DNA of 64,000 nt, from the NCBI RefSeq assembly GCF_018141545.1, contig NZ_CP064356.1, forward strand, positions 2,183,001 to 2,247,000, read 5' to 3'. The number at the start of each line of letters is the position of its first letter. The stretch's first letter is position 1. Of this stretch, positions 1 through 64,000 are shown one piece after another. The notes under the pieces were generated by a model. It had not been told where the DNA came from. It ran no database searches and was given only the letters and a program-made list of their open reading frames with translations. The position numbers and the translations under genes were made by a program. Source of the DNA: Miltoncostaea oceani. Lineage in GTDB: Bacteria; Actinomycetota; Thermoleophilia; Miltoncostaeales; Miltoncostaeaceae.

Positions 1-667
1 GGCCGCGGTCGCGGAGGGGGCCGTCGGCGAGGGGGCCGGTCCACCCGGCCCCGTCGAGGATCGCGGCGCGGCGGTCCGGCGGCACGAGCGCGGCCAGGTC
101 CGCGGGCGACAGCGGCTCCATGCCGTCGTAGGCGGCGACCTCGGGGCTCGGGGAGCCGGCGGCGAGCAGGGCGGCCGCCGGCGCGTCGACCAGGGTCCGC
201 GCCTCGGAGAGCACGCGGGCGACGGCCTCGCGGGGCTCCCGCGACCCGTGGACGGCGCTGGCGGCGGCGCCGAGGCGGCGTGCGCGCTCGCGCTCGTCGG
301 CCTGCTCGCGCTGCAGGGACAGGTGCTCCAGGCCACGGGCGCAGACGGCGGCGACGAGCCGGAGGGCGGCCTCGGCCTCGGCCTCGTCGGCGGCGCCCCA
401 GATCTCCACGTGCCCGATGAGTCCGTCCCGGCCGACGAGGTCGGCGCGGACGGTCCCGCCCTCGGACCCGTCGCCCTCACGGGCGAGGACGGCCCCGGAG
501 GGGTGCGCGACGATGCGGCCACCGCGTGCGCCGGTCGCGGCGAGGGCCGCGTCGAGGGCGGCCGGGGCCACCCGCTCGGGCCGCCGCTCGGCGGACATGC
601 GCTCGATGATCTCGGCCAGCCGCGCAGGGCTGACGACACTCCAGGAACTCCGCTTCCATGCGGGCAC
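1..667 (-). CDS. GAF-domain sensor protein, C-terminus outside the window
   Basis: The frame starts at a GTG at 667 and stays open to the window edge, giving 222 codons without a stop. A GGGGAGG ribosome-binding site lies 8 bases before the GTG. Residues about 35-118 have the pattern of a GAF-type ligand-binding fold, an Arg/Glu-rich helix follows, and a second GAF-like segment starts near residue 140. There is no signal peptide or membrane segment in the visible part, so it is probably cytoplasmic. The output domain would lie past the edge and could be GGDEF, kinase or phosphatase; I cannot tell. Domain naming is by pattern only. Confidence 0.55.
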   Translation of the reverse strand, partial: MPAWKRSSWSVVSPARLAEIIERMSAERRPERVAPAALDAALAATGARGGRIVAHPSGAVLAREGDGSEGGTVRADLVGRDGLIGHVEIWGAADEAEAEAALRLVAAVCARGLEHLSLQREQADERERARRLGAAASAVHGSREPREAVARVLSEARTLVDAPAAALLAAGSPSPEVAAYDGMEPLSPADLAALVPPDRRAAILDGAGWTGPLADGPLRDRG

Positions 668-757
668 TCGCGGCCTCCCCGCCGTCGCTCGGGGTGGATA
701 TCGGCGCGTGGGGGGGCGAAGTGAAGCGACGGGGGGCCGACGGGCCGCTCCGCGGAC

Positions 758-1195
758 CTACCCGAGGCGGCGGAGCTCGTCCTCCAGGCGACGGGCCTCG
801 TCGGGCGTCGGTTCGGCGACGGGCGCCTCACGCGCCCCGGGGCGTGCCCAGGTGCGGGCGATCACCGGGATCGCGGCGAGCCCGACGAGCACGGCGAGGG
901 CCGGCACGAGCCACGCGATCAGGTCGAACCCCGATTTCGGCGGGGTCGCGAGCACCCCCTGGCCGAACTCGTCGACGAGGCCGTCGATGATCCGGTCCTT
1001 GTCCCAGCCGGCCTCGATGCGCTGGGCGATGTAGCGCTTCATGTCCTGCGCCACCGGCGCGCTCGACGTGTCGAGCGGCGTGTTGCAGGTCGGGCAGCGG
1101 ACCTCGCGGGCGACCTCGTTGACCGTCAGCCCGAGCGCGGTCGCCGGCAGCGCCGCCAGGAGCACCAGCAGCACCAGGGCGACCCGGCGGATCAC
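758..1195 (-). CDS. ccmH: CcmH-type cytochrome c maturation protein
   Basis: This is a 145-residue protein with an N-terminal signal or anchor helix (about 1-22), the thiol motif CPTC in the context VREVRCPTCNTPL-like at about residue 33, and a C-terminal transmembrane helix near 92-112. CcmH/CycL proteins present reduced apocytochrome thiols for heme ligation outside the membrane. The family motif is usually LRCxxCQ; here it is VRCPTCN. The GTG start overlaps the stop of the thioredoxin gene upstream as GTGA, so the two are translationally coupled. No ccmF or ccsA homologue is visible nearby. Confidence 0.85.
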   Translation of the reverse strand: MIRRVALVLLVLLAALPATALGLTVNEVAREVRCPTCNTPLDTSSAPVAQDMKRYIAQRIEAGWDKDRIIDGLVDEFGQGVLATPPKSGFDLIAWLVPALAVLVGLAAIPVIARTWARPGAREAPVAEPTPDEARRLEDELRRLG

Positions 1196-1818
1196 CGCGA
1201 CTCCGCCAGGATCTGGTCGATGGCGGTCGTCAGCTGGTCGGGCTGCTGCACGACGCCCCGGATCTTGAGGCCGATCCGGCCCTCCGGGTCGATCACGAAG
1301 GTCTCCGGCAGGGCGGGGACCTGGAACGCGTTCTTGGCGTCGTCCTCGCCATCGCGCAGCGTCGGGTACGTGAGGCCGTTGCGGTCGACGAAGCCGAGGG
1401 CGCTCTCGCGGAGGTCCTGCACGTCGACGCCGAGCACCACCACCTCGCCGTCGCCGCGGTACCGGCGGGCGACCTCCTCGAGCACGGGCGCCTCGACCTC
1501 GCACGGCTCGCACCAGGAGGCCCAGAAGTTGAGCACGACGGTCTTGCCGCGCAGGGACGAGAGCGACACCTCGGAGTCGACGGGACCGATCCCGTCGGCG
1601 GCCACCAGCACGGGCAGGCTGATCTCGGGCGCCTCGGGCCGCTCGCCCGCGTCGAGGGCGTCCTGGATCGAGGTGCCGATCGCGTCCTTGTTGACGAGGC
1701 CCACCACCAGCAGGCCGATCACCCCGAGCACGACGATCGCGCCGACGACCGCGGCGATCGTGCGGCGCCGGTCCCATCCGCTCTCGGGGGGCGTCGTCGG
1801 GTCGGGAGGGGCGTCCAC
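1192..1818 (-). CDS. ccmG: TlpA/DsbE-family thiol-disulfide oxidoreductase (cytochrome c biogenesis)
   Basis: The 208-residue protein has a single N-terminal membrane anchor (about 20-43) and a thioredoxin fold with active site WCEPC near residue 107 and the cis-proline segment ALPETFVID near 175. It should face outside and reduce CcmH or apocytochrome thiols. It leads the two-gene operon with ccmH. Its GTG start lies only 6 bases after a TACCCT hexamer at 1825-1830 and has no Shine-Dalgarno, so the mRNA may be leaderless. The ResA name would fit equally well. Confidence 0.85.
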   Translation of the reverse strand: MDAPPDPTTPPESGWDRRRTIAAVVGAIVVLGVIGLLVVGLVNKDAIGTSIQDALDAGERPEAPEISLPVLVAADGIGPVDSEVSLSSLRGKTVVLNFWASWCEPCEVEAPVLEEVARRYRGDGEVVVLGVDVQDLRESALGFVDRNGLTYPTLRDGEDDAKNAFQVPALPETFVIDPEGRIGLKIRGVVQQPDQLTTAIDQILAESR

Positions 1819-1824
1819 CCCCCC

Positions 1825-1830
1825 AGGGTA
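1825..1830 (-). promoter_or_regulatory. -10 box for the ccmG-ccmH operon
   Basis: TACCCT reads on the minus strand with exactly 6 bases to the GTG start of ccmG at 1818. A transcript from this box would begin at or next to the start codon. I see no convincing -35 hexamer. Confidence 0.5.
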
Positions 1831-1893
1831 GCGTGGCGCGCGACGGCGGCCGGGGGCCGAACGCCCGTGATCGGCGTGGCCGATCGACGCGCG

Positions 1894-2322
1894 TCAGTCC
1901 TCCGGGGTGGCCTCGCCCTCGTCCCCGGTCCCGCGCTCCTTCTCACGCCGGCGGGCGATCGACTCCTCGACCCGGTTGATCACCCAGTCGGGGACGGGGC
2001 CGCTCATGTCCATGTCCGGCCACTCCTCGCGCTCGGTCGGCACGGGGGGCGGCGGGTCGCCGGGGTCCGGCTCCGGCTCGGGGGTGCGGCGGTCGGGGGA
2101 CGCCGCGGGGCGCTCCTCCGCGACGACCTCGTCGTCGCGCACGACGACGATCCGCCAGGCGCTCGCGCCCTCGCCGTAGATCACCTCGAGGCGCTTGCGC
2201 TCGTGCGCGGCGGCCTCGCGGGCCTCGGCCTCGGAGCGGTGCTCGCCGATCACGCTGCGCTGGGAGGCGGCCTGTCCGGAGAGCCCCTCCACGACGACCT
2301 CGTATCGGCGGCGGCGGCGCAC
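1894..2322 (-). CDS. Hypothetical acidic protein, 142 residues
   Basis: I do not recognise this protein. It begins with an Arg-rich stretch, then a predicted alpha/beta segment (about 5-68, with YEVVVEG and WRIVVVRDD strands), a Pro/Glu-rich linker (about 72-100) and an amphipathic C-terminal helix containing WVINRVEESIARRREKE. The GTG at 2322 is the only plausible start; the Shine-Dalgarno is weak. No signal peptide is visible. It sits alone between the glucosaminidase gene and ccmG on the same strand. Confidence 0.6.
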   Translation of the reverse strand: MRRRRRYEVVVEGLSGQAASQRSVIGEHRSEAEAREAAAHERKRLEVIYGEGASAWRIVVVRDDEVVAEERPAASPDRRTPEPEPDPGDPPPPVPTEREEWPDMDMSGPVPDWVINRVEESIARRREKERGTGDEGEATPED

Positions 2323-2376
2323 CGCACCATCTTCGCCCTTCCGGGGGCCGGCCCTGCCGACCCCGGGTCGATCGGC

Positions 2377-3051
2377 CTACCGGCCCCCGCCGAGGGCGAC
2401 CGAGCCGGCCGGGTCGCCGCCGAGCTCGCGGTACAGCGTCGTCGTGTTGCGGAGCCAGTTGGAGTTCAGGTTCGTCGGGTCGTTCCCCACGCCGAGGGGC
2501 GCGTACCGGGCCTGGATCTGCGGCAGGGTGACGAGGCCGTCGTCGAGGTAGCCGGTGCGCAGGCCGCGGGCGACGGTGGCGATGTTCTCCTCCCAGCTCG
2601 CGAAGGTCCGGTGGGGACCCCAGCCGAAGGCGTTGTTGCGGGACCGGGCGCCGGGGTCGGAGCCGAGGGAGCTCTCGGCCCGCGCGATCGCGACGAGCGC
2701 GCGCGGGTCGATGCCGTTCGCGACGCCCTCGCGGACGAACACGTCGCCGAGCCCCACGAGCGGGGCGCCGGGGTTCTTGGAGGCCATCCACGCGTCGAGC
2801 TGGGCGCCTGTGACGGGCGAGGCCCCCGACGCGGACGCCGGGGTGCCGGCGACCGCCGGGGTCCCCATGGCGCCGTCGAGGGCGGCCGCGAAGGCGTTCT
2901 GCGTCGTGGTCGTTCCGGCCGCGCCACCGGTGGCCGTCGTCGTGGCGGTCGTGGCCGTGACCGTGGTGGCGGCCGCCGGGGCGAGGCCGCCGGTGATCTC
3001 GCGGATCCTCGCGAGGGTCGCCGTCAGTCCCGATGCCGCCTCGATGCTCAT
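2377..3051 (-). CDS. Glucosaminidase-domain peptidoglycan hydrolase, flagellar-export style N-terminus
   Basis: The C-terminal 110 residues match the FlgJ/LytG-type N-acetylglucosaminidase fold: LVAIARAESSLG with the likely catalytic Glu, then NNAFGWGP, FASWEENI, and the RYAPLGVGNDP segment typical of actinobacterial members. The first 75 residues are a helical start (LTATLARIREITGG) and a long Thr/Ala-rich linker, with no signal peptide. In actinobacteria such a start occurs on flagellum-associated murein hydrolases, which suggests export through the flagellar type III system; that part is inference, as no flagellar gene is in the window. The length is 224 residues. Confidence 0.75.
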   Translation of the reverse strand: MSIEAASGLTATLARIREITGGLAPAAATTVTATTATTTATGGAAGTTTTQNAFAAALDGAMGTPAVAGTPASASGASPVTGAQLDAWMASKNPGAPLVGLGDVFVREGVANGIDPRALVAIARAESSLGSDPGARSRNNAFGWGPHRTFASWEENIATVARGLRTGYLDDGLVTLPQIQARYAPLGVGNDPTNLNSNWLRNTTTLYRELGGDPAGSVALGGGR

Positions 3052-3077
3052 CGCCTGCGCATCGGTCCGCCCCGCCC

Positions 3078-3611
3078 TCACCTTGAGGGCGGGGCGCCCG
3101 GTCGTGCGACGACGCAGACGGCGGCGGCGCCGCCGAGGTCGCGGTGGAGCACCTCCTCGACGGTGAACCCGTGGACGGGGAGCACCCGCTCCGCCCGCGT
3201 CGCGAAGTCGCCCGCGGCCCGGGCGACGGGCGGGTGCATCACCAGGTGCAGGCGCCCGCCGGCCGCGACCGCCCGGCGGAGCACGGCGAGGCCGGGGTCC
3301 CCCGTCCCGCGGACCAGGTCGACGTGGACGGCCAGCACCCGGTCGAAGCGGCCCGCCGGCAGGTCGGCGTCCTCGAGCGCCGTCGTCAGCACCGTGACGC
3401 GGCCCTCCGCGATCGCGGCGGCGTTGCGCCGCGCCGTCGCCGCGGTCATCGTCGCCGACCGGTCGAGCGCCGTGACGGTCCCGGCCGTGACGAGCGCGGC
3501 GGCCAGGCCGACCGCCACCCCGTGGCCGCAGCCGACCTCCAGGAGGTGGTGACCGGGGCGCAACCCGAGCGTGCCGACCGCCCACTCCAGGCGCGGCGAC
3601 GCCCTCCCCAT
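3078..3611 (-). CDS. Class I SAM-dependent methyltransferase
   Basis: The 177-residue protein has motif I as LLEVGCGHGVAV (about 23-34), an acidic residue ending strand 2 (TALDRS), and a motif IV-like RVLAVHVD. This is the Rossmann methyltransferase core without an added substrate domain, so the substrate cannot be named. The ATG at 3611 follows the trpC stop by 2 bases, so it is the last gene of the trp operon and probably coupled to it. Whether it acts in tryptophan-derived metabolism is unknown. Confidence 0.75.
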   Translation of the reverse strand: MGRASPRLEWAVGTLGLRPGHHLLEVGCGHGVAVGLAAALVTAGTVTALDRSATMTAATARRNAAAIAEGRVTVLTTALEDADLPAGRFDRVLAVHVDLVRGTGDPGLAVLRRAVAAGGRLHLVMHPPVARAAGDFATRAERVLPVHGFTVEEVLHRDLGGAAAVCVVARPGAPPSR

Positions 3612-3613
3612 CG

Positions 3614-4390
3614 CTACCCGAGCAGCTCCCGCACGGCGCGCACGGGGTCGTCGGCCCGCATGAGGGCCTCCCCCACCAGGATCGCATCGACGCCGGCGCG
3701 CTCGAGGCGCTCGACGTCGTCGTGGCGGGTGATCCCCGACTCGGCGACGACGACGGTGCCGGCGGGCACGTCGGCCAGCAGGCGGAAGGTGGTGTCGAGG
3801 TCGACCTCGAGGCTGTGGAGGTCGCGGTTGTTGATGCCGAGCACCTCGGCGCCGGCGTCGACGGCGGCCTCGACCTCGTCCTCGTCGTGCACCTCGACGA
3901 GGCTGTCCATGCCGAGGTCGGAGGCGACGGCCATCAGCTCCTGCAGGCGCTCCCGCTCGAGCGCCGCGACGATCAGCAGCACCGCGTCGGCGCCCGCGGC
4001 CCGCGCCTCGAGCAGCTGGTACTCGTCGACCACGAAGTCCTTGCGCAGCAGCGGCAGGTCGCACGCGCCGCGGGCGGCGACGAGGTCGTCGAGGCTGCCC
4101 CCGAAGAACTCCGGCTCGGTCAGCACCGACACCGCGCGCGCCCCGGCCTCCTGGTAGGCGCGGACGACGTCGGCGACGGTGGCGTCGGGGCGGATGGGGC
4201 CGCGTGACGGGCTCGCGCGCTTCATCTCGGCGATGAGGGAGATCCCCTCGGAGATGAGGGCCTCCGAGAAGGGGCGCCCGCGGCGGGCGGGGCCGAGGCG
4301 GGTGCGCAGCTCGTCGGCCGGCAGCTCCCGCTTGCGGGCCTCCACGCCGGCGCGGGTGCGCTCGACGACGGTCTCGAGGAAGGTCGGCAT
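3614..4390 (-). CDS. trpC: Indole-3-glycerol phosphate synthase
   Basis: The 258-residue protein converts carboxyphenylamino-deoxyribulose phosphate to indole-3-glycerol phosphate. The family signatures are visible: IAEMKRASPSRG near residue 53, LLRKDFVVDEYQ near 118, LGINNRDLHSLEVDL near 190, VVAESGI near 218 and the phosphate-binding ILVGEALMRADDP near the C-terminus. It is monofunctional (no fused TrpF). It follows trpD by 10 bases. A TAGGGT hexamer at 4398-4403 lies 7 bases before the ATG and overlaps the trpD stop, so an internal start of transcription is possible. Confidence 0.96.
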   Translation of the reverse strand: MPTFLETVVERTRAGVEARKRELPADELRTRLGPARRGRPFSEALISEGISLIAEMKRASPSRGPIRPDATVADVVRAYQEAGARAVSVLTEPEFFGGSLDDLVAARGACDLPLLRKDFVVDEYQLLEARAAGADAVLLIVAALERERLQELMAVASDLGMDSLVEVHDEDEVEAAVDAGAEVLGINNRDLHSLEVDLDTTFRLLADVPAGTVVVAESGITRHDDVERLERAGVDAILVGEALMRADDPVRAVRELLG

Positions 4391-4400
4391 CCCCGAAACC

Positions 4401-5435
4401 CTACGCGGCCGCGCCGAGGCGGCGGGTGACGGCGACGAAGGCGTCGAGGCGCTCCCGTGCCGCGCCCTCGTCGATGCTCGCCTCGGCGAGCGGGAGGGCG
4501 GCGTCGAGCGACGCGGCGCGGCCCGCGAGCCAGATGGCGGCGGCGGCGTTCAGCACGACGACGTCGCGGGGGGCGCCGGCGGCCCCGTCGAGCACGGAGC
4601 GCAGCACCTCGGCGTTGTGGGCCGGGTCGCCGCCGGCGATGTCGCCGTCGGAGGGCGGCGCCACGCCGAGCGCGGCCGGGTCGATGACGCCGGTGCGCAC
4701 GCCGTCGGCGTCCATCTCGACGGTGTCGCTGACGGCACCCGAGGAGACCTCGTCCATGCCGTCGCGGCCGCAGACGAGGAGGGCCCGCTCGCAGCCGAGC
4801 ATCTCGAGGGCGCGGCCCATGCGGTCGAGGTAGGCGGCGTCGCTGACCCCGATGAGCTGGCGCGGGGCGCCCGCCGGGTTGGTGAGGGGGCCGAGCAGGT
4901 TGAAGATCGTCCGGACCGCGAGGGCGCGGCGGACGGGGACGATGTGGCGGAACGCCGGGTGGTGGGCGGGCGCGAACATGAAGCCGAGGCCGGTCTCCTC
5001 CAGGCAGCGCGACACGCCGTCGGGGTCGAGGTCGATGCGGGCGCCGAGCGCCTCCAGCACGTCGGCGCTGCCGCACTTGGACGTGGCCGACCGGTTCCCG
5101 TGCTTGGCGACCGCCACACCGGCGCCGGCGACGACGAACGTCGACGTCGTCGAGATGTTGAACGTCGGGCGGCCGCCGCCGGTGCCGCACGTGTCGATGA
5201 ACGGCCCGGGGGGCGGCGCGACGGGCTCGGCGTGGGCGCGGACCGTCGCGGCGAGCCCGGCCAGCTCGTCGGCGGTCTCCCCCTTCGCCCGCAGCGCGAT
5301 GAGCAGGCCCGCGGTCTGGGCGTCGCCGGCCTCGCCGGACATGACGGCCTCGAGCGCCTGGGACGCGCCCTCGCGACCGAGGTCCTCACGGGCCAGCAGG
5401 CGGTCGATCGCCTGGGAGATCACCTCGCTGGGCAC
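4401..5435 (-). CDS. trpD: Anthranilate phosphoribosyltransferase
   Basis: The 344-residue enzyme transfers phosphoribose from PRPP to anthranilate. Visible motifs are DTCGTGG near 82, the PRPP and metal region GNRSATSKCGSADVLEALG near 113, and GMDEVSS with the acidic metal ligands near 225. Length and motifs are typical for the family. The GTG start has a TACCAT hexamer 6 bases upstream (5442-5447) and only a 13-base gap to trpG, so it may have its own leaderless transcript besides the operon mRNA. Confidence 0.96.
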   Translation of the reverse strand: MPSEVISQAIDRLLAREDLGREGASQALEAVMSGEAGDAQTAGLLIALRAKGETADELAGLAATVRAHAEPVAPPPGPFIDTCGTGGGRPTFNISTTSTFVVAGAGVAVAKHGNRSATSKCGSADVLEALGARIDLDPDGVSRCLEETGLGFMFAPAHHPAFRHIVPVRRALAVRTIFNLLGPLTNPAGAPRQLIGVSDAAYLDRMGRALEMLGCERALLVCGRDGMDEVSSGAVSDTVEMDADGVRTGVIDPAALGVAPPSDGDIAGGDPAHNAEVLRSVLDGAAGAPRDVVVLNAAAAIWLAGRAASLDAALPLAEASIDEGAARERLDAFVAVTRRLGAAA

Positions 5436-5441
5436 GGCGGG

Positions 5442-5447
5442 ATGGTA
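5442..5447 (-). promoter_or_regulatory. Possible internal -10 box before trpD
   Basis: TACCAT on the minus strand is followed by 6 bases and the GTG start of trpD. The spacing equals that at other putative leaderless starts in this window. It lies in the short trpG-trpD gap, so it may also be chance. Confidence 0.3.
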
Positions 5448-5448
5448 C

Positions 5449-6033
5449 TCAGACGGCCAGGGAGAGGAAGTTCGACAGCAGGGGCCGGCCGGCCCCGGTG
5501 AGGATCGACTCGGGGTGGAACTGCACGCCCTCGACGGGCAGCTCGCGGTGGCGGAGTCCCATGACGACGTCGCCGTCGCACCGGGCGGTGACGACGAGGT
5601 CGGGCGCGTCGGCCGGTTCGACGACGAGCGAGTGGTACCGCGTCGCGACCATCGGGTTCTCCAGGCCGGCGAACACGGAGGCGCCGTCGTGGTGGATCTC
5701 GCTCGTCTTGCCGTGGACGGGCTCGCGTCCCCGCACGACCCGGCCGCCGAAGGCCTGGCCGATCGCCTGGTGGCCGAGGCAGACGCCGAGGATCGGCATG
5801 CGCCCCGCCAGCTCGCGGATCGCGGCGACGGAGATGCCGGCCTCGTCGGGGGTCTTCGGCCCGGGCGACACGACGAGGTGCGTCGGCGCGAGCGCGGCGA
5901 TCCCCGCGACGTCGATGGCGTCGTGGCGGTGCACGAGCACCTCGGCGCCGAGCTCGCCCAGGTACTGGACGAGGTTGTACGTGAAGCTGTCGTAGTTGTC
6001 GATCAGGACGACCCGGGGTGCCGTGGCGGTCAT
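5449..6033 (-). CDS. trpG: Anthranilate synthase component II (glutamine amidotransferase)
   Basis: The 194-residue class I glutamine amidotransferase supplies ammonia to TrpE. It has the catalytic triad pattern: nucleophile Cys in GVCLGHQAIGQAFGG near 83, and His/Glu in VQFHPESILT near 171-173. The start DNYDSFTYNLVQYLGELG is typical. In many bacteria the same subunit also serves PabB. It lies 7 bases after trpE and 13 before trpD. Confidence 0.95.
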   Translation of the reverse strand: MTATAPRVVLIDNYDSFTYNLVQYLGELGAEVLVHRHDAIDVAGIAALAPTHLVVSPGPKTPDEAGISVAAIRELAGRMPILGVCLGHQAIGQAFGGRVVRGREPVHGKTSEIHHDGASVFAGLENPMVATRYHSLVVEPADAPDLVVTARCDGDVVMGLRHRELPVEGVQFHPESILTGAGRPLLSNFLSLAV

Positions 6034-6040
6034 CGGCGCC

Positions 6041-7570
6041 CTACCAGTCCGACTGGGCCGCGGCGACCTCGATGGCGCGGAAGAGCGCGGCCGCCTTGTT
6101 CTGGGTCTCCTCGTACTCGGTCGCGGGGACCGAGTCGGCCACGATGCCCGCCCCCGCCTGCACGTGGGCGACGCCGTCGCGGCAGACGATGGTGCGGATC
6201 GTGATGCACGTGTCGAGGCCGCCGTCCCACCCGAGCCAGCCGACGGCGCCGCCGTAGGGGCCGCGCTTGGTGGGCTCCAGCTCGTCGATGATCTCCATCG
6301 CCCGCACCTTCGGGGCGCCCGACAGGGTGCCGGCCGGGAAGGTCGCGCGGAGGGCGTCGGACGCGCGGCGGCCCTCGGCGAGGCGCCCGACGACGGAGCT
6401 CTCGATGTGCATGACGTGGCTGTAGCGGCGGACGTCCATGAGGTCGGTGACGCGGACGGTGCCGATCTCCGACACCCGGCCGAGGTCGTTGCGCCCGAGG
6501 TCCACGAGCATCACGTGCTCGGCCCGCTCCTTGGGGTCGGCGAGCAGCTCGGTGCCGAGCCGGTCGTCCTCCTCCTCGGTGGCGCCGCGGGGGCGGCTGC
6601 CGGCGATCGGGTGCATCTCGACGTGGTCGCCCTCGACCTTGACGAGCAGCTCCGGCGACGACCCGACGAGCGTCACCTCGCCCGTCTCGAGGAAGTACAT
6701 GTAGGGCGACGGGTTGACGGTGCGCAAGCCGCGGTAGACCGCGAACGGGTCGAGGGTCATCGGCGCGGAGAACCGCTGCGACGGGACCACCTGGAAGGCG
6801 TCGCCGGCGTAGATGTACTCGCGGGCGCGCTCCACCGCCGCCTCGAACTCCTCACGGGCCATGTTGCTCGTGACGGGACCGAGCGTGGGCTCCTCGTCGC
6901 GGTCGGCCGGGCGCGGGACGGGACCCGAGAGGCGGCCCTTGAGGTCGGCGAGCGTCGCCACGGTCCGCCAGTAGTCGCCGTCGACGTCGCCGCCCGGGTC
7001 GATGCGGCACGGGACGACGATCGTCAGGGAGCGCCGCAGGTGGTCGAAGACCACGACGGGGCCGGTGACGAGCGCGATCAGGTCGGGGATCCCCCGGTCG
7101 TCGGGCGGGGTGCCCGGCAGGTTCTCGACGGTGCGCACGAGGTCGTAGCCGAAGAAGCCGACGGCGCCCCCCGAGAACGCGAGCGGCTCGTGCGGTGGGG
7201 CCATGCCGATGCCGCGCACCACGTCCTCGACCGCGCCGAACGGGTCGGAGGCGTCCAGCGGGCGCGTCCCGCCGCCCTCGTCGGTGACCTCCAGGGCGCC
7301 GTCGGCGCCGCGGATGACGGCCTGGGGGCGCACGCCGATCATCGAGTGGCGCCCGAGCTTGCCGTGCTCGACCGACTCCAGGAGGAACGCCGGGCCGCCG
7401 TCGCGCAGCTTCAGGAAGGCGCTGACGGGGGTCTCGCAGTCGGCGATGTAGGTGTGGGTGAGCGTCACCTGGCCGTGCACGCCCACCATGGCGCGGACCT
7501 GCTCGATGCCGGGGGTCACCTCGAGCTGCGCCCCGCGGCGGGGCGGCACCTCGAGCCGCAGGCGGGTCAC
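6041..7570 (-). CDS. trpE: Anthranilate synthase component I
   Basis: The 509-residue chorismate-using enzyme makes anthranilate with TrpG. The feedback-site motif LLES ([15 protein letters not shown]) lies near residue 57, which favours TrpE over PabB. The C-terminal chorismate domain has [35 protein letters not shown] and GPYGGAVG. The GTG at 7570 overlaps the hisIE stop as GTGA. Tryptophan probably inhibits it allosterically through the LLES region (family knowledge). Confidence 0.95.
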
Positions 7571-8199
7571 GCCGGCGCCCGCCGGGAGGCGAGCTCGGCG
7601 GCCACCTCCTCCAGGCTCACGCCCGCCGCGGTCCAGAGCACGGCGAGGTGGTAGAGCAGGTCGGCGCTCTCGTAGACGACCTGCCCGTGCTCGCGGCCCT
7701 TGGCGGCGATGACGACCTCGGTCGCCTCCTCCCCCACCTTCTTGCAGACGGTGTCGATGCCCTTGGCGAGCAGGCGCGCCGTGTACGACGAGTCGGGGTC
7801 GGCGTCGGCCGCGCGGGCGGTGACGGTGCGCGTCAGGTCGGTGAGCGCGGCGTACGGTTCGGGCGCGTCCTCGGTGAGGGGCCGGTGGAAGCACGTCGCG
7901 GCGCCGGTGTGGCAGGCCACCCCGGTCTGGTCGACCGTCACGAGCACGGCGTCGCCGTCGCAGTCGAGGGACACCGAGCGCACCTTCTGCGTGTTGCCGC
8001 TGGTGGCGCCCTTGTGCCACAGCTCCTGGCGGGACCGGCTCCAGAACCACGTCTCGCGCCGCGCGATCGTCATCTCGAGGGACTCGCGGTTCATCCACGC
8101 GAGGGTGAGCACGCGCCCGTCGGTGGCGTCCTGCACGATCGCCGGGATCAGCCCGTCGGGGCCGAACCGGACGTCGTCGGGCAGCGCCCCGCCGCTCAC
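7567..8199 (-). CDS. hisIE: Bifunctional phosphoribosyl-AMP cyclohydrolase / phosphoribosyl-ATP pyrophosphatase
   Basis: The 210-residue protein carries HisI at the N-terminus (about 1-115: [25 protein letters not shown], and the zinc site [13 protein letters not shown]) and HisE at the C-terminus (about 120-205: [30 protein letters not shown]). It performs the second and third steps of histidine synthesis. It sits between deoC and trpE with GTGA overlaps on both sides, away from any other his gene in the window. HisI and HisE are separate in many actinobacteria, so the fusion is worth noting. Confidence 0.93.
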
Positions 8200-8897
8200 G
8201 CGGCGTCCCCGTTGAGGGCCGCCAGCTCCGCCATCACCGCGAGCGCCTGGGAGGTGCCGACGCGCGCCGCGCCGGCGCCGATCATCGCCTGCACCGCCTC
8301 GAGGGTGTCCACCCCTCCGCAGGCGTTGACGCCGACCCGCTCGGGCAGCGCGTCGCGGAGGAGCTCCACGTCGTGGACCGTCGCCCGGGTGGTGACGCCG
8401 GTGCACGTCTTGGCGAAGTCGGCGCCGACGTCGTCGACGATCTTGCAGGCCAGCCTCTTGACCTTGTCGTTCATGACCGGCGCCTCGATGATGACCTTCA
8501 CGAGGACGTCGCCGCGCGCGTCGTTCGCCGCGCGCCCGCGCACCGCCCGCACGACCCGCATCAGGTCGTCGCGGACGCCCGTGAAGTCACCTCGGAGCAT
8601 GGCCTGGTAGTTCATGACCACGTCGATCTCGTCGGCACCCTCGGCCACCGCCCGGTCGGCCTGCTGCGCCCGCTCCAGCGGCGTCGAGTCCCCCGCGGGG
8701 AAGTCGATGACGGCGCACGACTTGACGTCGCAGCCCTTCAGCAGCTCCGCCATGCGCGGGACGAACCGCGGGTGGGTGCACAGGGCGGCGAAGTGGTGCT
8801 CCCGCGCCGCGGCGCAGAACCGCTCCAGATCCTCCTCCGTCATGTCCGGCTCCACGACGGTGAGATCGAGCGTCTTGGTGAGGTCCTCGGCCCGCAT
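8196..8897 (-). CDS. deoC: Deoxyribose-phosphate aldolase
   Basis: The 233-residue class I aldolase cleaves 2-deoxyribose 5-phosphate to glyceraldehyde 3-phosphate and acetaldehyde. The Schiff-base lysine is in VLVKVIIEA, the second lysine in DFAKTCTGV, the aspartate in DEIDVVMNY, and the phosphate loop in [10 protein letters not shown]. The ATG at 8897 is chosen because a TATACT box lies 39 bases upstream and upstream frame has no other good start. It heads the deoC-hisIE-trp operon. Tagatose- or LsrF-type aldolases are less likely given these motifs. Confidence 0.9.
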
Positions 8898-8936
8898 CAG
8901 GAGCGTGCGGGACGTGGCGGTTCGATCATCCGGCCG

Positions 8937-8942
8937 AGTATA
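8937..8942 (-). promoter_or_regulatory. -10 box for the deoC-hisIE-trp operon
   Basis: TATACT on the minus strand, 39 bases before the deoC ATG, is the best -10 hexamer between deoC and the divergent glycosylase gene. The -35 region is GC-rich and unconvincing. Confidence 0.45.
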
Positions 8943-8967
8943 GCGACGGGTCCGGGCGGGGCCGTCC

Positions 8968-9822
8968 GTGCCTGAGCTCCCGGAGCTGCAGGCGCTCGCC
9001 GAGGGCCTCACCGCCGCCCTCGCGGGACGGCTCATCACCGACGCGCGGGTGCACCAGCACCACACGCTGAAGACCGCGGTGCCGCCGATCGGGGACCTCG
9101 CCGGCCGCCGCATCGCGCGGATCTGGCGCCGCGGGAAGATCCTCGGCGTGGAGGCGGAGGGCGACCGGACGCTCGTGATCCACCTGATGCAGGCCGGGCG
9201 GCTCGGCGTCGCGGCGGCCCCGGCGGGGCGGCCGGGGCGCACCGCGGCGATCGACCTCGGGATCGGCGAGGGGGAGGTGCTGCGCCTGCGCGAGCTGTCG
9301 ACGACGCGGCGGGCGTCGGCCCACCTGCTCGACGCGGCGGGGCTCGCGGAGCACCGCCCGCTGACGCGGCTCGGCCCCGAGCCGATCGGCCTCGACGCCG
9401 CCGGCTGGCGCGACGCGCTCACCAGCGGCCGGGGCGCCGTGCTGCACACCGCCCTGCGCGACGGGCGGCGCGTGGCGGGCATCGGCCGCGCCTACGCCAG
9501 CGACATCATGTGGGCGGCGCGCCTCGCCCCCTTCGCCCGGGTCGCCTCGCTCGACGACGACGCCTACGCGCGCCTCGCGCGGGCGGCCGACGCCGTGCTC
9601 GTCCAGGCACTCGACCGGGCCCGCGAGCGCATCACGACAGACCTGCCGAACCGCGAGCAGCGCGTCACCGCGGTCCACCGCCACCACGGCGAGCCGTGCC
9701 TGCGGTGCGGCACGCGCCTGGAGCACGTCGCGTTCCGCGAGTACGACCTCGTCTACTGCCCGGCGTGCCAGACCGGCGGCACGGTGTACCGCGACCGCAG
9801 GATGAGCCGCTTCCTGGACTGA
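8968..9822 (+). CDS. mutM: Fpg/Nei-family DNA glycosylase
   Basis: The 284-residue base-excision repair enzyme starts MPELPELQ, so the catalytic Pro2 and Glu3 are in place after removal of the initiator residue. WRRGKIL carries the conserved lysine near 53, IHLMQAGRL corresponds to the family HLGMTGRL, and a C-terminal zinc finger has the C-x2-C-x16-C-x2-C pattern (CLRCG, CPACQ near 245-267). Whether it prefers 8-oxoguanine (Fpg) or oxidised pyrimidines (Nei) cannot be decided; the gene symbol is the family default. The GTG at 8968 is forced by the conserved N-terminus. Confidence 0.85.
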   Translation: MPELPELQALAEGLTAALAGRLITDARVHQHHTLKTAVPPIGDLAGRRIARIWRRGKILGVEAEGDRTLVIHLMQAGRLGVAAAPAGRPGRTAAIDLGIGEGEVLRLRELSTTRRASAHLLDAAGLAEHRPLTRLGPEPIGLDAAGWRDALTSGRGAVLHTALRDGRRVAGIGRAYASDIMWAARLAPFARVASLDDDAYARLARAADAVLVQALDRARERITTDLPNREQRVTAVHRHHGEPCLRCGTRLEHVAFREYDLVYCPACQTGGTVYRDRRMSRFLD

Positions 9823-9858
9823 GCGTGGGACGGCGCGCCGCCGGGTACTCCGCGGCCC

Positions 9859-10308
9859 ATGTCCGATGACGAGATGGATGTCGACCAGGTCCTGACGCTG
9901 CTGAACGCGGCGTTGCGACTCCAGCAACGATCCGCGCTGCAGCTGTCGCTCGCGGCGGGCGGGCTGACCGGCCTCGCCGGCCAGGCCCTCGCGCCGCGCC
10001 TCGCGGCCTCCGCCGCCGAGGAGCTCGGCGACGCGCGGCGGCTCGTGGAGAAGATCGTCGCCCTCGGCGGCGACCCCACCGACGAGGTGGCGCCGCTCGC
10101 CTGGCACGAGGACGCCCTCGACATGGTCGGCGCGCTCGTCCGCCAGGAGGAGGAGGCCGTCGCCGCGCTCCACGCCGTGATCCCCCCGACGGGCCAGGAG
10201 CCGCGGTCCGAGGCGCTCGAGCACCTGGTGGAGCACCTCATCATGCGCAAGCAGGGGCAGGTGGACATGCTCCTGCGGGTGCTGCGCGGGGCGGGCGGCC
10301 CCGCCTGA
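9859..10308 (+). CDS. Ferritin-like four-helix protein with incomplete diiron ligands
   Basis: The 149-residue protein has four amphipathic helices and the EELGDARRLVEKIVALGGDP spacing of bacterioferritin/Dps-like proteins. The usual helix A Glu is a Gln here (LRLQQRSALQ) and the helix B His is an Arg (EELGDAR instead of EExxHA), so a normal diiron site seems absent. It may be a structural or DNA-protective relative. The start ATG has a weak TACTCC box 7 bases upstream. It runs convergently into the second ferritin-like gene, with a shared terminator between. Confidence 0.65.
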   Translation: MSDDEMDVDQVLTLLNAALRLQQRSALQLSLAAGGLTGLAGQALAPRLAASAAEELGDARRLVEKIVALGGDPTDEVAPLAWHEDALDMVGALVRQEEEAVAALHAVIPPTGQEPRSEALEHLVEHLIMRKQGQVDMLLRVLRGAGGPA

Positions 10309-10311
10309 GGC

Positions 10312-10340
10312 GCGGGGGCGGCGCGCCGCGCCGCCCCCGC
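10312..10340. terminator. Bidirectional hairpin terminator between two ferritin-like genes
   Basis: A 13-base-pair perfect GC stem (10312-10324 with 10328-10340, 3-base loop) lies in the 39-base gap between the two convergent stop codons. There is no clear T-tract on either side. Confidence 0.6.
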
Positions 10341-10347
10341 CCCGGCC

Positions 10348-10845
10348 CTACGCGTACTCGCGCAGGTAGCGCTCGAAGGTGCGCAGGTGCGACTCCTCGT
10401 CGCGGAGGATCTCGATCACCATGTCCTGCGTCGCCCAGTCGACGCCGTCGCAGGCCTCGATGATCCGCAGGTAGTGCTCGATGGCGCCCTTCTCGGCCTG
10501 GATGACGCCCTCGATCACGGGGACCACGTCGGCCCCGTCCTCGAGCGGCTGCAGGTACGTCTGCTCCGGGGCGAATCCGGCCGAGCCGGGCGGCGTGCCG
10601 TACAGCTCCTTGATGCGCGCGGCGAAGCGGCGGGCGTGCCCGAGCTCCTCCTCCACGTCCTCGGAGAGCGCCTCGGCGATCTCGTCGGCCCGGATGCCGT
10701 CGAGGTTCTCGGAGTTCGCCAGGTAGCTCATGACGGTCTCCATCTCCATCCAGTACGCGCGCCGCAGCAGCTCGAGGATCTCCTCGCGCTTGGCGGACTG
10801 GGCGTCGGACAGGATGCCCGTGGCGACCCTGCTCTGGGTCCTCAT
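10348..10845 (-). CDS. Ferritin-like (bacterioferritin-type) diiron protein
   Basis: The 165-residue four-helix protein keeps a full ferritin ligand set: Glu in MEMETVMSYL, Glu and His in EELGHARRFAARIKEL, Glu in QAEKGAIEHYL, and Glu and His in RDEESHLRTF. It likely oxidises or stores iron, or detoxifies peroxide. The ATG at 10845 follows a GGGAGG by 9 bases, so it has a leader, unlike many neighbours. It is divergent from the fur-type gene across about 100 bases, which suggests control by that regulator. Confidence 0.8.
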   Translation of the reverse strand: MRTQSRVATGILSDAQSAKREEILELLRRAYWMEMETVMSYLANSENLDGIRADEIAEALSEDVEEELGHARRFAARIKELYGTPPGSAGFAPEQTYLQPLEDGADVVPVIEGVIQAEKGAIEHYLRIIEACDGVDWATQDMVIEILRDEESHLRTFERYLREYA

Positions 10846-10935
10846 CGTCCCGTTCCTCCCGTTCGCTTCCCGATCCGGGCACGGTAGCAAATCACTTAGA
10901 ACAACGTGCGAGTAAGGGATGCCTATCGCTTGCGC

Positions 10936-10941
10936 TATAGT
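10936..10941 (+). promoter_or_regulatory. -10 box for the fur-family gene
   Basis: TATAGT is followed by 7 bases and the ATG at 10949, and no Shine-Dalgarno is present, so the mRNA is probably leaderless. The 10886-10935 stretch is AT-richer than its surroundings and is the natural place for an operator shared with the divergent ferritin-like gene, but I see no clear palindrome. Confidence 0.5.
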
Positions 10942-10948
10942 CCGGCGC

Positions 10949-11395
10949 ATGGCGACCACGCGCATCGACGACGGGCTGCACACGGCCCTCCGCGCGCGCG
11001 GCCAGCGCGTCACGCCCCAGCGGCTCGTGATCGCCGCCGCCGTCCGCGAGCTGGACCACCACGCGACGGCCGAGCAGATCCACACCGCCGTCGCCGCACG
11101 TCTGCCCGGCGTCTCGCTGCCGACGGTCTACGCGACGCTCGAGCTGCTGGAGGAGATGGGCCTGGTGCGCCGCGTCGCCACCGAGAGCGGCACCGCCGTC
11201 TACGACCCCCGCACCGACGAGCACCACCACCTCGTGTGCCGCGGGTGCGGCGCCATCGCCGACGTGGACGGGGCCGTCGACCACGGCGCCCTCCTGCGCG
11301 CCGCGCGTGGCGCGGGCTTCGCGCCCGACGCGGCGCAGGTCGTCATCCGCGGCCTCTGCGCGTCGTGCGCGGCCGCGGCCCCCTCCGCCGCCTGA
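10949..11395 (+). CDS. Fur/PerR-family metal-dependent regulator
   Basis: The 148-residue protein has the Fur winged helix (residues about 10-80: RGQRVTPQRLVI, TAEQIHTAV, VSLPTVYATLELLEEMGLV), the metal-binding HHHLVCRGCG near 92, and the second zinc CxxC near the C-terminus (CASC). It could be a Fur, PerR or Zur; the sequence does not decide. The ATG at 10949 is preferred over an upstream in-frame start because it sits 7 bases from the -10 box. It likely controls the divergent ferritin-like gene. Confidence 0.85.
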   Translation: MATTRIDDGLHTALRARGQRVTPQRLVIAAAVRELDHHATAEQIHTAVAARLPGVSLPTVYATLELLEEMGLVRRVATESGTAVYDPRTDEHHHLVCRGCGAIADVDGAVDHGALLRAARGAGFAPDAAQVVIRGLCASCAAAAPSAA

Positions 11396-11408
11396 CCCGC
11401 GTCGCGGC

Positions 11409-13082
11409 CTAGGCCGCGAGCAACTCGTGGACGAAGCGGACGGTCAGGGCGCCGTCCCCGACCGCGCCCGCGACGCGGTTCGACGCGCCGGCGCGCACGT
11501 CGCCGGCCGCGAAGACGCCGGGACGGACGGTCTCGAGCAGGTGCGGGGGGCGCTCCTCGAGCGGCCAGTGCAGGCGCCCGTCGCAGGCGGCGGCGCCCGG
11601 CCCGCAGAGGAGGTAGCCGGCCGCGTCCATGCGCAGGATGCCGCTGGCCGCCTCGGTGCACGGCTCGGCGCCGATCATCACGAAGACCGCCGCCACCGGG
11701 ACGCGCTCCTCGGCGCCGCTCGCGCCGTCGCGGAGCGTCACGGCCTCGACGCGGCGGGCGCCGTGCACGCCCGCGACCTCGGTGCGGGTCATCACCTCGA
11801 TGCGCGGGTTGCGCTCGACGCGGTCCACGAGGTAGCGCGACATCGTCTGGGAGAGGCCGGCGCCGCGCACCGCGACCCGCACGCTGCGCGCATGCCGGGC
11901 GAGGTGCATCGCGGCCTGTCCGGCGGAGTTGCCGCCGCCGACGACCACGACGTCCCGGTCGCGGTAGCGCTCGGCGTCCGCCGGCATCGCCGCGTGGTAG
12001 AGCCCCGCCCCCCGGTAGCGCGCGACGTCGGGGAGGTCGAGCTCCCGCCACCGCGCCCCCGTCGCCATGACGAGCGCGCGCGCCAGCACGTACTGCCCGT
12101 CGTCGAGGTCGACGCGCACGAGGCCCTCGGGGCCGTCGGCCAGCTCGACGGCGCGGTGGAAGCTCGACAGGACGGCGTCGAACCGGCGTGCCTGCAGGGT
12201 GGCGGCGCGCGTCAGCTCGGCGCCGGAGACGCCGCTCGGGAAGCCGAGGTAGTTCTCGATGCGGCTGCTCGTGCCGGCCTGCCCGCCGGGCGCCCACGCC
12301 TCGGCGACGAGCGTCCGCAGCCCCTCGGATCCGCCGTAGACGGCGGCCGCGAGCCCCGCCGGGCCGGCGCCGAGGACCACGAGGTCGAACCGCTGGCCGT
12401 CCACGTCGGCGCGCAGCCCCAGCTCGCGGGCGACCTGCGCCGCCGACGGGTTGCGCAGGATGCGGTCGCTGCGGATGAGGACGGGCGTCTCGGCGGGGGG
12501 GATCCCGAGCCAGTCGAGGATCTTCACCGCCTGCGGGTCCTCGTCGACGTCGTGGAACCGCACGGGGAGCAGGTTCCGCTCGAGGAGGTCGCGCACCTCG
12601 AACGCCCGTCGCGACCCGCGGTCGGCGATGAGGCGCAGCACCCCGTGGCCGGCGCCCTCGTGCCAGGCGCGCCGCGCGAGCAGGGTCCCGAGCACCAGCT
12701 CGCCCATCTCGGGCTTCGCCGCGAGCATCTCGCGCAGGCCGGTGCGGGCGAACGCGATCGCCTCGGTCGGCTCGGACGCGACGGCGGACACGATGGCCGG
12801 CTCGCCCGTGAACGTGGCGATGTCGCCGATGAACACGCCGCCGTCGGCCTCGGCGATCAGGACCTCCTTGCCCGGGTGCCGGTCGATGAACTCGACACGG
12901 CCGGACGCGATCACGAAGAACGGCGCGTCGCGCTGGCCCTGGGCGTACAGCACCTCGCCGGGCGCGAACGTCCGGCGCTCCCCGTGCTCCGCGAACCACG
13001 CGACCTTCTCGTCCGTCAGCCGCGGGTACAGGACCGGGTCCCCGAGGTCGGGGAACGGCTCTGCCCGGATCCGCGGCGTCAT
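11409..13082 (-). CDS. Cyclic-nucleotide-domain FAD-dependent reductase, thioredoxin-reductase-like, without CxxC
   Basis: The 557-residue protein has three parts. Residues about 20-140 form a cNMP-binding beta barrel (LYAQGQRDAPFFVIASGRVEF, FIGDIATFTGEPA). Residues about 150-225 resemble a glutaredoxin-like insert (LPVRFHDVDEDPQAVKIL). Residues 230-557 are a TrxB-like two-dinucleotide fold (VVLGAGPAGLAAAVYGGSEGL, VMATGARWREL, VVVGGGNSAGQAA, GVFAAGDVRAG). Where thioredoxin reductases carry CATC, this one has YHAAMPADAE, so a dithiol cannot form. It may pass electrons from NAD(P)H to another partner. Its start lies 7 bases after a TAGCTT box. Confidence 0.8.
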   Translation of the reverse strand: MTPRIRAEPFPDLGDPVLYPRLTDEKVAWFAEHGERRTFAPGEVLYAQGQRDAPFFVIASGRVEFIDRHPGKEVLIAEADGGVFIGDIATFTGEPAIVSAVASEPTEAIAFARTGLREMLAAKPEMGELVLGTLLARRAWHEGAGHGVLRLIADRGSRRAFEVRDLLERNLLPVRFHDVDEDPQAVKILDWLGIPPAETPVLIRSDRILRNPSAAQVARELGLRADVDGQRFDLVVLGAGPAGLAAAVYGGSEGLRTLVAEAWAPGGQAGTSSRIENYLGFPSGVSGAELTRAATLQARRFDAVLSSFHRAVELADGPEGLVRVDLDDGQYVLARALVMATGARWRELDLPDVARYRGAGLYHAAMPADAERYRDRDVVVVGGGNSAGQAAMHLARHARSVRVAVRGAGLSQTMSRYLVDRVERNPRIEVMTRTEVAGVHGARRVEAVTLRDGASGAEERVPVAAVFVMIGAEPCTEAASGILRMDAAGYLLCGPGAAACDGRLHWPLEERPPHLLETVRPGVFAAGDVRAGASNRVAGAVGDGALTVRFVHELLAA

Positions 13083-13089
13083 GGGCGCA

Positions 13090-13095
13090 AAGCTA
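13090..13095 (-). promoter_or_regulatory. -10 box for the cNMP-domain reductase
   Basis: TAGCTT on the minus strand lies 7 bases before the ATG at 13082, with no Shine-Dalgarno between. The arrangement fits a leaderless mRNA. Confidence 0.4.
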
Positions 13096-13121
13096 GCGCA
13101 GGCGCCCCGCCGGCCGTCGTG

Positions 13122-13301
13122 TCAGTCCTTGTCGCCCTCGGGCTCGGCGCCGGCGACGACGATCCCGGCGTGCCAGCGGGCGAAGCGCCCCTCGGGGGTC
13201 TCCATCCACTCCCGCAGGTCGCGCTCGAAGCGCCCCCACACGCGGGCGCGGGCGCCGTAGGCGGGGAAGACCTCGATCTCGCTCGTCCGCATGTCACGCA
13301 T
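13122..13301 (-). CDS. Small hypothetical protein, 59 residues
   Basis: I do not recognise this protein. It has no membrane segment. The middle carries aromatic and charged residues (VFPAYGARARVWGRFERDLREW) and the C-terminus is acidic. The ATG at 13301 follows an AAGG by 8 bases; a second ATG at 13292 lacks such a site. The codon pattern matches its neighbours, so I regard it as a real gene. It is on the same strand as the cNMP-domain reductase, just upstream of its promoter. Confidence 0.5.
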   Translation of the reverse strand: MRDMRTSEIEVFPAYGARARVWGRFERDLREWMETPEGRFARWHAGIVVAGAEPEGDKD

Positions 13302-13376
13302 GAGGGTGACCTTACACGACGCCGTAGGGGCGATGGACGGGCCGGGTGTCACGGGTGCGCGGGGACGCGCGTGCCC

Positions 13377-13382
13377 TACCCT
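13377..13382 (+). promoter_or_regulatory. -10 box for the DCC oxidoreductase gene
   Basis: TACCCT, 6 bases before the GTG at 13389, is part of the 11-base motif CCTACCCTCGG that recurs, with one variable base, before comEA, comEC and ftsH. Confidence 0.45.
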
Positions 13383-13388
13383 CGGTGC

Positions 13389-13796
13389 GTGACCGCCGCG
13401 CTCCTCCACGACCGCGACTGCGGCTTCTGCCGTTGGTGCGCCGCGGTCGTGCTGACGCTCGACCGGCGCCGGGCGCTGCGGCCGGTGGAGATCCAGTCCC
13501 CCGAGGGCGGCCGCCTGCTGGCGGGCCTCGACACGGCGACCCGGATGGGCTCCTGGCACCTCGTCGGCGACGACGGGGTGCCGCGGTCGGCGGGCGCCGC
13601 GGTCGCCCCGCTGCTGCGGCTGCTGCCGGGTGGCCGCGTCCCCGCCGCGCTCGTCGCCCGGGTGCCGCGCGCCGCCGAGGCCGGATACCGCGCGGTCGCC
13701 GCGCGGCGCGGGCGGCTCGGCCGCCTGGTGCGCCCCCGCGCCCGCCGGTGGGCGGCGGACGTGATCGCCCGGAGGGCTACAGACCCAGCCGGGTGA
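13389..13796 (+). CDS. DCC-family (DUF393) thiol-disulfide oxidoreductase
   Basis: The 135-residue protein carries the family signature DRDCGFCRWC at residues 9-18, with the redox CxxC at positions 12-15, in a thioredoxin-like fold. The substrate of the family is not established. The GTG start is 6 bases from a TACCCT box and has no Shine-Dalgarno. Its 3' end overlaps the convergent era gene by 20 bases. Confidence 0.8.
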   Translation: MTAALLHDRDCGFCRWCAAVVLTLDRRRALRPVEIQSPEGGRLLAGLDTATRMGSWHLVGDDGVPRSAGAAVAPLLRLLPGGRVPAALVARVPRAAEAGYRAVAARRGRLGRLVRPRARRWAADVIARRATDPAG

Positions 13797-14655
13797 GCAT
13801 CGACTCGTCGTCGCGCCAGCGCTTGCGGACGCGGACGGTCAGGTCGAGGTGGACCTCCGTCCCCCACAGGCGCCCGAGCGCCGACCGGGCGGCGGACCCG
13901 ATGTCGCGGATCATGCCGCCTCCCTTGCCGACGACGATGCCCTTCTGCGACTCGGTCTCGACGAGGACGGCGGCGCGCACCACGACGCCGTGCCGGGCCG
14001 GCTCGATCTCCTGCACGTCCACCGCGAGCGCGTGGGGGATCTCCTGGCGCAGGCGGAGCAGGGCCGCCTCGCGGATGAGCTCCGCGGCCAGCTCCTCCTC
14101 GGTCTGGTCGGTCGCCATACCCTCGGGGAAGAAGCGGGGGCCCTCGGTGAGGAGCTGGGGCAGGTCGGCCCGCAGCGCCTCGACGCCCTCCCCCTCGCGG
14201 GCGCTGACGGGGTGCAGCTCGACGAACGGGACGAGCAGCGCCGCGCGGGCGATCGCCGCCGCCACCTCGTCGCGGGAGAGCCGGTCGATCTGGTTCAGCA
14301 CCGTGATCACCGGGAGCTTCGACGCGCGGAGGCGCTCCGCGATGAAGCGGTCCCCACCCCCGACGGGCTCGGCGGCGTTCAGGACGTAGAGGGCGGCGTC
14401 GCAGTCGGCGAGGCTCCCGTCGACCGTCGCCTGCATCCGCACGGTGAGGCCGTCGGCGGGGCGCTGGAAGCCCGGCAGGTCGAGCATCACCGCCTGCCAG
14501 TCCTCCCCGTGGACGACGGCGGTGATGCGCCGCCGGGTGGTCTGCGGGCGCGGGGAGACCGCCGCGACGTGGCTCCCCGCGAGGGCGTTCGCGAGCGTCG
14601 ACTTGCCGACGTTGGGGCGCCCGGCGAGGGCGACGAGGCCGGAGCGGTAGCTCAT
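13777..14655 (-). CDS. era: GTPase Era, ribosome small-subunit assembly factor
   Basis: The 292-residue protein has G1 GRPNVGKS, a G2 threonine region QTTRRRI, G3 DLPG near 60 and a C-terminal KH domain (KGIVVGKGGGMIRDIGSAAR-like, about 225-292) that binds the 3' end of 16S rRNA. The G4 motif is NQID where NKxD is usual. The start ATG overlaps the stop of the kinase/PAP2 gene as ATGA. It ends a long coupled operon that begins at prmA or further upstream. Confidence 0.95.
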   Translation of the reverse strand: MSYRSGLVALAGRPNVGKSTLANALAGSHVAAVSPRPQTTRRRITAVVHGEDWQAVMLDLPGFQRPADGLTVRMQATVDGSLADCDAALYVLNAAEPVGGGDRFIAERLRASKLPVITVLNQIDRLSRDEVAAAIARAALLVPFVELHPVSAREGEGVEALRADLPQLLTEGPRFFPEGMATDQTEEELAAELIREAALLRLRQEIPHALAVDVQEIEPARHGVVVRAAVLVETESQKGIVVGKGGGMIRDIGSAARSALGRLWGTEVHLDLTVRVRKRWRDDESMLTRLGL

Positions 14656-15470
14656 CCCCACAACTGGAAGATCACGATCGCCACGCACGTGCCGAGCACC
14701 GCGCCGGCGAGCGTCTCGACGATCGAGTGGATGCCGGCCTCGACGCGCGACTGGGCGACGAGGAGGGCCATCAGGAAGGCGAGCGTCGAGACGAGGACGG
14801 CGTGCCGGAGGGGCTCCGCGATGATGGTGATGGCCGCCCACGCCGCGAACGCCGCGGCGGCGTGACCGGAGGGCAGGCCGCCGCGCAGGGGCGTGCCCCG
14901 CCCGGTCCACGCCTTGATCGCGATGACGGCGATGACCGTCACGATCATCGTCACGACGACGAGGTGGGTCGGCGAGCGCCGCACCCCGACGAGCAGGTCG
15001 CGGCCCCCGTCGGTGAGGCGGTCGTAGAAGACGAAGTATGCGATCGCCAGGGCGTTCACGGTGGCGACGAGCACCGCGCCGGCGGCGACGTCCTTCGCGA
15101 TCTTCACGAGGGGGTGGTACGTCGTCACGACGGCGTCGATGGCCGCCTCGATCGCCGTGTTCATCATCTCGGCGACGAGCACCAGGCTGATGGCGCCGAG
15201 CACCGCCGCCAGCTCGAGGCGCGAGAAGTCGAGCAGCAGCCCGGACACCAGCACCACCACGGCGGCGGTGACGTGGATCTGCATGTTCCGCTGGGTGCGG
15301 AGCACGTAGACGATGCCCTCGAACGCCCAGTTGAACGACCAGCGCAGCGACCCCTGGCGGGGGAGGCTCGTGTGGGACGCCCGGCGCAGCAGCGACCCGA
15401 GGCCGCGGCGGCCGCCGGGGCCGCCCGGGCCGGGGGCGTGGCCGGTCGGCGGGCTCTCGGACGTCGTCAC
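14652..15470 (-). CDS. Fusion of DgkA-type lipid kinase and PAP2-type phosphatase
   Basis: The 272-residue membrane protein has two parts. Residues about 40-165 are a DgkA/undecaprenol-kinase domain (EMMNTAIEAAIDAV and KIAKDVAAGAVLV, with three helices). Residues about 175-272 are a PAP2 phosphatase (PSGHAAAAF and SRVEAGIHSIVETLAG), with four helices. The kinase would phosphorylate diacylglycerol or undecaprenol; the phosphatase would remove phosphate from such lipids. Opposing activities on one chain suggest recycling of the cell-wall carrier lipid. The GTG and stop overlap ybeY and era by four bases. Confidence 0.82.
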   Translation of the reverse strand: MTTSESPPTGHAPGPGGPGGRRGLGSLLRRASHTSLPRQGSLRWSFNWAFEGIVYVLRTQRNMQIHVTAAVVVLVSGLLLDFSRLELAAVLGAISLVLVAEMMNTAIEAAIDAVVTTYHPLVKIAKDVAAGAVLVATVNALAIAYFVFYDRLTDGGRDLLVGVRRSPTHLVVVTMIVTVIAVIAIKAWTGRGTPLRGGLPSGHAAAAFAAWAAITIIAEPLRHAVLVSTLAFLMALLVAQSRVEAGIHSIVETLAGAVLGTCVAIVIFQLWG

Positions 15471-15862
15471 GGCGCCTCGTCCACGAGGCGGTCCTGCAGG
15501 GCCAGCATCTCGCCGTCGTCGACCTCGTGGTCGTACCCGAGGAGGTGCAGCAGGCCGTGGACGGCGAGCGTGCCGAGGGGGTCCTGGGCGGCGTCGGGGC
15601 AGATCACGACGTCCCCGAGCTCGGGGGGCGGCCCGTCCTCCGGCCACTCCCGGGCCTCGGGGCCGTCGACCGGGAAGGCGAGGACGTCGGTCGGCGTCGG
15701 CTTCCCGCGGTGCTCCCCGTTGATGGCGGCCATCTCCTCGGGCCCGACGATCATGAGCCCCATGCTCGCCCGGGTCACGCCGAGGCGGGCGCACGCCCAC
15801 TCGAGGCGCGCGACGAGCGGCGCCGTGTCGGCGCCCGCGCCCTGCGCCTCGACCTCGATCAC
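15467..15862 (-). CDS. ybeY: Endoribonuclease YbeY (rRNA maturation)
   Basis: The 131-residue protein has the zinc-binding signature HGLLHLLGYDH at about residues 105-115 and TDVLAFP upstream, as in YbeY. It matures 16S rRNA 3' ends and helps quality control of 70S ribosomes. The GTG at 15862 overlaps the phoH stop as GTGA. The phoH-ybeY-dgkA-era order is the conserved arrangement in Gram-positive bacteria. Confidence 0.93.
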   Translation of the reverse strand: MIEVEAQGAGADTAPLVARLEWACARLGVTRASMGLMIVGPEEMAAINGEHRGKPTPTDVLAFPVDGPEAREWPEDGPPPELGDVVICPDAAQDPLGTLAVHGLLHLLGYDHEVDDGEMLALQDRLVDEAP

Positions 15863-16821
15863 GTCGTGGCGCCCTCCGCGGCGCCGTACGCGTCGACGAT
15901 GCGCTGCACGAGGCGGTGGCGGACCACGTCGCGACGGTCGAGGCGGACGAAGCCGATGTCCTCGACGCCCTCCAGGATCTCCGTCGCGCTGACGAGGCCG
16001 GAGCGCTGCGCCGACGGCAGGTCCACCTGGGTGATGTCGCCGTTGACGACCATCCGCGAGCCGTTGCCGAGCCGGGTGAGGAACATCTTCATCTGCTCGG
16101 GCGTGGTGTTCTGCGCCTCGTCGAGGATGATGAAGCTGTCGTTGAGGGAGCGGCCGCGCATGAACGCGAGGGGCGCGACCTCCACCTGACCCCGCTCGAG
16201 CAGGCCCTCGACGCGCTCCCCGTCGAGCATGTCGTAGAGGGCGTCGAACAGGGGCCGCAGGTAGGGGTCGACCTTCGCGGCGAGGTCGCCGGGGAGGAAC
16301 CCGAGGCGCTCGCCGGCCTCGACCGCGGGCCGCGTCAGGATGATGCGCGCCACCTCGCGGCGCATCAGCGCCGCCGTGGCGATCGCGACCGCGAGGTAGG
16401 TCTTGCCGGTGCCGGCCGGGCCGATCCCGAACGTGATGGTGTTGCTGCGGACGGCGTCGACGTAGCGCTTCTGGCCGCCGGTGCGCGGCGTGACGAGGAA
16501 GCGCCCGTTGCGCCAGACGACGTCGTCGAGCATCGGGCCGACGGGCTCGGCGCCCTCGATGGCGTCGGCGATCGTGTCGATGGTCCCGGGGGCGACGCTG
16601 CGGCCCAGGCGGACGAGCTCGGCGAACTCGCCGACCACCTCGGCGGCGGCGCTGACGCGCCCCTCCTCCCCCTCCAGCGTCAGGCGGTTGCCCCTCAGGC
16701 TGATCTCGAGGGCGAGCCGCTCCTCCAGCGCCCGGAGCACGCTGTCCTGCTCCCCGGCCAGCTCGACCGCGACGCGGTCGTCGAGCTCGATCGTCCGGAC
16801 CACCTGGTCGGACGCGCTCAC
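15859..16821 (-). CDS. phoH: PhoH-family ATPase
   Basis: The 320-residue protein has a Walker A GPAGTGKTYLAVAIA near residue 133, Walker B FIILDEAQNTTPEQMK near 225, and a N-terminal KH-like segment. PhoH (PhoL) acts near ribosome assembly and RNA metabolism with YbeY. The GTG start at 16821 overlaps the HIT gene stop as GTGA. Confidence 0.92.
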   Translation of the reverse strand: MSASDQVVRTIELDDRVAVELAGEQDSVLRALEERLALEISLRGNRLTLEGEEGRVSAAAEVVGEFAELVRLGRSVAPGTIDTIADAIEGAEPVGPMLDDVVWRNGRFLVTPRTGGQKRYVDAVRSNTITFGIGPAGTGKTYLAVAIATAALMRREVARIILTRPAVEAGERLGFLPGDLAAKVDPYLRPLFDALYDMLDGERVEGLLERGQVEVAPLAFMRGRSLNDSFIILDEAQNTTPEQMKMFLTRLGNGSRMVVNGDITQVDLPSAQRSGLVSATEILEGVEDIGFVRLDRRDVVRHRLVQRIVDAYGAAEGATT

Positions 16822-17165
16822 ATGCTCTCGGATAGCCGTCCTCCGCCCATGATGTGCCAGTGGAGGTGGTGGACGCTCTGGCGGGCGTCCTCACCGTGGT
16901 TGGTGGTCACGCGGTACCCGGACCCGTGGAGGCCGGCGTCGGCCGCGACCTGCGCGATGAACGTCAGCATGGCGGCGCGCTCGGCCGCGTCGAGCCCGTC
17001 GACGCCCGCGATCGAGGCGACGTGGCGGCGCGGGATGACGAGCACGTGCGTCGGGGCCTTCGGGGAGATGTCCTCGAACGCGATGTGGTGGTCGTCGCGG
17101 GCGACGACCGTGGCCGGGATCTCCCCCGCCACGATGCGGCAGAACAGGCAGCCGGCGTCGGTCAC
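16818..17165 (-). CDS. HIT-family nucleotide hydrolase
   Basis: The 115-residue protein begins CLFCRIVAGEIPATVV, with the two cysteines and His of the Hint branch zinc site, and ends with the histidine triad HHLHWHIMGGG near 100. Hint proteins hydrolyse purine nucleoside phosphoramidates. The GTG start is coupled to rsmE by a GTGA overlap. Confidence 0.9.
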   Translation of the reverse strand: MTDAGCLFCRIVAGEIPATVVARDDHHIAFEDISPKAPTHVLVIPRRHVASIAGVDGLDAAERAAMLTFIAQVAADAGLHGSGYRVTTNHGEDARQSVHHLHWHIMGGGRLSESM

Positions 17166-17902
17166 GCGTCCTCCTCCCAGCCGCGCGCGGCGGCGAGCGT
17201 CACGGCGGCGATGGCGGCGGTCTCGGCGCGCAGGACCGTGGCGCCCAGACGGCAGATCGCGAGCCCCTCCGCACGGGCGCCGTCGACCTCCTCGGCCGAG
17301 AAGCCCGCGTCCGGGCCGACGACGAGCGCGGTCCGGGCCCGTGGCGCGCGGGCGCGCAGGGCCGCCGGGAGCGTCGCGTCGCCTCGTGGATCGATCAGGA
17401 ACCCCTCCCCGTCGGGGATCTCGCCGGGTACGAGGTCGAACGGTACCAGCCCCCGCACGCCGGGCACGGGAGCCCGCCCCGACTGCCGGGCGGCGGCCTC
17501 GGCGACCCGCGCGAGGCGCTCGCGGCGCCTCCCCCACGACGCCGCGTCCGGCACCCGCCGCGCCCGCGACGAGGTGAACAGGACGACCTCCGAGACGCCG
17601 AGCTCCACGGCCTTCTCGACGACGGTGTCGAGGCGCCCCCACTCGGCGAGCCCCTGGTACAGCGTCACCGTCGCGGCGTCGGCGGGGCGTGCCCCCTCCC
17701 CCACGACGCGCACCACCGCGGGCGGGCCGGTACCCACCACGACGGCGGACCAGATCGCCCCGTCCGCGTCGATCAGCCCGACCTCGTCGCCGGGGCGGCG
17801 CCGCACGACCCGGCCCAGGTGGTGGCTGTCACCGGCCGACAGGGCGACCTCGGCGCCGTCGGCGAGGTCCCCGTCGACGACGTAGCGGAAGGTGTGCCTC
17901 AC
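17162..17902 (-). CDS. rsmE: 16S rRNA m3U1498 methyltransferase
   Basis: The 246-residue SPOUT methyltransferase has an N-terminal PUA-like domain (HHLGRVVRRRPGDEVGLID) and a C-terminal knotted fold with ALVVGPDAGFSAEEV and CRLGATVLRAETAAIAAV, the SAM-binding signature. It methylates U1498 of 16S rRNA at N3. I chose the GTG at 17902 because it overlaps the prmA stop as GTGA; a GTG at 17929 would add nine residues inside prmA. Confidence 0.92.
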   Translation of the reverse strand: MRHTFRYVVDGDLADGAEVALSAGDSHHLGRVVRRRPGDEVGLIDADGAIWSAVVVGTGPPAVVRVVGEGARPADAATVTLYQGLAEWGRLDTVVEKAVELGVSEVVLFTSSRARRVPDAASWGRRRERLARVAEAAARQSGRAPVPGVRGLVPFDLVPGEIPDGEGFLIDPRGDATLPAALRARAPRARTALVVGPDAGFSAEEVDGARAEGLAICRLGATVLRAETAAIAAVTLAAARGWEEDA

Positions 17903-18747
17903 CCGCGCTCGAGGAGGACCGTCGCCCACCCCTCGGCCTGGATGCGCCGCGACTCGGCCAGGCCGAGGGGCGCCATCGCCGCCGCGACGGACGGCACCTC
18001 GTCGGGGCGCATGCCCGACGCGATCAGGCGGGTGGGCGCGGGTCCGCCGGCGAGCGCCGCGGCGAGCATCCGCAGCACCGTGCCGGTCAGGTTCGCCATG
18101 ACGAGGGGGGCGTCGGGCAGGCGGTCAACGCCGATCGTCCGCCGCGCGACCGTCAGGGCGACGCCGTTGACGCGGGCGTTGTCGATGGTCGCCCGCACCG
18201 AGAGGGGGTCGTGGTCGAGGGCGGTGACGGGGTCGAACCCGAGGCGGCGGGCGGCGATCGCGAGGATGCCCGACCCGCAGCCGGCGTCGAGCAGGGGCCC
18301 GCCCGGCGGGAGGGCGCACAGCAGCTCCAGGCACCCCCGCGTCGTGGCGTGCTGGGCGGTGCCGAAGGCCATGCCGGGGTCGATCACCACGTCGTGCAGC
18401 CCGGCCACGGGGGGTTCCCACGGCGGCCGGATCCGCAGCCGGCCGGCGATCTCGACGGGGCGGTGGAACCGGAGCATCGCGTCCATCCACGCCGGGTCCT
18501 CGTCGGCGGCGGTGACCTCGGCGGCCACGCCGATCGCCGCGAGCGCGGCGCGGAGCCGCGCCGGGTCGGCCGCCGGGGGCGGCACCCAGAAGTCGAGCAC
18601 GGCCGCGCCCGCCGGGCCGGTGCCCTCGCGGAAGCCGCAGCCGAGCAGGGCCGACGCCTCGGCCGCCGCGACCTCGGCGTCGCCCGCGGCCACCGTGACG
18701 GTGAGCCGCGTCAGCGCGGCGCCGGCGCCCCGCGCCGGACGTCTCAT
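17899..18747 (-). CDS. prmA: Ribosomal protein L11 methyltransferase
   Basis: The 282-residue enzyme trimethylates L11. Its C-terminal half has motif I LLDAGCGSGILAIAA near 155, preceded by DPGMAFGTAQHATT, the PrmA hallmark, and PLVMANL (the NPPY-like N) near 215. The ATG at 18747 has a GGGAG 5 bases upstream; an ATG at 18765 lacks one. That GGGAG lies in the 3' arm of a large palindrome (18749-18859), so translation of prmA, and of the coupled genes down to era, may depend on the RNA fold. Confidence 0.92.
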   Translation of the reverse strand: MRRPARGAGAALTRLTVTVAAGDAEVAAAEASALLGCGFREGTGPAGAAVLDFWVPPPAADPARLRAALAAIGVAAEVTAADEDPAWMDAMLRFHRPVEIAGRLRIRPPWEPPVAGLHDVVIDPGMAFGTAQHATTRGCLELLCALPPGGPLLDAGCGSGILAIAARRLGFDPVTALDHDPLSVRATIDNARVNGVALTVARRTIGVDRLPDAPLVMANLTGTVLRMLAAALAGGPAPTRLIASGMRPDEVPSVAAAMAPLGLAESRRIQAEGWATVLLERG

Positions 18748-18748
18748 G

Positions 18749-18881
18749 ACATCTCCCGGCTGCATCCCATCGCGAGGCGGCGTCCTCGGCAGACCCGGTA
18801 TTCCCGATACCGGGACTGACCTGCGTCCTTGCCTCGCGGGGGATTCGCTCGGGAGATGTAGACGAGCCTCCGCCGCGAGGC
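18749..18881 (-). promoter_or_regulatory. Candidate structured cis-regulatory RNA in the dnaJ-prmA gap
   Basis: An imperfect palindrome of 111 bases (18749-18859) is centred near 18804. Paired blocks, all in one register within a base, are 18749-18758 with 18850-18859 (10 perfect), 18764-18768 with 18840-18844, 18771-18778 with 18831-18838 (8 perfect), and the apical 18794-18801 with 18807-18814 (8 perfect, 5-base loop). In the minus-strand mRNA the last arm contains the prmA Shine-Dalgarno. A further copy of the block at 18873-18881, just past the dnaJ stop, can pair with 18831-18839 instead. The two folds exclude each other, as in an attenuator or switch. It could instead be a palindromic repeat element. 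Confidence 0.6.
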
Positions 18882-18882
18882 G

Positions 18883-19986
18883 CTAGCGGAAGGCGTGCTT
18901 GAGCCGGTCGAAGAAGCCCTCGTCCTCGCGGTAGCTGCGGGCGTCGAGGATCTCGGCGAGGCGCTCGACCGCCTTGCGGCCGTCGTCGTTCTGGACGCGC
19001 GGGACGCGCACCTCGACCACGACCCGCTGGTCGCCGCGTCCGCGTCCGGTCAGCGCCGGGAAGCCCTTGCCGCGCAGGACGTACTCGTCGTTCGGCTGGG
19101 TGCCGGGCCGCAGCTCGACGTGGGCCTCGCCGTCGACGGTGGGGACGGTGACGGTGGCGCCGGTCATGGCGTCGGTGACGGGGACCGCGACGCGGGTGAC
19201 GACGTCGAGCCCCTCGCGCCGGAAGCGCTCGTCCTCGGCGACCTGCACCTGCACGTAGAGGTCGCCCGCCGCGGCGCCGCGCTCGCCCGCCGCGCCCTTG
19301 CCGGGGATGCGGATGCGCTGGCCGTTCGCGATGCCCGCCGGCACGTCGACGTTGACGCTGAGCGTCGTGGGGGTGCGGCCGGTGCCGGCGCACTCGGCGC
19401 ATGGCTCGGCGGGACGCTCGCCCTCGCCGCGGCAGTCCGGGCAGATCTGGGTGCGCAGGAACTGGCCGAACGGGCCGCGCGACACCTGGCGCACCTGCCC
19501 CTGCCCGCCGCAGGTGGCGCACCGGATCATGTGGCTGCCGGGGGCCGCCCCGTCGCCCTCGCACACCGCGCAGGCGCCGACGACGCCGTACTCGAGGGTG
19601 CGGGTCACGCCGGACGCGGACTCGGCGAACGTGAGCTGGATCGCGACGGCCACGTCGTCGCCGCCGCTGCGGGCGGCGCGGCGGCCGAAGGCGTCGCCGC
19701 CGAAGAAGGCGTCGAAGAGGTCCTGGAACGAGCCGAAGTCGGCGAAGTCGCCGCCCGCGGGACGCCCGCGCAGGCCGTCGTGGCCGTACCGATCGTAGAG
19801 CTCGCGCGTCTCGCCGTTGGAGAGCGCCTCGTACGCCTCGGCGGCCTCCTTGAAGAGCGCCTCCGCCCCGGGGTCCGGGTTGACGTCGGGATGCAGCTCA
19901 CGGGCCTTCCGCCGGAAGGCCTTCTTGATCTCCGCCTCGTCCGCGTCGCGGGAGACGCCGAGGACCTCGTAGTAGTCGCGCTTCAT
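18883..19986 (-). CDS. dnaJ: Chaperone DnaJ
   Basis: The 367-residue co-chaperone has the J domain with HPD (HPDVNPDPG near 32), a Gly/Phe-rich linker with GGDAFG, four CxxCxGxG zinc motifs ([32 protein letters not shown]) and the C-terminal substrate-binding region. It stimulates DnaK. dnaK and grpE are not adjacent. A TACTCT hexamer lies about 13 bases before the ATG. No CIRCE inverted repeat was seen, so HrcA control here is doubtful. Confidence 0.95.
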
Positions 19987-20071
19987 CGAGTCCGGTCGCA
20001 GAGTAGCAAGGGGATGCGCCGTCCCACCCCTCCCCCATCGGCCCCGCGGCGCCGGTCCTGAACGCGCGGCG

Positions 20072-20815
20072 TCAGCGGGGCGAGGGCGACGCGGTGGCGA
20101 GCACGACGGGGTCGGGATCGACGAAGCCGCGCTTCAGGTCCTTCGGCCGGATCGGGCCGACGGGCGGGTCCTGCAGGGGGGCGCCGGCGGCGATGGCGAG
20201 CTCGCACAACGCCGTCATGATGCGGTCCGTCGCCTCCCGGTTGCGCGCCTTCCGCGACGTGCCGGTGAGGTCCGACACATCCACCGGCGGGCCGAACGTG
20301 ACCCGCGCCGGGCCGCGGAAGAGCTGGGTGTCCCAGCACACGGCGGGGACGACCGTGACGCCGGGGCGCTGGGCGAACATGCCGGCGCCGGGGTGACCGC
20401 GGCGCATGTGGCCGGTGCGGCTGACGTGGCCCTCCGGGAAGACCACGAGGCACTCCCCCCGGTCGAGCAGCGACAACGCATGGCGGATCGCCCCGACGTC
20501 GCCGACGCCCCGCCGGATCGGGAACGCCCGCTGCAGCCTCAGCAGGAACGCCGCGAACGGGTTCCCGAACAGCTCCGCCTTCGCCATCATCGACGTCCGC
20601 CGGTGGCGGGCGGCGGCGGTCAGCACCAGGGGGTCGGCCACGGAGACGTGGTTGCACACCAGCAGCACCGCCCCGGTCCGCGGCAGGTGCTCCGTGCCGC
20701 GGCGGCGCATCCGCAGCGGCGGCAGGTACAGCAGCGGGAGCACGATCACGTGCGCCAGCGCCCACATCACGCGGTCGATCACGACATCCCGCCTACGCAC
20801 GGTCGTCGTCGTCAC
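20072..20815 (-). CDS. 1-acyl-glycerol-3-phosphate acyltransferase (PlsC-like)
   Basis: The 247-residue acyltransferase has the catalytic NHVSVADP (NHx4D) near residue 55, a [12 protein letters not shown] region and [10 protein letters not shown] (FPEG) near 124. A hydrophobic N-terminal helix suggests membrane association. It would make phosphatidic acid or acylate a related lipid. The start may be the GTG at 20815, which overlaps the upstream hypothetical gene by 23 bases, or a GTG at 20800 just before that gene's stop. Confidence 0.85.
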
Positions 20816-21482
20816 CCTCGTCGTCGTCCGGGTGGCGCGCCAGGTTGGCCTGCGCCGCCTCGATCAGCTGCTGGGCCTCCTCGAGGTTCACGGCGCGGTG
20901 CAGCAGCCGGGTGAGGCTCCGCGCGTCGCGCGCGATGAGGTGGTCGACGGCGCCGTCCTCGACCCAGAACGGCGCGGCGTCGGGGTCCTGCCGCAGCAGC
21001 TCGACGGCCTGGTGGCCGCAGTCGAGCGTGTACGTCGCGATGGCGTAGCGGCCGGGGGTCGTCGACTCGGCGTCCGGCTCCCACGGCACGAGCGGCGCGG
21101 AGCGCAGGCCGCCCGGCTCGATCACCTCGGAGGCCAGGTCCACCTCGCGCCACGCCAGGTCCACCGGCACGCGCAGGTCGAAGAGCAGGCTCTCGGCGTC
21201 CTCGACGCGGTCGGCCGCACTCGCCAGGACCGCGGCGACCCAGTGCGCCTCGGCGAACGAGAGGCCGGTGAAGAGGTCGGCCTCGTCGAGCAGCGGGGAC
21301 AGCTGGGCGTCGGGCCGGGTGCTGATGCCGACCGCGTACTCCTCGGGTCCGTACGCGCCGGCCTCGACCTTCGCGAGCACCCGCACGGCCGCCGAGGCGT
21401 CGCCGCGCAACGGCCGGCGCCACACCTCGAGGATCTCGAAGCGGTCGTCGATCGCGCGTCCCTCACGCTCATCGTCACTCAT
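20793..21482 (-). CDS. Hypothetical protein, 229 residues, between hrcA and plsC
   Basis: I do not recognise the family. The protein is acidic, without membrane segments, and ends in an Asp-rich tail ([13 protein letters not shown]). Its ATG overlaps the hrcA 3' end by 8 bases, so it belongs to the hemW-hrcA operon. It lies where grpE and dnaK are found in firmicutes, but it has no resemblance to either. Confidence 0.7.
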   Translation of the reverse strand: MSDDEREGRAIDDRFEILEVWRRPLRGDASAAVRVLAKVEAGAYGPEEYAVGISTRPDAQLSPLLDEADLFTGLSFAEAHWVAAVLASAADRVEDAESLLFDLRVPVDLAWREVDLASEVIEPGGLRSAPLVPWEPDAESTTPGRYAIATYTLDCGHQAVELLRQDPDAAPFWVEDGAVDHLIARDARSLTRLLHRAVNLEEAQQLIEAAQANLARHPDDDEGDDDDRA

Positions 21483-22557
21483 AGACGCCCTCCACGTACC
21501 GGGACAGCAGCTGCGCGGCCCCGCGGACCGTCGCCATCGCGAGGCGGTAGTCCATCCGCGTCGGCCCGATCAGCGAGACCGTGCCCAGGTTGCGCCGTGC
21601 CACCCCGTAGTTGGCGGCCACCATACTGAGCCCCGAGAGGCTCCGGTCGGGCAGCTCCGCGCCGATCCGCAGGTAGACCTGGTTGCGGCTGAGCGCGCCG
21701 CGCAGCATCGCGAGCAGGGCGTACCGCTCCTCGAGGCTCTCCATCAGCGCGTCGATCGCCATCAGGTCGAGGTGGCGCTGCTCGGCGAGGAAGCGGGCGC
21801 GGCCGCCGATGAAGATGCTCTCCTCGACGCCCGGGTCGAGGTCGGTGATCGCGGGCGCGAGCACCCCGAGGAAACCCCGCTCGCGCATCCCGAGGGACGG
21901 GTCGGCGAGCCGCCCCTCGATGAGCCGCGACCCCACCGTGACGCCGGTGAGCTGCTCGTTGAGGAACGCGCCGGCCCACTCGCAGAGCCCCGGGTCGACC
22001 GCCGACTCGAACGCGAAGACGCGCTTCGTCACCGCACCCGTGGACGTGATCACCACGACCATCACGACCTGGGGCTGCAGGGGGAGCACCTCGACGTGCC
22101 GCACCGTCGACGTCTGCGGCGCGGGCGCCGTGACGATGCCGAGCAGGTTGGTGACCTGGGCGACGACGTCGGCGAGGCGCGACAGGGCGGCGTCGACCTC
22201 GCGCCGCATCTCGGTGACGTCGAGGGCGGACTCGACCAGCGCCGGGGCCTGCGCCGGGGGGTCGCGGGTCAGCAGCGTGTCGACGTAGTACCGGTACCCG
22301 CGGTCGGTGGGGACGCGCCCCGCGGACGTGTGCGGGTGGTCGAGGTGCCCGAGCTCCTCGAGGCGGGCGAGCTCGTACCGGACGGTGGACGACGCGAAGT
22401 CGATGCCCTCGCGTCCCGCGATGTTCTTGCTGCCGACGGGCACGCCGGTCGCGATGTGCTCCTCGACCACCGTCCGCAGGATCGTCTCCTGGCGGGCCGT
22501 CAGGCGGTCGGGCTCACCGCCGCCGAGGGGCCGGTCGCCGCCGGGGGCGTCGCTCAT
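21475..22557 (-). CDS. hrcA: Heat-inducible transcription repressor HrcA
   Basis: The 360-residue repressor has the N-terminal winged helix (LTARQETILRTVVEEHIATGVPVGS and SSTVRYELARLEELGHLDHPHTSAGRVPTD, about 18-90) and the C-terminal domain with VSLIGPTRMDY near 330, which is the family hallmark. It normally binds CIRCE and is kept active by GroEL. Its ATG overlaps the hemW stop as ATGA. I found no CIRCE in the window, so its targets may be elsewhere. Confidence 0.94.
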   Translation of the reverse strand: MSDAPGGDRPLGGGEPDRLTARQETILRTVVEEHIATGVPVGSKNIAGREGIDFASSTVRYELARLEELGHLDHPHTSAGRVPTDRGYRYYVDTLLTRDPPAQAPALVESALDVTEMRREVDAALSRLADVVAQVTNLLGIVTAPAPQTSTVRHVEVLPLQPQVVMVVVITSTGAVTKRVFAFESAVDPGLCEWAGAFLNEQLTGVTVGSRLIEGRLADPSLGMRERGFLGVLAPAITDLDPGVEESIFIGGRARFLAEQRHLDLMAIDALMESLEERYALLAMLRGALSRNQVYLRIGAELPDRSLSGLSMVAANYGVARRNLGTVSLIGPTRMDYRLAMATVRGAAQLLSRYVEGVYE

Positions 22558-23650
22558 GCGTACTCCATCAGCTCGTGGAGGATCGCGTTCTGCACGAAGC
22601 GGCCGCGGCGCGTCAGGGTCAGCGTCGCCCCGTCGCGGCGCAGCAGTCCCGCCGTCTCGAGCGCGTCGAGGGCCTGCGGGTGGTCCGGTGGGCCGGCCCA
22701 CCCGAGGTCCATGCCCCGGGCGAGCCGCAGCCCGAGCATCCAGCGCTCGCGGCGCACCAGGTCGGCGTCGAGGCCCTCGTCGGTGCGGGGCGGCGCGTCG
22801 CCCGCGGCGAGCGCCCCGATGTAGGGCGCGAGGGCCGGGTTGTTGCGGCGACGGCGGCCGGCGACGGTGCTGACGGCCCCGACACCGATGCCGAGGTAGT
22901 CGGCGGCGCCCCAGTAGGCGAGGGAGTGGCGGCACTCGTGGCCGGGCCGGGCGAAGTTGGCCGTCTCGTACCAGCGGTAGCCGTGTTCCTCGAGGCCCCC
23001 GACGATCCGCTCGTAGGCGTCGGCGCCCTCGTCCTCGTCGACGGGCGCGGTGCCCGCCCGGGCGAGCGCCGACCCCGGCTTGATCTCCAGCTCGTACCAC
23101 GACAGGTGGTCGGGCCCGAGGGCGAGGGCGTCGGCGAGGTCGGCCTCGAGGTCGGCCGGGGTCTGCCCCGGCACCCCGAAGATCAGGTCGATGGAGAGGT
23201 CGTCGAAGCCGGCGGCGCGGGCGCAGTCGACGGCGGCGCGGGCCTGGTCGGGCGTCGCGGCCCGGTCGAGCGCCCGCAGCAGGTGGGGCCGGAACGACTG
23301 CACACCGAGCGACAGCCGGGTCACCCCCATCGCCCGCAGCTCGCGCAGGGCGGCGGCGTCGACCGTCTCGGGGTTGGCCTCGATGCTCACCTCGGCCCCC
23401 GGGGCCAGGTGCGGGCCGACGCGCTCCATCAGGGCGCGCAGGCGACGCGGGCGCATCAGGGTGGGGGTGCCGCCCCCCAGGTAGACCGTGTCGAGGGGCC
23501 CGAGCACCCCGGCCTCGCGGTCGAGCTCGGCGAGGAGGGCGTCGAGGTAGGCGTCGCGGTCGCCGAGGGCGCCGACGTGGACGACGAAGGCGCAGTAGCC
23601 GCAGCGCGACGCGCAGAACGGCAGGTGCGCGTACAGGTGGGCGACGCCGC

Positions 23651-23654
<4 letters not shown>
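22554..23654 (-). CDS. hemW: Heme chaperone HemW (radical SAM, HemN-like)
   Basis: The 366-residue protein has the radical SAM motif CASRCGYC (C-x3-C-x2-C) at about residues 14-21, YLGGGTPT near 60 and IEANPE near 95. The spacing lacks the HemN-specific fourth cysteine pattern, so HemW is the better call. HemW inserts heme into respiratory proteins. The GTG start overlaps the lepA stop as GTGA; the hemW-hrcA pair is conserved widely. Confidence 0.9.
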
Positions 23655-25465
<1,811 letters not shown>

Positions 25466-25469
25466 CGGC

Positions 25470-27047
25470 CTACTGTAGCGGCCGCCTGAGCCGCGACAGC
25501 GCCTTCAGCTCGCGCATCTCCAGCGCCTGGGCCGCGGCGAGGTGGGCGACGACGGCCGCGAGGGTCGCGGTGCCGACGCTGATGATCTGGGCGGGGAGGC
25601 TCCGGCCGAGGGCGTCGTCGAGCACCCGCCACGTCGCCCACGCGAGCAGCACCGACACGCCCGCGGCGAGGAGGCTCCGCACCGCGCCGTCGAGCACCCA
25701 CGCGCCGTGCAGGCCGCCGAGCTCGCGGTCGAGCAGGCGCAGCAGCACCAGGAACGTGACGATGCTGGCGATCGAGGTGGCGAGCGGGATGCCGCCCGTC
25801 CCGAGGGGCCCGTAGAACGCCGCGTCGAGCACGACGTTGATGACGACGCCGAGCAGGGCGACCTTCGTCGGCAGCCACGGCATCTGCATGCTGAAGAACG
25901 CCCGGATCACCAGGAGGCTGGCCCCGTTGAAGGCGAGGCCGATGGCGAAGAAGACGAGGGCCTCGGAGGTCAGGGCGGTGCTCGCCGGGCCGAACTCGCC
26001 CCGCTGGAAGACCAGCCGCGTGACGGGCTCCGCCAGCACCAGCAGGAACAACGAGGCCGGCAGGAGCATGAAGAAGATCTGGCGGAGGCCGCCGGCGAGG
26101 GTCGCGCGCATCCCGACGACGTCGTCGCGGGCGGAGAGGCGGGCGATGGTCGGGAACAGCACCGTCGAGATCGCGACGCTGAAGACGCCCTGCGGCAGCA
26201 GGTACAGCCGGAACGCCGCGTCGATCGCCCGGGGGGCCTCCTCGCTGACGAGGGTCGCGAAGACCGTGTCGATGGTGAGGTTGATGTTGATGAGCCCGAG
26301 GCCGAGCGTCACCGGCAGCATCAGCACCAGCACCTGGCGCACGCGCCGGTTGCCGAACCCGAGGGAGATCGGGAAGGGCCCCATCCCCCGCAGCGAGGGG
26401 ATCAGGTAGAGCAGCTGGGCGAGCGTCCCGACGACGATCGCGATCGCGTAGACCTCGATGCGGTGCTCGTCGGGGACGAACGGCGTGACCGCCACCAGCC
26501 CGAGGATGATCACCGCGTTCCACAGCACGGGGGCGAAGGCGGTGGCGCCGAAGCGGCCGCCGGCCTGCAGCAGCGCGGCGACGAGGCCGGTGAGGCCGAG
26601 CAGCGGGACGATCGGGAACATGATCCGCGCGAGGCGGACGGTCTCGTCGACGAGCTCCTGGTCGAGCCCGGGCGCGAAGAGCGGCATCACCCACGGGGCC
26701 GCGATGATCGCGAGGAGGCTGATCAGCCCGAGCGCCATGGTGATCAGGCCGATGAACGCGCCGGCGAGGCGTTGCGCCTCCTTCTTGCGTCCCTGCTCCT
26801 CCAGCTCGGTGAAGACGGGCACGAACGCCGCCGACAGGGCCGAGTCGGCGACGAGGCTGCGCAGCAGGTTCGGCACGTTGAACGCGACCACGAACGCGCT
26901 GATCTGACCGGAGGTGCCGAAGATCGCGGCGGCGGCGATCTCCCGCACGAGACCGGCGATCCGGCTGATGCCGGTCCAGAACGCGAAGATGGCCGTGGAG
27001 CGGCCGAGCCGTCCCGGGGCGTCCTGCTGGGCGCGATCGGCGCTCAC
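25470..27047 (-). CDS. murJ: Lipid II flippase MurJ
   Basis: The 525-residue polytopic protein (about 14 helices) belongs to the MVF family. It has the typical beginning [48 protein letters not shown] and the [11 protein letters not shown] segment. It flips the peptidoglycan precursor across the membrane. I chose the GTG at 27047; a GTG at 27083 would add 12 residues but runs into the divergent rpsT promoter. Confidence 0.92.
25472..25477 (-). promoter_or_regulatory. -10 box before lepA
   Basis: TACAGT on the minus strand overlaps the murJ stop codon and precedes the lepA GTG by 6 bases. There is no Shine-Dalgarno in between. Confidence 0.45.
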
Positions 27048-27050
27048 CTC

Positions 27051-27079
27051 TGGCCGCCATCCTGCCGGGCCGCTACCAT
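27051..27079 (+). promoter_or_regulatory. Promoter of rpsT
   Basis: A weak -35 TGGCCG and a -10 TACCAT (27074-27079) are 17 bases apart. The leader then contains a clear GGAGG at 27099-27103, about 10 bases before the GTG start. Confidence 0.45.
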
Positions 27080-27112
27080 GCACCGCCGACCGATCGATGG
27101 AGGACGCCCCGC

Positions 27113-27385
27113 GTGGCGAACATCAAGCAGCAGATCAAGCGCAACCGCCGCTCCCTCGAGCAGCGCGACCGCAACCTGAGGTACCGCTCGACGATCAAGA
27201 CCCTCTTCCGCCGTCTCGACGACGCCGCGGAGGGTGGGGACGGTGACCAGATCGGCGCGCGTGCGCGGGAGCTGGAGCACCTGATCGACCGGGCCGCCGC
27301 CGAGGGCGTGATTCACCGCAACAACGCGGCACGGAAGAAGAGCCGCGTCGCCCGCATCACGTCCCGGAGCACCTCCGCCACCTAA
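27113..27385 (+). CDS. rpsT: 30S ribosomal protein S20
   Basis: The 90-residue basic protein begins MANIKQQIKRNRRSLEQRDRN and ends with NNAARKKSRVARI, the S20 signatures. It binds 16S rRNA early in assembly. The GTG has an ATGGAGG Shine-Dalgarno. Its last bases overlap the convergent holA stop by four. Confidence 0.96.
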   Translation: MANIKQQIKRNRRSLEQRDRNLRYRSTIKTLFRRLDDAAEGGDGDQIGARARELEHLIDRAAAEGVIHRNNAARKKSRVARITSRSTSAT

Positions 27386-28449
27386 CCCTCGCCCCCCGGC
27401 GCCGGCCGTGAGCCGCGCGCCAGGGCGAGCAGGTCCCGCGCCGCCGTCTCGAGCACCAGCCGCTCCCCGTCCTCTCGGGTCCGGCCGAGATCGCGGAGCG
27501 AGGACACGCGCAGCTCGAGCTCGAGCGCGGCGAGGCGCGCGACGGCCCGCTGCGCCGCCCCCGGCGGGAGGGCGCGCACCTGCTCGGCGAGGATCCGCGC
27601 CGGGTAGCCCTTGATGCCGGTGGCCTCCCCCACCGCGTCGGCGGAGGGGCTGGGGCCGAGCGCCTGCGCCTGGGCGAGGGCGCGGAACCGGTTGGTGAGC
27701 TGCACCTGCACGACGATCGGGGCGACGGGGTCGTCGCCGGTCGCGAGGTCCTGCAGCAGGTCGTAGGTGCGGGCGGCGTCGGCCTCGACGAGCGCGTCGG
27801 CGAGCTCGTAGACCTTGGCGTCGGGCTGGCGCGGCACGAGGGCGTCGACCATCTCCGCGGAGACGGCCTCGCCGTCGGCGTACGCCGCGAGCTTCTCGGC
27901 CTCGCGGGCGAGCTCCATCGCGGTGGCCCCGGAGCGCCGCGCGTCGGCGCGGTCGACCATGACGCGGTCGACGACGGAGCGCGCGAGGGCGGGGCTGACG
28001 GAGCCGCCGGCCCGCTTCACCTCGTCGCGGAAGTGGTCGACGAGCCATTTGGTGCGGTCGGACTTCTTCGCCTTCGGGTCGGGCCCGTACCGCAGGTCGC
28101 CGCCGAGCGCGGCGACGGCGGCGTGCAGCTTCGGCGTGAGCTGGCCGGCGGCGATCAGCGCGAGGCACGTCCCGGCGTTCGGCGCGTCGAGGTACGGCAG
28201 GAGGGCGGCGGCGTCGCCGGCCTTCCAGCCGTCGGCGCCCTCGACGACGACGAGGCGCATGCCCGCGAAGGAGAGGGCCTCGCACATGCCGACGACGTCC
28301 TCCGCCGGCGTCTCCTCGGCGCGGACGCGCTCGGGCGGCATGCCCCCCTCGCGCTCGACCCGGGCGATCAGACGGGCGACGGCCCGGTCGATCGTGGCGC
28401 GGTCCTCGCCCCAGATCACGTAGGCGGGCTTCAGGGGCTCGGGTGCCAT
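27382..28449 (-). CDS. holA: DNA polymerase III delta subunit
   Basis: The 355-residue clamp-loader subunit opens the beta clamp. The sequence has the family layout: an N-terminal AAA-like domain without Walker A (KPAYVIWGEDRATI), LVVVEGADGWK, and the collar domain (VYELADALVEADAARTYDLLQDL, near 220). Length is usual. A TAACCT hexamer lies 9 bases before the ATG. The gene order next to rpsT and comEC is conserved in many Gram-positives. Confidence 0.92.
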   Translation of the reverse strand: MAPEPLKPAYVIWGEDRATIDRAVARLIARVEREGGMPPERVRAEETPAEDVVGMCEALSFAGMRLVVVEGADGWKAGDAAALLPYLDAPNAGTCLALIAAGQLTPKLHAAVAALGGDLRYGPDPKAKKSDRTKWLVDHFRDEVKRAGGSVSPALARSVVDRVMVDRADARRSGATAMELAREAEKLAAYADGEAVSAEMVDALVPRQPDAKVYELADALVEADAARTYDLLQDLATGDDPVAPIVVQVQLTNRFRALAQAQALGPSPSADAVGEATGIKGYPARILAEQVRALPPGAAQRAVARLAALELELRVSSLRDLGRTREDGERLVLETAARDLLALARGSRPAPGGEG

Positions 28450-28495
28450 CGACCGGCCAGGTTACCGGCTGGCCGGGACGCGTCCCGGCTCCGGC

Positions 28496-29359
28496 TCACC
28501 GCCCACCGGCGACGGCGAGCACCCCGTCGCGGCTCGTCACGGTCACGTCGCCCGCGCGATCGGTGCGCCAGGTGGTCGCCCCGGCCGCCGCGAGGGCCGC
28601 GAGGGTGGGCGCCCGGGGGTGGCCGAAGGCGTTGCCCTCCCCCGACGACACGACCGCGACCCGTGGCCGGAGCCGCGCGAGGACGGGGCCGATGCCCGGG
28701 TCCTCGGAGCCGTGGTGGGACACCTTCAGCACGTCGACCGTTCCCGTGGGGAGCGTCGCGAGGGCGTCCGATTCGGCGTCGGCGGTGAGCAGCGCCGCCA
28801 GGTCGGCGGCGTCGGCCCGCACGACGAGGCTGTACGGGTTCGGGTCGGCGCCCGCCGGCCGGGGGCCCGCGGGCGACAGCACGTGGAGCCGCCACTCCCC
28901 GACCCGCACCACGTCCCCCGCCGCCACCTCGCGCACCCCCACCCCGCCCGCCGCGGCCGCGTCGAGCACCCGCCGTGCCGGTGGCGCCCAGCCGTCGCGG
29001 GGCGCCGGGGGGGTCAGCACCACCCCCACCTCCAGCCGCCCGAGCACGTCGGTGCCGCCGCCGACGTGGTCGAGGGAGTCGTGGGTGAGCACGAGGGCGT
29101 CGAGGCGCCGCACCCCCAGGTGGCGGAGGCGCCCGGCGACCGGCGCGGGCGCGCCCGGGGGCCCGGCGTCCAGCAACGCCGCCGCCCCGTCGGGGCTGCG
29201 CAGCAGGATGGCGTCGCCCTGCCCGATGTCGAGCGCCGTCAGGGCGGGACGCGGCGGCCACGGCGGGGGCGGCCCGGGCCGGGTGAGCGCCCACCCGCCC
29301 GCCACGACGCAGGCGGCGGCGACGACCAGGGGGCGCCACGCCGCGCGCAGGCCGTCCAC
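28496..29359 (-). CDS. ComEC C-terminal metallo-beta-lactamase domain, separated by a frame change
   Basis: From a GTG at 29359 this frame encodes 287 residues: one transmembrane helix, then the metallo-beta-lactamase-like nuclease domain of ComEC with LDIGQGDAILL, THDSLDHVGG and LKVSHHGSEDP. In a standard ComEC this follows the Competence domain in one polypeptide. Here the upstream frame (29239-30858) runs on past it, and the frames would join near 29396-29406 if one base were added. The GTG may allow separate translation, but a frameshift in a single gene, real or from sequencing, is simpler. Confidence 0.7.
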   Translation of the reverse strand: MDGLRAAWRPLVVAAACVVAGGWALTRPGPPPPWPPRPALTALDIGQGDAILLRSPDGAAALLDAGPPGAPAPVAGRLRHLGVRRLDALVLTHDSLDHVGGGTDVLGRLEVGVVLTPPAPRDGWAPPARRVLDAAAAGGVGVREVAAGDVVRVGEWRLHVLSPAGPRPAGADPNPYSLVVRADAADLAALLTADAESDALATLPTGTVDVLKVSHHGSEDPGIGPVLARLRPRVAVVSSGEGNAFGHPRAPTLAALAAAGATTWRTDRAGDVTVTSRDGVLAVAGGR

Positions 29360-30858
29360 CCCCGCCCCACCGGGGCGCAGGAGGCGCGCCAGGGCGACCG
29401 CGCCACCGCGAGCAGCGCGAGGGGCGCCGCCGCGGCGGCGGGCAGGTCGACGGCCGCGCCGGGCACCGCGGCACCGGCCCGGGCGATCGCGAGGAGGAGC
29501 CAGGTTCCGGCCCCGGCGACGGCCGCGAGGGCGACGCCGGCGACCGGCAGCACGGCGCCCACGGCGAGGCCGGCGAGGGCGATCACCACGATCGGCGCCG
29601 CGAGCGGGACGGCGACGACGTTGACGAGCAGGCCGGCGAGCGAGAGGCGGCCGAAGTGGGCGACGACGACGGGCGCGGTGGCGAGGCTCGCCGCCCCGGC
29701 CATCGCCGCGAGGTCCGCGACGCGGCCGGGGATCCACCCGCGCAGCCACCCGGCGAGGGGCGGGGCGATCAGGAACAGCCCGGCGACGGCGGCGAACGAG
29801 AGCTGCAGTCCGGGGTCGGCGATCGCCCGCGGCTGATGGGCGAGCAGCAGCGCGAGCCCGGCGAGCAGCAGGTGCCAGCGCTCACGCGGCGCGGAGCGCA
29901 GCTCGGCGGCGAGGCCGAGCGCCCCCACGATCCCCGCCCGGCCGACCGACGCGCCGCCGTCGCAGGCGAGGCAGTAGGCGAGCATCACGACCGCCGCGCC
30001 CGCGACCGCCGGGCGGCGGGCGACCCCGAGTGCGCCGAGCATTGCGAGGGTCGCGACCGCGACGACGGCCACGTTCTGGCCGGAGACGGCCAGCAGGTGC
30101 CAGATCCCCGCGTCGCGGAAGGCGTCGGCGGCGCCCTCCGACAGCCCCGACCCCCCGCCGAGCGCCATGCCGCGCACGAGCGCCGCGACGTCGCCCGAGA
30201 GGCCGGCGGCGGTCTCCCGGCCCGCCCAGGCCCGCCACCGGTCGCGCACGCCGGCGATGCCGCCCCGCCGCCCGTCGCGGACGGGCGTCGCGATGCGCAG
30301 GCGCGCCGCGATCCCCTGGCGACCGAGCCACCGGCGCCACCACCCGGGCGACGTCGACGTGGAGGCGGGCCGCAGCCGTCCGCCCGCGACGCGCAGGCGG
30401 GTGCCGACCGCCGGCGGGTCGGCCGCGGGCAGGTCGAGCAGCAGGCGGGTCCCCGGTGGGATCGCGCCGCCCCGGGGCACGGTGAGCCGGTCGACGACGC
30501 CACGGGCGCGGAGGTCGTCGCGGGCCCCGGCGACCGGTGGCGTGTCGACGACGACGGTCCCGCTCACCCTCACCGGGAGGTCGAGAGCCGGCGGTGCCGT
30601 GCGGTCGATGCGCACCGCCCCCCAGGCGGCGCCGGCGAGGAGCGCGGCGACGGCGACGAGCGCCACGCCGGCGCCGGCCCTCCCCGTGGCGGCGCACCCG
30701 GCGGCGGCGAGGCACGCGGCGGCGCAGAGCAGGGCGGCGGGCCCTGGGGGCGAGCCGACCGCGAGGGGCGTGACGAGCCCCGCGCAGGCCGCCGCGATCA
30801 CGAGGTGGGGCGCGAGGCGCAGCCGCAACGGGGCGGGGGGATGGGCGGCCGGGGCCAT
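29239..30858 (-). CDS. comEC: ComEC/Rec2 DNA-uptake channel, N-terminal and Competence domains (frame broken near 29400)
   Basis: The frame encodes 539 residues, of which roughly the first 485 match ComEC: N-terminal helices, an OB-fold-like soluble part (about 90-165), then the Competence domain with HLLAVSGQN near 250 and many helices. The last 50 or so residues are Arg/Pro-rich and look out of frame; the true continuation lies in the frame of 28496-29359. ComEC carries single-stranded DNA across the membrane in transformation. The ATG is 6 bases after the TAGCCT box at 30865-30870. Confidence 0.8.
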   Translation of the reverse strand: MAPAAHPPAPLRLRLAPHLVIAAACAGLVTPLAVGSPPGPAALLCAAACLAAAGCAATGRAGAGVALVAVAALLAGAAWGAVRIDRTAPPALDLPVRVSGTVVVDTPPVAGARDDLRARGVVDRLTVPRGGAIPPGTRLLLDLPAADPPAVGTRLRVAGGRLRPASTSTSPGWWRRWLGRQGIAARLRIATPVRDGRRGGIAGVRDRWRAWAGRETAAGLSGDVAALVRGMALGGGSGLSEGAADAFRDAGIWHLLAVSGQNVAVVAVATLAMLGALGVARRPAVAGAAVVMLAYCLACDGGASVGRAGIVGALGLAAELRSAPRERWHLLLAGLALLLAHQPRAIADPGLQLSFAAVAGLFLIAPPLAGWLRGWIPGRVADLAAMAGAASLATAPVVVAHFGRLSLAGLLVNVVAVPLAAPIVVIALAGLAVGAVLPVAGVALAAVAGAGTWLLLAIARAGAAVPGAAVDLPAAAAAPLALLAVARSPWRASCAPVGRGWTACARRGAPWSSPPPASWRAGGRSPGPGRPRRGRRVPP

Positions 30859-30864
30859 CCTCCG

Positions 30865-30870
30865 AGGCTA
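30865..30870 (-). promoter_or_regulatory. -10 box for comEC
   Basis: TAGCCT lies 6 bases before the comEC ATG. The surrounding 11 bases CCTAGCCTCGG are identical to those before comEA (33778-33783). Confidence 0.5.
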
Positions 30871-31018
30871 GGACCGCCCGGCCGACGTGTTCCGCCCCCT
30901 CCGTGACGATCCACGGCCGCGGGCGTGACGACGGCCGTGACGTGACGGGGGGCGCGTCCCACGCCCCCTCATGGAGACGCCGTCGCCCCGTCGGGCGCCC
31001 GACCCGGCCTGTCGACGG

Positions 31019-31046
31019 CGGCGGCCGCCCCGTGGGGCGGCCGCCG
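31019..31046. terminator. Strong GC hairpin downstream of ftsH
   Basis: A 13-base-pair perfect stem of G and C (31019-31031 with 31034-31046) lies about 45 bases past the ftsH stop. No T-tract follows. The 30871-31018 stretch beyond it, upstream of comEC, holds no gene that I can see; it has four copies of CGTGACG at 30902, 30924, 30936 and 30941. Confidence 0.5.
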
Positions 31047-31065
31047 GCACTACCACTCGAAGCCC

Positions 31066-31082
31066 ACCCCCGGGTCGGGGGT
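31066..31082. terminator. Short hairpin just after the ftsH stop
   Basis: A 7-base-pair stem (31066-31072 with 31076-31082, 3-base loop) begins 8 bases past the ftsH stop. With the larger hairpin beyond, it probably ends the ftsH transcript. Confidence 0.4.
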
Positions 31083-31089
31083 GTGGTGT

Positions 31090-33027
31090 CTACGCCTCGG
31101 TGAGGGGTTCACCGGCCCCCGGGTAGGGGAGGCGCTTGTGCTTGGGCTTGTCGGGGGCGTTCGCCAACTCCGATTCGCGGGCGAGCTCGGCGGCCTTCGC
31201 GTCGCGTTCGGCGAAGACCTCCGCCTCATCACGGCCCTCCAGCAACGCGATGAACTCGGTCCGCTCGATCGTCTCGCGGCGCAGGAGGATCTGGCTGAGG
31301 TTCTCGAGGTCCTCACGGTGCTCGGTGAGGATGTCACGGGCCCGCTGGTGGGCCTCCTCGATGATCCTGCGGATCTCCGAATCGATCGTCCGGGCGAGGT
31401 CATCCGAGTAGTCGGGTTCCGAATGCATGTCGCGGCCGAGGAACGGCGCCCCATGGTTGTGGCCCAACACACGCGGCCCCAACTTGTCGGACATCCCGAA
31501 CCGCATCGTCATCTGCTTGGCGGTGCTCGTCACCTTCTCGAGGTCGTTCGCGGCGCCCGTCGTGATCTCACTGAACACCAACTCCTCCGCCGCCCGGCCC
31601 CCCAAGGTCATCGCCATCTGATCCTCGAGCTGGGCCCTGGTGGTGAGGAACTTGTCCTCCACCGGCATCGAGATCGTGTACCCCAACGCCTGGCCGCGGG
31701 ACACCACCGAGATCTTGTGGACGGGGTCGGCATCCGGGAGGAAATGCCCGACCAGGGCATGCCCCATCTCGTGGTAGGCGGTCACCACCCGCTCCTTTTC
31801 GGAGAGGAGGCGGGACTTCTTCTCGGGACCCGCGATGACACGCATGATCCCCTCCTCCAACTCGGCCTGCTCGATCAACCGCTTGCCCTTACGGGCTGCG
31901 AGCAACGCCGCCTCGTTCACGAGGTTCGCGAGATCCGCACCCGTGAACCCCGGCGTCTGACCCGCAAGGGTCATCAAGTCGATGGCCTTGGCGATCGGCT
32001 TGCCCTTGGTGTGGACCCGCAGGATCTGGGCGCGGCCATCCCGGTCGGGGCGGTCCACCACGATCTGCCGGTCAAAGCGGCCGGGCCGAAGCAACGCCGG
32101 GTCGAGGATGTCGGGTCGGTTGGTGGCGGCGATCAAGATGATGTTGTCCTTCGCCTCGAAACCATCCATCTCCACAAGGAGCTGGTTCAAGGTCTGCTCA
32201 CGCTCGTCATGGCCACCACCGAGCCCCGCGCCACGGTGCCGGCCGACCGCGTCGATCTCATCCATGAAGATGATGCAGGGACTGGACTGCTTGGCCTGCT
32301 CGAACAGGTCCCGGACACGGCTGGCGCCGACACCGACGAACATCTCCACGAAATCCGACCCGGAGATCGAGAAGAACGGGACACCCGCCTCACCCGCCAC
32401 GGCACGCGCCAGGAGGGTCTTCCCCGTCCCCGGGGGACCAAAGAGGAGGACGCCCTTGGGGATGCGGGCCCCCAAGGCCTGGAACTTCTTCGGGTTCTCG
32501 AGGAACTCCTTGATCTCATGGAGCTCCTCCACCGCCTCATCCGCCCCCGCCACATCCTTGAAAGTGATCTTCGGGGCGTCCACCGCCATCCGCTTCGCCC
32601 GGGACTTCCCGAACGACATCACCTTCGACCCACCACCCTGCATCCGGTTCATCAGATAGATCCAGAACCCGATGAACAAAATGAAGGGCGCCAACCAGAT
32701 CAGACTCGACCACCACGGCGACGACGGGATCCCCTTCACCTCGAACGGGACCTTCGCCGCCTCCAACTGGTTCACCAAGGTGTTCGAATAATCCTCGGGG
32801 TAGCCGGTGGTGAACTTCGTCTCATCCTTCAAGACGACATCCACCTCCTTCGACTCCACCTTGATCGTCGCCCGCTCCACCCGACCATCACCGATATCCG
32901 TCACGAACTGATCGAAGGTCGGCGCCGGAGACGACGGCTCCGACGACACCACCAACCGCTGCGCCACGAACACCAACAAGATCACGATCAAAATCGGGAA
33001 CGCCGCGCTCTTGAGGAACTTTCTCAA
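31090..33027 (-). CDS. ftsH: ATP-dependent membrane zinc protease FtsH
   Basis: The protein of about 645 residues has two N-terminal membrane helices around a small extracytoplasmic domain, Walker A GPPGTGKT, Walker B IIFMDEID, the second region of homology near [19 protein letters not shown]-type residues, and the zinc site HEMGH near 420. It degrades misfolded and regulatory membrane proteins. I chose the TTG at 33027 because it fits the usual FtsH start; an ACG at 33069, in frame and 6 bases from the -10 box, is another option. Its codon use is visibly less GC-rich than its neighbours, and it separates comEC from comEA. Confidence 0.88.
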
Positions 33028-33075
33028 CTGGCCCCCGCCCTGGTGTGGGACCGTTCCCTCCCGGCCCGTGATCCG

Positions 33076-33081
33076 AGGATA
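33076..33081 (-). promoter_or_regulatory. -10 box before ftsH
   Basis: TATCCT on the minus strand sits in CCTATCCTCGG, the same motif as before comEA and comEC. The TTG start is 48 bases further on; an in-frame ACG lies 6 bases after the box. Confidence 0.4.
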
Positions 33082-33165
33082 GGGCAGTCCGACGGGGGAC
33101 CGCCCCCGCCCCGGCACGGACCGCGACCGGCCCTCCCCTCCTCCGCGGCGCCGGGGCCGGCCCCG

Positions 33166-33771
33166 TCACGGGACGACGTGGGGGCGTAGGGACTCGAGGC
33201 GGCCGGGGCCGATGCCCGGCACCTCGAGGAGCTGGTCGACCGCCGCGAAGCCCCCGTGGGCGTCGCGCCACTCGACGATGCGGGCGGCGAGCGTCGGGCC
33301 GATGCCGTCGAGCGCGTCGAGGTCGCCGGCGGTGGCCGAGGAGAGGCTGATCGGCCCGGCGGCCGCGCCCGGCTCCGCCCCGGCGGCGGTGGCCGCACCC
33401 GGGGCGACCCGGCGGGGCACGCGCACCTGCTGACCGTCGACGAGGGTCGCGGCGAGGTTGAGGCCGGACATGTCGGCGCGGCGGGTCGGACCGCCGGCGC
33501 GGCGGACGGCCTCGATGACCCGGGCGCCCGGGCCGATCGGGTAGACCCCCGGTCGGCGGACCTCGCCCGCCACGTGCACCAGCGCCTCGGGGGCCGCGCC
33601 CGGATCGGCGGGCGCGACGACCGCGGCGGGCGCGGTCGCCCCCGCGACCACCCCGGGCTGCCCTCCGTCGCCCGGCCCGGGGGCGAGGCGCCAGGCCACC
33701 AGCGCGAGCGCGAGGGCGGCGGCGAGGTAGGCCCAGCCGGAGCGGCGCAGCCAGGGGAGCAGTCGATCCAT
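33166..33771 (-). CDS. comEA: ComEA-type DNA receptor for transformation
   Basis: The 201-residue protein has one N-terminal membrane helix (about 12-29), a linker, a SLBB domain (ALVHVAGEVRRPGVYPIGPGARVIEAVRRAGG, positions about 62-95) and a C-terminal helix-hairpin-helix pair (LDALDGIGPTLAARIVEWR and LLEVPGIGPGRLESLRP). It binds incoming double-stranded DNA. The ATG lies 6 bases after a TAGCCT box and has no Shine-Dalgarno. comEC is the next but one gene, past ftsH. Confidence 0.9.
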   Translation of the reverse strand: MDRLLPWLRRSGWAYLAAALALALVAWRLAPGPGDGGQPGVVAGATAPAAVVAPADPGAAPEALVHVAGEVRRPGVYPIGPGARVIEAVRRAGGPTRRADMSGLNLAATLVDGQQVRVPRRVAPGAATAAGAEPGAAAGPISLSSATAGDLDALDGIGPTLAARIVEWRDAHGGFAAVDQLLEVPGIGPGRLESLRPHVVP

Positions 33772-33777
33772 GCACCG

Positions 33778-33783
33778 AGGCTA
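33778..33783 (-). promoter_or_regulatory. -10 box for comEA
   Basis: TAGCCT lies 6 bases before the comEA ATG in the motif CCTAGCCTCGG. Upstream, two copies of CCGTGTGCCG (33819-33828 and 33834-33843) are spaced by 15 bases and could bind a regulator. Confidence 0.5.
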
Positions 33784-33853
33784 GGCGGCCGCGGCGCGCG
33801 GGAGACCCCCGCGGAGTGCCGTGTGCCGCGCGCCCGTGTGCCGGGCGCGGCGA

Positions 33854-36388
33854 CTACTTCACGACGAGGTTCACCAGCCGGCCGGGGACGACGATCTCGC
33901 GCACCACCGTCCTGCCCTCGATCGCCGACGCGACCCGGGGGAGCTCCCGCGCGAGCGCCAGCACGTCGGCGTCGGCGGATCCCGCGGCCACTTCGACGCG
34001 GTCGCGCAGCTTGCCGTTGACCTGGACCACGATCGTGACGGTGTCGCGCTCGAGGAACGCCGGGTCGGCCTTCGGCCACGGCTCGCGCCAGAGGCCGTCG
34101 CCGCCGCCGAGCGCCTCCCACAGCTCACTGGACACGTGCGGCGCGAACGGGAACAGCAGCGACACCGCCGTCTGCGCGGCGTGCCGCAGGGCGACCCGGG
34201 CCTGCTCGCCCACCAAGAGCCCCTCGGCGACCTGCTTGGTCGCGAGGTTCACCAGCTCCTGCACCGCCGAGATCGCGGTGTGGAACGAGAAGCGCTCCGA
34301 GATGTCACCGGTGACCTTGACCACCGTCGCCTCGGCCTTGCGGACCAGCTCCAGCGCGGCGGGCTCGCCCTCGAGCGCCGCGACCGTCGGGCGGGACACC
34401 CGCTCGCCGGGCTCCAGGCCGCCCACGAGGCGCCACAGCCGGTCGATGAAGCGACGCTGGCCCTCGACGCCGCGGTCGCTCCACTCGATGTCGTCGGCCG
34501 CGGGGCCCATGAAGAGGACGTAGAGGCGCAGGGTGTCGGCGCCGAAGCGGCCCACGATCTCGTCGGGGGCGACGACGTTGCCCTTGCTCTTGCTCATCTT
34601 CGCGCCGTCGCGGTAGATCATCCCCTGCGTGAACAGCCGCGCGAACGGCTCCCGCACGCCCACCAGGCCCGCGTCGTGCAGTACCTTCGTGAAGAACCGC
34701 GCGTAGAGCAGGTGCAGGACGGCGTGCTCGACCCCGCCGATGTACTGGTCGACCGGGAGCCAGTAGTCGAGCACCTCGCGCTCGAACGGGTTCGACGAGA
34801 GATGCGGGGCGGTGTAGCGCAGGAAGTACCAGGACGAGTCGACGAACGTGTCCATCGTGTCCGTCTCGCGCCGGCCGGGGCCGCCGCACGACGGGCACGC
34901 GACGTTCACGAAGTCCTCGTCGGACGCCAGCGGGCTGCTGCCACGGGGGGCGTAGTCGTCGACCGCGGGCAGGAGGACGGGGAGCTGGTCGTCGGGGACG
35001 GGCACGACGCCGCACTCCGGGCAGTGGATCACGGGGATCGGCGCGCCCCAGTACCGCTGTCGGGAGATCAGCCAGTCGCGCAGCCGGTAGCCGACGGTCG
35101 CCTCGCCCAGGCCGTTCTCGGCCAGCCAGGAGGCCATCGCCGCCTTCGCGTCGTCCACGGTCATGCCGTCCAGGAACCCGGATCCGACGAGCCGCCCGGG
35201 GCCGGTGTAGGCCTCCTCCAACGGTGCCGACGCGTCATCGCCCTCGGGGGCGATGACCCGGCGCACCGGCAGCCCGTGGGCCCGGGCGAACGCGAAGTCG
35301 CGCTCGTCGTGGGCGGGGACGGCCATGATCGCGCCGGTGCCGTAGTCCATCAGGACGTAGTCGGCGACCCACACCGGGATCGACTCGCCCGTCGCGGGGT
35401 TGACGACCGTGCGGCCGGTGTCGACGCCGGTCTTCGGCCGGTCGGCGTCGCCCCGGTCGGCGGCGGACGCCCGCGCGGCCGCGGCGACGTAGTGGCGCAC
35501 CTCCTCCTCGCGGGGGGTGCCGGCGACGAGGCGCCCGACGGCGGGGTGCTCGGGGGCGAGGATGAAGAACGTCGCGCCGAACAGCGTGTCGGGGCGCGTC
35601 GTGAAGACCGGGATCTCCTCGCCGTCGCCGTTGAGGCGGAAGACCACCCGGGCGCCCTCGGAGCGGCCGATCCAGTTGCGCTGCATCGTCAGCACGCGCT
35701 CGGGCCAGTCGACCAGCTCGGACATGTCGTCGAGCAGCGCCTGCGCGTAGTCGGTGATGCGCAGGAACCACTGGGTGAGCTGCCGCAGCTCGACCTCGTG
35801 CCCGCACCGCTCGCAGTGGCCGTCCACGACCTGCTCGTTGGCGAGCACCGTCTGGTCGTTGGGGCACCAGTTCACCGCGGCCTCGCGGCGCTCCGCCAAC
35901 CCGCGCTCCAGGAACCGCAGGAACAGCCACTGGGTCCAGCGGTAGTACTCGGGGTCGCTGGTGGCGATCTCGGTGTGCCAGTCGATGGCGAACCCGAGGC
36001 CCTTCAGCTGCTCCCGGATCCGGGCGATGTTCCGGGCCGTGACCTCCGCCGGCGGCTCCCCGGTGCGGATCGCGGCGTTCTCCGCCGGGAGGCCGAACGC
36101 GTCGTACCCCATCGGGTGGAAGACCTCGGCCCCGGTGCGGCGGCGGTAGTGCGCCACCACGTCGCCCATCGTGTAGTTCTTGACGTGCCCCATGTGGATC
36201 TCCCCCGACGGGTAGGGGAGCATCTCGAGGACGTAGGCCTTCGGCCGGTCCGGCGCCGGGGGCGTCCCGCCGTCCTGCGACACGGGGCTCGCCCGGAACG
36301 CGTCGTCGCGTTCCCAGGCCGCCTGCCATTTGGACTCGACGGGCGCGGGGTCGTACCGTTCCGGCAGGATTCGCGCGGGCGCCGACAT
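33854..36388 (-). CDS. leuS: Leucyl-tRNA synthetase
   Basis: The 844-residue class I synthetase has HIGH as HMGH (PYPSGEIHMGHVKNY), the editing domain (TRPDTLFGATF, about 230-420), the zinc-binding CPNDQ and CPECG segments, and KMSKSKGNVV near 620. It charges tRNA-Leu and hydrolyses mischarged norvalyl and isoleucyl products. The ATG is 7 bases after a GATACT box and lacks a Shine-Dalgarno. No T-box leader is possible in so short a leader. Confidence 0.97.
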   Translation of the reverse strand: MSAPARILPERYDPAPVESKWQAAWERDDAFRASPVSQDGGTPPAPDRPKAYVLEMLPYPSGEIHMGHVKNYTMGDVVAHYRRRTGAEVFHPMGYDAFGLPAENAAIRTGEPPAEVTARNIARIREQLKGLGFAIDWHTEIATSDPEYYRWTQWLFLRFLERGLAERREAAVNWCPNDQTVLANEQVVDGHCERCGHEVELRQLTQWFLRITDYAQALLDDMSELVDWPERVLTMQRNWIGRSEGARVVFRLNGDGEEIPVFTTRPDTLFGATFFILAPEHPAVGRLVAGTPREEEVRHYVAAAARASAADRGDADRPKTGVDTGRTVVNPATGESIPVWVADYVLMDYGTGAIMAVPAHDERDFAFARAHGLPVRRVIAPEGDDASAPLEEAYTGPGRLVGSGFLDGMTVDDAKAAMASWLAENGLGEATVGYRLRDWLISRQRYWGAPIPVIHCPECGVVPVPDDQLPVLLPAVDDYAPRGSSPLASDEDFVNVACPSCGGPGRRETDTMDTFVDSSWYFLRYTAPHLSSNPFEREVLDYWLPVDQYIGGVEHAVLHLLYARFFTKVLHDAGLVGVREPFARLFTQGMIYRDGAKMSKSKGNVVAPDEIVGRFGADTLRLYVLFMGPAADDIEWSDRGVEGQRRFIDRLWRLVGGLEPGERVSRPTVAALEGEPAALELVRKAEATVVKVTGDISERFSFHTAISAVQELVNLATKQVAEGLLVGEQARVALRHAAQTAVSLLFPFAPHVSSELWEALGGGDGLWREPWPKADPAFLERDTVTIVVQVNGKLRDRVEVAAGSADADVLALARELPRVASAIEGRTVVREIVVPGRLVNLVVK

Positions 36389-36395
36389 CGGCGCG

Positions 36396-36401
36396 AGTAT
36401 C
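36396..36401 (-). promoter_or_regulatory. -10 box for leuS
   Basis: GATACT on the minus strand, 7 bases before the leuS ATG. It overlaps the divergent acetyltransferase promoter, where TACGCT (36405-36410) faces the other way. Confidence 0.4.
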
Positions 36402-36421
36402 GCATACGCTCAAGGGGTCCC

Positions 36422-36850
36422 ATGACCACCACCCGCCCACCGGTGCTGATCCACGAGGCCGACGTCGCCGAGCACTTCGCGGGCATCATCGGGCTCTACC
36501 AGGCCCACGGGTGGACCCACGCGAGCGACCCGGCACGGCTGCGGATCGCCATCGAGCACTCGTCGTTCGCGGTGGTCGCGCTGGAGGGCACGCGGGTCGT
36601 CGGCTTCGCCCGGGCGATGTCCGACGAGGCCTTCGCCGTCTACATCGCCGACATCCTGGTGGCGCCCGACCGTCAGCGGCAGGGCATCGGCCGCACCCTC
36701 GCCGAGGCGATCCTCCACCACTACCCGATGGACCGGTTCCACCACCAGGTGCTCGTCGCCGAGCGCGGCGCCGAGGGCTTCTACCGGCGCCTCGGCATGG
36801 TCCCCGTGACGTCCTTCGGGTTGACCGCCTTCATCCGCTCCGGGCGGTAG
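36422..36850 (+). CDS. GNAT-family N-acetyltransferase
   Basis: The 142-residue protein has the acetyl-CoA-binding signature DRQRQGIGRTLAEAIL near 80-95 after the strand VYIADILVAP, and GFYRRLGM near 125. The substrate is not evident. It is divergent from leuS and ends in a hairpin shared with the next, convergent gene. Confidence 0.82.
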   Translation: MTTTRPPVLIHEADVAEHFAGIIGLYQAHGWTHASDPARLRIAIEHSSFAVVALEGTRVVGFARAMSDEAFAVYIADILVAPDRQRQGIGRTLAEAILHHYPMDRFHHQVLVAERGAEGFYRRLGMVPVTSFGLTAFIRSGR

Positions 36851-36859
36851 CGCCCCGCG

Positions 36860-36884
36860 GCCGCCGGGCGACGGGCCCGGCGGC
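36860..36884. terminator. Bidirectional hairpin between the acetyltransferase and HTH genes
   Basis: A 9-base-pair stem (36860-36868 with 36876-36884, 7-base loop) fills the gap between two convergent stop codons. Confidence 0.5.
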
Positions 36885-37291
36885 TAGCTGCGGACGAAGC
36901 GGCGCGCGGGGGCGTTCTCCTCGTCGATCTCCTCGTCCTCCATGCCGCCGCCGACCTGGTCGGCCAGGTCGAGGGCGAGCAGGCGCGAGAGGCGCTCCTC
37001 CACCTTGAGGAAGCGGTCGACGGACGGCAGGTCGCCGTTGGTCGCCGGCGTGTAGAGGGTCCGCCAGAGCTCCATCAGCGCCTCGACGTGGACCATCCGC
37101 CGGTCGGCGGCGAGCGTGCTGGCGCCGTCACGCGCCTCGCGGCTCACCATCTTGCGCGCCTGGCTGCGGGTCACCCCGAGGCGACCGGCGATCGAGTCGA
37201 GCGACTCCCCCGCCCGGCTCATCTGGATGGCCATCTTGCGCTGCCGGGCCGCATGCATGCGACGGCTCTCGGCTTCGTTGACCTCGGACAT
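36884..37291 (-). CDS. Helix-turn-helix protein, terminase-small-subunit-like layout
   Basis: The 135-residue protein has an HTH (GESLDSIAGRLGVTRSQARKMV, about 29-50), then helices reading VEALMELWRTLYTPATNGDLPSVDRFLKVEERLSRLLALD. That second part resembles helix-turn-helix proteins of phages and mobile elements that read ALWPxAxxGDxxAVDxxLRIxxRRARLLGLD. So it may be a domesticated terminase-like or DNA-binding protein; this is pattern memory, not a search. The ATG follows a GGAGG by about 7 bases. Confidence 0.6.
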   Translation of the reverse strand: MSEVNEAESRRMHAARQRKMAIQMSRAGESLDSIAGRLGVTRSQARKMVSREARDGASTLAADRRMVHVEALMELWRTLYTPATNGDLPSVDRFLKVEERLSRLLALDLADQVGGGMEDEEIDEENAPARRFVRS

Positions 37292-37869
37292 CCACGCCTC
37301 CGCTCGGATCTCGATGACGGGCGACTCCTATCACCGTCCGCCGCCCGTCGGGAAGCGGTTCCTCGCATTTCGCAAGAAGGGGACCGGCTGTCGAAAATGT
37401 TTCACAAAGCCCGTCGGCCGCACACCACCCGATCAGGGGGTCCCGCCCCCGACCCCCTCCGCCCACGTCGCCCCGAACGACTCCTCGTGGACGAGCGTCC
37501 GCCACGGGCGGCGGGCCTCCGCGAGCGCCGACCGGAGCCCGACGGGGAACGCGACGGGGTGCCCGAGGGGCGTCAGGTCGTGGACCCCGGCCGCCTCCGG
37601 ACGGGTCGGGCGACCGCGCCGAGAGTGTGAAGTTTTCGCGAGGACCGGGCATCGGCCGCCCCCGTTCCGTCAGCGTGGGCCCCACGCACCGCTCGCCGGC
37701 GCCGCCCGAGGCGGCCCGGTGCGGCACCGGACGGCGTCTCGCGCCGGACGGGTGCGACGTGGCGACGGGCCCCCTCGAGGCGTCCGGTCGTCCTCCTGTT
37801 GGCCCGCGCGACGAGATCGCGTCGTTACATCTTGGCCCCGTGTCGAGCGGAGTCCGTGTAGCGAATTAC

Positions 37870-37881
37870 ATGACATGTCAT
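37870..37881. promoter_or_regulatory. Perfect 12-base palindrome, possible operator
   Basis: ATGACATGTCAT is its own reverse complement and lies in the AT-richest part of the intergenic region, about 260 bases before the first gene of the polysaccharide operon. Such a site would suit a dimeric repressor or activator; the protein is unknown. Confidence 0.35.
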
Positions 37882-37924
37882 TTCCTGTGAAGTCGACGTG
37901 CCGAAGTTGCTGAATGTTGTGTTC

Positions 37925-38036
37925 GCGACCGTTGATGCACGGGTCGCCGACACCCGCTTTCGGGCCGGGATCGGCCTGGGAATCGGCATCCCCCGCGGTC
38001 GGGGGGGCATGCGTGCCGGAACCTCGACCTTCGAGG
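37925..38036 (+). promoter_or_regulatory. Candidate structured leader of the polysaccharide operon
   Basis: Five short hairpins follow each other: 37925-37930 with 37942-37947; 37953-37956 with 37961-37964; 37990-37995 with 38000-38005; 38006-38009 with 38014-38017; 38022-38027 with 38031-38036. The last ends about 100 bases before the micro-ORF at 38134. No known riboswitch consensus was recognised. High GC makes short stems common by chance, so the case rests on their density. Confidence 0.35.
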
Positions 38037-38133
38037 GGTAGGAGCGTTTCGGAGGCCGACCTAGCGTGAATAACGGGTTGCGAAATCGACCGATCCGGAA
38101 ATGACCTGATGTTCCATCGTGGAGGCCATTTCG

Positions 38134-38208
38134 ATGAGACGGACGCAGGACGGAGCGCGCCGCCGCTCACCCCGTAGGACCCCCGCCACCGGTGGGGCAC
38201 ACGCATGA
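38134..38208 (+). CDS. 24-residue micro-ORF heading the polysaccharide operon
   Basis: A GGAGG at 38121-38125 lies 8 bases before an ATG, the best Shine-Dalgarno in this region. The product has 24 residues, eight of them Arg, plus Pro and Thr, with no hydrophobic stretch. Its stop TGA overlaps the ATG of the next glycosyltransferase as ATGA, like every other junction in the operon. It may be a leader peptide that brings ribosomes to the first enzyme gene. No function is known. Confidence 0.5.
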   Translation: MRRTQDGARRRSPRRTPATGGAHA

Positions 38209-39056
38209 CCGGGCACCACCCCGGCGGCGACGCCGGCACCCGTGGCGCGACGGGCACCCGGGAGGTGTCGCTGTCGTTCGTGATGCCGGTCTACAACGAG
38301 GCCCGCACCGTCGTCGAGGCGGTGCGCCAGGTGCTCTCCGTCGCGTACCCCGTGCCGGTCGAGCTGATCGTCGTGGACGACGGGAGCACCGACACCACCC
38401 TGCTCGAGCTCGCCGTGATCGACGACCCGCGGGTGCGGGTCCACCGCCACCCCGTGAACCTGGGCAAGGGCGCCGCCGTGCGCTCCGGCGTCCACATGGC
38501 GACGGGCACCCACGTGCTCCCGTTCGACGCCGACCTCGAGTACTCGCCCGACGACGTCCCCCGCCTGCTCGCCCCCGTCGTCGCGGGCCGCTGCGACGTG
38601 GTCTACGGCACCCGCCTCTTCGGCGTGAACACCGTCTACCAGTCGTACCGGTACGCGATGGGGAACCGGGTGACCACCCTCGTCGCGAACGTCCTCTTCG
38701 ACTCGTACCTGAGCGACCTCCACTCGTGCCTGAAGCTCGTGCCGCGCGACCTGTTCAGCAGCCTGCGCCTCACCGAGACGGGCTTCGGCCTCGACACCGA
38801 GATCACGGCGTCCCTGCTGCGGCGCGGCATCCGCCCGTTCGAGGTGCCGATCAGCTACCACAGCCGCACCCACGCCGAGGGCAAGAAGATCTCCTGGAGG
38901 GACGGGGTCTCCTGCCTCCAGATCCTCGGCCGCGTGCGCTTCGCCCGCAGCCGCCGGACCCCCGACGGCGGCCGGCCGGTGGCCGTCCGCGTCGCGGCCC
39001 ACGCGCACCCCGCCTCTGTCACCGACGGCGACGTGGGCGTCTCGCGGCTCCGCTGA
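38205..39056 (+). CDS. GT2 glycosyltransferase, dolichyl/polyprenyl-phosphate sugar transferase type
   Basis: The 283-residue protein has the GT-A start VSLSFVMPVYNEARTVVEAV, VVDDGSTDTT near 57, and DADLEYSPDDV as the DxD-like site near 107. VYGTRLFGVNTVYQSYRYAMGN-type residues and the lack of membrane helices place it with DPM1-like enzymes, which load a sugar onto a polyprenyl phosphate. It is the first enzyme of the operon and overlaps its neighbours by four bases on both sides. Confidence 0.85.
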   Translation: MTGHHPGGDAGTRGATGTREVSLSFVMPVYNEARTVVEAVRQVLSVAYPVPVELIVVDDGSTDTTLLELAVIDDPRVRVHRHPVNLGKGAAVRSGVHMATGTHVLPFDADLEYSPDDVPRLLAPVVAGRCDVVYGTRLFGVNTVYQSYRYAMGNRVTTLVANVLFDSYLSDLHSCLKLVPRDLFSSLRLTETGFGLDTEITASLLRRGIRPFEVPISYHSRTHAEGKKISWRDGVSCLQILGRVRFARSRRTPDGGRPVAVRVAAHAHPASVTDGDVGVSRLR

Positions 39057-39508
39057 GTCCCGCCACCCCACCCCGGTGGACGGCGGCCCCCGTCGTCGCC
39101 GTCGCCGTCCTGGCGCTCGCGGGCCTCGGGGTCGCGCAGACCGGCGCCGGCCGCGACGTGCTCGCCGACCTGGGCGTCGCCGCCCCGGTCGAGCCGTACA
39201 CGGAGATCGCGTTCGCGACCCCCGACGCGCTCCCCACGTCCGACGGCGTGCTGCGCGTCCCGTTCACCGTCCGCAACGGCGAGGGCGCCGCGCGGACCTA
39301 CGCCTGGACCGCGACGACCCGCCCCTCGGACGGCGCGGCCACGACCGTCGCCACGGGGCGCCTCTCCCTCGCCGACGGCGCGAGCGCCACCGTCCGCGCG
39401 CGCATCCCCGTCACCTGCGCCGGGAGCCGCACGCGGGTCGACATCTCCCTCGGCGGCGCCCACCGCACCATCGGCTTCTGGCTCGCCTGCGACGGGGGCA
39501 CCCCGTGA
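39053..39508 (+). CDS. Small membrane-anchored protein with a beta-rich domain; apparent CTG start
   Basis: The frame has no ATG, GTG or TTG before the membrane helix. A CTG at 39053 overlaps the stop of the preceding gene as CTGA, the same geometry as the ATGA/GTGA junctions around it, and gives 151 residues. Residues about 10-28 form one transmembrane helix; the rest looks like an extracytoplasmic beta domain (VLRVPFTVRNGEGAARTYAWT) with two Cys near the end. DUF1616-like C-terminal domains look similar, but I cannot name it firmly. Confidence 0.6.
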   Translation: MSPATPPRWTAAPVVAVAVLALAGLGVAQTGAGRDVLADLGVAAPVEPYTEIAFATPDALPTSDGVLRVPFTVRNGEGAARTYAWTATTRPSDGAATTVATGRLSLADGASATVRARIPVTCAGSRTRVDISLGGAHRTIGFWLACDGGTP

Positions 39509-40635
39509 GCGGCCGGCGCCCCGTCATCGCCCTCGTGAGCGACTCGATCCTGCCGTTCCACCGGGGTGGCAAGGAGCTGCGCTACCACGAGGTCGCGCGT
39601 CGCCTGGCGCGGACCGCCGACGTCCACGTCTACACGATGCGCTGGTGGGACGCTCCCGGGCCGCGCGTCGTCGACGGCGTCGCGTACCACGCGCTCTGCC
39701 GGCGCCTGCCCCTCTACGACGGCGAGCGGCGCTCGACGCGCCAGGCCGTCGTCTTCGCCCTCGCCTGCCTGCGGCTGCTGACCCGCCGCTTCGACGTCAT
39801 CGAGGCCGACCACATGCCCTACCTCCAGCTGTTCACGCTGCGCCTCGTCGCCACGCTCCGGCGGCGGCGCCTCGTCGCGACCTGGCACGAGGTGTGGGGC
39901 CCCGCGTACTGGCGCCGGTACATGGGCCGCCCCGGCCGGCTCGCGTGGTGGATCGAGCGGGCCGCGATGCGGCTGCCCGACGAGATCATCGCCGCTTCCG
40001 AGGAGACGGGCCGCCGCCTGCGCGCCCACCTCGGCGACGACGCCCGCGTCGTCGTCGCGCCGAACGGCGTCGACCTCGACACCGTCCGGGCGGCCGTCGC
40101 GGGCGACGCGCCGACCGACCTGGTCGTCGTGGGGCGCCTGCTTTCGCACAAGCGCGTCGACATGCTGCTCGACGCCGTCGCGCTGCTGCACGCCGACGGG
40201 GTCCCCGTCACCTGCCGGGTCATCGGCGACGGCCCCGAGCGGGCCGCCCTGCACGCCCGGGCCGACGCCCTCGGGATCGCGGACGCCGTCGACTTCCGCC
40301 ACGACGTGGACGACGCCGCCGACCTCTACGCGCTGGTGAAGGCCGCCCGCGTGTTCGCCTTCCCCTCCGAGCGGGAGGGCTTCGGCGTCGCCGCGCTCGA
40401 GGCCCTCGCCTGCGGCGTCCCGGTCGTCACGACGTCGGCGCCCGACAACCTCGCCGCCGCGCTCGTGCGCGACTCCGGCGCGGGGGTCGTCTGCGACCCG
40501 GACGCGCCGGCGCTCGCCGGGGCCGTCCGCGACCTGCTCGCCCGCGACGAGGCGCCGGTCCCCGACGACGCGTGGCTCCGCGGCCACGACTGGGACGCGG
40601 TGTCGGACCGCGTCATGACGGCGGTGCGCGCATGA
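39505..40635 (+). CDS. GT4 glycosyltransferase
   Basis: The 376-residue GT-B enzyme has the N-terminal ILPFHRGGKELRYHEVARRL, APNGVDLDTV at mid-protein, VVVGRLLSHKRVDMLLDAV, and the nucleotide-sugar EX7E site FPSEREGFGVAALEALACGVPVV. A retaining transfer from a nucleotide sugar to a growing glycan is expected. The GTG overlaps the previous stop as GTGA. Confidence 0.88.
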   Translation: MSGRRPVIALVSDSILPFHRGGKELRYHEVARRLARTADVHVYTMRWWDAPGPRVVDGVAYHALCRRLPLYDGERRSTRQAVVFALACLRLLTRRFDVIEADHMPYLQLFTLRLVATLRRRRLVATWHEVWGPAYWRRYMGRPGRLAWWIERAAMRLPDEIIAASEETGRRLRAHLGDDARVVVAPNGVDLDTVRAAVAGDAPTDLVVVGRLLSHKRVDMLLDAVALLHADGVPVTCRVIGDGPERAALHARADALGIADAVDFRHDVDDAADLYALVKAARVFAFPSEREGFGVAALEALACGVPVVTTSAPDNLAAALVRDSGAGVVCDPDAPALAGAVRDLLARDEAPVPDDAWLRGHDWDAVSDRVMTAVRA

Positions 40636-41747
40636 GCCGCGCGCCGGAGCCGACGACGGGAGGACCGACCGTGTCCCGCACCCCCGAGATGTCCGTGATT
40701 ATCTGCTCGCGCAACGGCGGCGACGGCATCGGCCGCGCCCTCGCGACGATCGCCGCGCAGACCGTCGCGTCCCGCCTCGAGGTGGTCGTCGTCGACGACG
40801 GCTCGACCGACGACACGGCCGCGGTGGCCGCCGCCCACGGCGCGCGGGTGATCCGCCACGCCACGAACCGCGGCCTCGCCGCGGCGCGCAACTCCGGCGT
40901 CCGCGCGTCGACCGCGCCGATCGTCGCCTTCATCGACGACGACTGCGAGGCCGACACCCAGTGGGCCGAGCGGCTACTCGACGCCCACGGCGAGGGCGTC
41001 GACGGCGTCGGCGGCAGCGTCACGCCCGGCCCGGGCGACGACTTCACGCGCGCCTACCTGCGCCGGCACAACCCGCTGGAGCCCCTGGAGATCGAGCTCG
41101 CGCGGAGCGCCGCCCTCTCCTACCGCCTGCGGCTGTACCTGACCCGTCAGTGGGTGCGTCGCCGCCTGCCGGAGCGGCGCGAGATCTTCAGCCCCGTCGG
41201 GGCGAGCATGTCGTTCCGCCGTGACGCGATCGAGCGGGCGGGGCTCTTCGACGAGCGCTTCGCGTTCGGCGCCGAGGAGACCGAGCTCTGCCACCGGATG
41301 CGCATGCAGCGGCCCGACGTGCGCTTCGTGCTCGACGCCCGGGCCCGGGTCGTCCACCACTTCCGCCCCTCGATGCGCGACACGCTCCGGCGCAGCCGCT
41401 CCTACGGGCGCGGCACCGCACGGTTCAGCCGCCGCTGGCCGTCGGTGAACCCGACGATCTACCCGGTCCCCGTGCTCGTCGCGGCGCTGGCCGCCGTCGC
41501 CGTCCGCCGTCCGCGCCTCGCCCCGCTCGCGCTCGCCGCCCCCGCCCTCGCGTTCCCGTCCGGGATCGCGAGCGCGATCCGCGCGGGCCGGCCCGCCCTG
41601 GTGCTCGACGCGTACGTCCAGCTGGTGCAGGAACTGTGCGCCAACGTCGGCGTCGTCGAGGGGCTCTGGCAGCACCGCGACCTGGAGCCCGCCGACGAGA
41701 CCGCGACGACGGGTGCCCGGGCGCCCGCCGTGGAGGCGACGGCGTGA
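40632..41747 (+). CDS. GT2 glycosyltransferase with C-terminal membrane segments
   Basis: The 371-residue protein has SVIICSRNGGDGIGRAL, VVVDDGSTDDT, the DxD region AFIDDDCEAD near 93 and the acceptor-side FAFGAEETELCHRM near 210. Two or three hydrophobic segments follow residue 275. It resembles rhamnosyl- or galactofuranosyl-type transferases of cell-surface glycans; the sugar is not readable. ATGA overlap with the previous gene. Confidence 0.87.
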   Translation: MSRAPEPTTGGPTVSRTPEMSVIICSRNGGDGIGRALATIAAQTVASRLEVVVVDDGSTDDTAAVAAAHGARVIRHATNRGLAAARNSGVRASTAPIVAFIDDDCEADTQWAERLLDAHGEGVDGVGGSVTPGPGDDFTRAYLRRHNPLEPLEIELARSAALSYRLRLYLTRQWVRRRLPERREIFSPVGASMSFRRDAIERAGLFDERFAFGAEETELCHRMRMQRPDVRFVLDARARVVHHFRPSMRDTLRRSRSYGRGTARFSRRWPSVNPTIYPVPVLVAALAAVAVRRPRLAPLALAAPALAFPSGIASAIRAGRPALVLDAYVQLVQELCANVGVVEGLWQHRDLEPADETATTGARAPAVEATA

Positions 41748-44077
41748 CGACGACCCGCATCCCCCCGCCGCCGCGCGCGCCGGCCGGCATCGTCCCGTAC
41801 CCCGGCGCGCCGCCGCTCGCCCCGCCCCCGCCGCCCGCGCCGGCCGCCGTGCGGTCCGGCGGCCGTGCCCGGGCGCTGGCGGCCCCCGCCGCCGGGCTCG
41901 TCGCGATCGCCGCGCTCGTGCCGGCACGCGAGCTGTGGCCCGCCCAGCTCCTGCTGCTCGGCCTGCTGCTCGTCGTCCCCGGCGTGGTCCTGCTGCGCGC
42001 CATCGGGGTGCCGCGGCGGGCCGTCGCGGCGACACCCGTCTACGTTCCCGCCGCGTCCCTCGCCGTGCTCATGGGGGCGGGCGCCGCGGTGAACTTCGCC
42101 GGACCCGCGCTCGGGGCCGGCACCCCGCTGCGCACGCTCCCCGTGCTGATCGCCGTCGAGGTCGTCGGCGTCCTTCTGCTGCTCGCGTCCGCCCTCCACA
42201 CGCCCGCCCCCTCCACCGGGCCGTCGCGGATGCCGCTGCCGCGCGCCGGGGACCTGGTGCCGCTGCTGCTGCCGCTCGCCGCGGCGGCGGGCGCCGCCCG
42301 CCTCACCAACGGCGACGGGGCGGCGGTCGCCATCGTCGCCGTCGCGGCAGCCGTCGTCGTGTTGCTCGCCGCGGTCGTCGCCGCCCCGCGGCTCGACACC
42401 CGCCGCCTGGCGTTCATCGTCTTCTCGGTCGGGCTCGCCCTCGCCTGGTCGTTCTCGCTGCGCAGCGGGACCGTCTTCGGGTTCGACATCTCCGGTGAGC
42501 TCCCGATCGCCGACCTCACGGCCGAGACCGGCTCCTGGTCGCTCGCGCACCCCGGCGACGCGTACGGCGCGATGCTCAGCCTCACGATCCTGCCGGCGGT
42601 CCTGCAGGCCCTCACGGGGATCTCGACCCTCGTCCTCCTGAAGGCCGTCTACCCCGTGGTCTTCGCCCTCTTCCCCGTCGCCGTGTTCCTGCTGGCCCGG
42701 CGGCACCTGCCCGCGCGCTTCGCGCTCGCGGCGGCGGCGTTCGTGATCGTCCAGGCGAACTTCGCCCAGCAGCTCCCCGCCGTCGCCCGCCAGGAGATCG
42801 GCCTCGTCGTGTTCGCCGTGCTCGTCGCGGCGGCCGTCGACCGGCGGCTCCCCCGCGGACCGCGGGCGGCCCTCGTGGCCGTGCTGGGGCTGACCCTCGT
42901 CGTCTCCCACTACTCGACGACCTACCTCGCGATCATCCTGCTCGCCGCCGCGGTCGTGCTGCAGCTGCTCGTCGGCGCCGTGCGGCGTCCCCGGATGGCG
43001 GGCGGCGTCGTCGCCGCGCTGCTGGTGACCGCCGCCGGCGCGGCCCTCTGGTACGGGCCGCTGATGACCGACTCGGCCGGGAACGTCACCCGCTTCACCG
43101 ACAGCGTCCGCGCCGACGGCCTGCAGCTCCTCCCGAATCGCGGGGAGGGCGAGGGCATCCTCCAGTCCTACCTCACGGGCAACGTCCCGACGTCCGCGAC
43201 GCCCGCCGAGTACGAGCGCATCGCCCGGGACGACTACGCGAAGAACCGCCCGTTCGTCGTCCCCCTCCCCGACGCCGGGGACCCCCGGTACGCGCTGCAG
43301 GAGGCGACGGCCGCCCAGGGGCCCGAGCGCTCCCCCGCGGCCCGCACGGCGCTCGACCGGGCGCAGCTCGTGGTGCTGCAGCTCGCCAACGTCCTCGCCG
43401 TCCTCGGGGCCCTCGCCCTGGCGGTCCGCCGCCGCACCCCGCCGGCGCTGCGCGCCGTCGCGCTGCTCGGCCTCGGCGTCGTCGCGGCCCTCGCGCTCGT
43501 GCGGCTCAGCGGGACCGTCTCGGAGAGCTACAACCAGGACCGGGCCCTGATCCAGGCGCTCGTGCCGCTCTCCCTCGGTCTCGCGTGGACGGCCCACTGG
43601 GCGTGGCGGCGGACCGGTCGCCTCGGACCCGTCGTCGTCGGCGCCGTGACGCTCGCCCTCGGCGTGGTCGCGGTGAGCACGTCCGGCCTCGCCGGCGTCG
43701 TGCTCGACCGCCCGACCTTCAACCTCGCCGACCACGGCGAGGACGTTGAGCGCTACTACGTCAGCGGACCCGAGCTCGCCTCGGCCCAGTGGCTGCGCGC
43801 CGCCCGCTACCGCGGCGGCCCGGTCTACACCGACCGCTACGGCCAGCTCCGGCTGATCTCGGAGCGCGTGCCGACCGACGGCCTGTTCCTCGACATCACG
43901 CCCGCGACGCTCGACCAGCACGCGTGGATCTACGCGACGTCCGTCAACACCGTCGAGGGCCGCGCCCGCGCCGCGAACGGCAACCGCTTCACGACCTACC
44001 GGTTCCCGGACCGGTTCATCGGCGACCACTGGAACACGGTCTACGCCAACGGATCCTCGGAGGTGTTCCACCGATGA
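41744..44077 (+). CDS. Large polytopic membrane protein (DUF2206-like), possible polymerase or GT-C enzyme
   Basis: The 777-residue protein starts with a Pro-rich cytoplasmic tail (about 1-40), then has some 15-18 hydrophobic segments and a C-terminal extracytoplasmic region (about 680-777). The VSHYSTTYL segment near 390 recalls DUF2206 proteins found in archaeal and actinobacterial glycan clusters. The cluster has a flippase but no other candidate Wzy-type polymerase, so this protein may polymerise or transfer from polyprenyl-linked sugars (inference). GTGA overlap upstream, ATGA downstream. Confidence 0.7.
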   Translation: MTTTRIPPPPRAPAGIVPYPGAPPLAPPPPPAPAAVRSGGRARALAAPAAGLVAIAALVPARELWPAQLLLLGLLLVVPGVVLLRAIGVPRRAVAATPVYVPAASLAVLMGAGAAVNFAGPALGAGTPLRTLPVLIAVEVVGVLLLLASALHTPAPSTGPSRMPLPRAGDLVPLLLPLAAAAGAARLTNGDGAAVAIVAVAAAVVVLLAAVVAAPRLDTRRLAFIVFSVGLALAWSFSLRSGTVFGFDISGELPIADLTAETGSWSLAHPGDAYGAMLSLTILPAVLQALTGISTLVLLKAVYPVVFALFPVAVFLLARRHLPARFALAAAAFVIVQANFAQQLPAVARQEIGLVVFAVLVAAAVDRRLPRGPRAALVAVLGLTLVVSHYSTTYLAIILLAAAVVLQLLVGAVRRPRMAGGVVAALLVTAAGAALWYGPLMTDSAGNVTRFTDSVRADGLQLLPNRGEGEGILQSYLTGNVPTSATPAEYERIARDDYAKNRPFVVPLPDAGDPRYALQEATAAQGPERSPAARTALDRAQLVVLQLANVLAVLGALALAVRRRTPPALRAVALLGLGVVAALALVRLSGTVSESYNQDRALIQALVPLSLGLAWTAHWAWRRTGRLGPVVVGAVTLALGVVAVSTSGLAGVVLDRPTFNLADHGEDVERYYVSGPELASAQWLRAARYRGGPVYTDRYGQLRLISERVPTDGLFLDITPATLDQHAWIYATSVNTVEGRARAANGNRFTTYRFPDRFIGDHWNTVYANGSSEVFHR

Positions 44078-45036
44078 GCACGACCGCCGCACCACCGACC
44101 GTCTCGTTCGTCGTGATCGCCTACAACGAGGAGGCGAACATCGCCGACTGCCTGGAGTCGCTGCGCGCCCAGGCGGCCGGCTGCGACGCCGAGTTCATCG
44201 TCGTCGACGACGCATCGACGGACGCCACCCGCGCGGTCGCGCGGGACTTCGCCGGCCGCGAGCCGCGGGCCCGCCTCGTGGAGATGCCCGTCAACGGGGG
44301 CCGCGGCGCCGCACGGCGGGCGGGCGTGGAGGCCTCCCGCGGCGACTACGTGGCGTTCGTCGACGCCGACATCGTGCTGCCGCCCCACTGGCTCGGGACC
44401 ACGCTCGCCTGCCTCGGCGACGGGGCCGACGCGTGCGGCGGCGTCGCGGTCCCCGACGGCGACGTCACGTACCTGTCGAACCGGTTCCGCCTGCGCCCGC
44501 GCCCCGTCGCCCCGACGGCGGCCGTCACGGGCAACAACGGCCTGTTCCGCCGGTCGGTCTTCGAGCGCGTCCAGTTCGCCGCCCGCAAGCGGAGCGGCGA
44601 GGACGTCGACATCGTGCACCGCATGGGGGCCGCGGGGATGCGCGCGACGACCCTGCCGGACCTGCTCGTGGACCACCGGGAGGCGAAGGGGTTCGTCCGC
44701 TCGGTGCGGTGGCTGTTCGAGAGCGGCGTCGGCGCGAGCGCGCAACTGCGGGAGCAGCGGCGCCTGCGGACACCCGACGTGGCCTTCGCCGGCGCCGTCG
44801 CGGCGGTGCTCGCCGCGGCCGGGCTCGCCGTCACCGGCCGGGTCCCGGCGCGCACCGCGCCGGTCCTGCCGCTCGCCTACGTCGCCGTCACCGCGGGGGC
44901 CCACCTGTGGACCCGGTTCGACGTGCGCGCCACGCCGGCCCGCAGCGCCGCGGCGTGGGCCTGCAACGGCGCCCTGATCGCCGGCTACTACGCGGGCCGC
45001 CTGCGCGGGCTCGCCGGGACGGGGGGTGGGCGGTGA
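44074..45036 (+). CDS. GT2 glycosyltransferase with C-terminal helices
   Basis: The 320-residue protein has VSFVVIAYNEEANIADCLESL, VVDDASTDAT and FVDADIVLPP as the DxD site, then TGNNGLFRRSVFERVQF and EDVDIVHRM for acceptor binding. Two hydrophobic helices lie near 230-275. ATGA overlap with the polytopic protein gene. Confidence 0.87.
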   Translation: MSTTAAPPTVSFVVIAYNEEANIADCLESLRAQAAGCDAEFIVVDDASTDATRAVARDFAGREPRARLVEMPVNGGRGAARRAGVEASRGDYVAFVDADIVLPPHWLGTTLACLGDGADACGGVAVPDGDVTYLSNRFRLRPRPVAPTAAVTGNNGLFRRSVFERVQFAARKRSGEDVDIVHRMGAAGMRATTLPDLLVDHREAKGFVRSVRWLFESGVGASAQLREQRRLRTPDVAFAGAVAAVLAAAGLAVTGRVPARTAPVLPLAYVAVTAGAHLWTRFDVRATPARSAAAWACNGALIAGYYAGRLRGLAGTGGGR

Positions 45037-45902
45037 TCTCGATCGTCGTCATCAGCAAGGACGAGCGCGGCCTCGACGCGACCCTCGGCGCGGTGCAGGA
45101 GCAGGCCGCCGCCCTGGGACGTCCCGCCGAGACCGTCGTCGTCGACGCCTCCGAGGGGCGGCTCGACGACATCCGCGATCGCCACCCCGCCGTGAGGTGG
45201 ATCGCGTTCACCCGCCCGGCGGGGGTGGCCGTCTCGATCCCGCACCAGCGCAACGCGGGCGTCGCCGCGGCCCGGGGCGACGTGATCGTGTTCACCGACG
45301 CCGGCTGCGACCCCGCCGACGGCTGGCTCGCCGCCCTCGTCGCCCCCCTCGACGCGGGCGAGTCGGTCGCCGCCGGGGTCGCCCTGACCGCCGACGGCCG
45401 TGGCATCTACGACCGTCACGTGCGCGAGGGCGCCACGGAGGAGTACCTGCCGGAGTGCCCCACGATCACGATGGCGTTCACGCGCGCCGCCTTCGACGCG
45501 GTCGGCGGCTTCGACGAGGCGTTCCAGTACGGCTCCGACATCGACTTCTCGTGGCGGCTCGTGGACGCCGGGTACCGCATCCGCGCGGTACCGGGGGCCG
45601 TCGTCAGCCACGACTGGGGGGACGTGTCGCGCCAGGTGCGCCGCGGATACCGCTACGGCCGGGCGCGGGCGCGTCTGTACCGCAAGCACCGGTCGCGCCT
45701 GGCGGGCGCGCTGCGCAGCGACCCCATGGTGCTCGTGTACCCGGTGTTCCTGCTGGGCCTCCCCCTCACCCTGAGGTACCGCCTCTACCCCGCCCTGCTG
45801 CTGATCCCGGCGTGGCGCAACCGCGCCGACGGGCCCGTCCGGGTCCTCGCCGACCACCTGGCATTCGGTGCCGGCGTCCTCCGGGAGGTCGTGCGCCGGT
45901 GA
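45033..45902 (+). CDS. GT2 glycosyltransferase
   Basis: The 289-residue protein has ISIVVISKDERGLDATL, IPHQRNAGVAAARGDVIVFTDAGCDPADGW around the DxD position (here DAG), and FDEAFQYGSDIDFSWRLVDAGYRI. A hydrophobic C-terminal hairpin may touch the membrane. Coupled to both neighbours by GTGA. Confidence 0.85.
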   Translation: MISIVVISKDERGLDATLGAVQEQAAALGRPAETVVVDASEGRLDDIRDRHPAVRWIAFTRPAGVAVSIPHQRNAGVAAARGDVIVFTDAGCDPADGWLAALVAPLDAGESVAAGVALTADGRGIYDRHVREGATEEYLPECPTITMAFTRAAFDAVGGFDEAFQYGSDIDFSWRLVDAGYRIRAVPGAVVSHDWGDVSRQVRRGYRYGRARARLYRKHRSRLAGALRSDPMVLVYPVFLLGLPLTLRYRLYPALLLIPAWRNRADGPVRVLADHLAFGAGVLREVVRR

Positions 45903-46960
45903 GGATCCTCGCGCTGCCACGGAACGCGAACCCCTATCAGGAGGCCCTGTACGGGGAGATCCGCCGTCTAGGGATACCCGTGGCGTACCTGGGGGAACTG
46001 ACGCGCTCACGCACCCTCAACGTGCTGCTCCTGCCCCTCGAGATGGCGGTGCGCCGCGCGTTCGGCTGGCGCGTCGTGCACCTCCATTGGGTCTTCGAGT
46101 TCGCCCTCCCCGGGGCGGGGCGCGCGCCTGTCATGCGCAGGGTCGCCCAGGCGTTCTTCGGGCTCTGGCTGCGCCTGCCGCGCGCCTTCGGCATGACCCT
46201 TGTCTGGACGGCGCACAACGCGCTACCCCACGACCGCATCTTCCACGACGACGTCGCCGCGCGGCGCGCGCTGGTCGGGGCTTCCGACCTCGTCATCGCG
46301 CACTCCACGGCGACCCTCGAGGCTCTCGAGGAGATCGGCATCCGTCCCGACAGAGCGATCGTGGTGCCCGTCGGACGGTCGGCGTCGGACGCGGCGCCCG
46401 CGCCGCGCACTGCTGACGGCACGACTCGACTGCTCTTCTTCGGTCGGGTCGCCCCGTACAAGGGCGTCGAGGACCTCCTGACGGCACTGGACGGGGTCCC
46501 GGACGACACGCGCGTGGCGGTGGACGTCGTGGGCGCCTGCGATGACCCGACCCTCCGACGGACCCTGACCGAACGCGCATCCCGGGCTCGCCATCCCGTG
46601 AAGCTGTCGCTCGGGCACGTGCCGGACGGGGACCTCGCCGGCCTTCTCGCCGACACGGATGCCGTCGTACTCCCCTTCCGCCGCGTGACCACGAGCAGCA
46701 GCGCGATCCACGCCCTGGACCACGGGCGCCCGGTGATCGTCCCGGACCTCCCCGCCCTGCGCGAACTGCCGTCCGACGCGACCATCCGCTACGACGGGAC
46801 CCCGCAGGCCCTCGCGACGACCATCAGGGACGTCGCCGCCATGGACGACGACGACCGGCAGCGCAGGTGTGCCGCCGCCCGCGCGTACACTCCGCCGTCC
46901 TGGGCCGAGATCGCCGAGCAGACGATCGACGGCATGCGACGCGCCATGGACGCGCGATGA
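45899..46960 (+). CDS. GT4-like glycosyltransferase lacking the EX7E glutamates
   Basis: The 353-residue GT-B protein has VVHLHWVFEFALPG near 57, LVWTAHNALPHD near 100 and LLFFGRVAPYKGVEDLLTAL near 180. In place of EX7E it has PFRRVTTSSSAIHALDHGRPVIVPDL, as in a branch of GT4 with a serine-rich donor loop. From here through the flippase gene the codon use is somewhat less GC-rich than in the earlier genes of the operon. Confidence 0.8.
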   Translation: MRILALPRNANPYQEALYGEIRRLGIPVAYLGELTRSRTLNVLLLPLEMAVRRAFGWRVVHLHWVFEFALPGAGRAPVMRRVAQAFFGLWLRLPRAFGMTLVWTAHNALPHDRIFHDDVAARRALVGASDLVIAHSTATLEALEEIGIRPDRAIVVPVGRSASDAAPAPRTADGTTRLLFFGRVAPYKGVEDLLTALDGVPDDTRVAVDVVGACDDPTLRRTLTERASRARHPVKLSLGHVPDGDLAGLLADTDAVVLPFRRVTTSSSAIHALDHGRPVIVPDLPALRELPSDATIRYDGTPQALATTIRDVAAMDDDDRQRRCAAARAYTPPSWAEIAEQTIDGMRRAMDAR

Positions 46961-48309
46961 GGGGCCTCCGGGGTCGCGTCGCCGGTCACTCGATCGTCCG
47001 GCGCATCACCGAGGACGCCCTCTACCGCGGCTCGACGCTCCTCCTCCTCAACACCGCGCTGCTGTCGGGCTTCGGCTTCGCCTTCTGGGCCGTCGCCGCA
47101 CGGCTCTATCCGACGGATGCCGTGGGCGCCTTCGCGGGCATCACCGCCGGGGTCGGGTTGCTCGGCGCGGTGGGGGCCCTCGGTCTGCCGAACACGCTGA
47201 TGCGCCATCTCGCGCTCGCGCCGAGCGCCCGGCAACTCGCCACGGTCGCCGTCGTCGCGTCGACCACCGCGGGCGGCGCCCTCTGCCTGATCGTCGTGCT
47301 GTTCCTCGGCGGTCACCTGCCTGGCGAGCTGGACCTGGCGCAGGCGGACCATCGCATCCTGGTCGCGGTCCTCGCGATGCTGGCAGCGGTCGGTGCCGTC
47401 ATCGACGGAGGGCTGATCGCGCTGCGGTCCACGCGACAGATCCTCACCAAGAACCTCGCGGGGAGCATCGCCAAGCTCGGCGTCCTCGGGGCGCTCGCGG
47501 CGAGCGGTGTGCTCGGGATGGTGGGGCTGGTCACCGCCTACGGGATCGGGGCCGGACTGGCCGCGTTCCTCGGCGGCGTCGCGCTGTTCCGCCGTGTGCG
47601 CTCGGGCGGCGGGATCGCGCCCCCGCGACGCGACCTCCGACGGTATCTGTCCTTCTCGGGGAGCAGCTACCTCGGCACCGTCGTCGGCATCCTGCCCGCC
47701 ACCATCGTGCCCCTCATGGTCCTGACCCTCCTGGGGCCCGAGGAAACCGCGTACTTCACGATCGCGTTCATGCTCGCCAGCTTCCTCAACTTCGTCCCCT
47801 CGACGACCGCGCAGGTCCTGATGGCCGAGGTGAGCCGCGGCGACCGGGCGCTGCGGGTCGTCGTGTCGAAGGCCGTCCGGCACGTCTACTCGCTGCTGCT
47901 CCCCGCGGTCCTGATCCTCGTCCTGGGCGCGCCGTTCGTGCTGAGGATCTTCGGCCCCGGATACGCGGACGGGGCGACGACGTGCCTGCAGCTCCTCGGC
48001 CTCGGAGCCCTCGCGACGGGGTGCACGTACCTGATCGACGCCATCCTCGCGGCGCGGGACCGCATGGGCGCGTACATCGCGATGAACGTGGCCAACGCGC
48101 TCCTCGTGCTCGGGCTCGTCGGCCTCGCGCTGCCCCACGGGCTCGCCGCCGCCGGCGCGGCGTGGGTGGTCGCCCAGGCCGCTTCGGTCGCGCTCGGGCT
48201 CGTGGCGCTGCGCGTCACGGGCGTCTGGCGGTCCCCGGGCTCTCGGGCGTCGCTCGCTCTGGCGGGCGCCGCGGCGGAGGCGGAGTCCTACGGGCCGGGG
48301 CGGGGATGA
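46957..48309 (+). CDS. Wzx-type polysaccharide flippase
   Basis: The 450-residue protein has about 12-14 membrane helices in the MATE-like (MVF/MOP) layout, beginning ALYRGSTLLLLNTALLSGFGFAFWAVAARLYP. It would move the lipid-linked repeat unit across the membrane. It overlaps both neighbours by four bases. Confidence 0.85.
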   Translation: MRGLRGRVAGHSIVRRITEDALYRGSTLLLLNTALLSGFGFAFWAVAARLYPTDAVGAFAGITAGVGLLGAVGALGLPNTLMRHLALAPSARQLATVAVVASTTAGGALCLIVVLFLGGHLPGELDLAQADHRILVAVLAMLAAVGAVIDGGLIALRSTRQILTKNLAGSIAKLGVLGALAASGVLGMVGLVTAYGIGAGLAAFLGGVALFRRVRSGGGIAPPRRDLRRYLSFSGSSYLGTVVGILPATIVPLMVLTLLGPEETAYFTIAFMLASFLNFVPSTTAQVLMAEVSRGDRALRVVVSKAVRHVYSLLLPAVLILVLGAPFVLRIFGPGYADGATTCLQLLGLGALATGCTYLIDAILAARDRMGAYIAMNVANALLVLGLVGLALPHGLAAAGAAWVVAQAASVALGLVALRVTGVWRSPGSRASLALAGAAAEAESYGPGRG

Positions 48310-49358
48310 CGGCAGAACCCCGCGTACCGCGCCCCTCGCCCACGGCGCCCGACACGCTCGCCGTGGTGATGGCGACCTACGACGGCGGCCGCTGGATCGG
48401 GGAGCAGCTCGCGAGCATCGCCGCGCAGACGCGGCCGCCCGACCTGCTGGTCGTCTCCGACGACGGATCGACCGACGACACCGTCGACGTCGTCGCGCGG
48501 TTCGCCCGCACGGCGCCGTTCCCGGTGCGCCTCGTCGACGGTCCGCGCACCGGCCTCGCCGACAACTTCTGGAGCGCCGCCGCGCGCGCCGGCGGGTGCG
48601 AGCTGATCGCCTGGGCCGACCAGGACGACGTCTGGGAGCCGGCGAAGCTCGCGCGGTGCGAGGAGGCCCTCCGGCGCAGCGGGGCGGCGTTCGCGTGCCA
48701 CTCGGCGGTGGTCGTCGACGACGCCCTCCGGCCGACCGGGCGCCGCTTCCCCGACCACCGGCGCGACGTCGTCCTCGGACCGCTCGAGGGCGACCCGTGG
48801 GACGTCCCCTCCGGCTTCGCGTCCGTCTTCCGGCGGGAGCTCCTCGACGGGATCCGCTGGGGGGACCGGCCGACCTCCCACCAGACCGGCCGGCCCGTCA
48901 ACCACGACCACGCCGTCTCCCTCCGCGCGTTCGCGGGGGCGTCGCGGGTCGCGGTCGCCGACCCCCTCGCCCGGTACCGCCAGCACGGCGGCAACGCGGC
49001 GGGCGCCCCGACCGTCCACGGCGCCGCGTCGGTGCGCGCGGCGATGGCCGTCGGCGGGGCCCAGTTCCGCCGCCTCGCCGTCATCGCCCGCGGGTACGGC
49101 GACCACGTCGCCGGCCTCGACGGCGTCGCGCCCGGCGCCGCGGACTACTTCACGCGCCTCGCCGGGCGCTGCGACCTGCGGGCCGCGTCGTACGAGCCCC
49201 GCCGCGCGACGCGACGGGTGCGACGCCTGGCGGGTGGCCTGCGCGCCGGCGTGTACGCCCCCCGGACGCGGGGCGGCTTCGGGCCCCTGGCGCTCGCGAA
49301 GGACGCCGTCGACGTGGGCGTCCGGGGGCTCTCACGGTCGGAGCCGGCCCCCACCTGA
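48306..49358 (+). CDS. GT2 glycosyltransferase, rhamnosyltransferase type
   Basis: The 350-residue protein has LAVVMATYDGGRWIGEQLASIAAQ, VVSDDGSTDDT and the WADQDDVWEPAKL motif, which is common in rhamnosyltransferases of O-antigen clusters. The last 120 residues are basic. It is the final gene of the operon; the stop lies 17 bases from that of the convergent DUF1361 gene. Confidence 0.86.
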   Translation: MTAEPRVPRPSPTAPDTLAVVMATYDGGRWIGEQLASIAAQTRPPDLLVVSDDGSTDDTVDVVARFARTAPFPVRLVDGPRTGLADNFWSAAARAGGCELIAWADQDDVWEPAKLARCEEALRRSGAAFACHSAVVVDDALRPTGRRFPDHRRDVVLGPLEGDPWDVPSGFASVFRRELLDGIRWGDRPTSHQTGRPVNHDHAVSLRAFAGASRVAVADPLARYRQHGGNAAGAPTVHGAASVRAAMAVGGAQFRRLAVIARGYGDHVAGLDGVAPGAADYFTRLAGRCDLRAASYEPRRATRRVRRLAGGLRAGVYAPRTRGGFGPLALAKDAVDVGVRGLSRSEPAPT

Positions 49359-49375
49359 CGACGGTCCCGGGGGGA

Positions 49376-50041
49376 TCAGGCCCCGGTGGAGGCCGCGCCC
49401 GCGCGGCGCACCGCGGCGTACGCGAGGTGGAGCCCCACCCCGACGACGAGGGTGAAGCCGACGGCGATCGCGAGGCTCCGCGGCTCGCTGAGGTGGCCGG
49501 CGAGCTCGGTGACCATCCCGGCGGGGTCGCCGAGCACGTCCCAGCTGTTCCAGCGCAGCACCCGCCCCAGGTAGATCCCGACCGCGGACAGCCAGACGCA
49601 GAGCGGCAGCACCAGCCGCACCGACCGGCCCCCGAGGCGCAGCCGGACGGCCTCCTGCACCGCCGAGACCGCGACGACGAAGAGCAGGAGCCCCGTCACG
49701 GCGAACGACACCAGCACGGCGAGGAGCAGGGTGCCGGACCCGCCGTAGCCGTCGTCGAGGTGGATCAGGTCGGTGACCATGTACGGGGCGTTCGGCAGGA
49801 AGAGCAGCCACGCGACCCCGGCGACGGCCAGCACCGCGGCGGGCGCGCGGCCGCGCGCGCCGCGCAGGATCACCCAGGCGAGACCGACCGGTATCGCGGC
49901 GAGGAACAGGTTCCAGGCCATCCAGATCAGCGACGAGCCGGGGTCGTCCCACAACCACGCGCCAAGGAGGCCGAGCGACACCGCCGACGCCGTGAGCGCC
50001 GCCGGGACCGGTCGCCGGAGTCTGCGGATGCGGTCCGTCAT
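49376..50041 (-). CDS. DUF1361 membrane protein
   Basis: The 221-residue protein has six hydrophobic segments and the family patterns MAWNLFLAAIPVGLAW, LFLPNAPYMVTDLIHL and GRVLRWNSWDVL. The function of DUF1361 is not established. The ATG at 50041 is chosen over a TTG at 50053; neither has a clear Shine-Dalgarno. It converges on the polysaccharide operon. Confidence 0.85.
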   Translation of the reverse strand: MTDRIRRLRRPVPAALTASAVSLGLLGAWLWDDPGSSLIWMAWNLFLAAIPVGLAWVILRGARGRAPAAVLAVAGVAWLLFLPNAPYMVTDLIHLDDGYGGSGTLLLAVLVSFAVTGLLLFVVAVSAVQEAVRLRLGGRSVRLVLPLCVWLSAVGIYLGRVLRWNSWDVLGDPAGMVTELAGHLSEPRSLAIAVGFTLVVGVGLHLAYAAVRRAGAASTGA

Positions 50042-50087
50042 CCGGTCATGCAAGCACAGGGCGCCGGGGACGGGCGACCCGCCGGGC

Positions 50088-51221
50088 TCAGGAGCGCCGG
50101 GCGCTCGGCAGGCCGCGGGCGGCGTCGGAGGCCGCCGCCCGCCCGAAGTGGCGGGCGTAGGTGGAGAGGCCCCTCCGGTTCTTCTGGATCTCGAGGCAGC
50201 CGACGAGCTGGTCGTTGTTGAAGTACGACTGGTAGGCGACGCGGTTGTTGCGCACCAGGGCGGCGATGGCGGCGACGAAGACGGGGTTGTCGCCCCCGCC
50301 CTTGTGGCGCGCCGAGATGAGGCCCCACTCCGGCAGGCTGATCGGCTTCCCGTGCCGCCGCGCGAACGCCAGGATCTCGGAGAGGCCGCCGGGCTGGGAG
50401 ATGATCGCGTTCCACCGCGCCGGACCCGGGGCCGGCAGCGGCGGGCCGGCGGAGTCGTAGACGTCGATGCCGATCACGTCGACCACGCGGTCACCGGGGT
50501 AGATCTTCTCCAGCGGGATGTCCCGGTAGGCGGAGTTGAGGTTCCAGTCGAGCGTGAAGCGGGCGCCCGGGACCGACGTGAGGACGCGCGCGAACCGCGC
50601 CCAGTACGCCCTCCAGTGGGCGAAGTCGGCGTCGGTGCGTCCCACGTGGTCCGCGTTCCAGTCGCCGTTGGCCTCGTAGCCCAGGCGGATGACGGACCGG
50701 CCGAGCCCGGCGCGGACGAGGTTGCGGCCGAGGGCGCGGATGTGGCGGTCGTAGGCGCCCGACGCGCCGCGGCGGCGCCAGTCGGCCGGCATCCCCTGCG
50801 TCGGGATCATCGACTGGCCGATCACCATGCGGCGGGCCTGCGGGTCGGCCCGCACCCACGCCGCCCAGCCGTAGTCGGGGTCGGGGTGGTCGAGGAACCA
50901 CGGGTCGGTCCAGTCCTCCCACGTCGCCACGTTGTTGTAGATCGACGCGCACCGGAAGGGCACGCCGATGCGGCGGCCGATGGCCCGCATCTCGCGCATG
51001 CTGTTGTGGCTGTAGATGCAGGCGGTCTTCGCGTCGCCCGTGGCGGGGGCGGGTGCGGGGCCGGGCTTCACGGCGCGGGCGACCGACGCCGCGGGGGCGG
51101 CCTCCGCCGCGCCGGGCTCCGTCGCCACGACCGCCGCGGTCGCCGTCGCCGCGAGGCATGCGGTCGCCACGACGATCCATGCGGACGCGCGGCGGAGCGT
51201 TGCCCGGGGGGCGAGCGGCAC
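50088..51221 (-). CDS. Secreted glycoside hydrolase, GH26-like
   Basis: The 377-residue protein has a signal peptide (about 8-40, ending in an Ala-rich stretch) and a (beta/alpha)8 pattern. RLGYEANGDWN near 210 fits the acid/base Glu of clan A enzymes such as GH26, and SLPEWGLIS near 300 fits the nucleophile. IDVYDSAG lies on an intermediate strand. The substrate could be a mannan-like or other surface glycan. The GTG follows GGAGG by 9 bases. Its place beside the glycan operon suggests trimming of the exported polymer. Confidence 0.75.
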   Translation of the reverse strand: MPLAPRATLRRASAWIVVATACLAATATAAVVATEPGAAEAAPAASVARAVKPGPAPAPATGDAKTACIYSHNSMREMRAIGRRIGVPFRCASIYNNVATWEDWTDPWFLDHPDPDYGWAAWVRADPQARRMVIGQSMIPTQGMPADWRRRGASGAYDRHIRALGRNLVRAGLGRSVIRLGYEANGDWNADHVGRTDADFAHWRAYWARFARVLTSVPGARFTLDWNLNSAYRDIPLEKIYPGDRVVDVIGIDVYDSAGPPLPAPGPARWNAIISQPGGLSEILAFARRHGKPISLPEWGLISARHKGGGDNPVFVAAIAALVRNNRVAYQSYFNNDQLVGCLEIQKNRRGLSTYARHFGRAAASDAARGLPSARRS

Positions 51222-51322
51222 CGGTGGGGACCTCCGTGTCGGATGGCGGGCGCAGCCGTCCCGGCCCGCCCCACCAGGTCTATCGACGGTCCCCCGCCCG
51301 GGGTGAGCCGGGCGGGTCCCCC

Positions 51323-52213
51323 TCAACCTCCGGCGGGGGCCCCGGCGCGCCGGGCCGCGGCGAAGACCGCGCGGATCTCGTCCTCGTCGCGGTCGCCGTG
51401 GAAGCGCACCGAGTGCGTGATGAGGGCGGGTCCCGCGAGGAGGTCCTCGGGGGACGCCGGCAGCCCGCGCCACCGCACGGCCATCGGGTCGCCGGGGCGG
51501 CTGAAGTCGCCGATCCCGAACCCCGCGGCGACGGTGAGGAGGGCGAACACCTGGTCCTCCCCCAGGTGGGAGTCCGCCATCTCGGGCATGTCGAGCAGCC
51601 CGCGCGACGCGAGCGACCGCACGGCCGCCCCCGTCTGGAGGTAGGCGCCGCCGAGGGCGTGCTCCCCGTGCCGGTAGCCGTTCGCCGTCGCGCGGTCAAG
51701 CAGGCCGCGGAGCCGGGCGCGCAGCCGCGGGTGGCGCCAGCCGCGCCAGCCGGTCTCGGCCCGCAGCGTCGCGGCGGCCGGCGCGAAGTCCCGGGGGCTT
51801 CCGTCCGGGCCGGTGCGGTACGCGCCGAGCAGTCCGAGGCCCGGCTCCTCCGCGAAGCGGCGGAGCGCGGCGTCCTCGATGCCCGCACCGATGAGCAGGG
51901 CGTCGGTGTCCATGCGCAGCAGCAGGTCGAACCGCCAGTGGGCGCAGGCGTGGGAGTGCCCCGCTGCGATCTTCACCCACAGGCCACCCCACCCGCCGGA
52001 CGCCCCCGCGGGGGCCGGCACGACGTGGACGTCGGGGTCGCCGGCGACCGATGCCGCGAGGGCGTCCGACCCCGTGTCGTCGACGAGCACGACGGCGCGG
52101 GAGGGATCCGTGTACGCCCGGACGCTCTCGAGCGTGTCCGACGGGTCCTCACCCGGGCCGATCGGCATCACGACGACGAGGCGGACGTGTTCGAGCGGCA
52201 TCACGTCGGTCAC
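51323..52213 (-). CDS. Glycosyltransferase, GT-A fold
   Basis: The 296-residue protein has an N-terminal strand LVVVMPIGPGEDPSDTLESVRAY, VVLVDDTGSD near 45, and RMDTDALLIG as the DxD site near 100; ADSHLGEDQVFALLTVAAGFG may carry the catalytic base. It has no membrane helix. The GTG has a GGAGGGG 9 bases upstream. It is separate from the main operon, on the other strand, next to the GH26-like gene. Confidence 0.7.
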   Translation of the reverse strand: MTDVMPLEHVRLVVVMPIGPGEDPSDTLESVRAYTDPSRAVVLVDDTGSDALAASVAGDPDVHVVPAPAGASGGWGGLWVKIAAGHSHACAHWRFDLLLRMDTDALLIGAGIEDAALRRFAEEPGLGLLGAYRTGPDGSPRDFAPAAATLRAETGWRGWRHPRLRARLRGLLDRATANGYRHGEHALGGAYLQTGAAVRSLASRGLLDMPEMADSHLGEDQVFALLTVAAGFGIGDFSRPGDPMAVRWRGLPASPEDLLAGPALITHSVRFHGDRDEDEIRAVFAAARRAGAPAGG

Positions 52214-52263
52214 GGGCGACGTCCCCTCCGTCTCGGCCCCGGCGCGGATCGCGGGGCGGAACG

Positions 52264-52293
52264 ACGAAGGCCCCGCGGTGACGGGGCCTTCGT
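52264..52293 (-). terminator. Terminator after tRNA-Ala
   Basis: A 12-base-pair perfect stem (52264-52275 with 52282-52293, 6-base loop) lies 4 bases past the tRNA 3' end on the minus strand. It overlaps the region before the glycosyltransferase start at 52213. Confidence 0.65.
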
Positions 52294-52297
52294 GAAG

Positions 52298-52370
52298 TGG
52301 AGGATACCGGGATCGAACCGGTGACCTCTACGCTGCCAGCGTAGCGCTCTCCCAGCTGAGCTAATCCCCC
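52298..52370 (-). tRNA. tRNA-Ala(GGC)
   Basis: The 73-base gene folds as a standard cloverleaf. The acceptor stem has the G3-U70 wobble that identifies alanine tRNAs. The anticodon loop is CTGGCAG with GGC at positions 34-36, and the T arm contains GGTTCGATCCC. The 3' CCA is not encoded. Confidence 0.96.
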
Positions 52371-52381
52371 GGGACGAGCGG

Positions 52382-52410
52382 AGTATAAGGAGCCTCTCCC
52401 CCGCTCGCAA
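52382..52410 (-). promoter_or_regulatory. Promoter of tRNA-Ala
   Basis: A -35 TTGCGA (52405-52410) and -10 TATACT (52382-52387) are 17 bases apart on the minus strand; the tRNA begins 11 bases after the -10. This is the most canonical promoter in the window. Confidence 0.8.
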
Positions 52411-52430
52411 AACGCCCGGCACCGCGCGGA

Positions 52431-52772
52431 CTACGAGGCCGCGGCCACGTACTCCTGGCGGGGGGCCTCCTTCCAGAGGCGGTCGAGGCGGTAGAAGTCG
52501 CGCGACTCCGGCGTGAACACGTGCACGACGCAGTCGAGGAGGTCGACGAGGATCCACTCGCCCTCGCGCGCGCCCTCGACGGTGCGGGGGACGACGCCGT
52601 GGTCGGCCTTCATCCGGATCCGCAGCTCCTCGGCGATCGCCTTGGTCTGACGCGGTGTCTGACCGGTGCACACGACGATGTAGTCCGTGTACGACACGAG
52701 CCCCGACATGTCGAGGATCACGATGTCCCTGGCGTTCTTGGACTCGGCCAGGGCGGCGGCGGCGAGGGTCAG
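52431..52772 (-). CDS. rsfS: Ribosomal silencing factor RsfS; apparent CTG start
   Basis: The 113-residue protein has the Iojap/RsfS features: a first helix TLAAAALAESKNARDIVILDM, SYTDYIVVCTG, GEWILVDLLDCVVHVF and YRLDRLW. It binds L14 and blocks subunit joining in starvation. No ATG, GTG or TTG lies before the first helix in frame. A CTG at 52772 overlaps the nadD stop as CTGA and gives the usual length, while the first canonical start (GTG, 17 codons later) would delete the first helix. Confidence 0.9.
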   Translation of the reverse strand: MTLAAAALAESKNARDIVILDMSGLVSYTDYIVVCTGQTPRQTKAIAEELRIRMKADHGVVPRTVEGAREGEWILVDLLDCVVHVFTPESRDFYRLDRLWKEAPRQEYVAAAS

Positions 52773-53395
52773 CTCGAGCGGGGTCGCGGGGGTTCCTTTC
52801 GCGGCTCTACGGATGGCGAGGGTACCAGACCGTCCCGGACGAGAGCCCTCTCGACGGGACCGGGCAGCAGGTGCCCGACGGGGACGCCCGCGGCCATCCG
52901 GGCGCGGATCATGCTCGCCGACACGCCGATCGGCGGGACGTCGAGCAGGTCCGCCCGGCCCGGGGCGACCCGGTCGGCGAGGGCGGCGAGGGCGTCCGCG
53001 CCGACGCCGCCGCGCCCGACCACCGCGAGGCGGGCGAGGCGCAGGATGCGCTCCGGGTCGTGCCAGCCCGGGAACCCCTCGAGCTGGTCCGCCCCCAGCA
53101 CGAACCACAGGCGGACACCCGGCTCGGCGGCGGCCATCGCCTCGAGGGTGTCGGCGGTGTAGCTCGGTCCCGGGCGCTCCAGCTCGACACGCGACACCAC
53201 CAGCCCCGGGCGGCCCGCGACGGCCTCCTCCAGCCACGCGGCCCGCTGCTCGGCCGGTGCGATCGCGACGCCCGGCTTGTGGGGCGGGCGGTGGGCGGGC
53301 ACGAGCCGCACCTCGTCGAGCCGGAGCTGCCAGAGGGCCTCGCAGGCGACGACCAGGTGCCCGATGTGGGGTGGGTCGAAGGTGCCCCCGAGCAC
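52769..53395 (-). CDS. nadD: Nicotinate-nucleotide adenylyltransferase
   Basis: The 208-residue enzyme makes deamido-NAD from nicotinate mononucleotide and ATP. The signature GGTFDPPHIGHL lies at the extreme N-terminus, HRPPHKP near 36, LGADQLEGFPGW near 98 and the SASMIRARM end motif near 160. The GTG at 53395 gives a slightly short N-terminus (MLGGTFD instead of MRIGILGGTFD), but no earlier start is available. It lies 16 bases past proA. Confidence 0.93.
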   Translation of the reverse strand: MLGGTFDPPHIGHLVVACEALWQLRLDEVRLVPAHRPPHKPGVAIAPAEQRAAWLEEAVAGRPGLVVSRVELERPGPSYTADTLEAMAAAEPGVRLWFVLGADQLEGFPGWHDPERILRLARLAVVGRGGVGADALAALADRVAPGRADLLDVPPIGVSASMIRARMAAGVPVGHLLPGPVERALVRDGLVPSPSVEPRKEPPRPRSS

Positions 53396-53411
53396 CCCGA
53401 CCGCGCGCGGC

Positions 53412-54665
53412 TCAGCGGAGGTGGCCGTGACCGGTGACGAGGTACGTGTAGCTGGTCAGCTCCGACAGGCCGATCGGCCCGCGGGCGTGCAGCTTCTGGG
53501 TGGAGATGCCGATCTCGGCGCCCATCCCGAACTCCCCCCCGTCGGTGAAGCGCGTCGACGCGTTCACGTAGACGACGGCGGCGTCGACGGACGCCTGGAA
53601 CTCGCCGGCGGCCTCCAGGGAGTCGGTCACGATCGCCTCGGAGTGCCCCGAGCCGAACCGGGCGATGTGATCCACCGCCTCCTCCAGCGACGCCACGACC
53701 CGCACCGCGAGGACGAGGTCGAGGAACTCCGTCGCGTAGTCGGCCTCGGTGGCCTCGGCCAGCCCCCCGGCGGCGTCGCCCAGCAGGTCGAGCCCCGCCC
53801 GGTCGACCCGGAGCTCCACCCCGCTCCCCATCAGCCGCTCCGCCGCGAGCGGCAGCACCGCGGGGGCGGCGTCGCGGTGCACGAGCAGCGTCTCCGCGGC
53901 GTTGCAGACCCCGGGCCGCTGCACCTTCGCGTTGACGGCGATCTTCACCGCCATCGCGGGGTCGGCGTCGGCGTGGACGTAGACGTGGTTGTTGCCCGAC
54001 GCCGCGTAGATGACGGGGACCCGGGTGTGCTCCCGCAGGAACGCCTTCAGCTCCTCGCCGCCGCGGGGGATGACGAGGTCGACGTCGCCCTCCATCTGCA
54101 CCAGCTCGCGCATCTCGTCGCGGTCGGACCCGAGCAGGGCCACCGACCAGCGGGGGGCGTCGGCCTCGATCAGGGCGCCCGTCAGGACCTCGGCGATGAT
54201 CTGGTTCGAGCGCATCGCGAGGCGGCTGCCCCGCAGGATCACCGCGTTGCCGCTCTTCAGGCACAGCCCCACGGCGTCGGCGGTGACGTTCGGCCGGCCC
54301 TCGTAGATGACCGCGACCACGCCGAGGGGGACACGGCGGCGCACGATCTCGAGGCCGTTCGGCAGCCGCCGGCCGCCGTCGACCACGCCGACGGGATCCG
54401 GCAGCGCCGCGACCGCCCGGAGCCCCGCCGCCATGTCGGCGACGCGGTCCTCGTCGAGGAGGAGCCGGTCGATGAGGGCGGGTGCGGTGCGCGCCCGCTT
54501 CGCGGCCTCCACGTCGAGCCGGTTGTCGCGCAGGATCTCCCCGGAGCGCCGCTCCAGGGCCTCCGCCATCTCGAGGAGCACGGCGTCGCGGTGGTGCCCG
54601 GGCAGGCGCGCGAGGACCCGGCTCGCGGCACGCACGTCGGCGACGACTCGTCGGAGGCCGTTCAC
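53412..54665 (-). CDS. proA: Glutamate-5-semialdehyde dehydrogenase (gamma-glutamyl phosphate reductase)
   Basis: The 417-residue enzyme makes the second step of proline synthesis. PLGVVAVIYEGRPNVTADA near 113, the catalytic Cys in QRPGVCNAAETLL near 255 and the C-terminal FGMGAEIGISTQKLHARGP are all family hallmarks. The start is a GTG at 54665. It follows proB by 10 bases. Confidence 0.96.
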   Translation of the reverse strand: MNGLRRVVADVRAASRVLARLPGHHRDAVLLEMAEALERRSGEILRDNRLDVEAAKRARTAPALIDRLLLDEDRVADMAAGLRAVAALPDPVGVVDGGRRLPNGLEIVRRRVPLGVVAVIYEGRPNVTADAVGLCLKSGNAVILRGSRLAMRSNQIIAEVLTGALIEADAPRWSVALLGSDRDEMRELVQMEGDVDLVIPRGGEELKAFLREHTRVPVIYAASGNNHVYVHADADPAMAVKIAVNAKVQRPGVCNAAETLLVHRDAAPAVLPLAAERLMGSGVELRVDRAGLDLLGDAAGGLAEATEADYATEFLDLVLAVRVVASLEEAVDHIARFGSGHSEAIVTDSLEAAGEFQASVDAAVVYVNASTRFTDGGEFGMGAEIGISTQKLHARGPIGLSELTSYTYLVTGHGHLR

Positions 54666-54675
54666 GATCCGTCCA

Positions 54676-55812
54676 TCAAACCACGCCGCCCGCGGCCGGG
54701 CCCGCGGCGGAGCGGGGGTCGGCGGCGAGCACGAACTCGTCGCGGTGGATCACCTGCGGCGCGGCCTCGGGGACCCGCTGGCGGACGTCCTCGGTCTTGA
54801 GGCCGGCGACGAGGCGGACCTCGTCGGCCGACATCGCCGAGATCCCCTTCCCGACGACCCCGCTCCCGTCCGAGCCGACGACCTCGACCGCGTCACCCGC
54901 CTGGAACGCGCCCTCGCTCGCGACCACGCCGACGGCCAGCAGGGACGTGCCGCGCTCGCGCAGGGCGCGGGCCGCCCCGTCGTCGACCACGATCCGCCCG
55001 AGGGTCGGCTTCGCGTGGCGGAGCCAGAGCTTGAACGCCGCCTCGGGCCGCGACGCCGGGCCGAAGCGGGTGCCGACGTGGTGGCCGGACGAGACGGAGG
55101 GGATGACGCCGTCGGCGCTGCCGGAGGCGATGACGCAGGTCACCCCTCCCCCGGTCGCCATGCTCGCCGCCGCCACCTTGCTCGCGATCCCCCCGCGTCC
55201 CCGCCCGGAGCCGGGCATCGTCGCGAGCGGGACGGTGTCCGGGGGCGTCCCCGCCGGCACGTCGCCGAGCAACTCCGGGCCGTCGGGGCCCGCGACGTAG
55301 AGCCCGTCCCGGTCGGTGAGCAGCAGCAGCCAGGTCGCGCCGATCAGCAGCGCCACCTGGGCGGCGAGGACGTCGTTGTCGCCGAAGGTGAGCTCGTCGG
55401 TGGCGGTGGTGTCGTTCTCGTTGATGATCGGGATCGCACCGAGCTCGGTGAGCCGGCGAAGGGTGGTGCGGGCGTTGAGGTACGACGACCGCGCCGCGAG
55501 GTCCCCGGAGGTCAGCAGCACCTGCGCCGGGACCACGCCGTGCGGCGCGAACGCCTCGGCGTACCGCTGGAAGAGGACGCCCTGGCCGACCGCGGAGGCG
55601 GCCTGCAGGTCGGGGAGGGCGGTCGGCCGCTCGCGCATCCCGAGCCGCCCGAGGCCGCAGGCGATGGCGCCGCTCGTCACGAGCACGGGGTGGTGCCCCT
55701 GGCGACGCACCCGGACCAGGTCGCGCACCCGCGCCTCCAGCACCTCGTGGCGCAGCTCCCCCGCTGCGTCGACGAGGGTCGACGAGCCGAGCTTCACGAC
55801 GATGACGGCCAC
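54676..55812 (-). CDS. proB: Glutamate 5-kinase with PUA domain
   Basis: The 378-residue kinase has VVKLGSSTLVD at the N-terminus, NENDTTATDELTFGDND near 145 and GRGGIASKVAAA near 215, then a C-terminal PUA domain (about 285-365). It phosphorylates glutamate for proline synthesis and is normally inhibited by proline. It lies 9 bases after obg. Confidence 0.95.
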   Translation of the reverse strand: MAVIVVKLGSSTLVDAAGELRHEVLEARVRDLVRVRRQGHHPVLVTSGAIACGLGRLGMRERPTALPDLQAASAVGQGVLFQRYAEAFAPHGVVPAQVLLTSGDLAARSSYLNARTTLRRLTELGAIPIINENDTTATDELTFGDNDVLAAQVALLIGATWLLLLTDRDGLYVAGPDGPELLGDVPAGTPPDTVPLATMPGSGRGRGGIASKVAAASMATGGGVTCVIASGSADGVIPSVSSGHHVGTRFGPASRPEAAFKLWLRHAKPTLGRIVVDDGAARALRERGTSLLAVGVVASEGAFQAGDAVEVVGSDGSGVVGKGISAMSADEVRLVAGLKTEDVRQRVPEAAPQVIHRDEFVLAADPRSAAGPAAGGVV

Positions 55813-55821
55813 GTGCGCGCC

Positions 55822-56754
55822 CTAGGAGAGGGCCGACAGGATGCGTGCGCGCAGCTCCGGGACGCCCGTCCCCGTGACGGCGTCGACGGCGACGTCGGCG
55901 AAGGACGTGTCCGCGCCCTCCTCGTCGGCGCGGGTCGCCACCAGCAGGCGGACCGCGTCCGGGGGGATGAAGGTGGTGAGGCCGGCCTCGGCGCGGGCGA
56001 TGCGGTCGGCGGCGGGCTCGGGGTCGGCGGCGTCGACGCAGTGGATCACGAGGCGGGCGCGCTCGAGCTGCTCGAGGTGGCCGTCGCGGCGGTGCACGCC
56101 CTCGGCGTCGAGCCCCGGCAGGTCGGCGAGGGTGTAGAGCACGCCGTCCTCGTCCTCGAGCGGACCGAAGGCCGGCTCGCGGGTGGACTGCGGGTAGGCG
56201 GCGACCACCACGGCGGCGCCGGTGAGCGCCTCGAGGAGCGCGCTCTTGCCGGAGTTGGGCAGCCCGACGAGCGCCGCGTCGATCGGCAGCCGCAGCTCGA
56301 GGGTGATCCAGGCCTCCTCGCCGGGGCCGCCGGGGACGGTCGTGCGGGGGGCGCGGTGGGTGGAGCTGCGGAACGCCCGGTTGCCGACGCCGCCGTCGCC
56401 GCCGCGCGCGACGGGCACGCGGTCGCCGACGGCGTCGAGCTGGGCGATGGTGTGGCCGTCGCGGATGACCCGGGTGCCGGGCGGGACGGGCACGATCAGC
56501 TCGGACCCGGCGGGCCCGTGGCGGTTCTTGCCCTCGCCGTGGCCGCCGTTCGGCGCACGGTGGTGGACGGCGTGGCGGAAGCGGGAGAGGTCGGTGACCT
56601 GCTCGTCGGCGACGAGCACGACCTTGCCGCCGCGCCCGCCGTTGCCCCCGTCGGGTCCGCCCTTCGGGATCTTGGGCTCGCGGCGGAACGACATGCAGCC
56701 GTTACCGCCGTGGCCGCCCTCCACGTTGATCTGAGCTCTGTCCGTGAAGGGCAC
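55822..56754 (-). CDS. obg: GTPase Obg (CgtA), short form
   Basis: The 310-residue protein has the glycine-rich Obg fold (about 1-158) and a G domain with G1 GLPNSGKSALLEAL and G3 DLPGL. The G4 position reads ATRAD where NKxD is usual, and the C-terminal OCT domain of many actinobacterial Obg proteins is absent. It acts in late 50S assembly and stress response. It is followed by proB and preceded by rpmA. Confidence 0.92.
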   Translation of the reverse strand: MPFTDRAQINVEGGHGGNGCMSFRREPKIPKGGPDGGNGGRGGKVVLVADEQVTDLSRFRHAVHHRAPNGGHGEGKNRHGPAGSELIVPVPPGTRVIRDGHTIAQLDAVGDRVPVARGGDGGVGNRAFRSSTHRAPRTTVPGGPGEEAWITLELRLPIDAALVGLPNSGKSALLEALTGAAVVVAAYPQSTREPAFGPLEDEDGVLYTLADLPGLDAEGVHRRDGHLEQLERARLVIHCVDAADPEPAADRIARAEAGLTTFIPPDAVRLLVATRADEEGADTSFADVAVDAVTGTGVPELRARILSALS

Positions 56755-56774
56755 CGCCGCGCCGCGCCCCCCGC

Positions 56775-57041
56775 TCAGACGGCGGCGGGCTCCTCGGGGT
56801 GGACCGAGATGCGGCGCCCCTTGTGACCCGTCGTGAACTCGATGCGGCCGGTGACGGTCGCGAAGATCGTGTGGTCGCGCCCGATGCCCGTGCCGGGGCC
56901 CGGGTTGAAGCGGGTGCCGCGCTGGCGGACGATGATCGACCCGGCGGGGACGACCTGGCCCCCGAAGGCCTTCACGCCGAGCATCTTCGGCTTGGAGTCA
57001 CGCCCGTTGCGGCTGGAGCCGCCACCCTTCTTGTGTGCCAT
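56775..57041 (-). CDS. rpmA: 50S ribosomal protein L27
   Basis: The 88-residue protein begins [19 protein letters not shown] and has [19 protein letters not shown], as in L27, whose N-terminus reaches the peptidyl transferase centre. It does not have the firmicute-type cleaved leader. Confidence 0.97.
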
Positions 57042-57059
57042 GTCGGAGCTCCCCTGCCC

Positions 57060-57359
57060 TCAGCCGGCGGTGATCGACTCGATGCGCACCCGGGAGAGAC
57101 GCGAGCGGTGCCCGCGGGTCTTCCTCGAGTTGCGCTTCGGCTTGTAGGTGAAGACGCGGATCTTGGTGCCGAGCACGTGCTCCTCGACGGTCGCGCTGAC
57201 GGTCCCGCCGTCGGCGATCCCGTCCGAGTCGCCGGTGGCGAGGACGCGCGGCGCGAAGCTGGCGCCCTCCTCCTCGGCGAGGCGGTCCACGAGCAGGGTC
57301 TCCCCTTCGCGGACACGGTATTGCTTGCCCCCGAGGGCGATGACGGCGTAGTTCGGCAC
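57060..57359 (-). CDS. rplU: 50S ribosomal protein L21
   Basis: The 99-residue protein has YAVIALGGKQYRVREGETL and the C-terminal KPKRNSRKTRGHRSRLSRVRIE segment (split here over positions about 72-94). The GTG at 57359 gives MPNYAVIALGG. An AGGA lies about 8 bases upstream. It is the first gene of the rplU-rpmA-obg-proBA-nadD-rsfS run. Confidence 0.96.
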   Translation of the reverse strand: MPNYAVIALGGKQYRVREGETLLVDRLAEEEGASFAPRVLATGDSDGIADGGTVSATVEEHVLGTKIRVFTYKPKRNSRKTRGHRSRLSRVRIESITAG

Positions 57360-57393
57360 GTTCCTGTCCTGACCGTTTGACGAGCGACGGCGG

Positions 57394-57399
57394 ATATTA
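57394..57399 (-). promoter_or_regulatory. -10 box of the rplU operon
   Basis: TAATAT is unusually AT-rich for this DNA and lies about 35 bases before the rplU GTG. A weak TGGCGG is 17 bases further upstream. Confidence 0.6.
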
Positions 57400-57436
57400 G
57401 CGATCGGCGCGGCCGACCGCCACGCACCGTGCCCCT

Positions 57437-57464
57437 TTGACCACCGGCCCACGCCGTGTAGAAC
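57437..57464 (+). promoter_or_regulatory. Promoter of the solute-binding-protein gene
   Basis: TTGACC (57437-57442) and TAGAAC (57459-57464) are 16 bases apart. The GTG start follows the -10 by 6 bases, so the mRNA is probably leaderless. This is the clearest case of such a start with a recognisable -35. Confidence 0.6.
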
Positions 57465-57470
57465 CGCGCC

Positions 57471-59060
57471 GTGAGGCACATCCCCAGCGCCGCCGCCGTC
57501 GTGGCGGCCCTCGTCTGCGCCCTCCCGGCCGCGGCCGCGGGGGGGACGCTGGTGGTCGCGGCCGCCGAGGACCCCGACAGTCTCGACCCCGCCATCGCCT
57601 ACGACACCGAGAGCTGGCAGGTGCTCGTCAACGCCGGCGAGGGCCTCGTGGCCTACCGCCACGCCGCGGGCGCCGCGGGCGCGGAGGTGGTGCCGGCCCT
57701 GGCGCAGGCGATGCCGTCCGTCTCGGCCGACGGCCGCCGCCTGGTCTTCCGCGTCCGCCGCGACGCCCGCTTCGGGCCGCCGGCGAACCGGGCGGTGCGG
57801 CCGTCCGACCTGAAGGCGAGCATCGAGCGCCTGTTCCTGGCGGGCTCCCCTGGTCGCGGCCTCTTCCGGAGCATCGCGGGCGCGACGCGGTTCGAGGCGA
57901 CCCGCAGCGGCGGCATCCCGGGCCTCGTCGCGCGCGACGGCGCCCGGACGCTCGAGGTGCGGCTGGTGCGCTCCGACCCGGCGATCCTGCGGGTGCTGGC
58001 GCTGCCGTTCGCGTTCGCGCTGCCCGCCGGCACCCCGGCGACGCCGCAGGCGGGCCCGGGACTCGCCTCCGCGGGCCCGTACCGGGTCGCGGCGTACACC
58101 CCGGGCGCGGGGATCGAGCTGGCCCGCAACCCCGGCTACGCCCCCGGCGCGGCGACCCGTGGCGCGGCGGGGCCGGACGCGATCAGCGTGCGCCTCGGCC
58201 TCTCCCCCGAGGAGGGCGCGGCGCTGGTGCGCGGCGGGCGGGCCGACTACGTGCAGCCGCGGCCGTCGGGCGACGACGTCGCCGCTGCGGCGGCGTCACC
58301 GGCCGCGCGGGTGCGCCGCCACGTGGAGGGCACGACCTACTACTTCTTCATGAACACCCGCCGCGCCCCGTTCGACGACGTGCGGGTGCGCCGCGCGGTG
58401 GGCCTCGCCATCGACCGGGCCGCCCTGGCGAAGGCGTTCGAGGGGCAGGCGGTCCCGACGGCGCAGGTCCTCCCGCCCGGCGTCCCGGGACGTCGCGTCA
58501 CGCCCGCGGCGCCCGCGCCCGACGTGGCCGCCGCCCGCCGGCTCGTCGCGCAGGCCGGCGCCACCGGGGCGTACGTGACGGTGTGGGGCCAGACGAACAC
58601 CCCCTCCCCCGACGTCACCGCCCGCCTCGCGCGCACCCTCGACGCGATCGGCCTGCGGGCGACGTCGCGGCTGTGGGAGCGCACGACGCTGCTCGCCACG
58701 CTCGCCGACCCCGCGGCCCCCTCCCAGATCGGGTACGCGCGCTGGCGCCAGGACTACCCCGACGCGGCGGACTGGTTCCCCCTGCTCCTCTCCGGCGACG
58801 GCATCCGTCCGGGGGCGACCCTGAACTACGCGCTCCTCGACGACGACGCCCTCGACCGGCGCATCGCCGCGGCCGCCGCGACGTGGGACGACGCGACCCG
58901 GGCGCGGCGCTGGCAGGGGGTCGAGGCGGCGGTCGCCCGGAGGGCGGCGTGGGCGCCGTTCGCCAACACCGTCCGCCGCGACATCGTCTCCCGCCGCGTC
59001 GCCGGCTACGTGCCGCACCAGGTCTACGGCTTCCTCTGGATGCGGGCGCGGGTGCCCTGA
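57471..59060 (+). CDS. ABC transporter solute-binding protein, family 5
   Basis: The 529-residue protein has a signal peptide (about 1-24) without a lipobox, GGTLVVAAAEDPDSLDPAIAYDTESW at the mature start, and the usual GPYRVAAYTPG, YFFMNTRRAPFDDVRVRRAVGLAIDR and ARWRQDYPDAADWF segments. Family 5 proteins bind peptides, nickel or sugars. There are no permease or ATPase genes next to it. It stands alone on the plus strand between rng and rplU, which are usually neighbours. Confidence 0.88.
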   Translation: MRHIPSAAAVVAALVCALPAAAAGGTLVVAAAEDPDSLDPAIAYDTESWQVLVNAGEGLVAYRHAAGAAGAEVVPALAQAMPSVSADGRRLVFRVRRDARFGPPANRAVRPSDLKASIERLFLAGSPGRGLFRSIAGATRFEATRSGGIPGLVARDGARTLEVRLVRSDPAILRVLALPFAFALPAGTPATPQAGPGLASAGPYRVAAYTPGAGIELARNPGYAPGAATRGAAGPDAISVRLGLSPEEGAALVRGGRADYVQPRPSGDDVAAAAASPAARVRRHVEGTTYYFFMNTRRAPFDDVRVRRAVGLAIDRAALAKAFEGQAVPTAQVLPPGVPGRRVTPAAPAPDVAAARRLVAQAGATGAYVTVWGQTNTPSPDVTARLARTLDAIGLRATSRLWERTTLLATLADPAAPSQIGYARWRQDYPDAADWFPLLLSGDGIRPGATLNYALLDDDALDRRIAAAAATWDDATRARRWQGVEAAVARRAAWAPFANTVRRDIVSRRVAGYVPHQVYGFLWMRARVP

Positions 59061-59061
59061 C

Positions 59062-59090
59062 CCGGGCCGGCCCGCGGGGGGCCGGCCCGG
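59062..59090. terminator. Bidirectional terminator between the solute-binding-protein gene and rng
   Basis: A 12-base-pair perfect GC stem (59062-59073 with 59079-59090, 5-base loop) lies directly after the stop of the solute-binding protein and before the convergent stop of rng. Confidence 0.65.
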
Positions 59091-59097
59091 CCGGACG

Positions 59098-60642
59098 TCA
59101 GGTGGTGGAGCGGGAGGAGACCCGGCGGCGCGCGGAGGCGCCCCGCCCGGTCGACGCCGCCGCCGCCGGGGTGGACCCCGCGGCGGCCGGCTCCTCGAGG
59201 GCCCGGACGCGGACCGCGTCGAGCTTCATGGAGCCGTCGCGCTCCAGGTCGATCTTCACGCCCGTCTCGGCCTCGAGGTCGGCCTGGCGGGCACCGTCCT
59301 CACCGGTCAGGACGTCGGCGATGCGGGGGTGCACGACCACGGCGACGCGGTCCGACGCGCGACCGGCCAGCGTGCGCCGCAGCTCGCGCTCGATGGTGAT
59401 CGCGTGCGTCTCGTCGCTCGGAACGACGCCGACGCCGAGACAGGTCGGGCAGACCTCGGTCATGATCTCGCGGGGCCCGTCGGAGATGTTCTGACGGGTC
59501 ATCTCGACCAGGCCGAGCGGTGAGATGTCGACGACGAAGGTGCGCGTGCGGTCACCCGCCAGCGCCGTGTCGAGCGCGGCCTTCACCGCCTTGCGGTTGC
59601 GCTCGTCGTCCATGTCGATGAAGTCGATGATGATGATGCCGCCGATGTCGCGCAGGCGGAGCTGGCGCACGACCTCGGTGGCCGCCTCGAGGTTGGTCTT
59701 CGTGATGGTGTCCTCGAGACGCGACCCGCCACGGCCGACGTTGCGGCCGCTGTTGACGTCGATGACCGTCATGGCCTCGGTGTCGTCGATGACGAGGTAG
59801 CCCCCGGACGACAGCGGCACGCGCCGCTCCATCGTCGAGCGCACCGCGGCCTCGACGCCCATCGCCTCGAAGAGCGTGCCCTCCCCCGTCCAGTGGCGGA
59901 CGCGGTCGGCCATCTCCGGCGACGTGCGGCGCAGGAAGCCCGTGATCCGCTGGTGCTGGGCCTCGTCGTCGACCAGGACCTCCTCGACGTCCGTGTTCAG
60001 GAGGTCGCGGATGACCCGCAGCGAGATGTCGGCCTCGGAGTAGAGCAGCGTCGGCGCCTTCGCCAGCTCGCCGCGCTCCTGCAGGGTCTGCCAGAGGCGC
60101 TTCAGGAACGCGAGGTCGCGGGCGATCTCGCGGGCGGACGCGCCGGCGGCGGCGGTGCGGACGATGAGGCCGCCCGTCTCCAGCGGCAACGCCGCGCAGA
60201 TCGCGCGGAGCCGCACCCGCTCGTCGTCGGGGAGGCGCTTGCTGACGCCGACCCCGTCGCCGAACGGCACGTAGACGACGAAGCGCCCGGCCAGCGACAG
60301 CTGCATCGTCAGGCGGACGCCCTTCGTGCCCATGGGGTCCTTCGTCGCCTGCACCAGCACCTCGTCACCGCGCTTCAGCAGCTCGGCGATCTGGCGCTTG
60401 CGCTTCGGCACCCCCATCGCGACGACCTCGTCGACGTGCAGGAAGCCGTTCTTCTCGAGGCCGATCTCGATGAACGCGGCCTCCATGCCGGCGAGGACGT
60501 TCTCGACCCGGCCCTTCCAGACGTGGCCCACGACGGATCGGTGGCCACGCCGTTCGATGTAGCACTCGGCCGCGCGGCCGTCCTCGAGTATCGCGACTCG
60601 CGTCTCGGCACGGTCCACCGACACCAGGATCTGCTTCTTCAG
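59098..60642 (-). CDS. rng: Ribonuclease E/G; apparent CTG start
   Basis: The 514-residue endonuclease has the S1-like domain (VVGHVWKGRVENVLAGMEAAFIEIG), the catalytic VIDVNSGRN and IIIIDFIDM aspartates near 305 and 348, and the zinc-link CPTCLG near 405. It processes rRNA and mRNA. A CTG at 60642 gives the family N-terminus MKKQILVSVD and follows a GGGGAG by 6 bases. The first canonical start, a GTG at 60624, lacks a Shine-Dalgarno and would delete six conserved residues. The C-terminus is a short Ala/Arg-rich tail. Confidence 0.92.
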   Translation of the reverse strand: MKKQILVSVDRAETRVAILEDGRAAECYIERRGHRSVVGHVWKGRVENVLAGMEAAFIEIGLEKNGFLHVDEVVAMGVPKRKRQIAELLKRGDEVLVQATKDPMGTKGVRLTMQLSLAGRFVVYVPFGDGVGVSKRLPDDERVRLRAICAALPLETGGLIVRTAAAGASAREIARDLAFLKRLWQTLQERGELAKAPTLLYSEADISLRVIRDLLNTDVEEVLVDDEAQHQRITGFLRRTSPEMADRVRHWTGEGTLFEAMGVEAAVRSTMERRVPLSSGGYLVIDDTEAMTVIDVNSGRNVGRGGSRLEDTITKTNLEAATEVVRQLRLRDIGGIIIIDFIDMDDERNRKAVKAALDTALAGDRTRTFVVDISPLGLVEMTRQNISDGPREIMTEVCPTCLGVGVVPSDETHAITIERELRRTLAGRASDRVAVVVHPRIADVLTGEDGARQADLEAETGVKIDLERDGSMKLDAVRVRALEEPAAAGSTPAAAASTGRGASARRRVSSRSTT

Positions 60643-60667
60643 GAGAGTCTCCCCTCGGAATGGGGCG

Positions 60668-61543
60668 TCACCGGCGCAGCTTCGCGGTGACGCGATCGAT
60701 CAGAGGGCGGGCCTTGTCGATCGCCGGGCCCTCGATGAGTTCGTGGCCGGCGGAGAGGCGCGCGAGCGCGGCCTCGCCGATGGCGCGGGTCGCGCCGTAG
60801 GCGACGGTGCCGCGCACCGCCCACCCCGCGACCGGGACGAATGCGGAGGCGCTGCGCCCGATGGCGCGCCAGCCGAAGCCGGCGCCCACCACGGCGAGCG
60901 CCTCGACGGCGCGCTCGGCGCCGAACGGACGGTCGTGCAGCGCCGCGAGGTCCGCCACCAGGCGGATCTGGATGAGCACCAGCACGGGCATGTCGACGCC
61001 GGGCAGCGGCAGGGCGCCGACGGCGGCGGAGCGCCGGGACGCCCGCGTGACCAGGATGCGGCCGATGGCGGGACGCAGACCCGGGTTGCGGCGGCCCGCG
61101 GCGATCAGCTCGTCGCCGAGGACGCGCAGGACGGCGTCGATCACGCGGTCGGCGCCGTCGTCGTCGAGGGACGTGACGTGGGCGACGTTGGAGGGCTCGA
61201 GGCGGTGGCCGTCGAGCACCCGCCGCTCGAGCGCGGCGCGCTCCACGGCGTCGCCGGTGACGATCGCGAGGGCGCCGCCCCCGGACCGGCGGCGGTGCGC
61301 CAGCGCGGCGGCGGACGGGCCGACGTCGTGGCCGGGCGTCAGCGCGACGACGGCGAGGGCGTCCTCGCTGGGGGCCGGGGCGGGCGTGCCGAGGATCTCC
61401 CGCAGCCGCGCCGTCGCGGCCGGATCGGCCGGGAGCACGGCGATCTCGCCACCGTCCTGCGACAGGTCGTCGGCCGCGCGGATCGCCTCCGACAGGGGCC
61501 GTACGACCTTCGCTCCGCGCGAGGCGAGTCCGATTGCTCCCAC
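60668..61543 (-). CDS. DUF697-domain protein
   Basis: The 291-residue protein has an N-terminal part that resembles a degenerate GTPase or Rossmann fold (ALAVVALTPGHDVG, ALAIVTGDAVERAAL) and a C-terminal DUF697/YcjF-like region (VLVLIQIRLVADLAALHDRP, then hydrophobic helices rich in Gly/Ala, about 190-280). The function is not known. The GTG lies 8 bases past the rodA stop, in the elongasome operon. Confidence 0.75.
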   Translation of the reverse strand: MGAIGLASRGAKVVRPLSEAIRAADDLSQDGGEIAVLPADPAATARLREILGTPAPAPSEDALAVVALTPGHDVGPSAAALAHRRRSGGGALAIVTGDAVERAALERRVLDGHRLEPSNVAHVTSLDDDGADRVIDAVLRVLGDELIAAGRRNPGLRPAIGRILVTRASRRSAAVGALPLPGVDMPVLVLIQIRLVADLAALHDRPFGAERAVEALAVVGAGFGWRAIGRSASAFVPVAGWAVRGTVAYGATRAIGEAALARLSAGHELIEGPAIDKARPLIDRVTAKLRR

Positions 61544-61551
61544 GCCGCCCG

Positions 61552-62724
61552 CTATCCCGGGACGGCCGAGCGGCGCTGATGGATCCCGAGGAGCAGGCCC
61601 ATGGCGATCAGGGTGGAGATGGTGTGGCTCCCGCCGTAGCTCATGAGCGGTAGGGGGATTCCGGTGATCGGCATGATTCCCACGGTCATGCCGATGTTAA
61701 CGAAGACCTGGAAGCCGATCATGGCGACGATCGCTCCGGCGACGAGCATGTCGACCTGACTGGAGGCCCGCGCCATGGTGCGCAACCCCCTCCAGAGCAC
61801 CAGCGCGAAGCACAGGATCAGCACCCCGCCCCCGACGAAACCGAACATCTCGGACGTCACCGCGAAGATGAAGTCGGTGTGGTGCTCGGGGATGAAGTCG
61901 CCGTTCGCCTGGGTCGCGCCCTCCGGCCCCTTGCCGATCGCCCCGCCCGATCCGATGGCCGTCTTGCTCTGGTCGAGCTGGTAGCCGGCGTCGCTGGTGT
62001 CGCGCTCGGCGCCGATGAACGCCGTCAACCGCTCCACCTGGTAGTCCTGCAGCACCTTCACGCCGGCGGTGGGCAGCACCCACAGCACCGCCAGGATCAG
62101 GATCGCGAGGAGCGACCCGGCGACCGCGAAGTGCGACCACGGGACGCCCACCAGGAAGAGGACGGTCGCGAGGACGGCCCCGTAGACGAGGGACGTCCCG
62201 AGGTCGGGCTGCAGGAACACGACGATCGCGGGGAACGCCGCGACGCCGGTCAGGAAGAGCGTGAACCGCGCCGTGCCGACGGCGTCGATCCGCTCGATCG
62301 CGATGCCCGCGAGGATCACCGCGATCGCGACCTTGCCGACCTCGGACGGCTGGATGTTCAGCGGCCCGATGGTGATCCACCGGTTCGACCCCTTCACCGC
62401 GCTGCCGATCACGAACACGACCGCGAGGGCGCCGAGCAGGCTGCCCCAGAGGCCCCACGCCCAGCGCGCGAGCCGTTCGAGGTTGACCCGCATCGCGACG
62501 ATCAGCAACAGGCTGCCCATCGCGACGAATAGGAGCTGGCGGTCGAGGTAGTAGCGCGGGTCGCCCGGGACGTCGTTCTCGGTCGTCTTGCCGATCACGA
62601 AGACGCTGAACGCGGTGATGCCCGCGACGGCGAGCAGCAGCAGCCAGTCCATGCCGACGACCGCCGAGCGGACGCGGTCGGGGATGCCGCTGCGGGTGGA
62701 GCGCGGGGGCGCGATGGTGGTCAT
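61552..62724 (-). CDS. rodA: Peptidoglycan glycosyltransferase RodA
   Basis: The 390-residue SEDS protein has ten or so membrane helices, with NRWITIGPLNIQPSEVGKVA near 115, FLQPDLGTSLVY near 165 and the C-terminal TGIPLPLMSYGGSH. It polymerises lateral-wall glycan with PBP2. The ATG shares one base with the stop of the PBP2 gene (TGATG). Confidence 0.94.
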   Translation of the reverse strand: MTTIAPPRSTRSGIPDRVRSAVVGMDWLLLLAVAGITAFSVFVIGKTTENDVPGDPRYYLDRQLLFVAMGSLLLIVAMRVNLERLARWAWGLWGSLLGALAVVFVIGSAVKGSNRWITIGPLNIQPSEVGKVAIAVILAGIAIERIDAVGTARFTLFLTGVAAFPAIVVFLQPDLGTSLVYGAVLATVLFLVGVPWSHFAVAGSLLAILILAVLWVLPTAGVKVLQDYQVERLTAFIGAERDTSDAGYQLDQSKTAIGSGGAIGKGPEGATQANGDFIPEHHTDFIFAVTSEMFGFVGGGVLILCFALVLWRGLRTMARASSQVDMLVAGAIVAMIGFQVFVNIGMTVGIMPITGIPLPLMSYGGSHTISTLIAMGLLLGIHQRRSAVPG

Positions 62725-64000
62725 CAGTTGGTCTCCTCGACGGGCACGCCGCACAGGCCCGGGTCGAAGTCCTCCCAGGCGGCCATGGTCGTGCAGACCG
62801 CGGGGGCGGCGGCGTTGGCGCCGGTGCCGCCGCGCTCGATCACGACCGAGACGACGATGTCGGGGTTGTCGTGGGGGGCGTAGCCGACGAACCAGGAGTG
62901 GTCGCGCTTGTCGTCGCCGCTGAACTGCTCGGCGGTGCCGGTCTTGCCGGCGACCTTCTGGCCGTCGGGCAGGTTGCCGAACACGGCGGTCGCGGTGCCG
63001 TCGGGGCCGTTGGCGGCCTCGAAGAGGCCCTGCCGCAGCGCGGTGATGTACTCGGGGCGCAGGTCGAGCTGCCGCGTCGGGCGACCCTGGGCGAGTTCCT
63101 GCACCACGCGGCCGTTGGGGTCCTGCACCTCGCGGGCGACGCTCGGCGTGACGACGGTGCCGCCGTTCGCGATCGCGGAGTACGCCACGGCCATCTGGAG
63201 GGGCGTGGTGAGCAGGTAGCCCTGCCCGATGCCGAGCTGGATGGTGTCGCCGGCGAGCCAGCTCCGGTCGAAGTCGGTGAACTTTTCGCCCGTCGCGGGG
63301 TTGATGCCGGCGAACGCCTGCTTCTTCCACTCGGGGTCCGGGACGGTGCCGGCGCGCTCGCCGGGGACGTCGATGCCGGTGGTGTCACCCAGGCCGAAGG
63401 CCCGTGCCTCGTCCATCAGCGGGTAGTCCTTGTTGCGCTCGCTCTGGGCGCGGTAGAGCCGGTCGGCCACCTGGTAGAAGTAGGTGTCGCTCGAGACCTG
63501 CAGGGCCGTCGGCAGCGTGACGAAGCCGTGCGAGTTGCCCCGGAAGTTGTCGAACTCCTGCTTGTAGAGCGTGACCGACGACGACGACTCGATCTCCTCG
63601 CCGACGCTCAGCTGCCCGGTCTGCAACGCGGCCGCGGCGGTGATCGGCTTGAACGTCGACCCCGCCGGATAGACACCGCCGATCGCGCGGTTCAGCAGCG
63701 GCGTGCGCTCGTCGTTGAGCAGCCGCGAGACGGCCTTCTCGTTGCGCTTGACGAAGACCTCGGGCGAGTAGGTCGGGTAGGAGGCGATGGCGAGGACCTC
63801 CCCCGTGTTGGGGTCGAGCGCCACGCCCGACGCGCCCGGGGCGCCCTGCTTCTCGGCGGCGTCGGCGAGTGCCGCCTCCAGGGCCCGCTGGGTCGGCAGG
63901 TCGATGGAGAGCTGGATGTCGCGGCCCGGCACGGGGCTGTCGAGGGAGACGTACTCGCGGCCGCGCGGCTCGCCGCTGGCGTCGACCTCGACGACGGCCC
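62724..64000 (-). CDS. mrdA: Penicillin-binding protein 2 (transpeptidase), N-terminus outside the window
   Basis: The visible 425 residues comprise the transpeptidase domain with the SxxK motif in AGSTFKPITA, the SxN-type motif in SSDTYFY and KTG in GKTGTAEQF. The open frame runs to the window edge, so the membrane anchor and the pedestal domain are missing. With rodA downstream it forms the elongasome pair; mreC and mreD would be expected beyond the edge. Confidence 0.92.
   Translation of the reverse strand, partial: AVVEVDASGEPRGREYVSLDSPVPGRDIQLSIDLPTQRALEAALADAAEKQGAPGASGVALDPNTGEVLAIASYPTYSPEVFVKRNEKAVSRLLNDERTPLLNRAIGGVYPAGSTFKPITAAAALQTGQLSVGEEIESSSSVTLYKQEFDNFRGNSHGFVTLPTALQVSSDTYFYQVADRLYRAQSERNKDYPLMDEARAFGLGDTTGIDVPGERAGTVPDPEWKKQAFAGINPATGEKFTDFDRSWLAGDTIQLGIGQGYLLTTPLQMAVAYSAIANGGTVVTPSVAREVQDPNGRVVQELAQGRPTRQLDLRPEYITALRQGLFEAANGPDGTATAVFGNLPDGQKVAGKTGTAEQFSGDDKRDHSWFVGYAPHDNPDIVVSVVIERGGTGANAAAPAVCTTMAAWEDFDPGLCGVPVEETN

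What the first reader, a model, noticed from the sequence alone, without database searches (positions are those of the whole stretch)
11409..13082. Thioredoxin-reductase-like enzyme with a cyclic-nucleotide domain but no redox CxxC
Seen: intact FAD and NAD(P)H motifs follow a cNMP-binding domain and a thioredoxin-like insert; the site of the CATC dithiol reads YHAAMPADAE. So it should not reduce thioredoxin by the known route. Inference: a nucleotide-gated flavin reductase with another acceptor, next to iron and redox genes.
Basis: partly seen in the sequence, partly recalled or inferred. Interest (0 to 1): 0.5.

Follow-up and report, generated by a model that had tools for sequence, protein, structure and literature searches.

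The report
Sensor-fused thioredoxin-reductase-like enzyme, no dithiol
This gene makes a flavin enzyme built like a thioredoxin reductase but lacking the cysteine pair such enzymes use, joined to a sensor-like domain; it belongs to a widespread and little-studied bacterial family whose common name is probably misleading.

Summary
Window 11409-13082 (-) encodes an intact 557-aa protein: a CRP-like cyclic-nucleotide-type domain, a glutaredoxin-like domain without cysteines, and a thioredoxin-reductase (TrxR) core with FAD and NAD(P)H motifs. The CATC site reads A365-M-P-A368. This is a family trait: 0 of 107 aligned sequences (window included) have CxxC there.

The window's nucleotide pocket has no arginine where cAMP-binding domains hold the phosphate, so cAMP/cGMP gating is doubtful (some relatives do have an arginine near that place). 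The iron/redox neighbours were not found at 22 loci of close relatives. The cell has a separate normal TrxR.

Found on the way: 50 of the 107 carry a receiver domain instead, and 30 of 49 such loci hold a histidine kinase with a CRP-like domain, against 0 of 52 fused loci. The window protein thus looks like the one-piece form of a sensor-regulated flavoenzyme. Its electron acceptor is unknown. Cysteines C475 and C493 are conserved in its clade; I could not place them relative to the flavin. A published relative reportedly reduces thioredoxin, which argues against me.

The parts
11409..13082 (-). 557-aa fusion protein (CRP-like + glutaredoxin-like + TrxR-like)
12720..12974 (-). cNMP-binding-type (CRP-like) domain, residues 37-121
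   Evidence: Pfam PF00027; model
12783..12833 (-). phosphate-binding-cassette segment, residues 84-100, FIGDIATFTGEPAIVSA; no Arg in it
12651..12713 (-). long helix 124-144 between sensor and insert (position of the CRP dimer helix, by inference)
   Evidence: model secondary structure
12414..12641 (-). glutaredoxin-like domain without cysteines, residues 148-223
   Evidence: secondary structure; Pfam Glutaredoxin matched in 4 of 34 members of alignment A2 and in none of 38 of A1 at E<=0.01; no Pfam match for the window's own stretch
11418..12389 (-). TrxR-like FAD/NAD(P)H core, residues 232-555
11979..11990 (-). place of the CATC dithiol, residues 365-368 = A-M-P-A
11829..11843 (-). family-specific MSxYL motif, residues 414-418 (M, S, Y, L invariant in 107 of 107)
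11658..11660 (-). Cys475, kept in 17 of 18 members of the window's clade; in 1 of the 101 other aligned sequences (L082)
11604..11606 (-). Cys493, kept in 15 of 17 clade members long enough to show it; in 0 of the 101 others

Best explanation
It is a sensor-regulated NAD(P)H-dependent flavoenzyme of a known but little-characterised family. Shown: a CRP-like sensor-type domain, a glutaredoxin-like domain without cysteines, and a TrxR-fold core that keeps the FAD and NAD(P)H motifs but has no CxxC. Inferred: the core takes hydride from NAD(P)H in the domain orientation in which nicotinamide faces the flavin, and hands electrons straight from the flavin to an outside acceptor (a quinone, flavodoxin-like or small disulfide acceptor), as TrxR-like ferredoxin/flavodoxin reductases do. 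Inferred: the N-terminal domain binds a ligand other than cAMP or cGMP, or relays a conformational signal through its long helix, and so switches the core. In the sister half of the family the signal would come by phosphorelay: a histidine kinase with a CRP-like domain acting on a receiver domain fused to the same core.
For: No CxxC at the TrxR site (0 of 107) nor at the glutaredoxin-like active-site stretch 152-162 (0 of 107; 11 have a Cys there), while 60 positions of 149-557, FAD/NAD(P)H glycines among them, are identical in at least 103 of 107. Two alternative input domains on one core: 56 cNMP-type, 50 receiver-type, 1 unassigned; the consensus of alignment A2 keeps the Asp, Thr and Lys expected of a working receiver. 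A histidine kinase with a CRP-like domain in 30 of 49 receiver-type loci and 0 of 52 cNMP-type loci (Pfam of neighbours), also beside a receiver-type paralogue in the window's own genome. The tree separates the two input types with 2 changes (shuffled mean 37.8). AlphaFold models superpose best on TrxRs in the flavin-reducing (FR) form: window protein 2.5 A to 5mh4 (titled FR) against 6.6 A to 5mjk (titled FO), and 2.7 A to 1f6m against 7.0 A to 1trb/1tde (FR/FO of these recalled); receiver type 2.1 A against 8.1 A for 5mh4/5mjk, and 2.6 A to YpdA 7a76, which lacks CxxC (recalled). The same genome has a normal TrxR (CATCDGFFF, HRRDEFR) with a thioredoxin-like frame beside it.
Against: A related protein, ATII-TrxR (PMC6544261, passages read), is reported to reduce thioredoxin (kcat 28.4 per s) and DTNB with NADPH or NADH. 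In four plasmid loci of Rhodococcus and Streptomyces a relative lies next to, or one gene from, a thioredoxin gene. The two AlphaFold models share most of their alignment rows, so they are not independent; they hold no FAD; the flavin-side loop 264-285 of the window model has pLDDT under 50 and the receiver-type model is weaker overall (mean 74.8). Foldseek's top hit by E-value is AhpF, a CxxC enzyme. 11 of 55 readable cNMP-type sequences have an Arg at or near the cassette place, so nucleotide binding elsewhere in the family is not excluded. No acceptor and no ligand was identified.
Confidence: 0.5

Rival explanations
1. It is still a thioredoxin/disulfide reductase, but with another thiol route: the clade's C475/C493 (or C373 in most other members) takes the place of CxxC.
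For: ATII-TrxR kinetics; a CxxC-less C. metallidurans relative; three of the four cysteine numbers given for ATII-TrxR (206, 223, 376) have the spacing found in that relative, so ATII-TrxR probably lacks CxxC too (and my arithmetic; the fourth, 467, and the protein length do not fit); C475 in 17 of 18 and C493 in 15 of 17 clade members; C373 in 75 of 107 of the wider family; a thioredoxin gene near some relatives.
Against: No cysteine column is shared by the family: C373 is Tyr in the window protein, C493 is absent and C475 nearly absent outside the clade. The DGF of the thioredoxin-docking loop is gone in 107 of 107. In the passages I read, the ATII study shows no cysteine mutants and no control for host TrxR.
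Confidence: 0.27
2. It is a sensor or scaffold: FAD and NAD(P)H are bound as signals of redox state and the protein acts on partners without turning over a dedicated electron acceptor.
For: Both dithiols lost; an input domain on 106 of 107 members; zf-UBP zinc-finger genes within 6 kb of 21 of 102 family loci, suggesting a protein partner.
Against: FAD/NAD(P)H sites and the core are kept almost invariant, and a relative is reported active on DTNB.
Confidence: 0.13
3. One reading: cAMP/cGMP-gated flavin reductase that serves the neighbouring DCC protein or iron genes.
For: A cNMP-type domain is present; the genome has two matches to the Guanylate_cyc family; a DCC1-like protein is divergently encoded next door.
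Against: No Arg in the window protein's cassette segment; none of the window's neighbours was found at 22 loci of close relatives.
Confidence: 0.06

Closest known systems
NCBI-named 'cyclic nucleotide-binding domain-containing thioredoxin-disulfide reductase' (Rhodococcus pyridinivorans plasmid pA, Streptomyces angustmyceticus p1) and ATII-TrxR (PMC6544261)
   Same: Same order of domains; 41.0% and 44.5% identity over 100% and 96% of the query for the two plasmid proteins; also without CxxC
   Different: The window protein lacks their C373, has C475/C493, and sits in no chaperone/thioredoxin/zf-UBP cluster
[quoted passage not shown]
   Same: Receiver-type family members share the glutaredoxin-like + CxxC-less TrxR core; two copies in the window's own genome. 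That the paper's proteins are the same family is inferred.
   Different: Receiver domain, often beside a CRP-domain histidine kinase, instead of a fused CRP-like domain
Bacterial low-Mr thioredoxin reductase (TrxB)
   Same: Fold of the core (Z 29.1, 2.3 A over 299 residues to 3cty), FAD and NAD(P)H motifs
   Different: No CATC, no DGF loop, no HRRxxxR motif; two extra N-terminal domains
AhpF (alkyl hydroperoxide reductase subunit F)
   Same: TrxR-type core behind thioredoxin-fold domains (recalled); Foldseek's best E-value (4o5q, 2.3e-29); TIGR03140 142 bits
   Different: Far below the model's cut-off of 502.9; AhpF has CxxC pairs (recalled), the window protein none; AhpF has no CRP-like domain (recalled)
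TrxR-like ferredoxin/flavodoxin-NADP reductases and YpdA/Bdr
   Same: TrxR fold without CxxC (recalled); models superpose on B. cereus FNR2 (3.0 A) and, for the receiver type, on YpdA (2.6 A)
   Different: About 22% identity in those superpositions; the window protein has Ala242 (GAGPAGL) where YpdA has a working Cys (that Cys is recalled, not looked up)
Trypanosomatid PKA regulatory subunit (nucleoside-responsive CNB domain, PMC10959531, passages read)
   Same: CNB domain without the phosphate-binding Arg
   Different: The Glu that holds the nucleoside ribose there corresponds to Ala89 in the window protein (my alignment), so a nucleoside ligand is not implied

Membership tests
Thioredoxin reductase (TrxB, TIGR01292) | CxxC redox dithiol in the NADPH domain | tested here: not met
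   A-M-P-A at the site; 0 of 107 family sequences have it
Thioredoxin reductase (TrxB, TIGR01292) | score above the curated cut-off | tested here: not met
   194.2 bits against 343.45
Thioredoxin reductase (TrxB, TIGR01292) | HRRxxxR motif for the NADPH 2'-phosphate (role recalled) | tested here: not met
   absent in 107 of 107; present in the genome's own TrxR
Thioredoxin reductase (TrxB, TIGR01292) | NADPH-dependent reduction of thioredoxin | not testable with these tools
   needs an assay
cNMP/REC + glutaredoxin-like + CxxC-less TrxR family | domain order, absent CxxC, MSxYL and NSAGQ motifs | tested here: met
cNMP-responsive proteins (CRP, PKA-R) | cNMP_binding fold above Pfam cut-off | tested here: met
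   54.9 bits, cut-off 27.5
cNMP-responsive proteins (CRP, PKA-R) | phosphate-binding cassette Arg | tested here: not met
   window protein: no Arg in 84-100, Ala at the aligned place. Family: R-[ST or A]-A in 0 of 55 readable, but an Arg at or near the place in 11 of 55
cNMP-responsive proteins (CRP, PKA-R) | binding of cAMP or cGMP | not testable with these tools
   needs an assay
Glutaredoxin | CPxC or CPxS active site | tested here: not met
   S-R-R-A in the window protein; 0 of 107 with CxxC at 152-162
AhpF (TIGR03140) | score above the curated cut-off; CxxC pairs | tested here: not met
   142 bits against 502.9; no CxxC in the protein
YpdA / TrxR-like FNR | TrxR fold without CxxC, similar domain arrangement | tested here: inconclusive
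   superposition only; YpdA model TIGR04018 54.9 bits against cut-off 339.9

The most novel reading that the evidence does not exclude
The family is a two-format signalling module with a redox enzyme as output: a CRP-like sensor for an unknown, non-cyclic-nucleotide signal drives a thiol-free disulfide or quinone reductase either by direct fusion (this protein) or through a histidine kinase and receiver. The zf-UBP zinc-finger proteins and thioredoxins encoded beside a part of the members would be its electron-accepting partners, reduced directly by the flavin without a dithiol relay.
Probability: 0.2. Interest if true: 0.75.

Novelty: new variant of a known kind. Interest (0 to 1): 0.5.

Why it matters
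Many bacterial genes may carry the name thioredoxin-disulfide reductase without the residues that define that activity (my inference from the family's breadth). If the family is a thiol-free, signal-switched flavoenzyme, it would be a redox enzyme used as the direct output of one- and two-component signalling, and the one published enzymology of a member that I found would need re-examination. The window's genome holds the fused form, the two-component form and a normal TrxR side by side, which makes the contrast testable in one organism.

Tried and rejected
Rejected: that loss of CxxC is a quirk or an error of this one gene (0 of 107). Rejected: a functional unit with Fur, ferritins and DCC (no hit at 22 loci; over the loci held the only hits were the window's own locus L009 and, for one ferritin, locus L008 of the same genome). 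Rejected as weak: an MFS transporter near 6 of 17 clade loci other than the window; three of these loci share further neighbours and the MFS family is large. Considered: nucleoside binding as in trypanosomatid PKA; the key Glu is not there.

Mended on checking: I first took the cassette Arg to be absent in all cNMP-type relatives. A recount shows the strict motif in 0 of 55 readable, but some Arg in the segment in 24 of 56 and at or near the place in 11 of 55; in the clade, L192 has one a few residues further on. C475 also occurs in one sequence outside the clade (L082).

Led nowhere: the 62-codon ORF upstream (no Pfam family, hits only itself); NCBIfam gives no family above cut-off among the best 25 shown. 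Paper searches for this architecture: searches gave 0 papers; one search gave 3 and one search gave 241 (20 listed), nothing on point in the listings. (7 papers) was used from its listing only. ATII-TrxR was found; receiver/TrxR fusions are mentioned in PMC5847659. No statement that the family is unpublished goes beyond these searches.

Limits of the counts: the 107 (window included) are ORFs over 380 aa matching at E<=1e-40 and reaching from residue 175 or before to residue 500 or after of the query, near-identical ones removed, from loci I had fetched; shorter, partial and weaker ones were dropped. Wider flanks were fetched for 58 places among the listed matches plus two of the window's own genome, not all. 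Plasmid locus L088 was chosen because its hit line already named a zf-UBP gene. In one search, 17 of the 35 genomes were chosen because they had shown a zf-UBP gene near a family member, so I used that call only for a rough density. The kinase counts used three kinase queries taken from receiver-type loci, count a kinase anywhere in the locus held, and exclude the window itself, whose neighbours were read directly. My ORF caller for neighbours was a simple GC-by-codon-position rule and missed some genes, including the kinase at L152. For Pfam tallies I submitted 49 of 95 listed receiver-type neighbours and 66 of 101 listed cNMP-type neighbours. The tree is a quick search; the TrxR outgroup, L148 (a cNMP-type row inside the receiver branch) and L126 are among its long end branches.

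Full report
What is there. The minus-strand ORF 11409-13082 codes for 557 residues. Pfam finds a cNMP_binding domain at 37-121 and Pyr_redox_2 at 232-544. The AlphaFold2 model (mean pLDDT 84.5, pTM 0.78, 38 sequences) shows a beta-rich domain, a long helix 124-144, a strand-helix-strand-helix-strand-strand-helix unit at 149-221 (the glutaredoxin order, recalled) and a TrxR core. The core matches solved TrxRs with Z up to 29.1. TIGR01292 (thioredoxin-disulfide reductase) scores 194.2 bits, below its 343.45 cut-off.

The dithiol. Counting back from the GGG of the NAD(P)H motif, CATC corresponds to A365-M-P-A368. I aligned 107 family sequences, window included: none has CxxC at this place, 5 have a Cys in the four positions, and none has CxxC at the glutaredoxin-like active-site stretch 152-162. 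The DGF of the next loop, where thioredoxin docks in TrxRs (recalled), is absent in 107 of 107, as is HRRxxxR, which binds the NADPH 2'-phosphate (recalled). As controls, the genome's own TrxR has CATCDGFFF and HRRDEFR, and M. smegmatis TrxR shows HRRDEFR in the alignment. Family hallmarks are Y363 (100 of 107; H in 7, the window among them) and MSxYL (107 of 107). Loss of the 2'-phosphate motif makes NADH use plausible; ATII-TrxR is reported to use both cofactors.

Cysteines that do exist. Family-wide only column 373 is often Cys (75 of 107), and it is Tyr here. In the window's clade, C475 is kept in 17 of 18 members (Arg in L188, whose contig ends soon after), C493 in 15 of 17 and C500 in 11 of 17 (contigs held under two locus ids counted once). 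Among the 101 other aligned sequences C475 occurs once (L082) and C493 never; the commonest residues there are N and T. Residue 475 follows the strand that by homology leads from the NAD(P)H to the FAD domain; I could not measure distances to the flavin.

The sensor domain. Alignment to solved CRP-type proteins puts Ala where the phosphate-binding Arg stands, and the window protein has no Arg in residues 84-100. In the family the strict R-[ST or A]-A motif was found in 0 of 55 readable cNMP-type sequences (L060 is cut there), but 11 of 55 have an Arg at or near the place and 24 of 56 somewhere in the segment, so other members may bind nucleotides. Trypanosomatid PKA shows that such a domain can answer to other ligands, there to nucleosides (PMC10959531, passages read), but the residue responsible there is not present here. 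The genome has two matches to the Guanylate_cyc family, so absence of cyclic nucleotides is not the argument.

Two formats of one module. Of the 107, 56 carry the cNMP-type domain, 50 a receiver domain, 1 was unassigned. The consensus of the mostly receiver-type alignment A2 keeps the usual Asp, Thr and Lys. Among 49 scanned neighbours of receiver-type genes, HATPase_c (20) and cNMP_binding (19) were the two commonest Pfam families. A protein similar over its length to these cNMP-domain histidine kinases lies in 30 of 49 receiver-type loci and 0 of 52 cNMP-type loci. The window's own genome shows such a pair; with the GTG start I assume, the kinase frame overlaps the end of the receiver-TrxR gene by four bases. 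On the tree the two input types need only 2 changes against a shuffled mean of 37.8. My reading, an inference: a CRP-like sensor controls the core either in cis or through phosphorelay.

Partners elsewhere. zf-UBP zinc-finger genes lie within 6 kb of 21 of 102 family loci with flanks (8 of 52 cNMP-type, 13 of 49 receiver-type, 0 of the one unassigned); the density of 45 such matches in 35 genomes (a biased sample) would by my estimate predict fewer than one. In four of six annotated plasmid regions viewed, the gene follows a dnaK-grpE-dnaJ-cbpM-clpB-trxA run, three with a zf-UBP gene in between and one without; the other two show no such cluster but have a Dps-type and a ferritin-like gene nearby. 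A seventh region carried no annotation. The window gene has none of these chaperone, trxA or zf-UBP partners next to it, and the genome's two zf-UBP matches lie elsewhere.

Neighbours of the window gene. Fpg, two ferritin-like proteins, Fur (convergent), a 62-codon ORF just upstream, a divergent DCC1-like protein and Era (Era named from its sequence by recall). None was found at 22 loci of close relatives (17 distinct). Close relatives are patchy: 30 of 399 genomes of the class match the N-terminal 224 residues at E<=1e-30, and the window's genome is the only one of its own family among the 30; three genus mates are listed without a match. On the tree the window protein sits among sequences from other families of the class. 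Gain by transfer is likely but not shown.

Conformation. The window model superposes on TrxRs in the flavin-reducing form (5mh4 2.5 A; 1f6m 2.7 A) far better than on the flavin-oxidising form of the same proteins (5mjk 6.6 A; 1trb and 1tde 7.0 A). Only 5mh4 and 5mjk name their form in the title; for the E. coli entries it is recalled. The receiver-type model does the same (2.1 against 8.1 A) and fits YpdA at 2.6 A. An enzyme without a dithiol has no need of the other form. This is suggestive only: no FAD in the models, shared alignment rows, a flavin-side loop (264-285) below pLDDT 50, and a mean pLDDT of 74.8 for the second model. I ran no control model of a normal TrxR.

The contrary report. 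ATII-TrxR, a metagenomic protein with cNMP and TrxR domains, was reported to reduce thioredoxin and DTNB (PMC6544261; passages). The cysteines it names as redox centres are 206/223 and 376/467, not a CxxC. In the CxxC-less C. metallidurans CH34 relative, cysteines with the spacing of 206, 223 and 376 exist, the last on column 373, but 467 does not fit and neither does the length (my arithmetic), so this is a likely but not an exact match. If the activity is real, a CxxC-less core can reduce disulfides, and my preferred acceptor would change. I saw no cysteine mutants or host-TrxR control in the passages read.

Verdict. A real, intact, non-canonical TrxR-like flavoenzyme; the missing dithiol is the rule in its family. 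Calling it a thioredoxin reductase fails a defining test; calling it cAMP-gated is unsupported. The most useful new point is the two-format architecture with the CRP-domain kinase.

Noticed in passing
window 13122-13310 (-): 62-codon ORF (59 aa from its ATG) ending 39 bases upstream of the TrxR-like start; no Pfam family and no hit at other loci examined.
   Followed up: partly
window 9859-10308 (+) and 10351-10845 (-): Two ferritin-like proteins on opposite strands beside a Fur-family regulator; the second has a paralogue elsewhere in the genome, in locus L008 (58% identity).
   Followed up: partly
window 13389-13796 (+): DCC1-like protein with CGFC, divergent from the TrxR-like gene; not found near close relatives.
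   Followed up: yes
L152 around 5155 (own genome): Receiver-domain TrxR-like gene followed by a cNMP-domain histidine kinase, overlapping by four bases if the kinase starts at GTG.
   Followed up: partly
L104, L118, L122, L124: Three tandem cNMP-domain histidine kinase frames downstream of one receiver-TrxR gene.
   Followed up: no
L088 5308-5760, L089 5209-5652, L090 5221-5673: Plasmid thioredoxins with extra N-terminal CxxC pairs (zinc-ribbon-like), inside a chaperone cluster with zf-UBP and the TrxR-like gene.
   Followed up: no
L046, L187, L193, L194, L195, L198: MFS-type transporter gene near the TrxR-like gene at 6 of 17 clade loci other than the window.
   Followed up: partly
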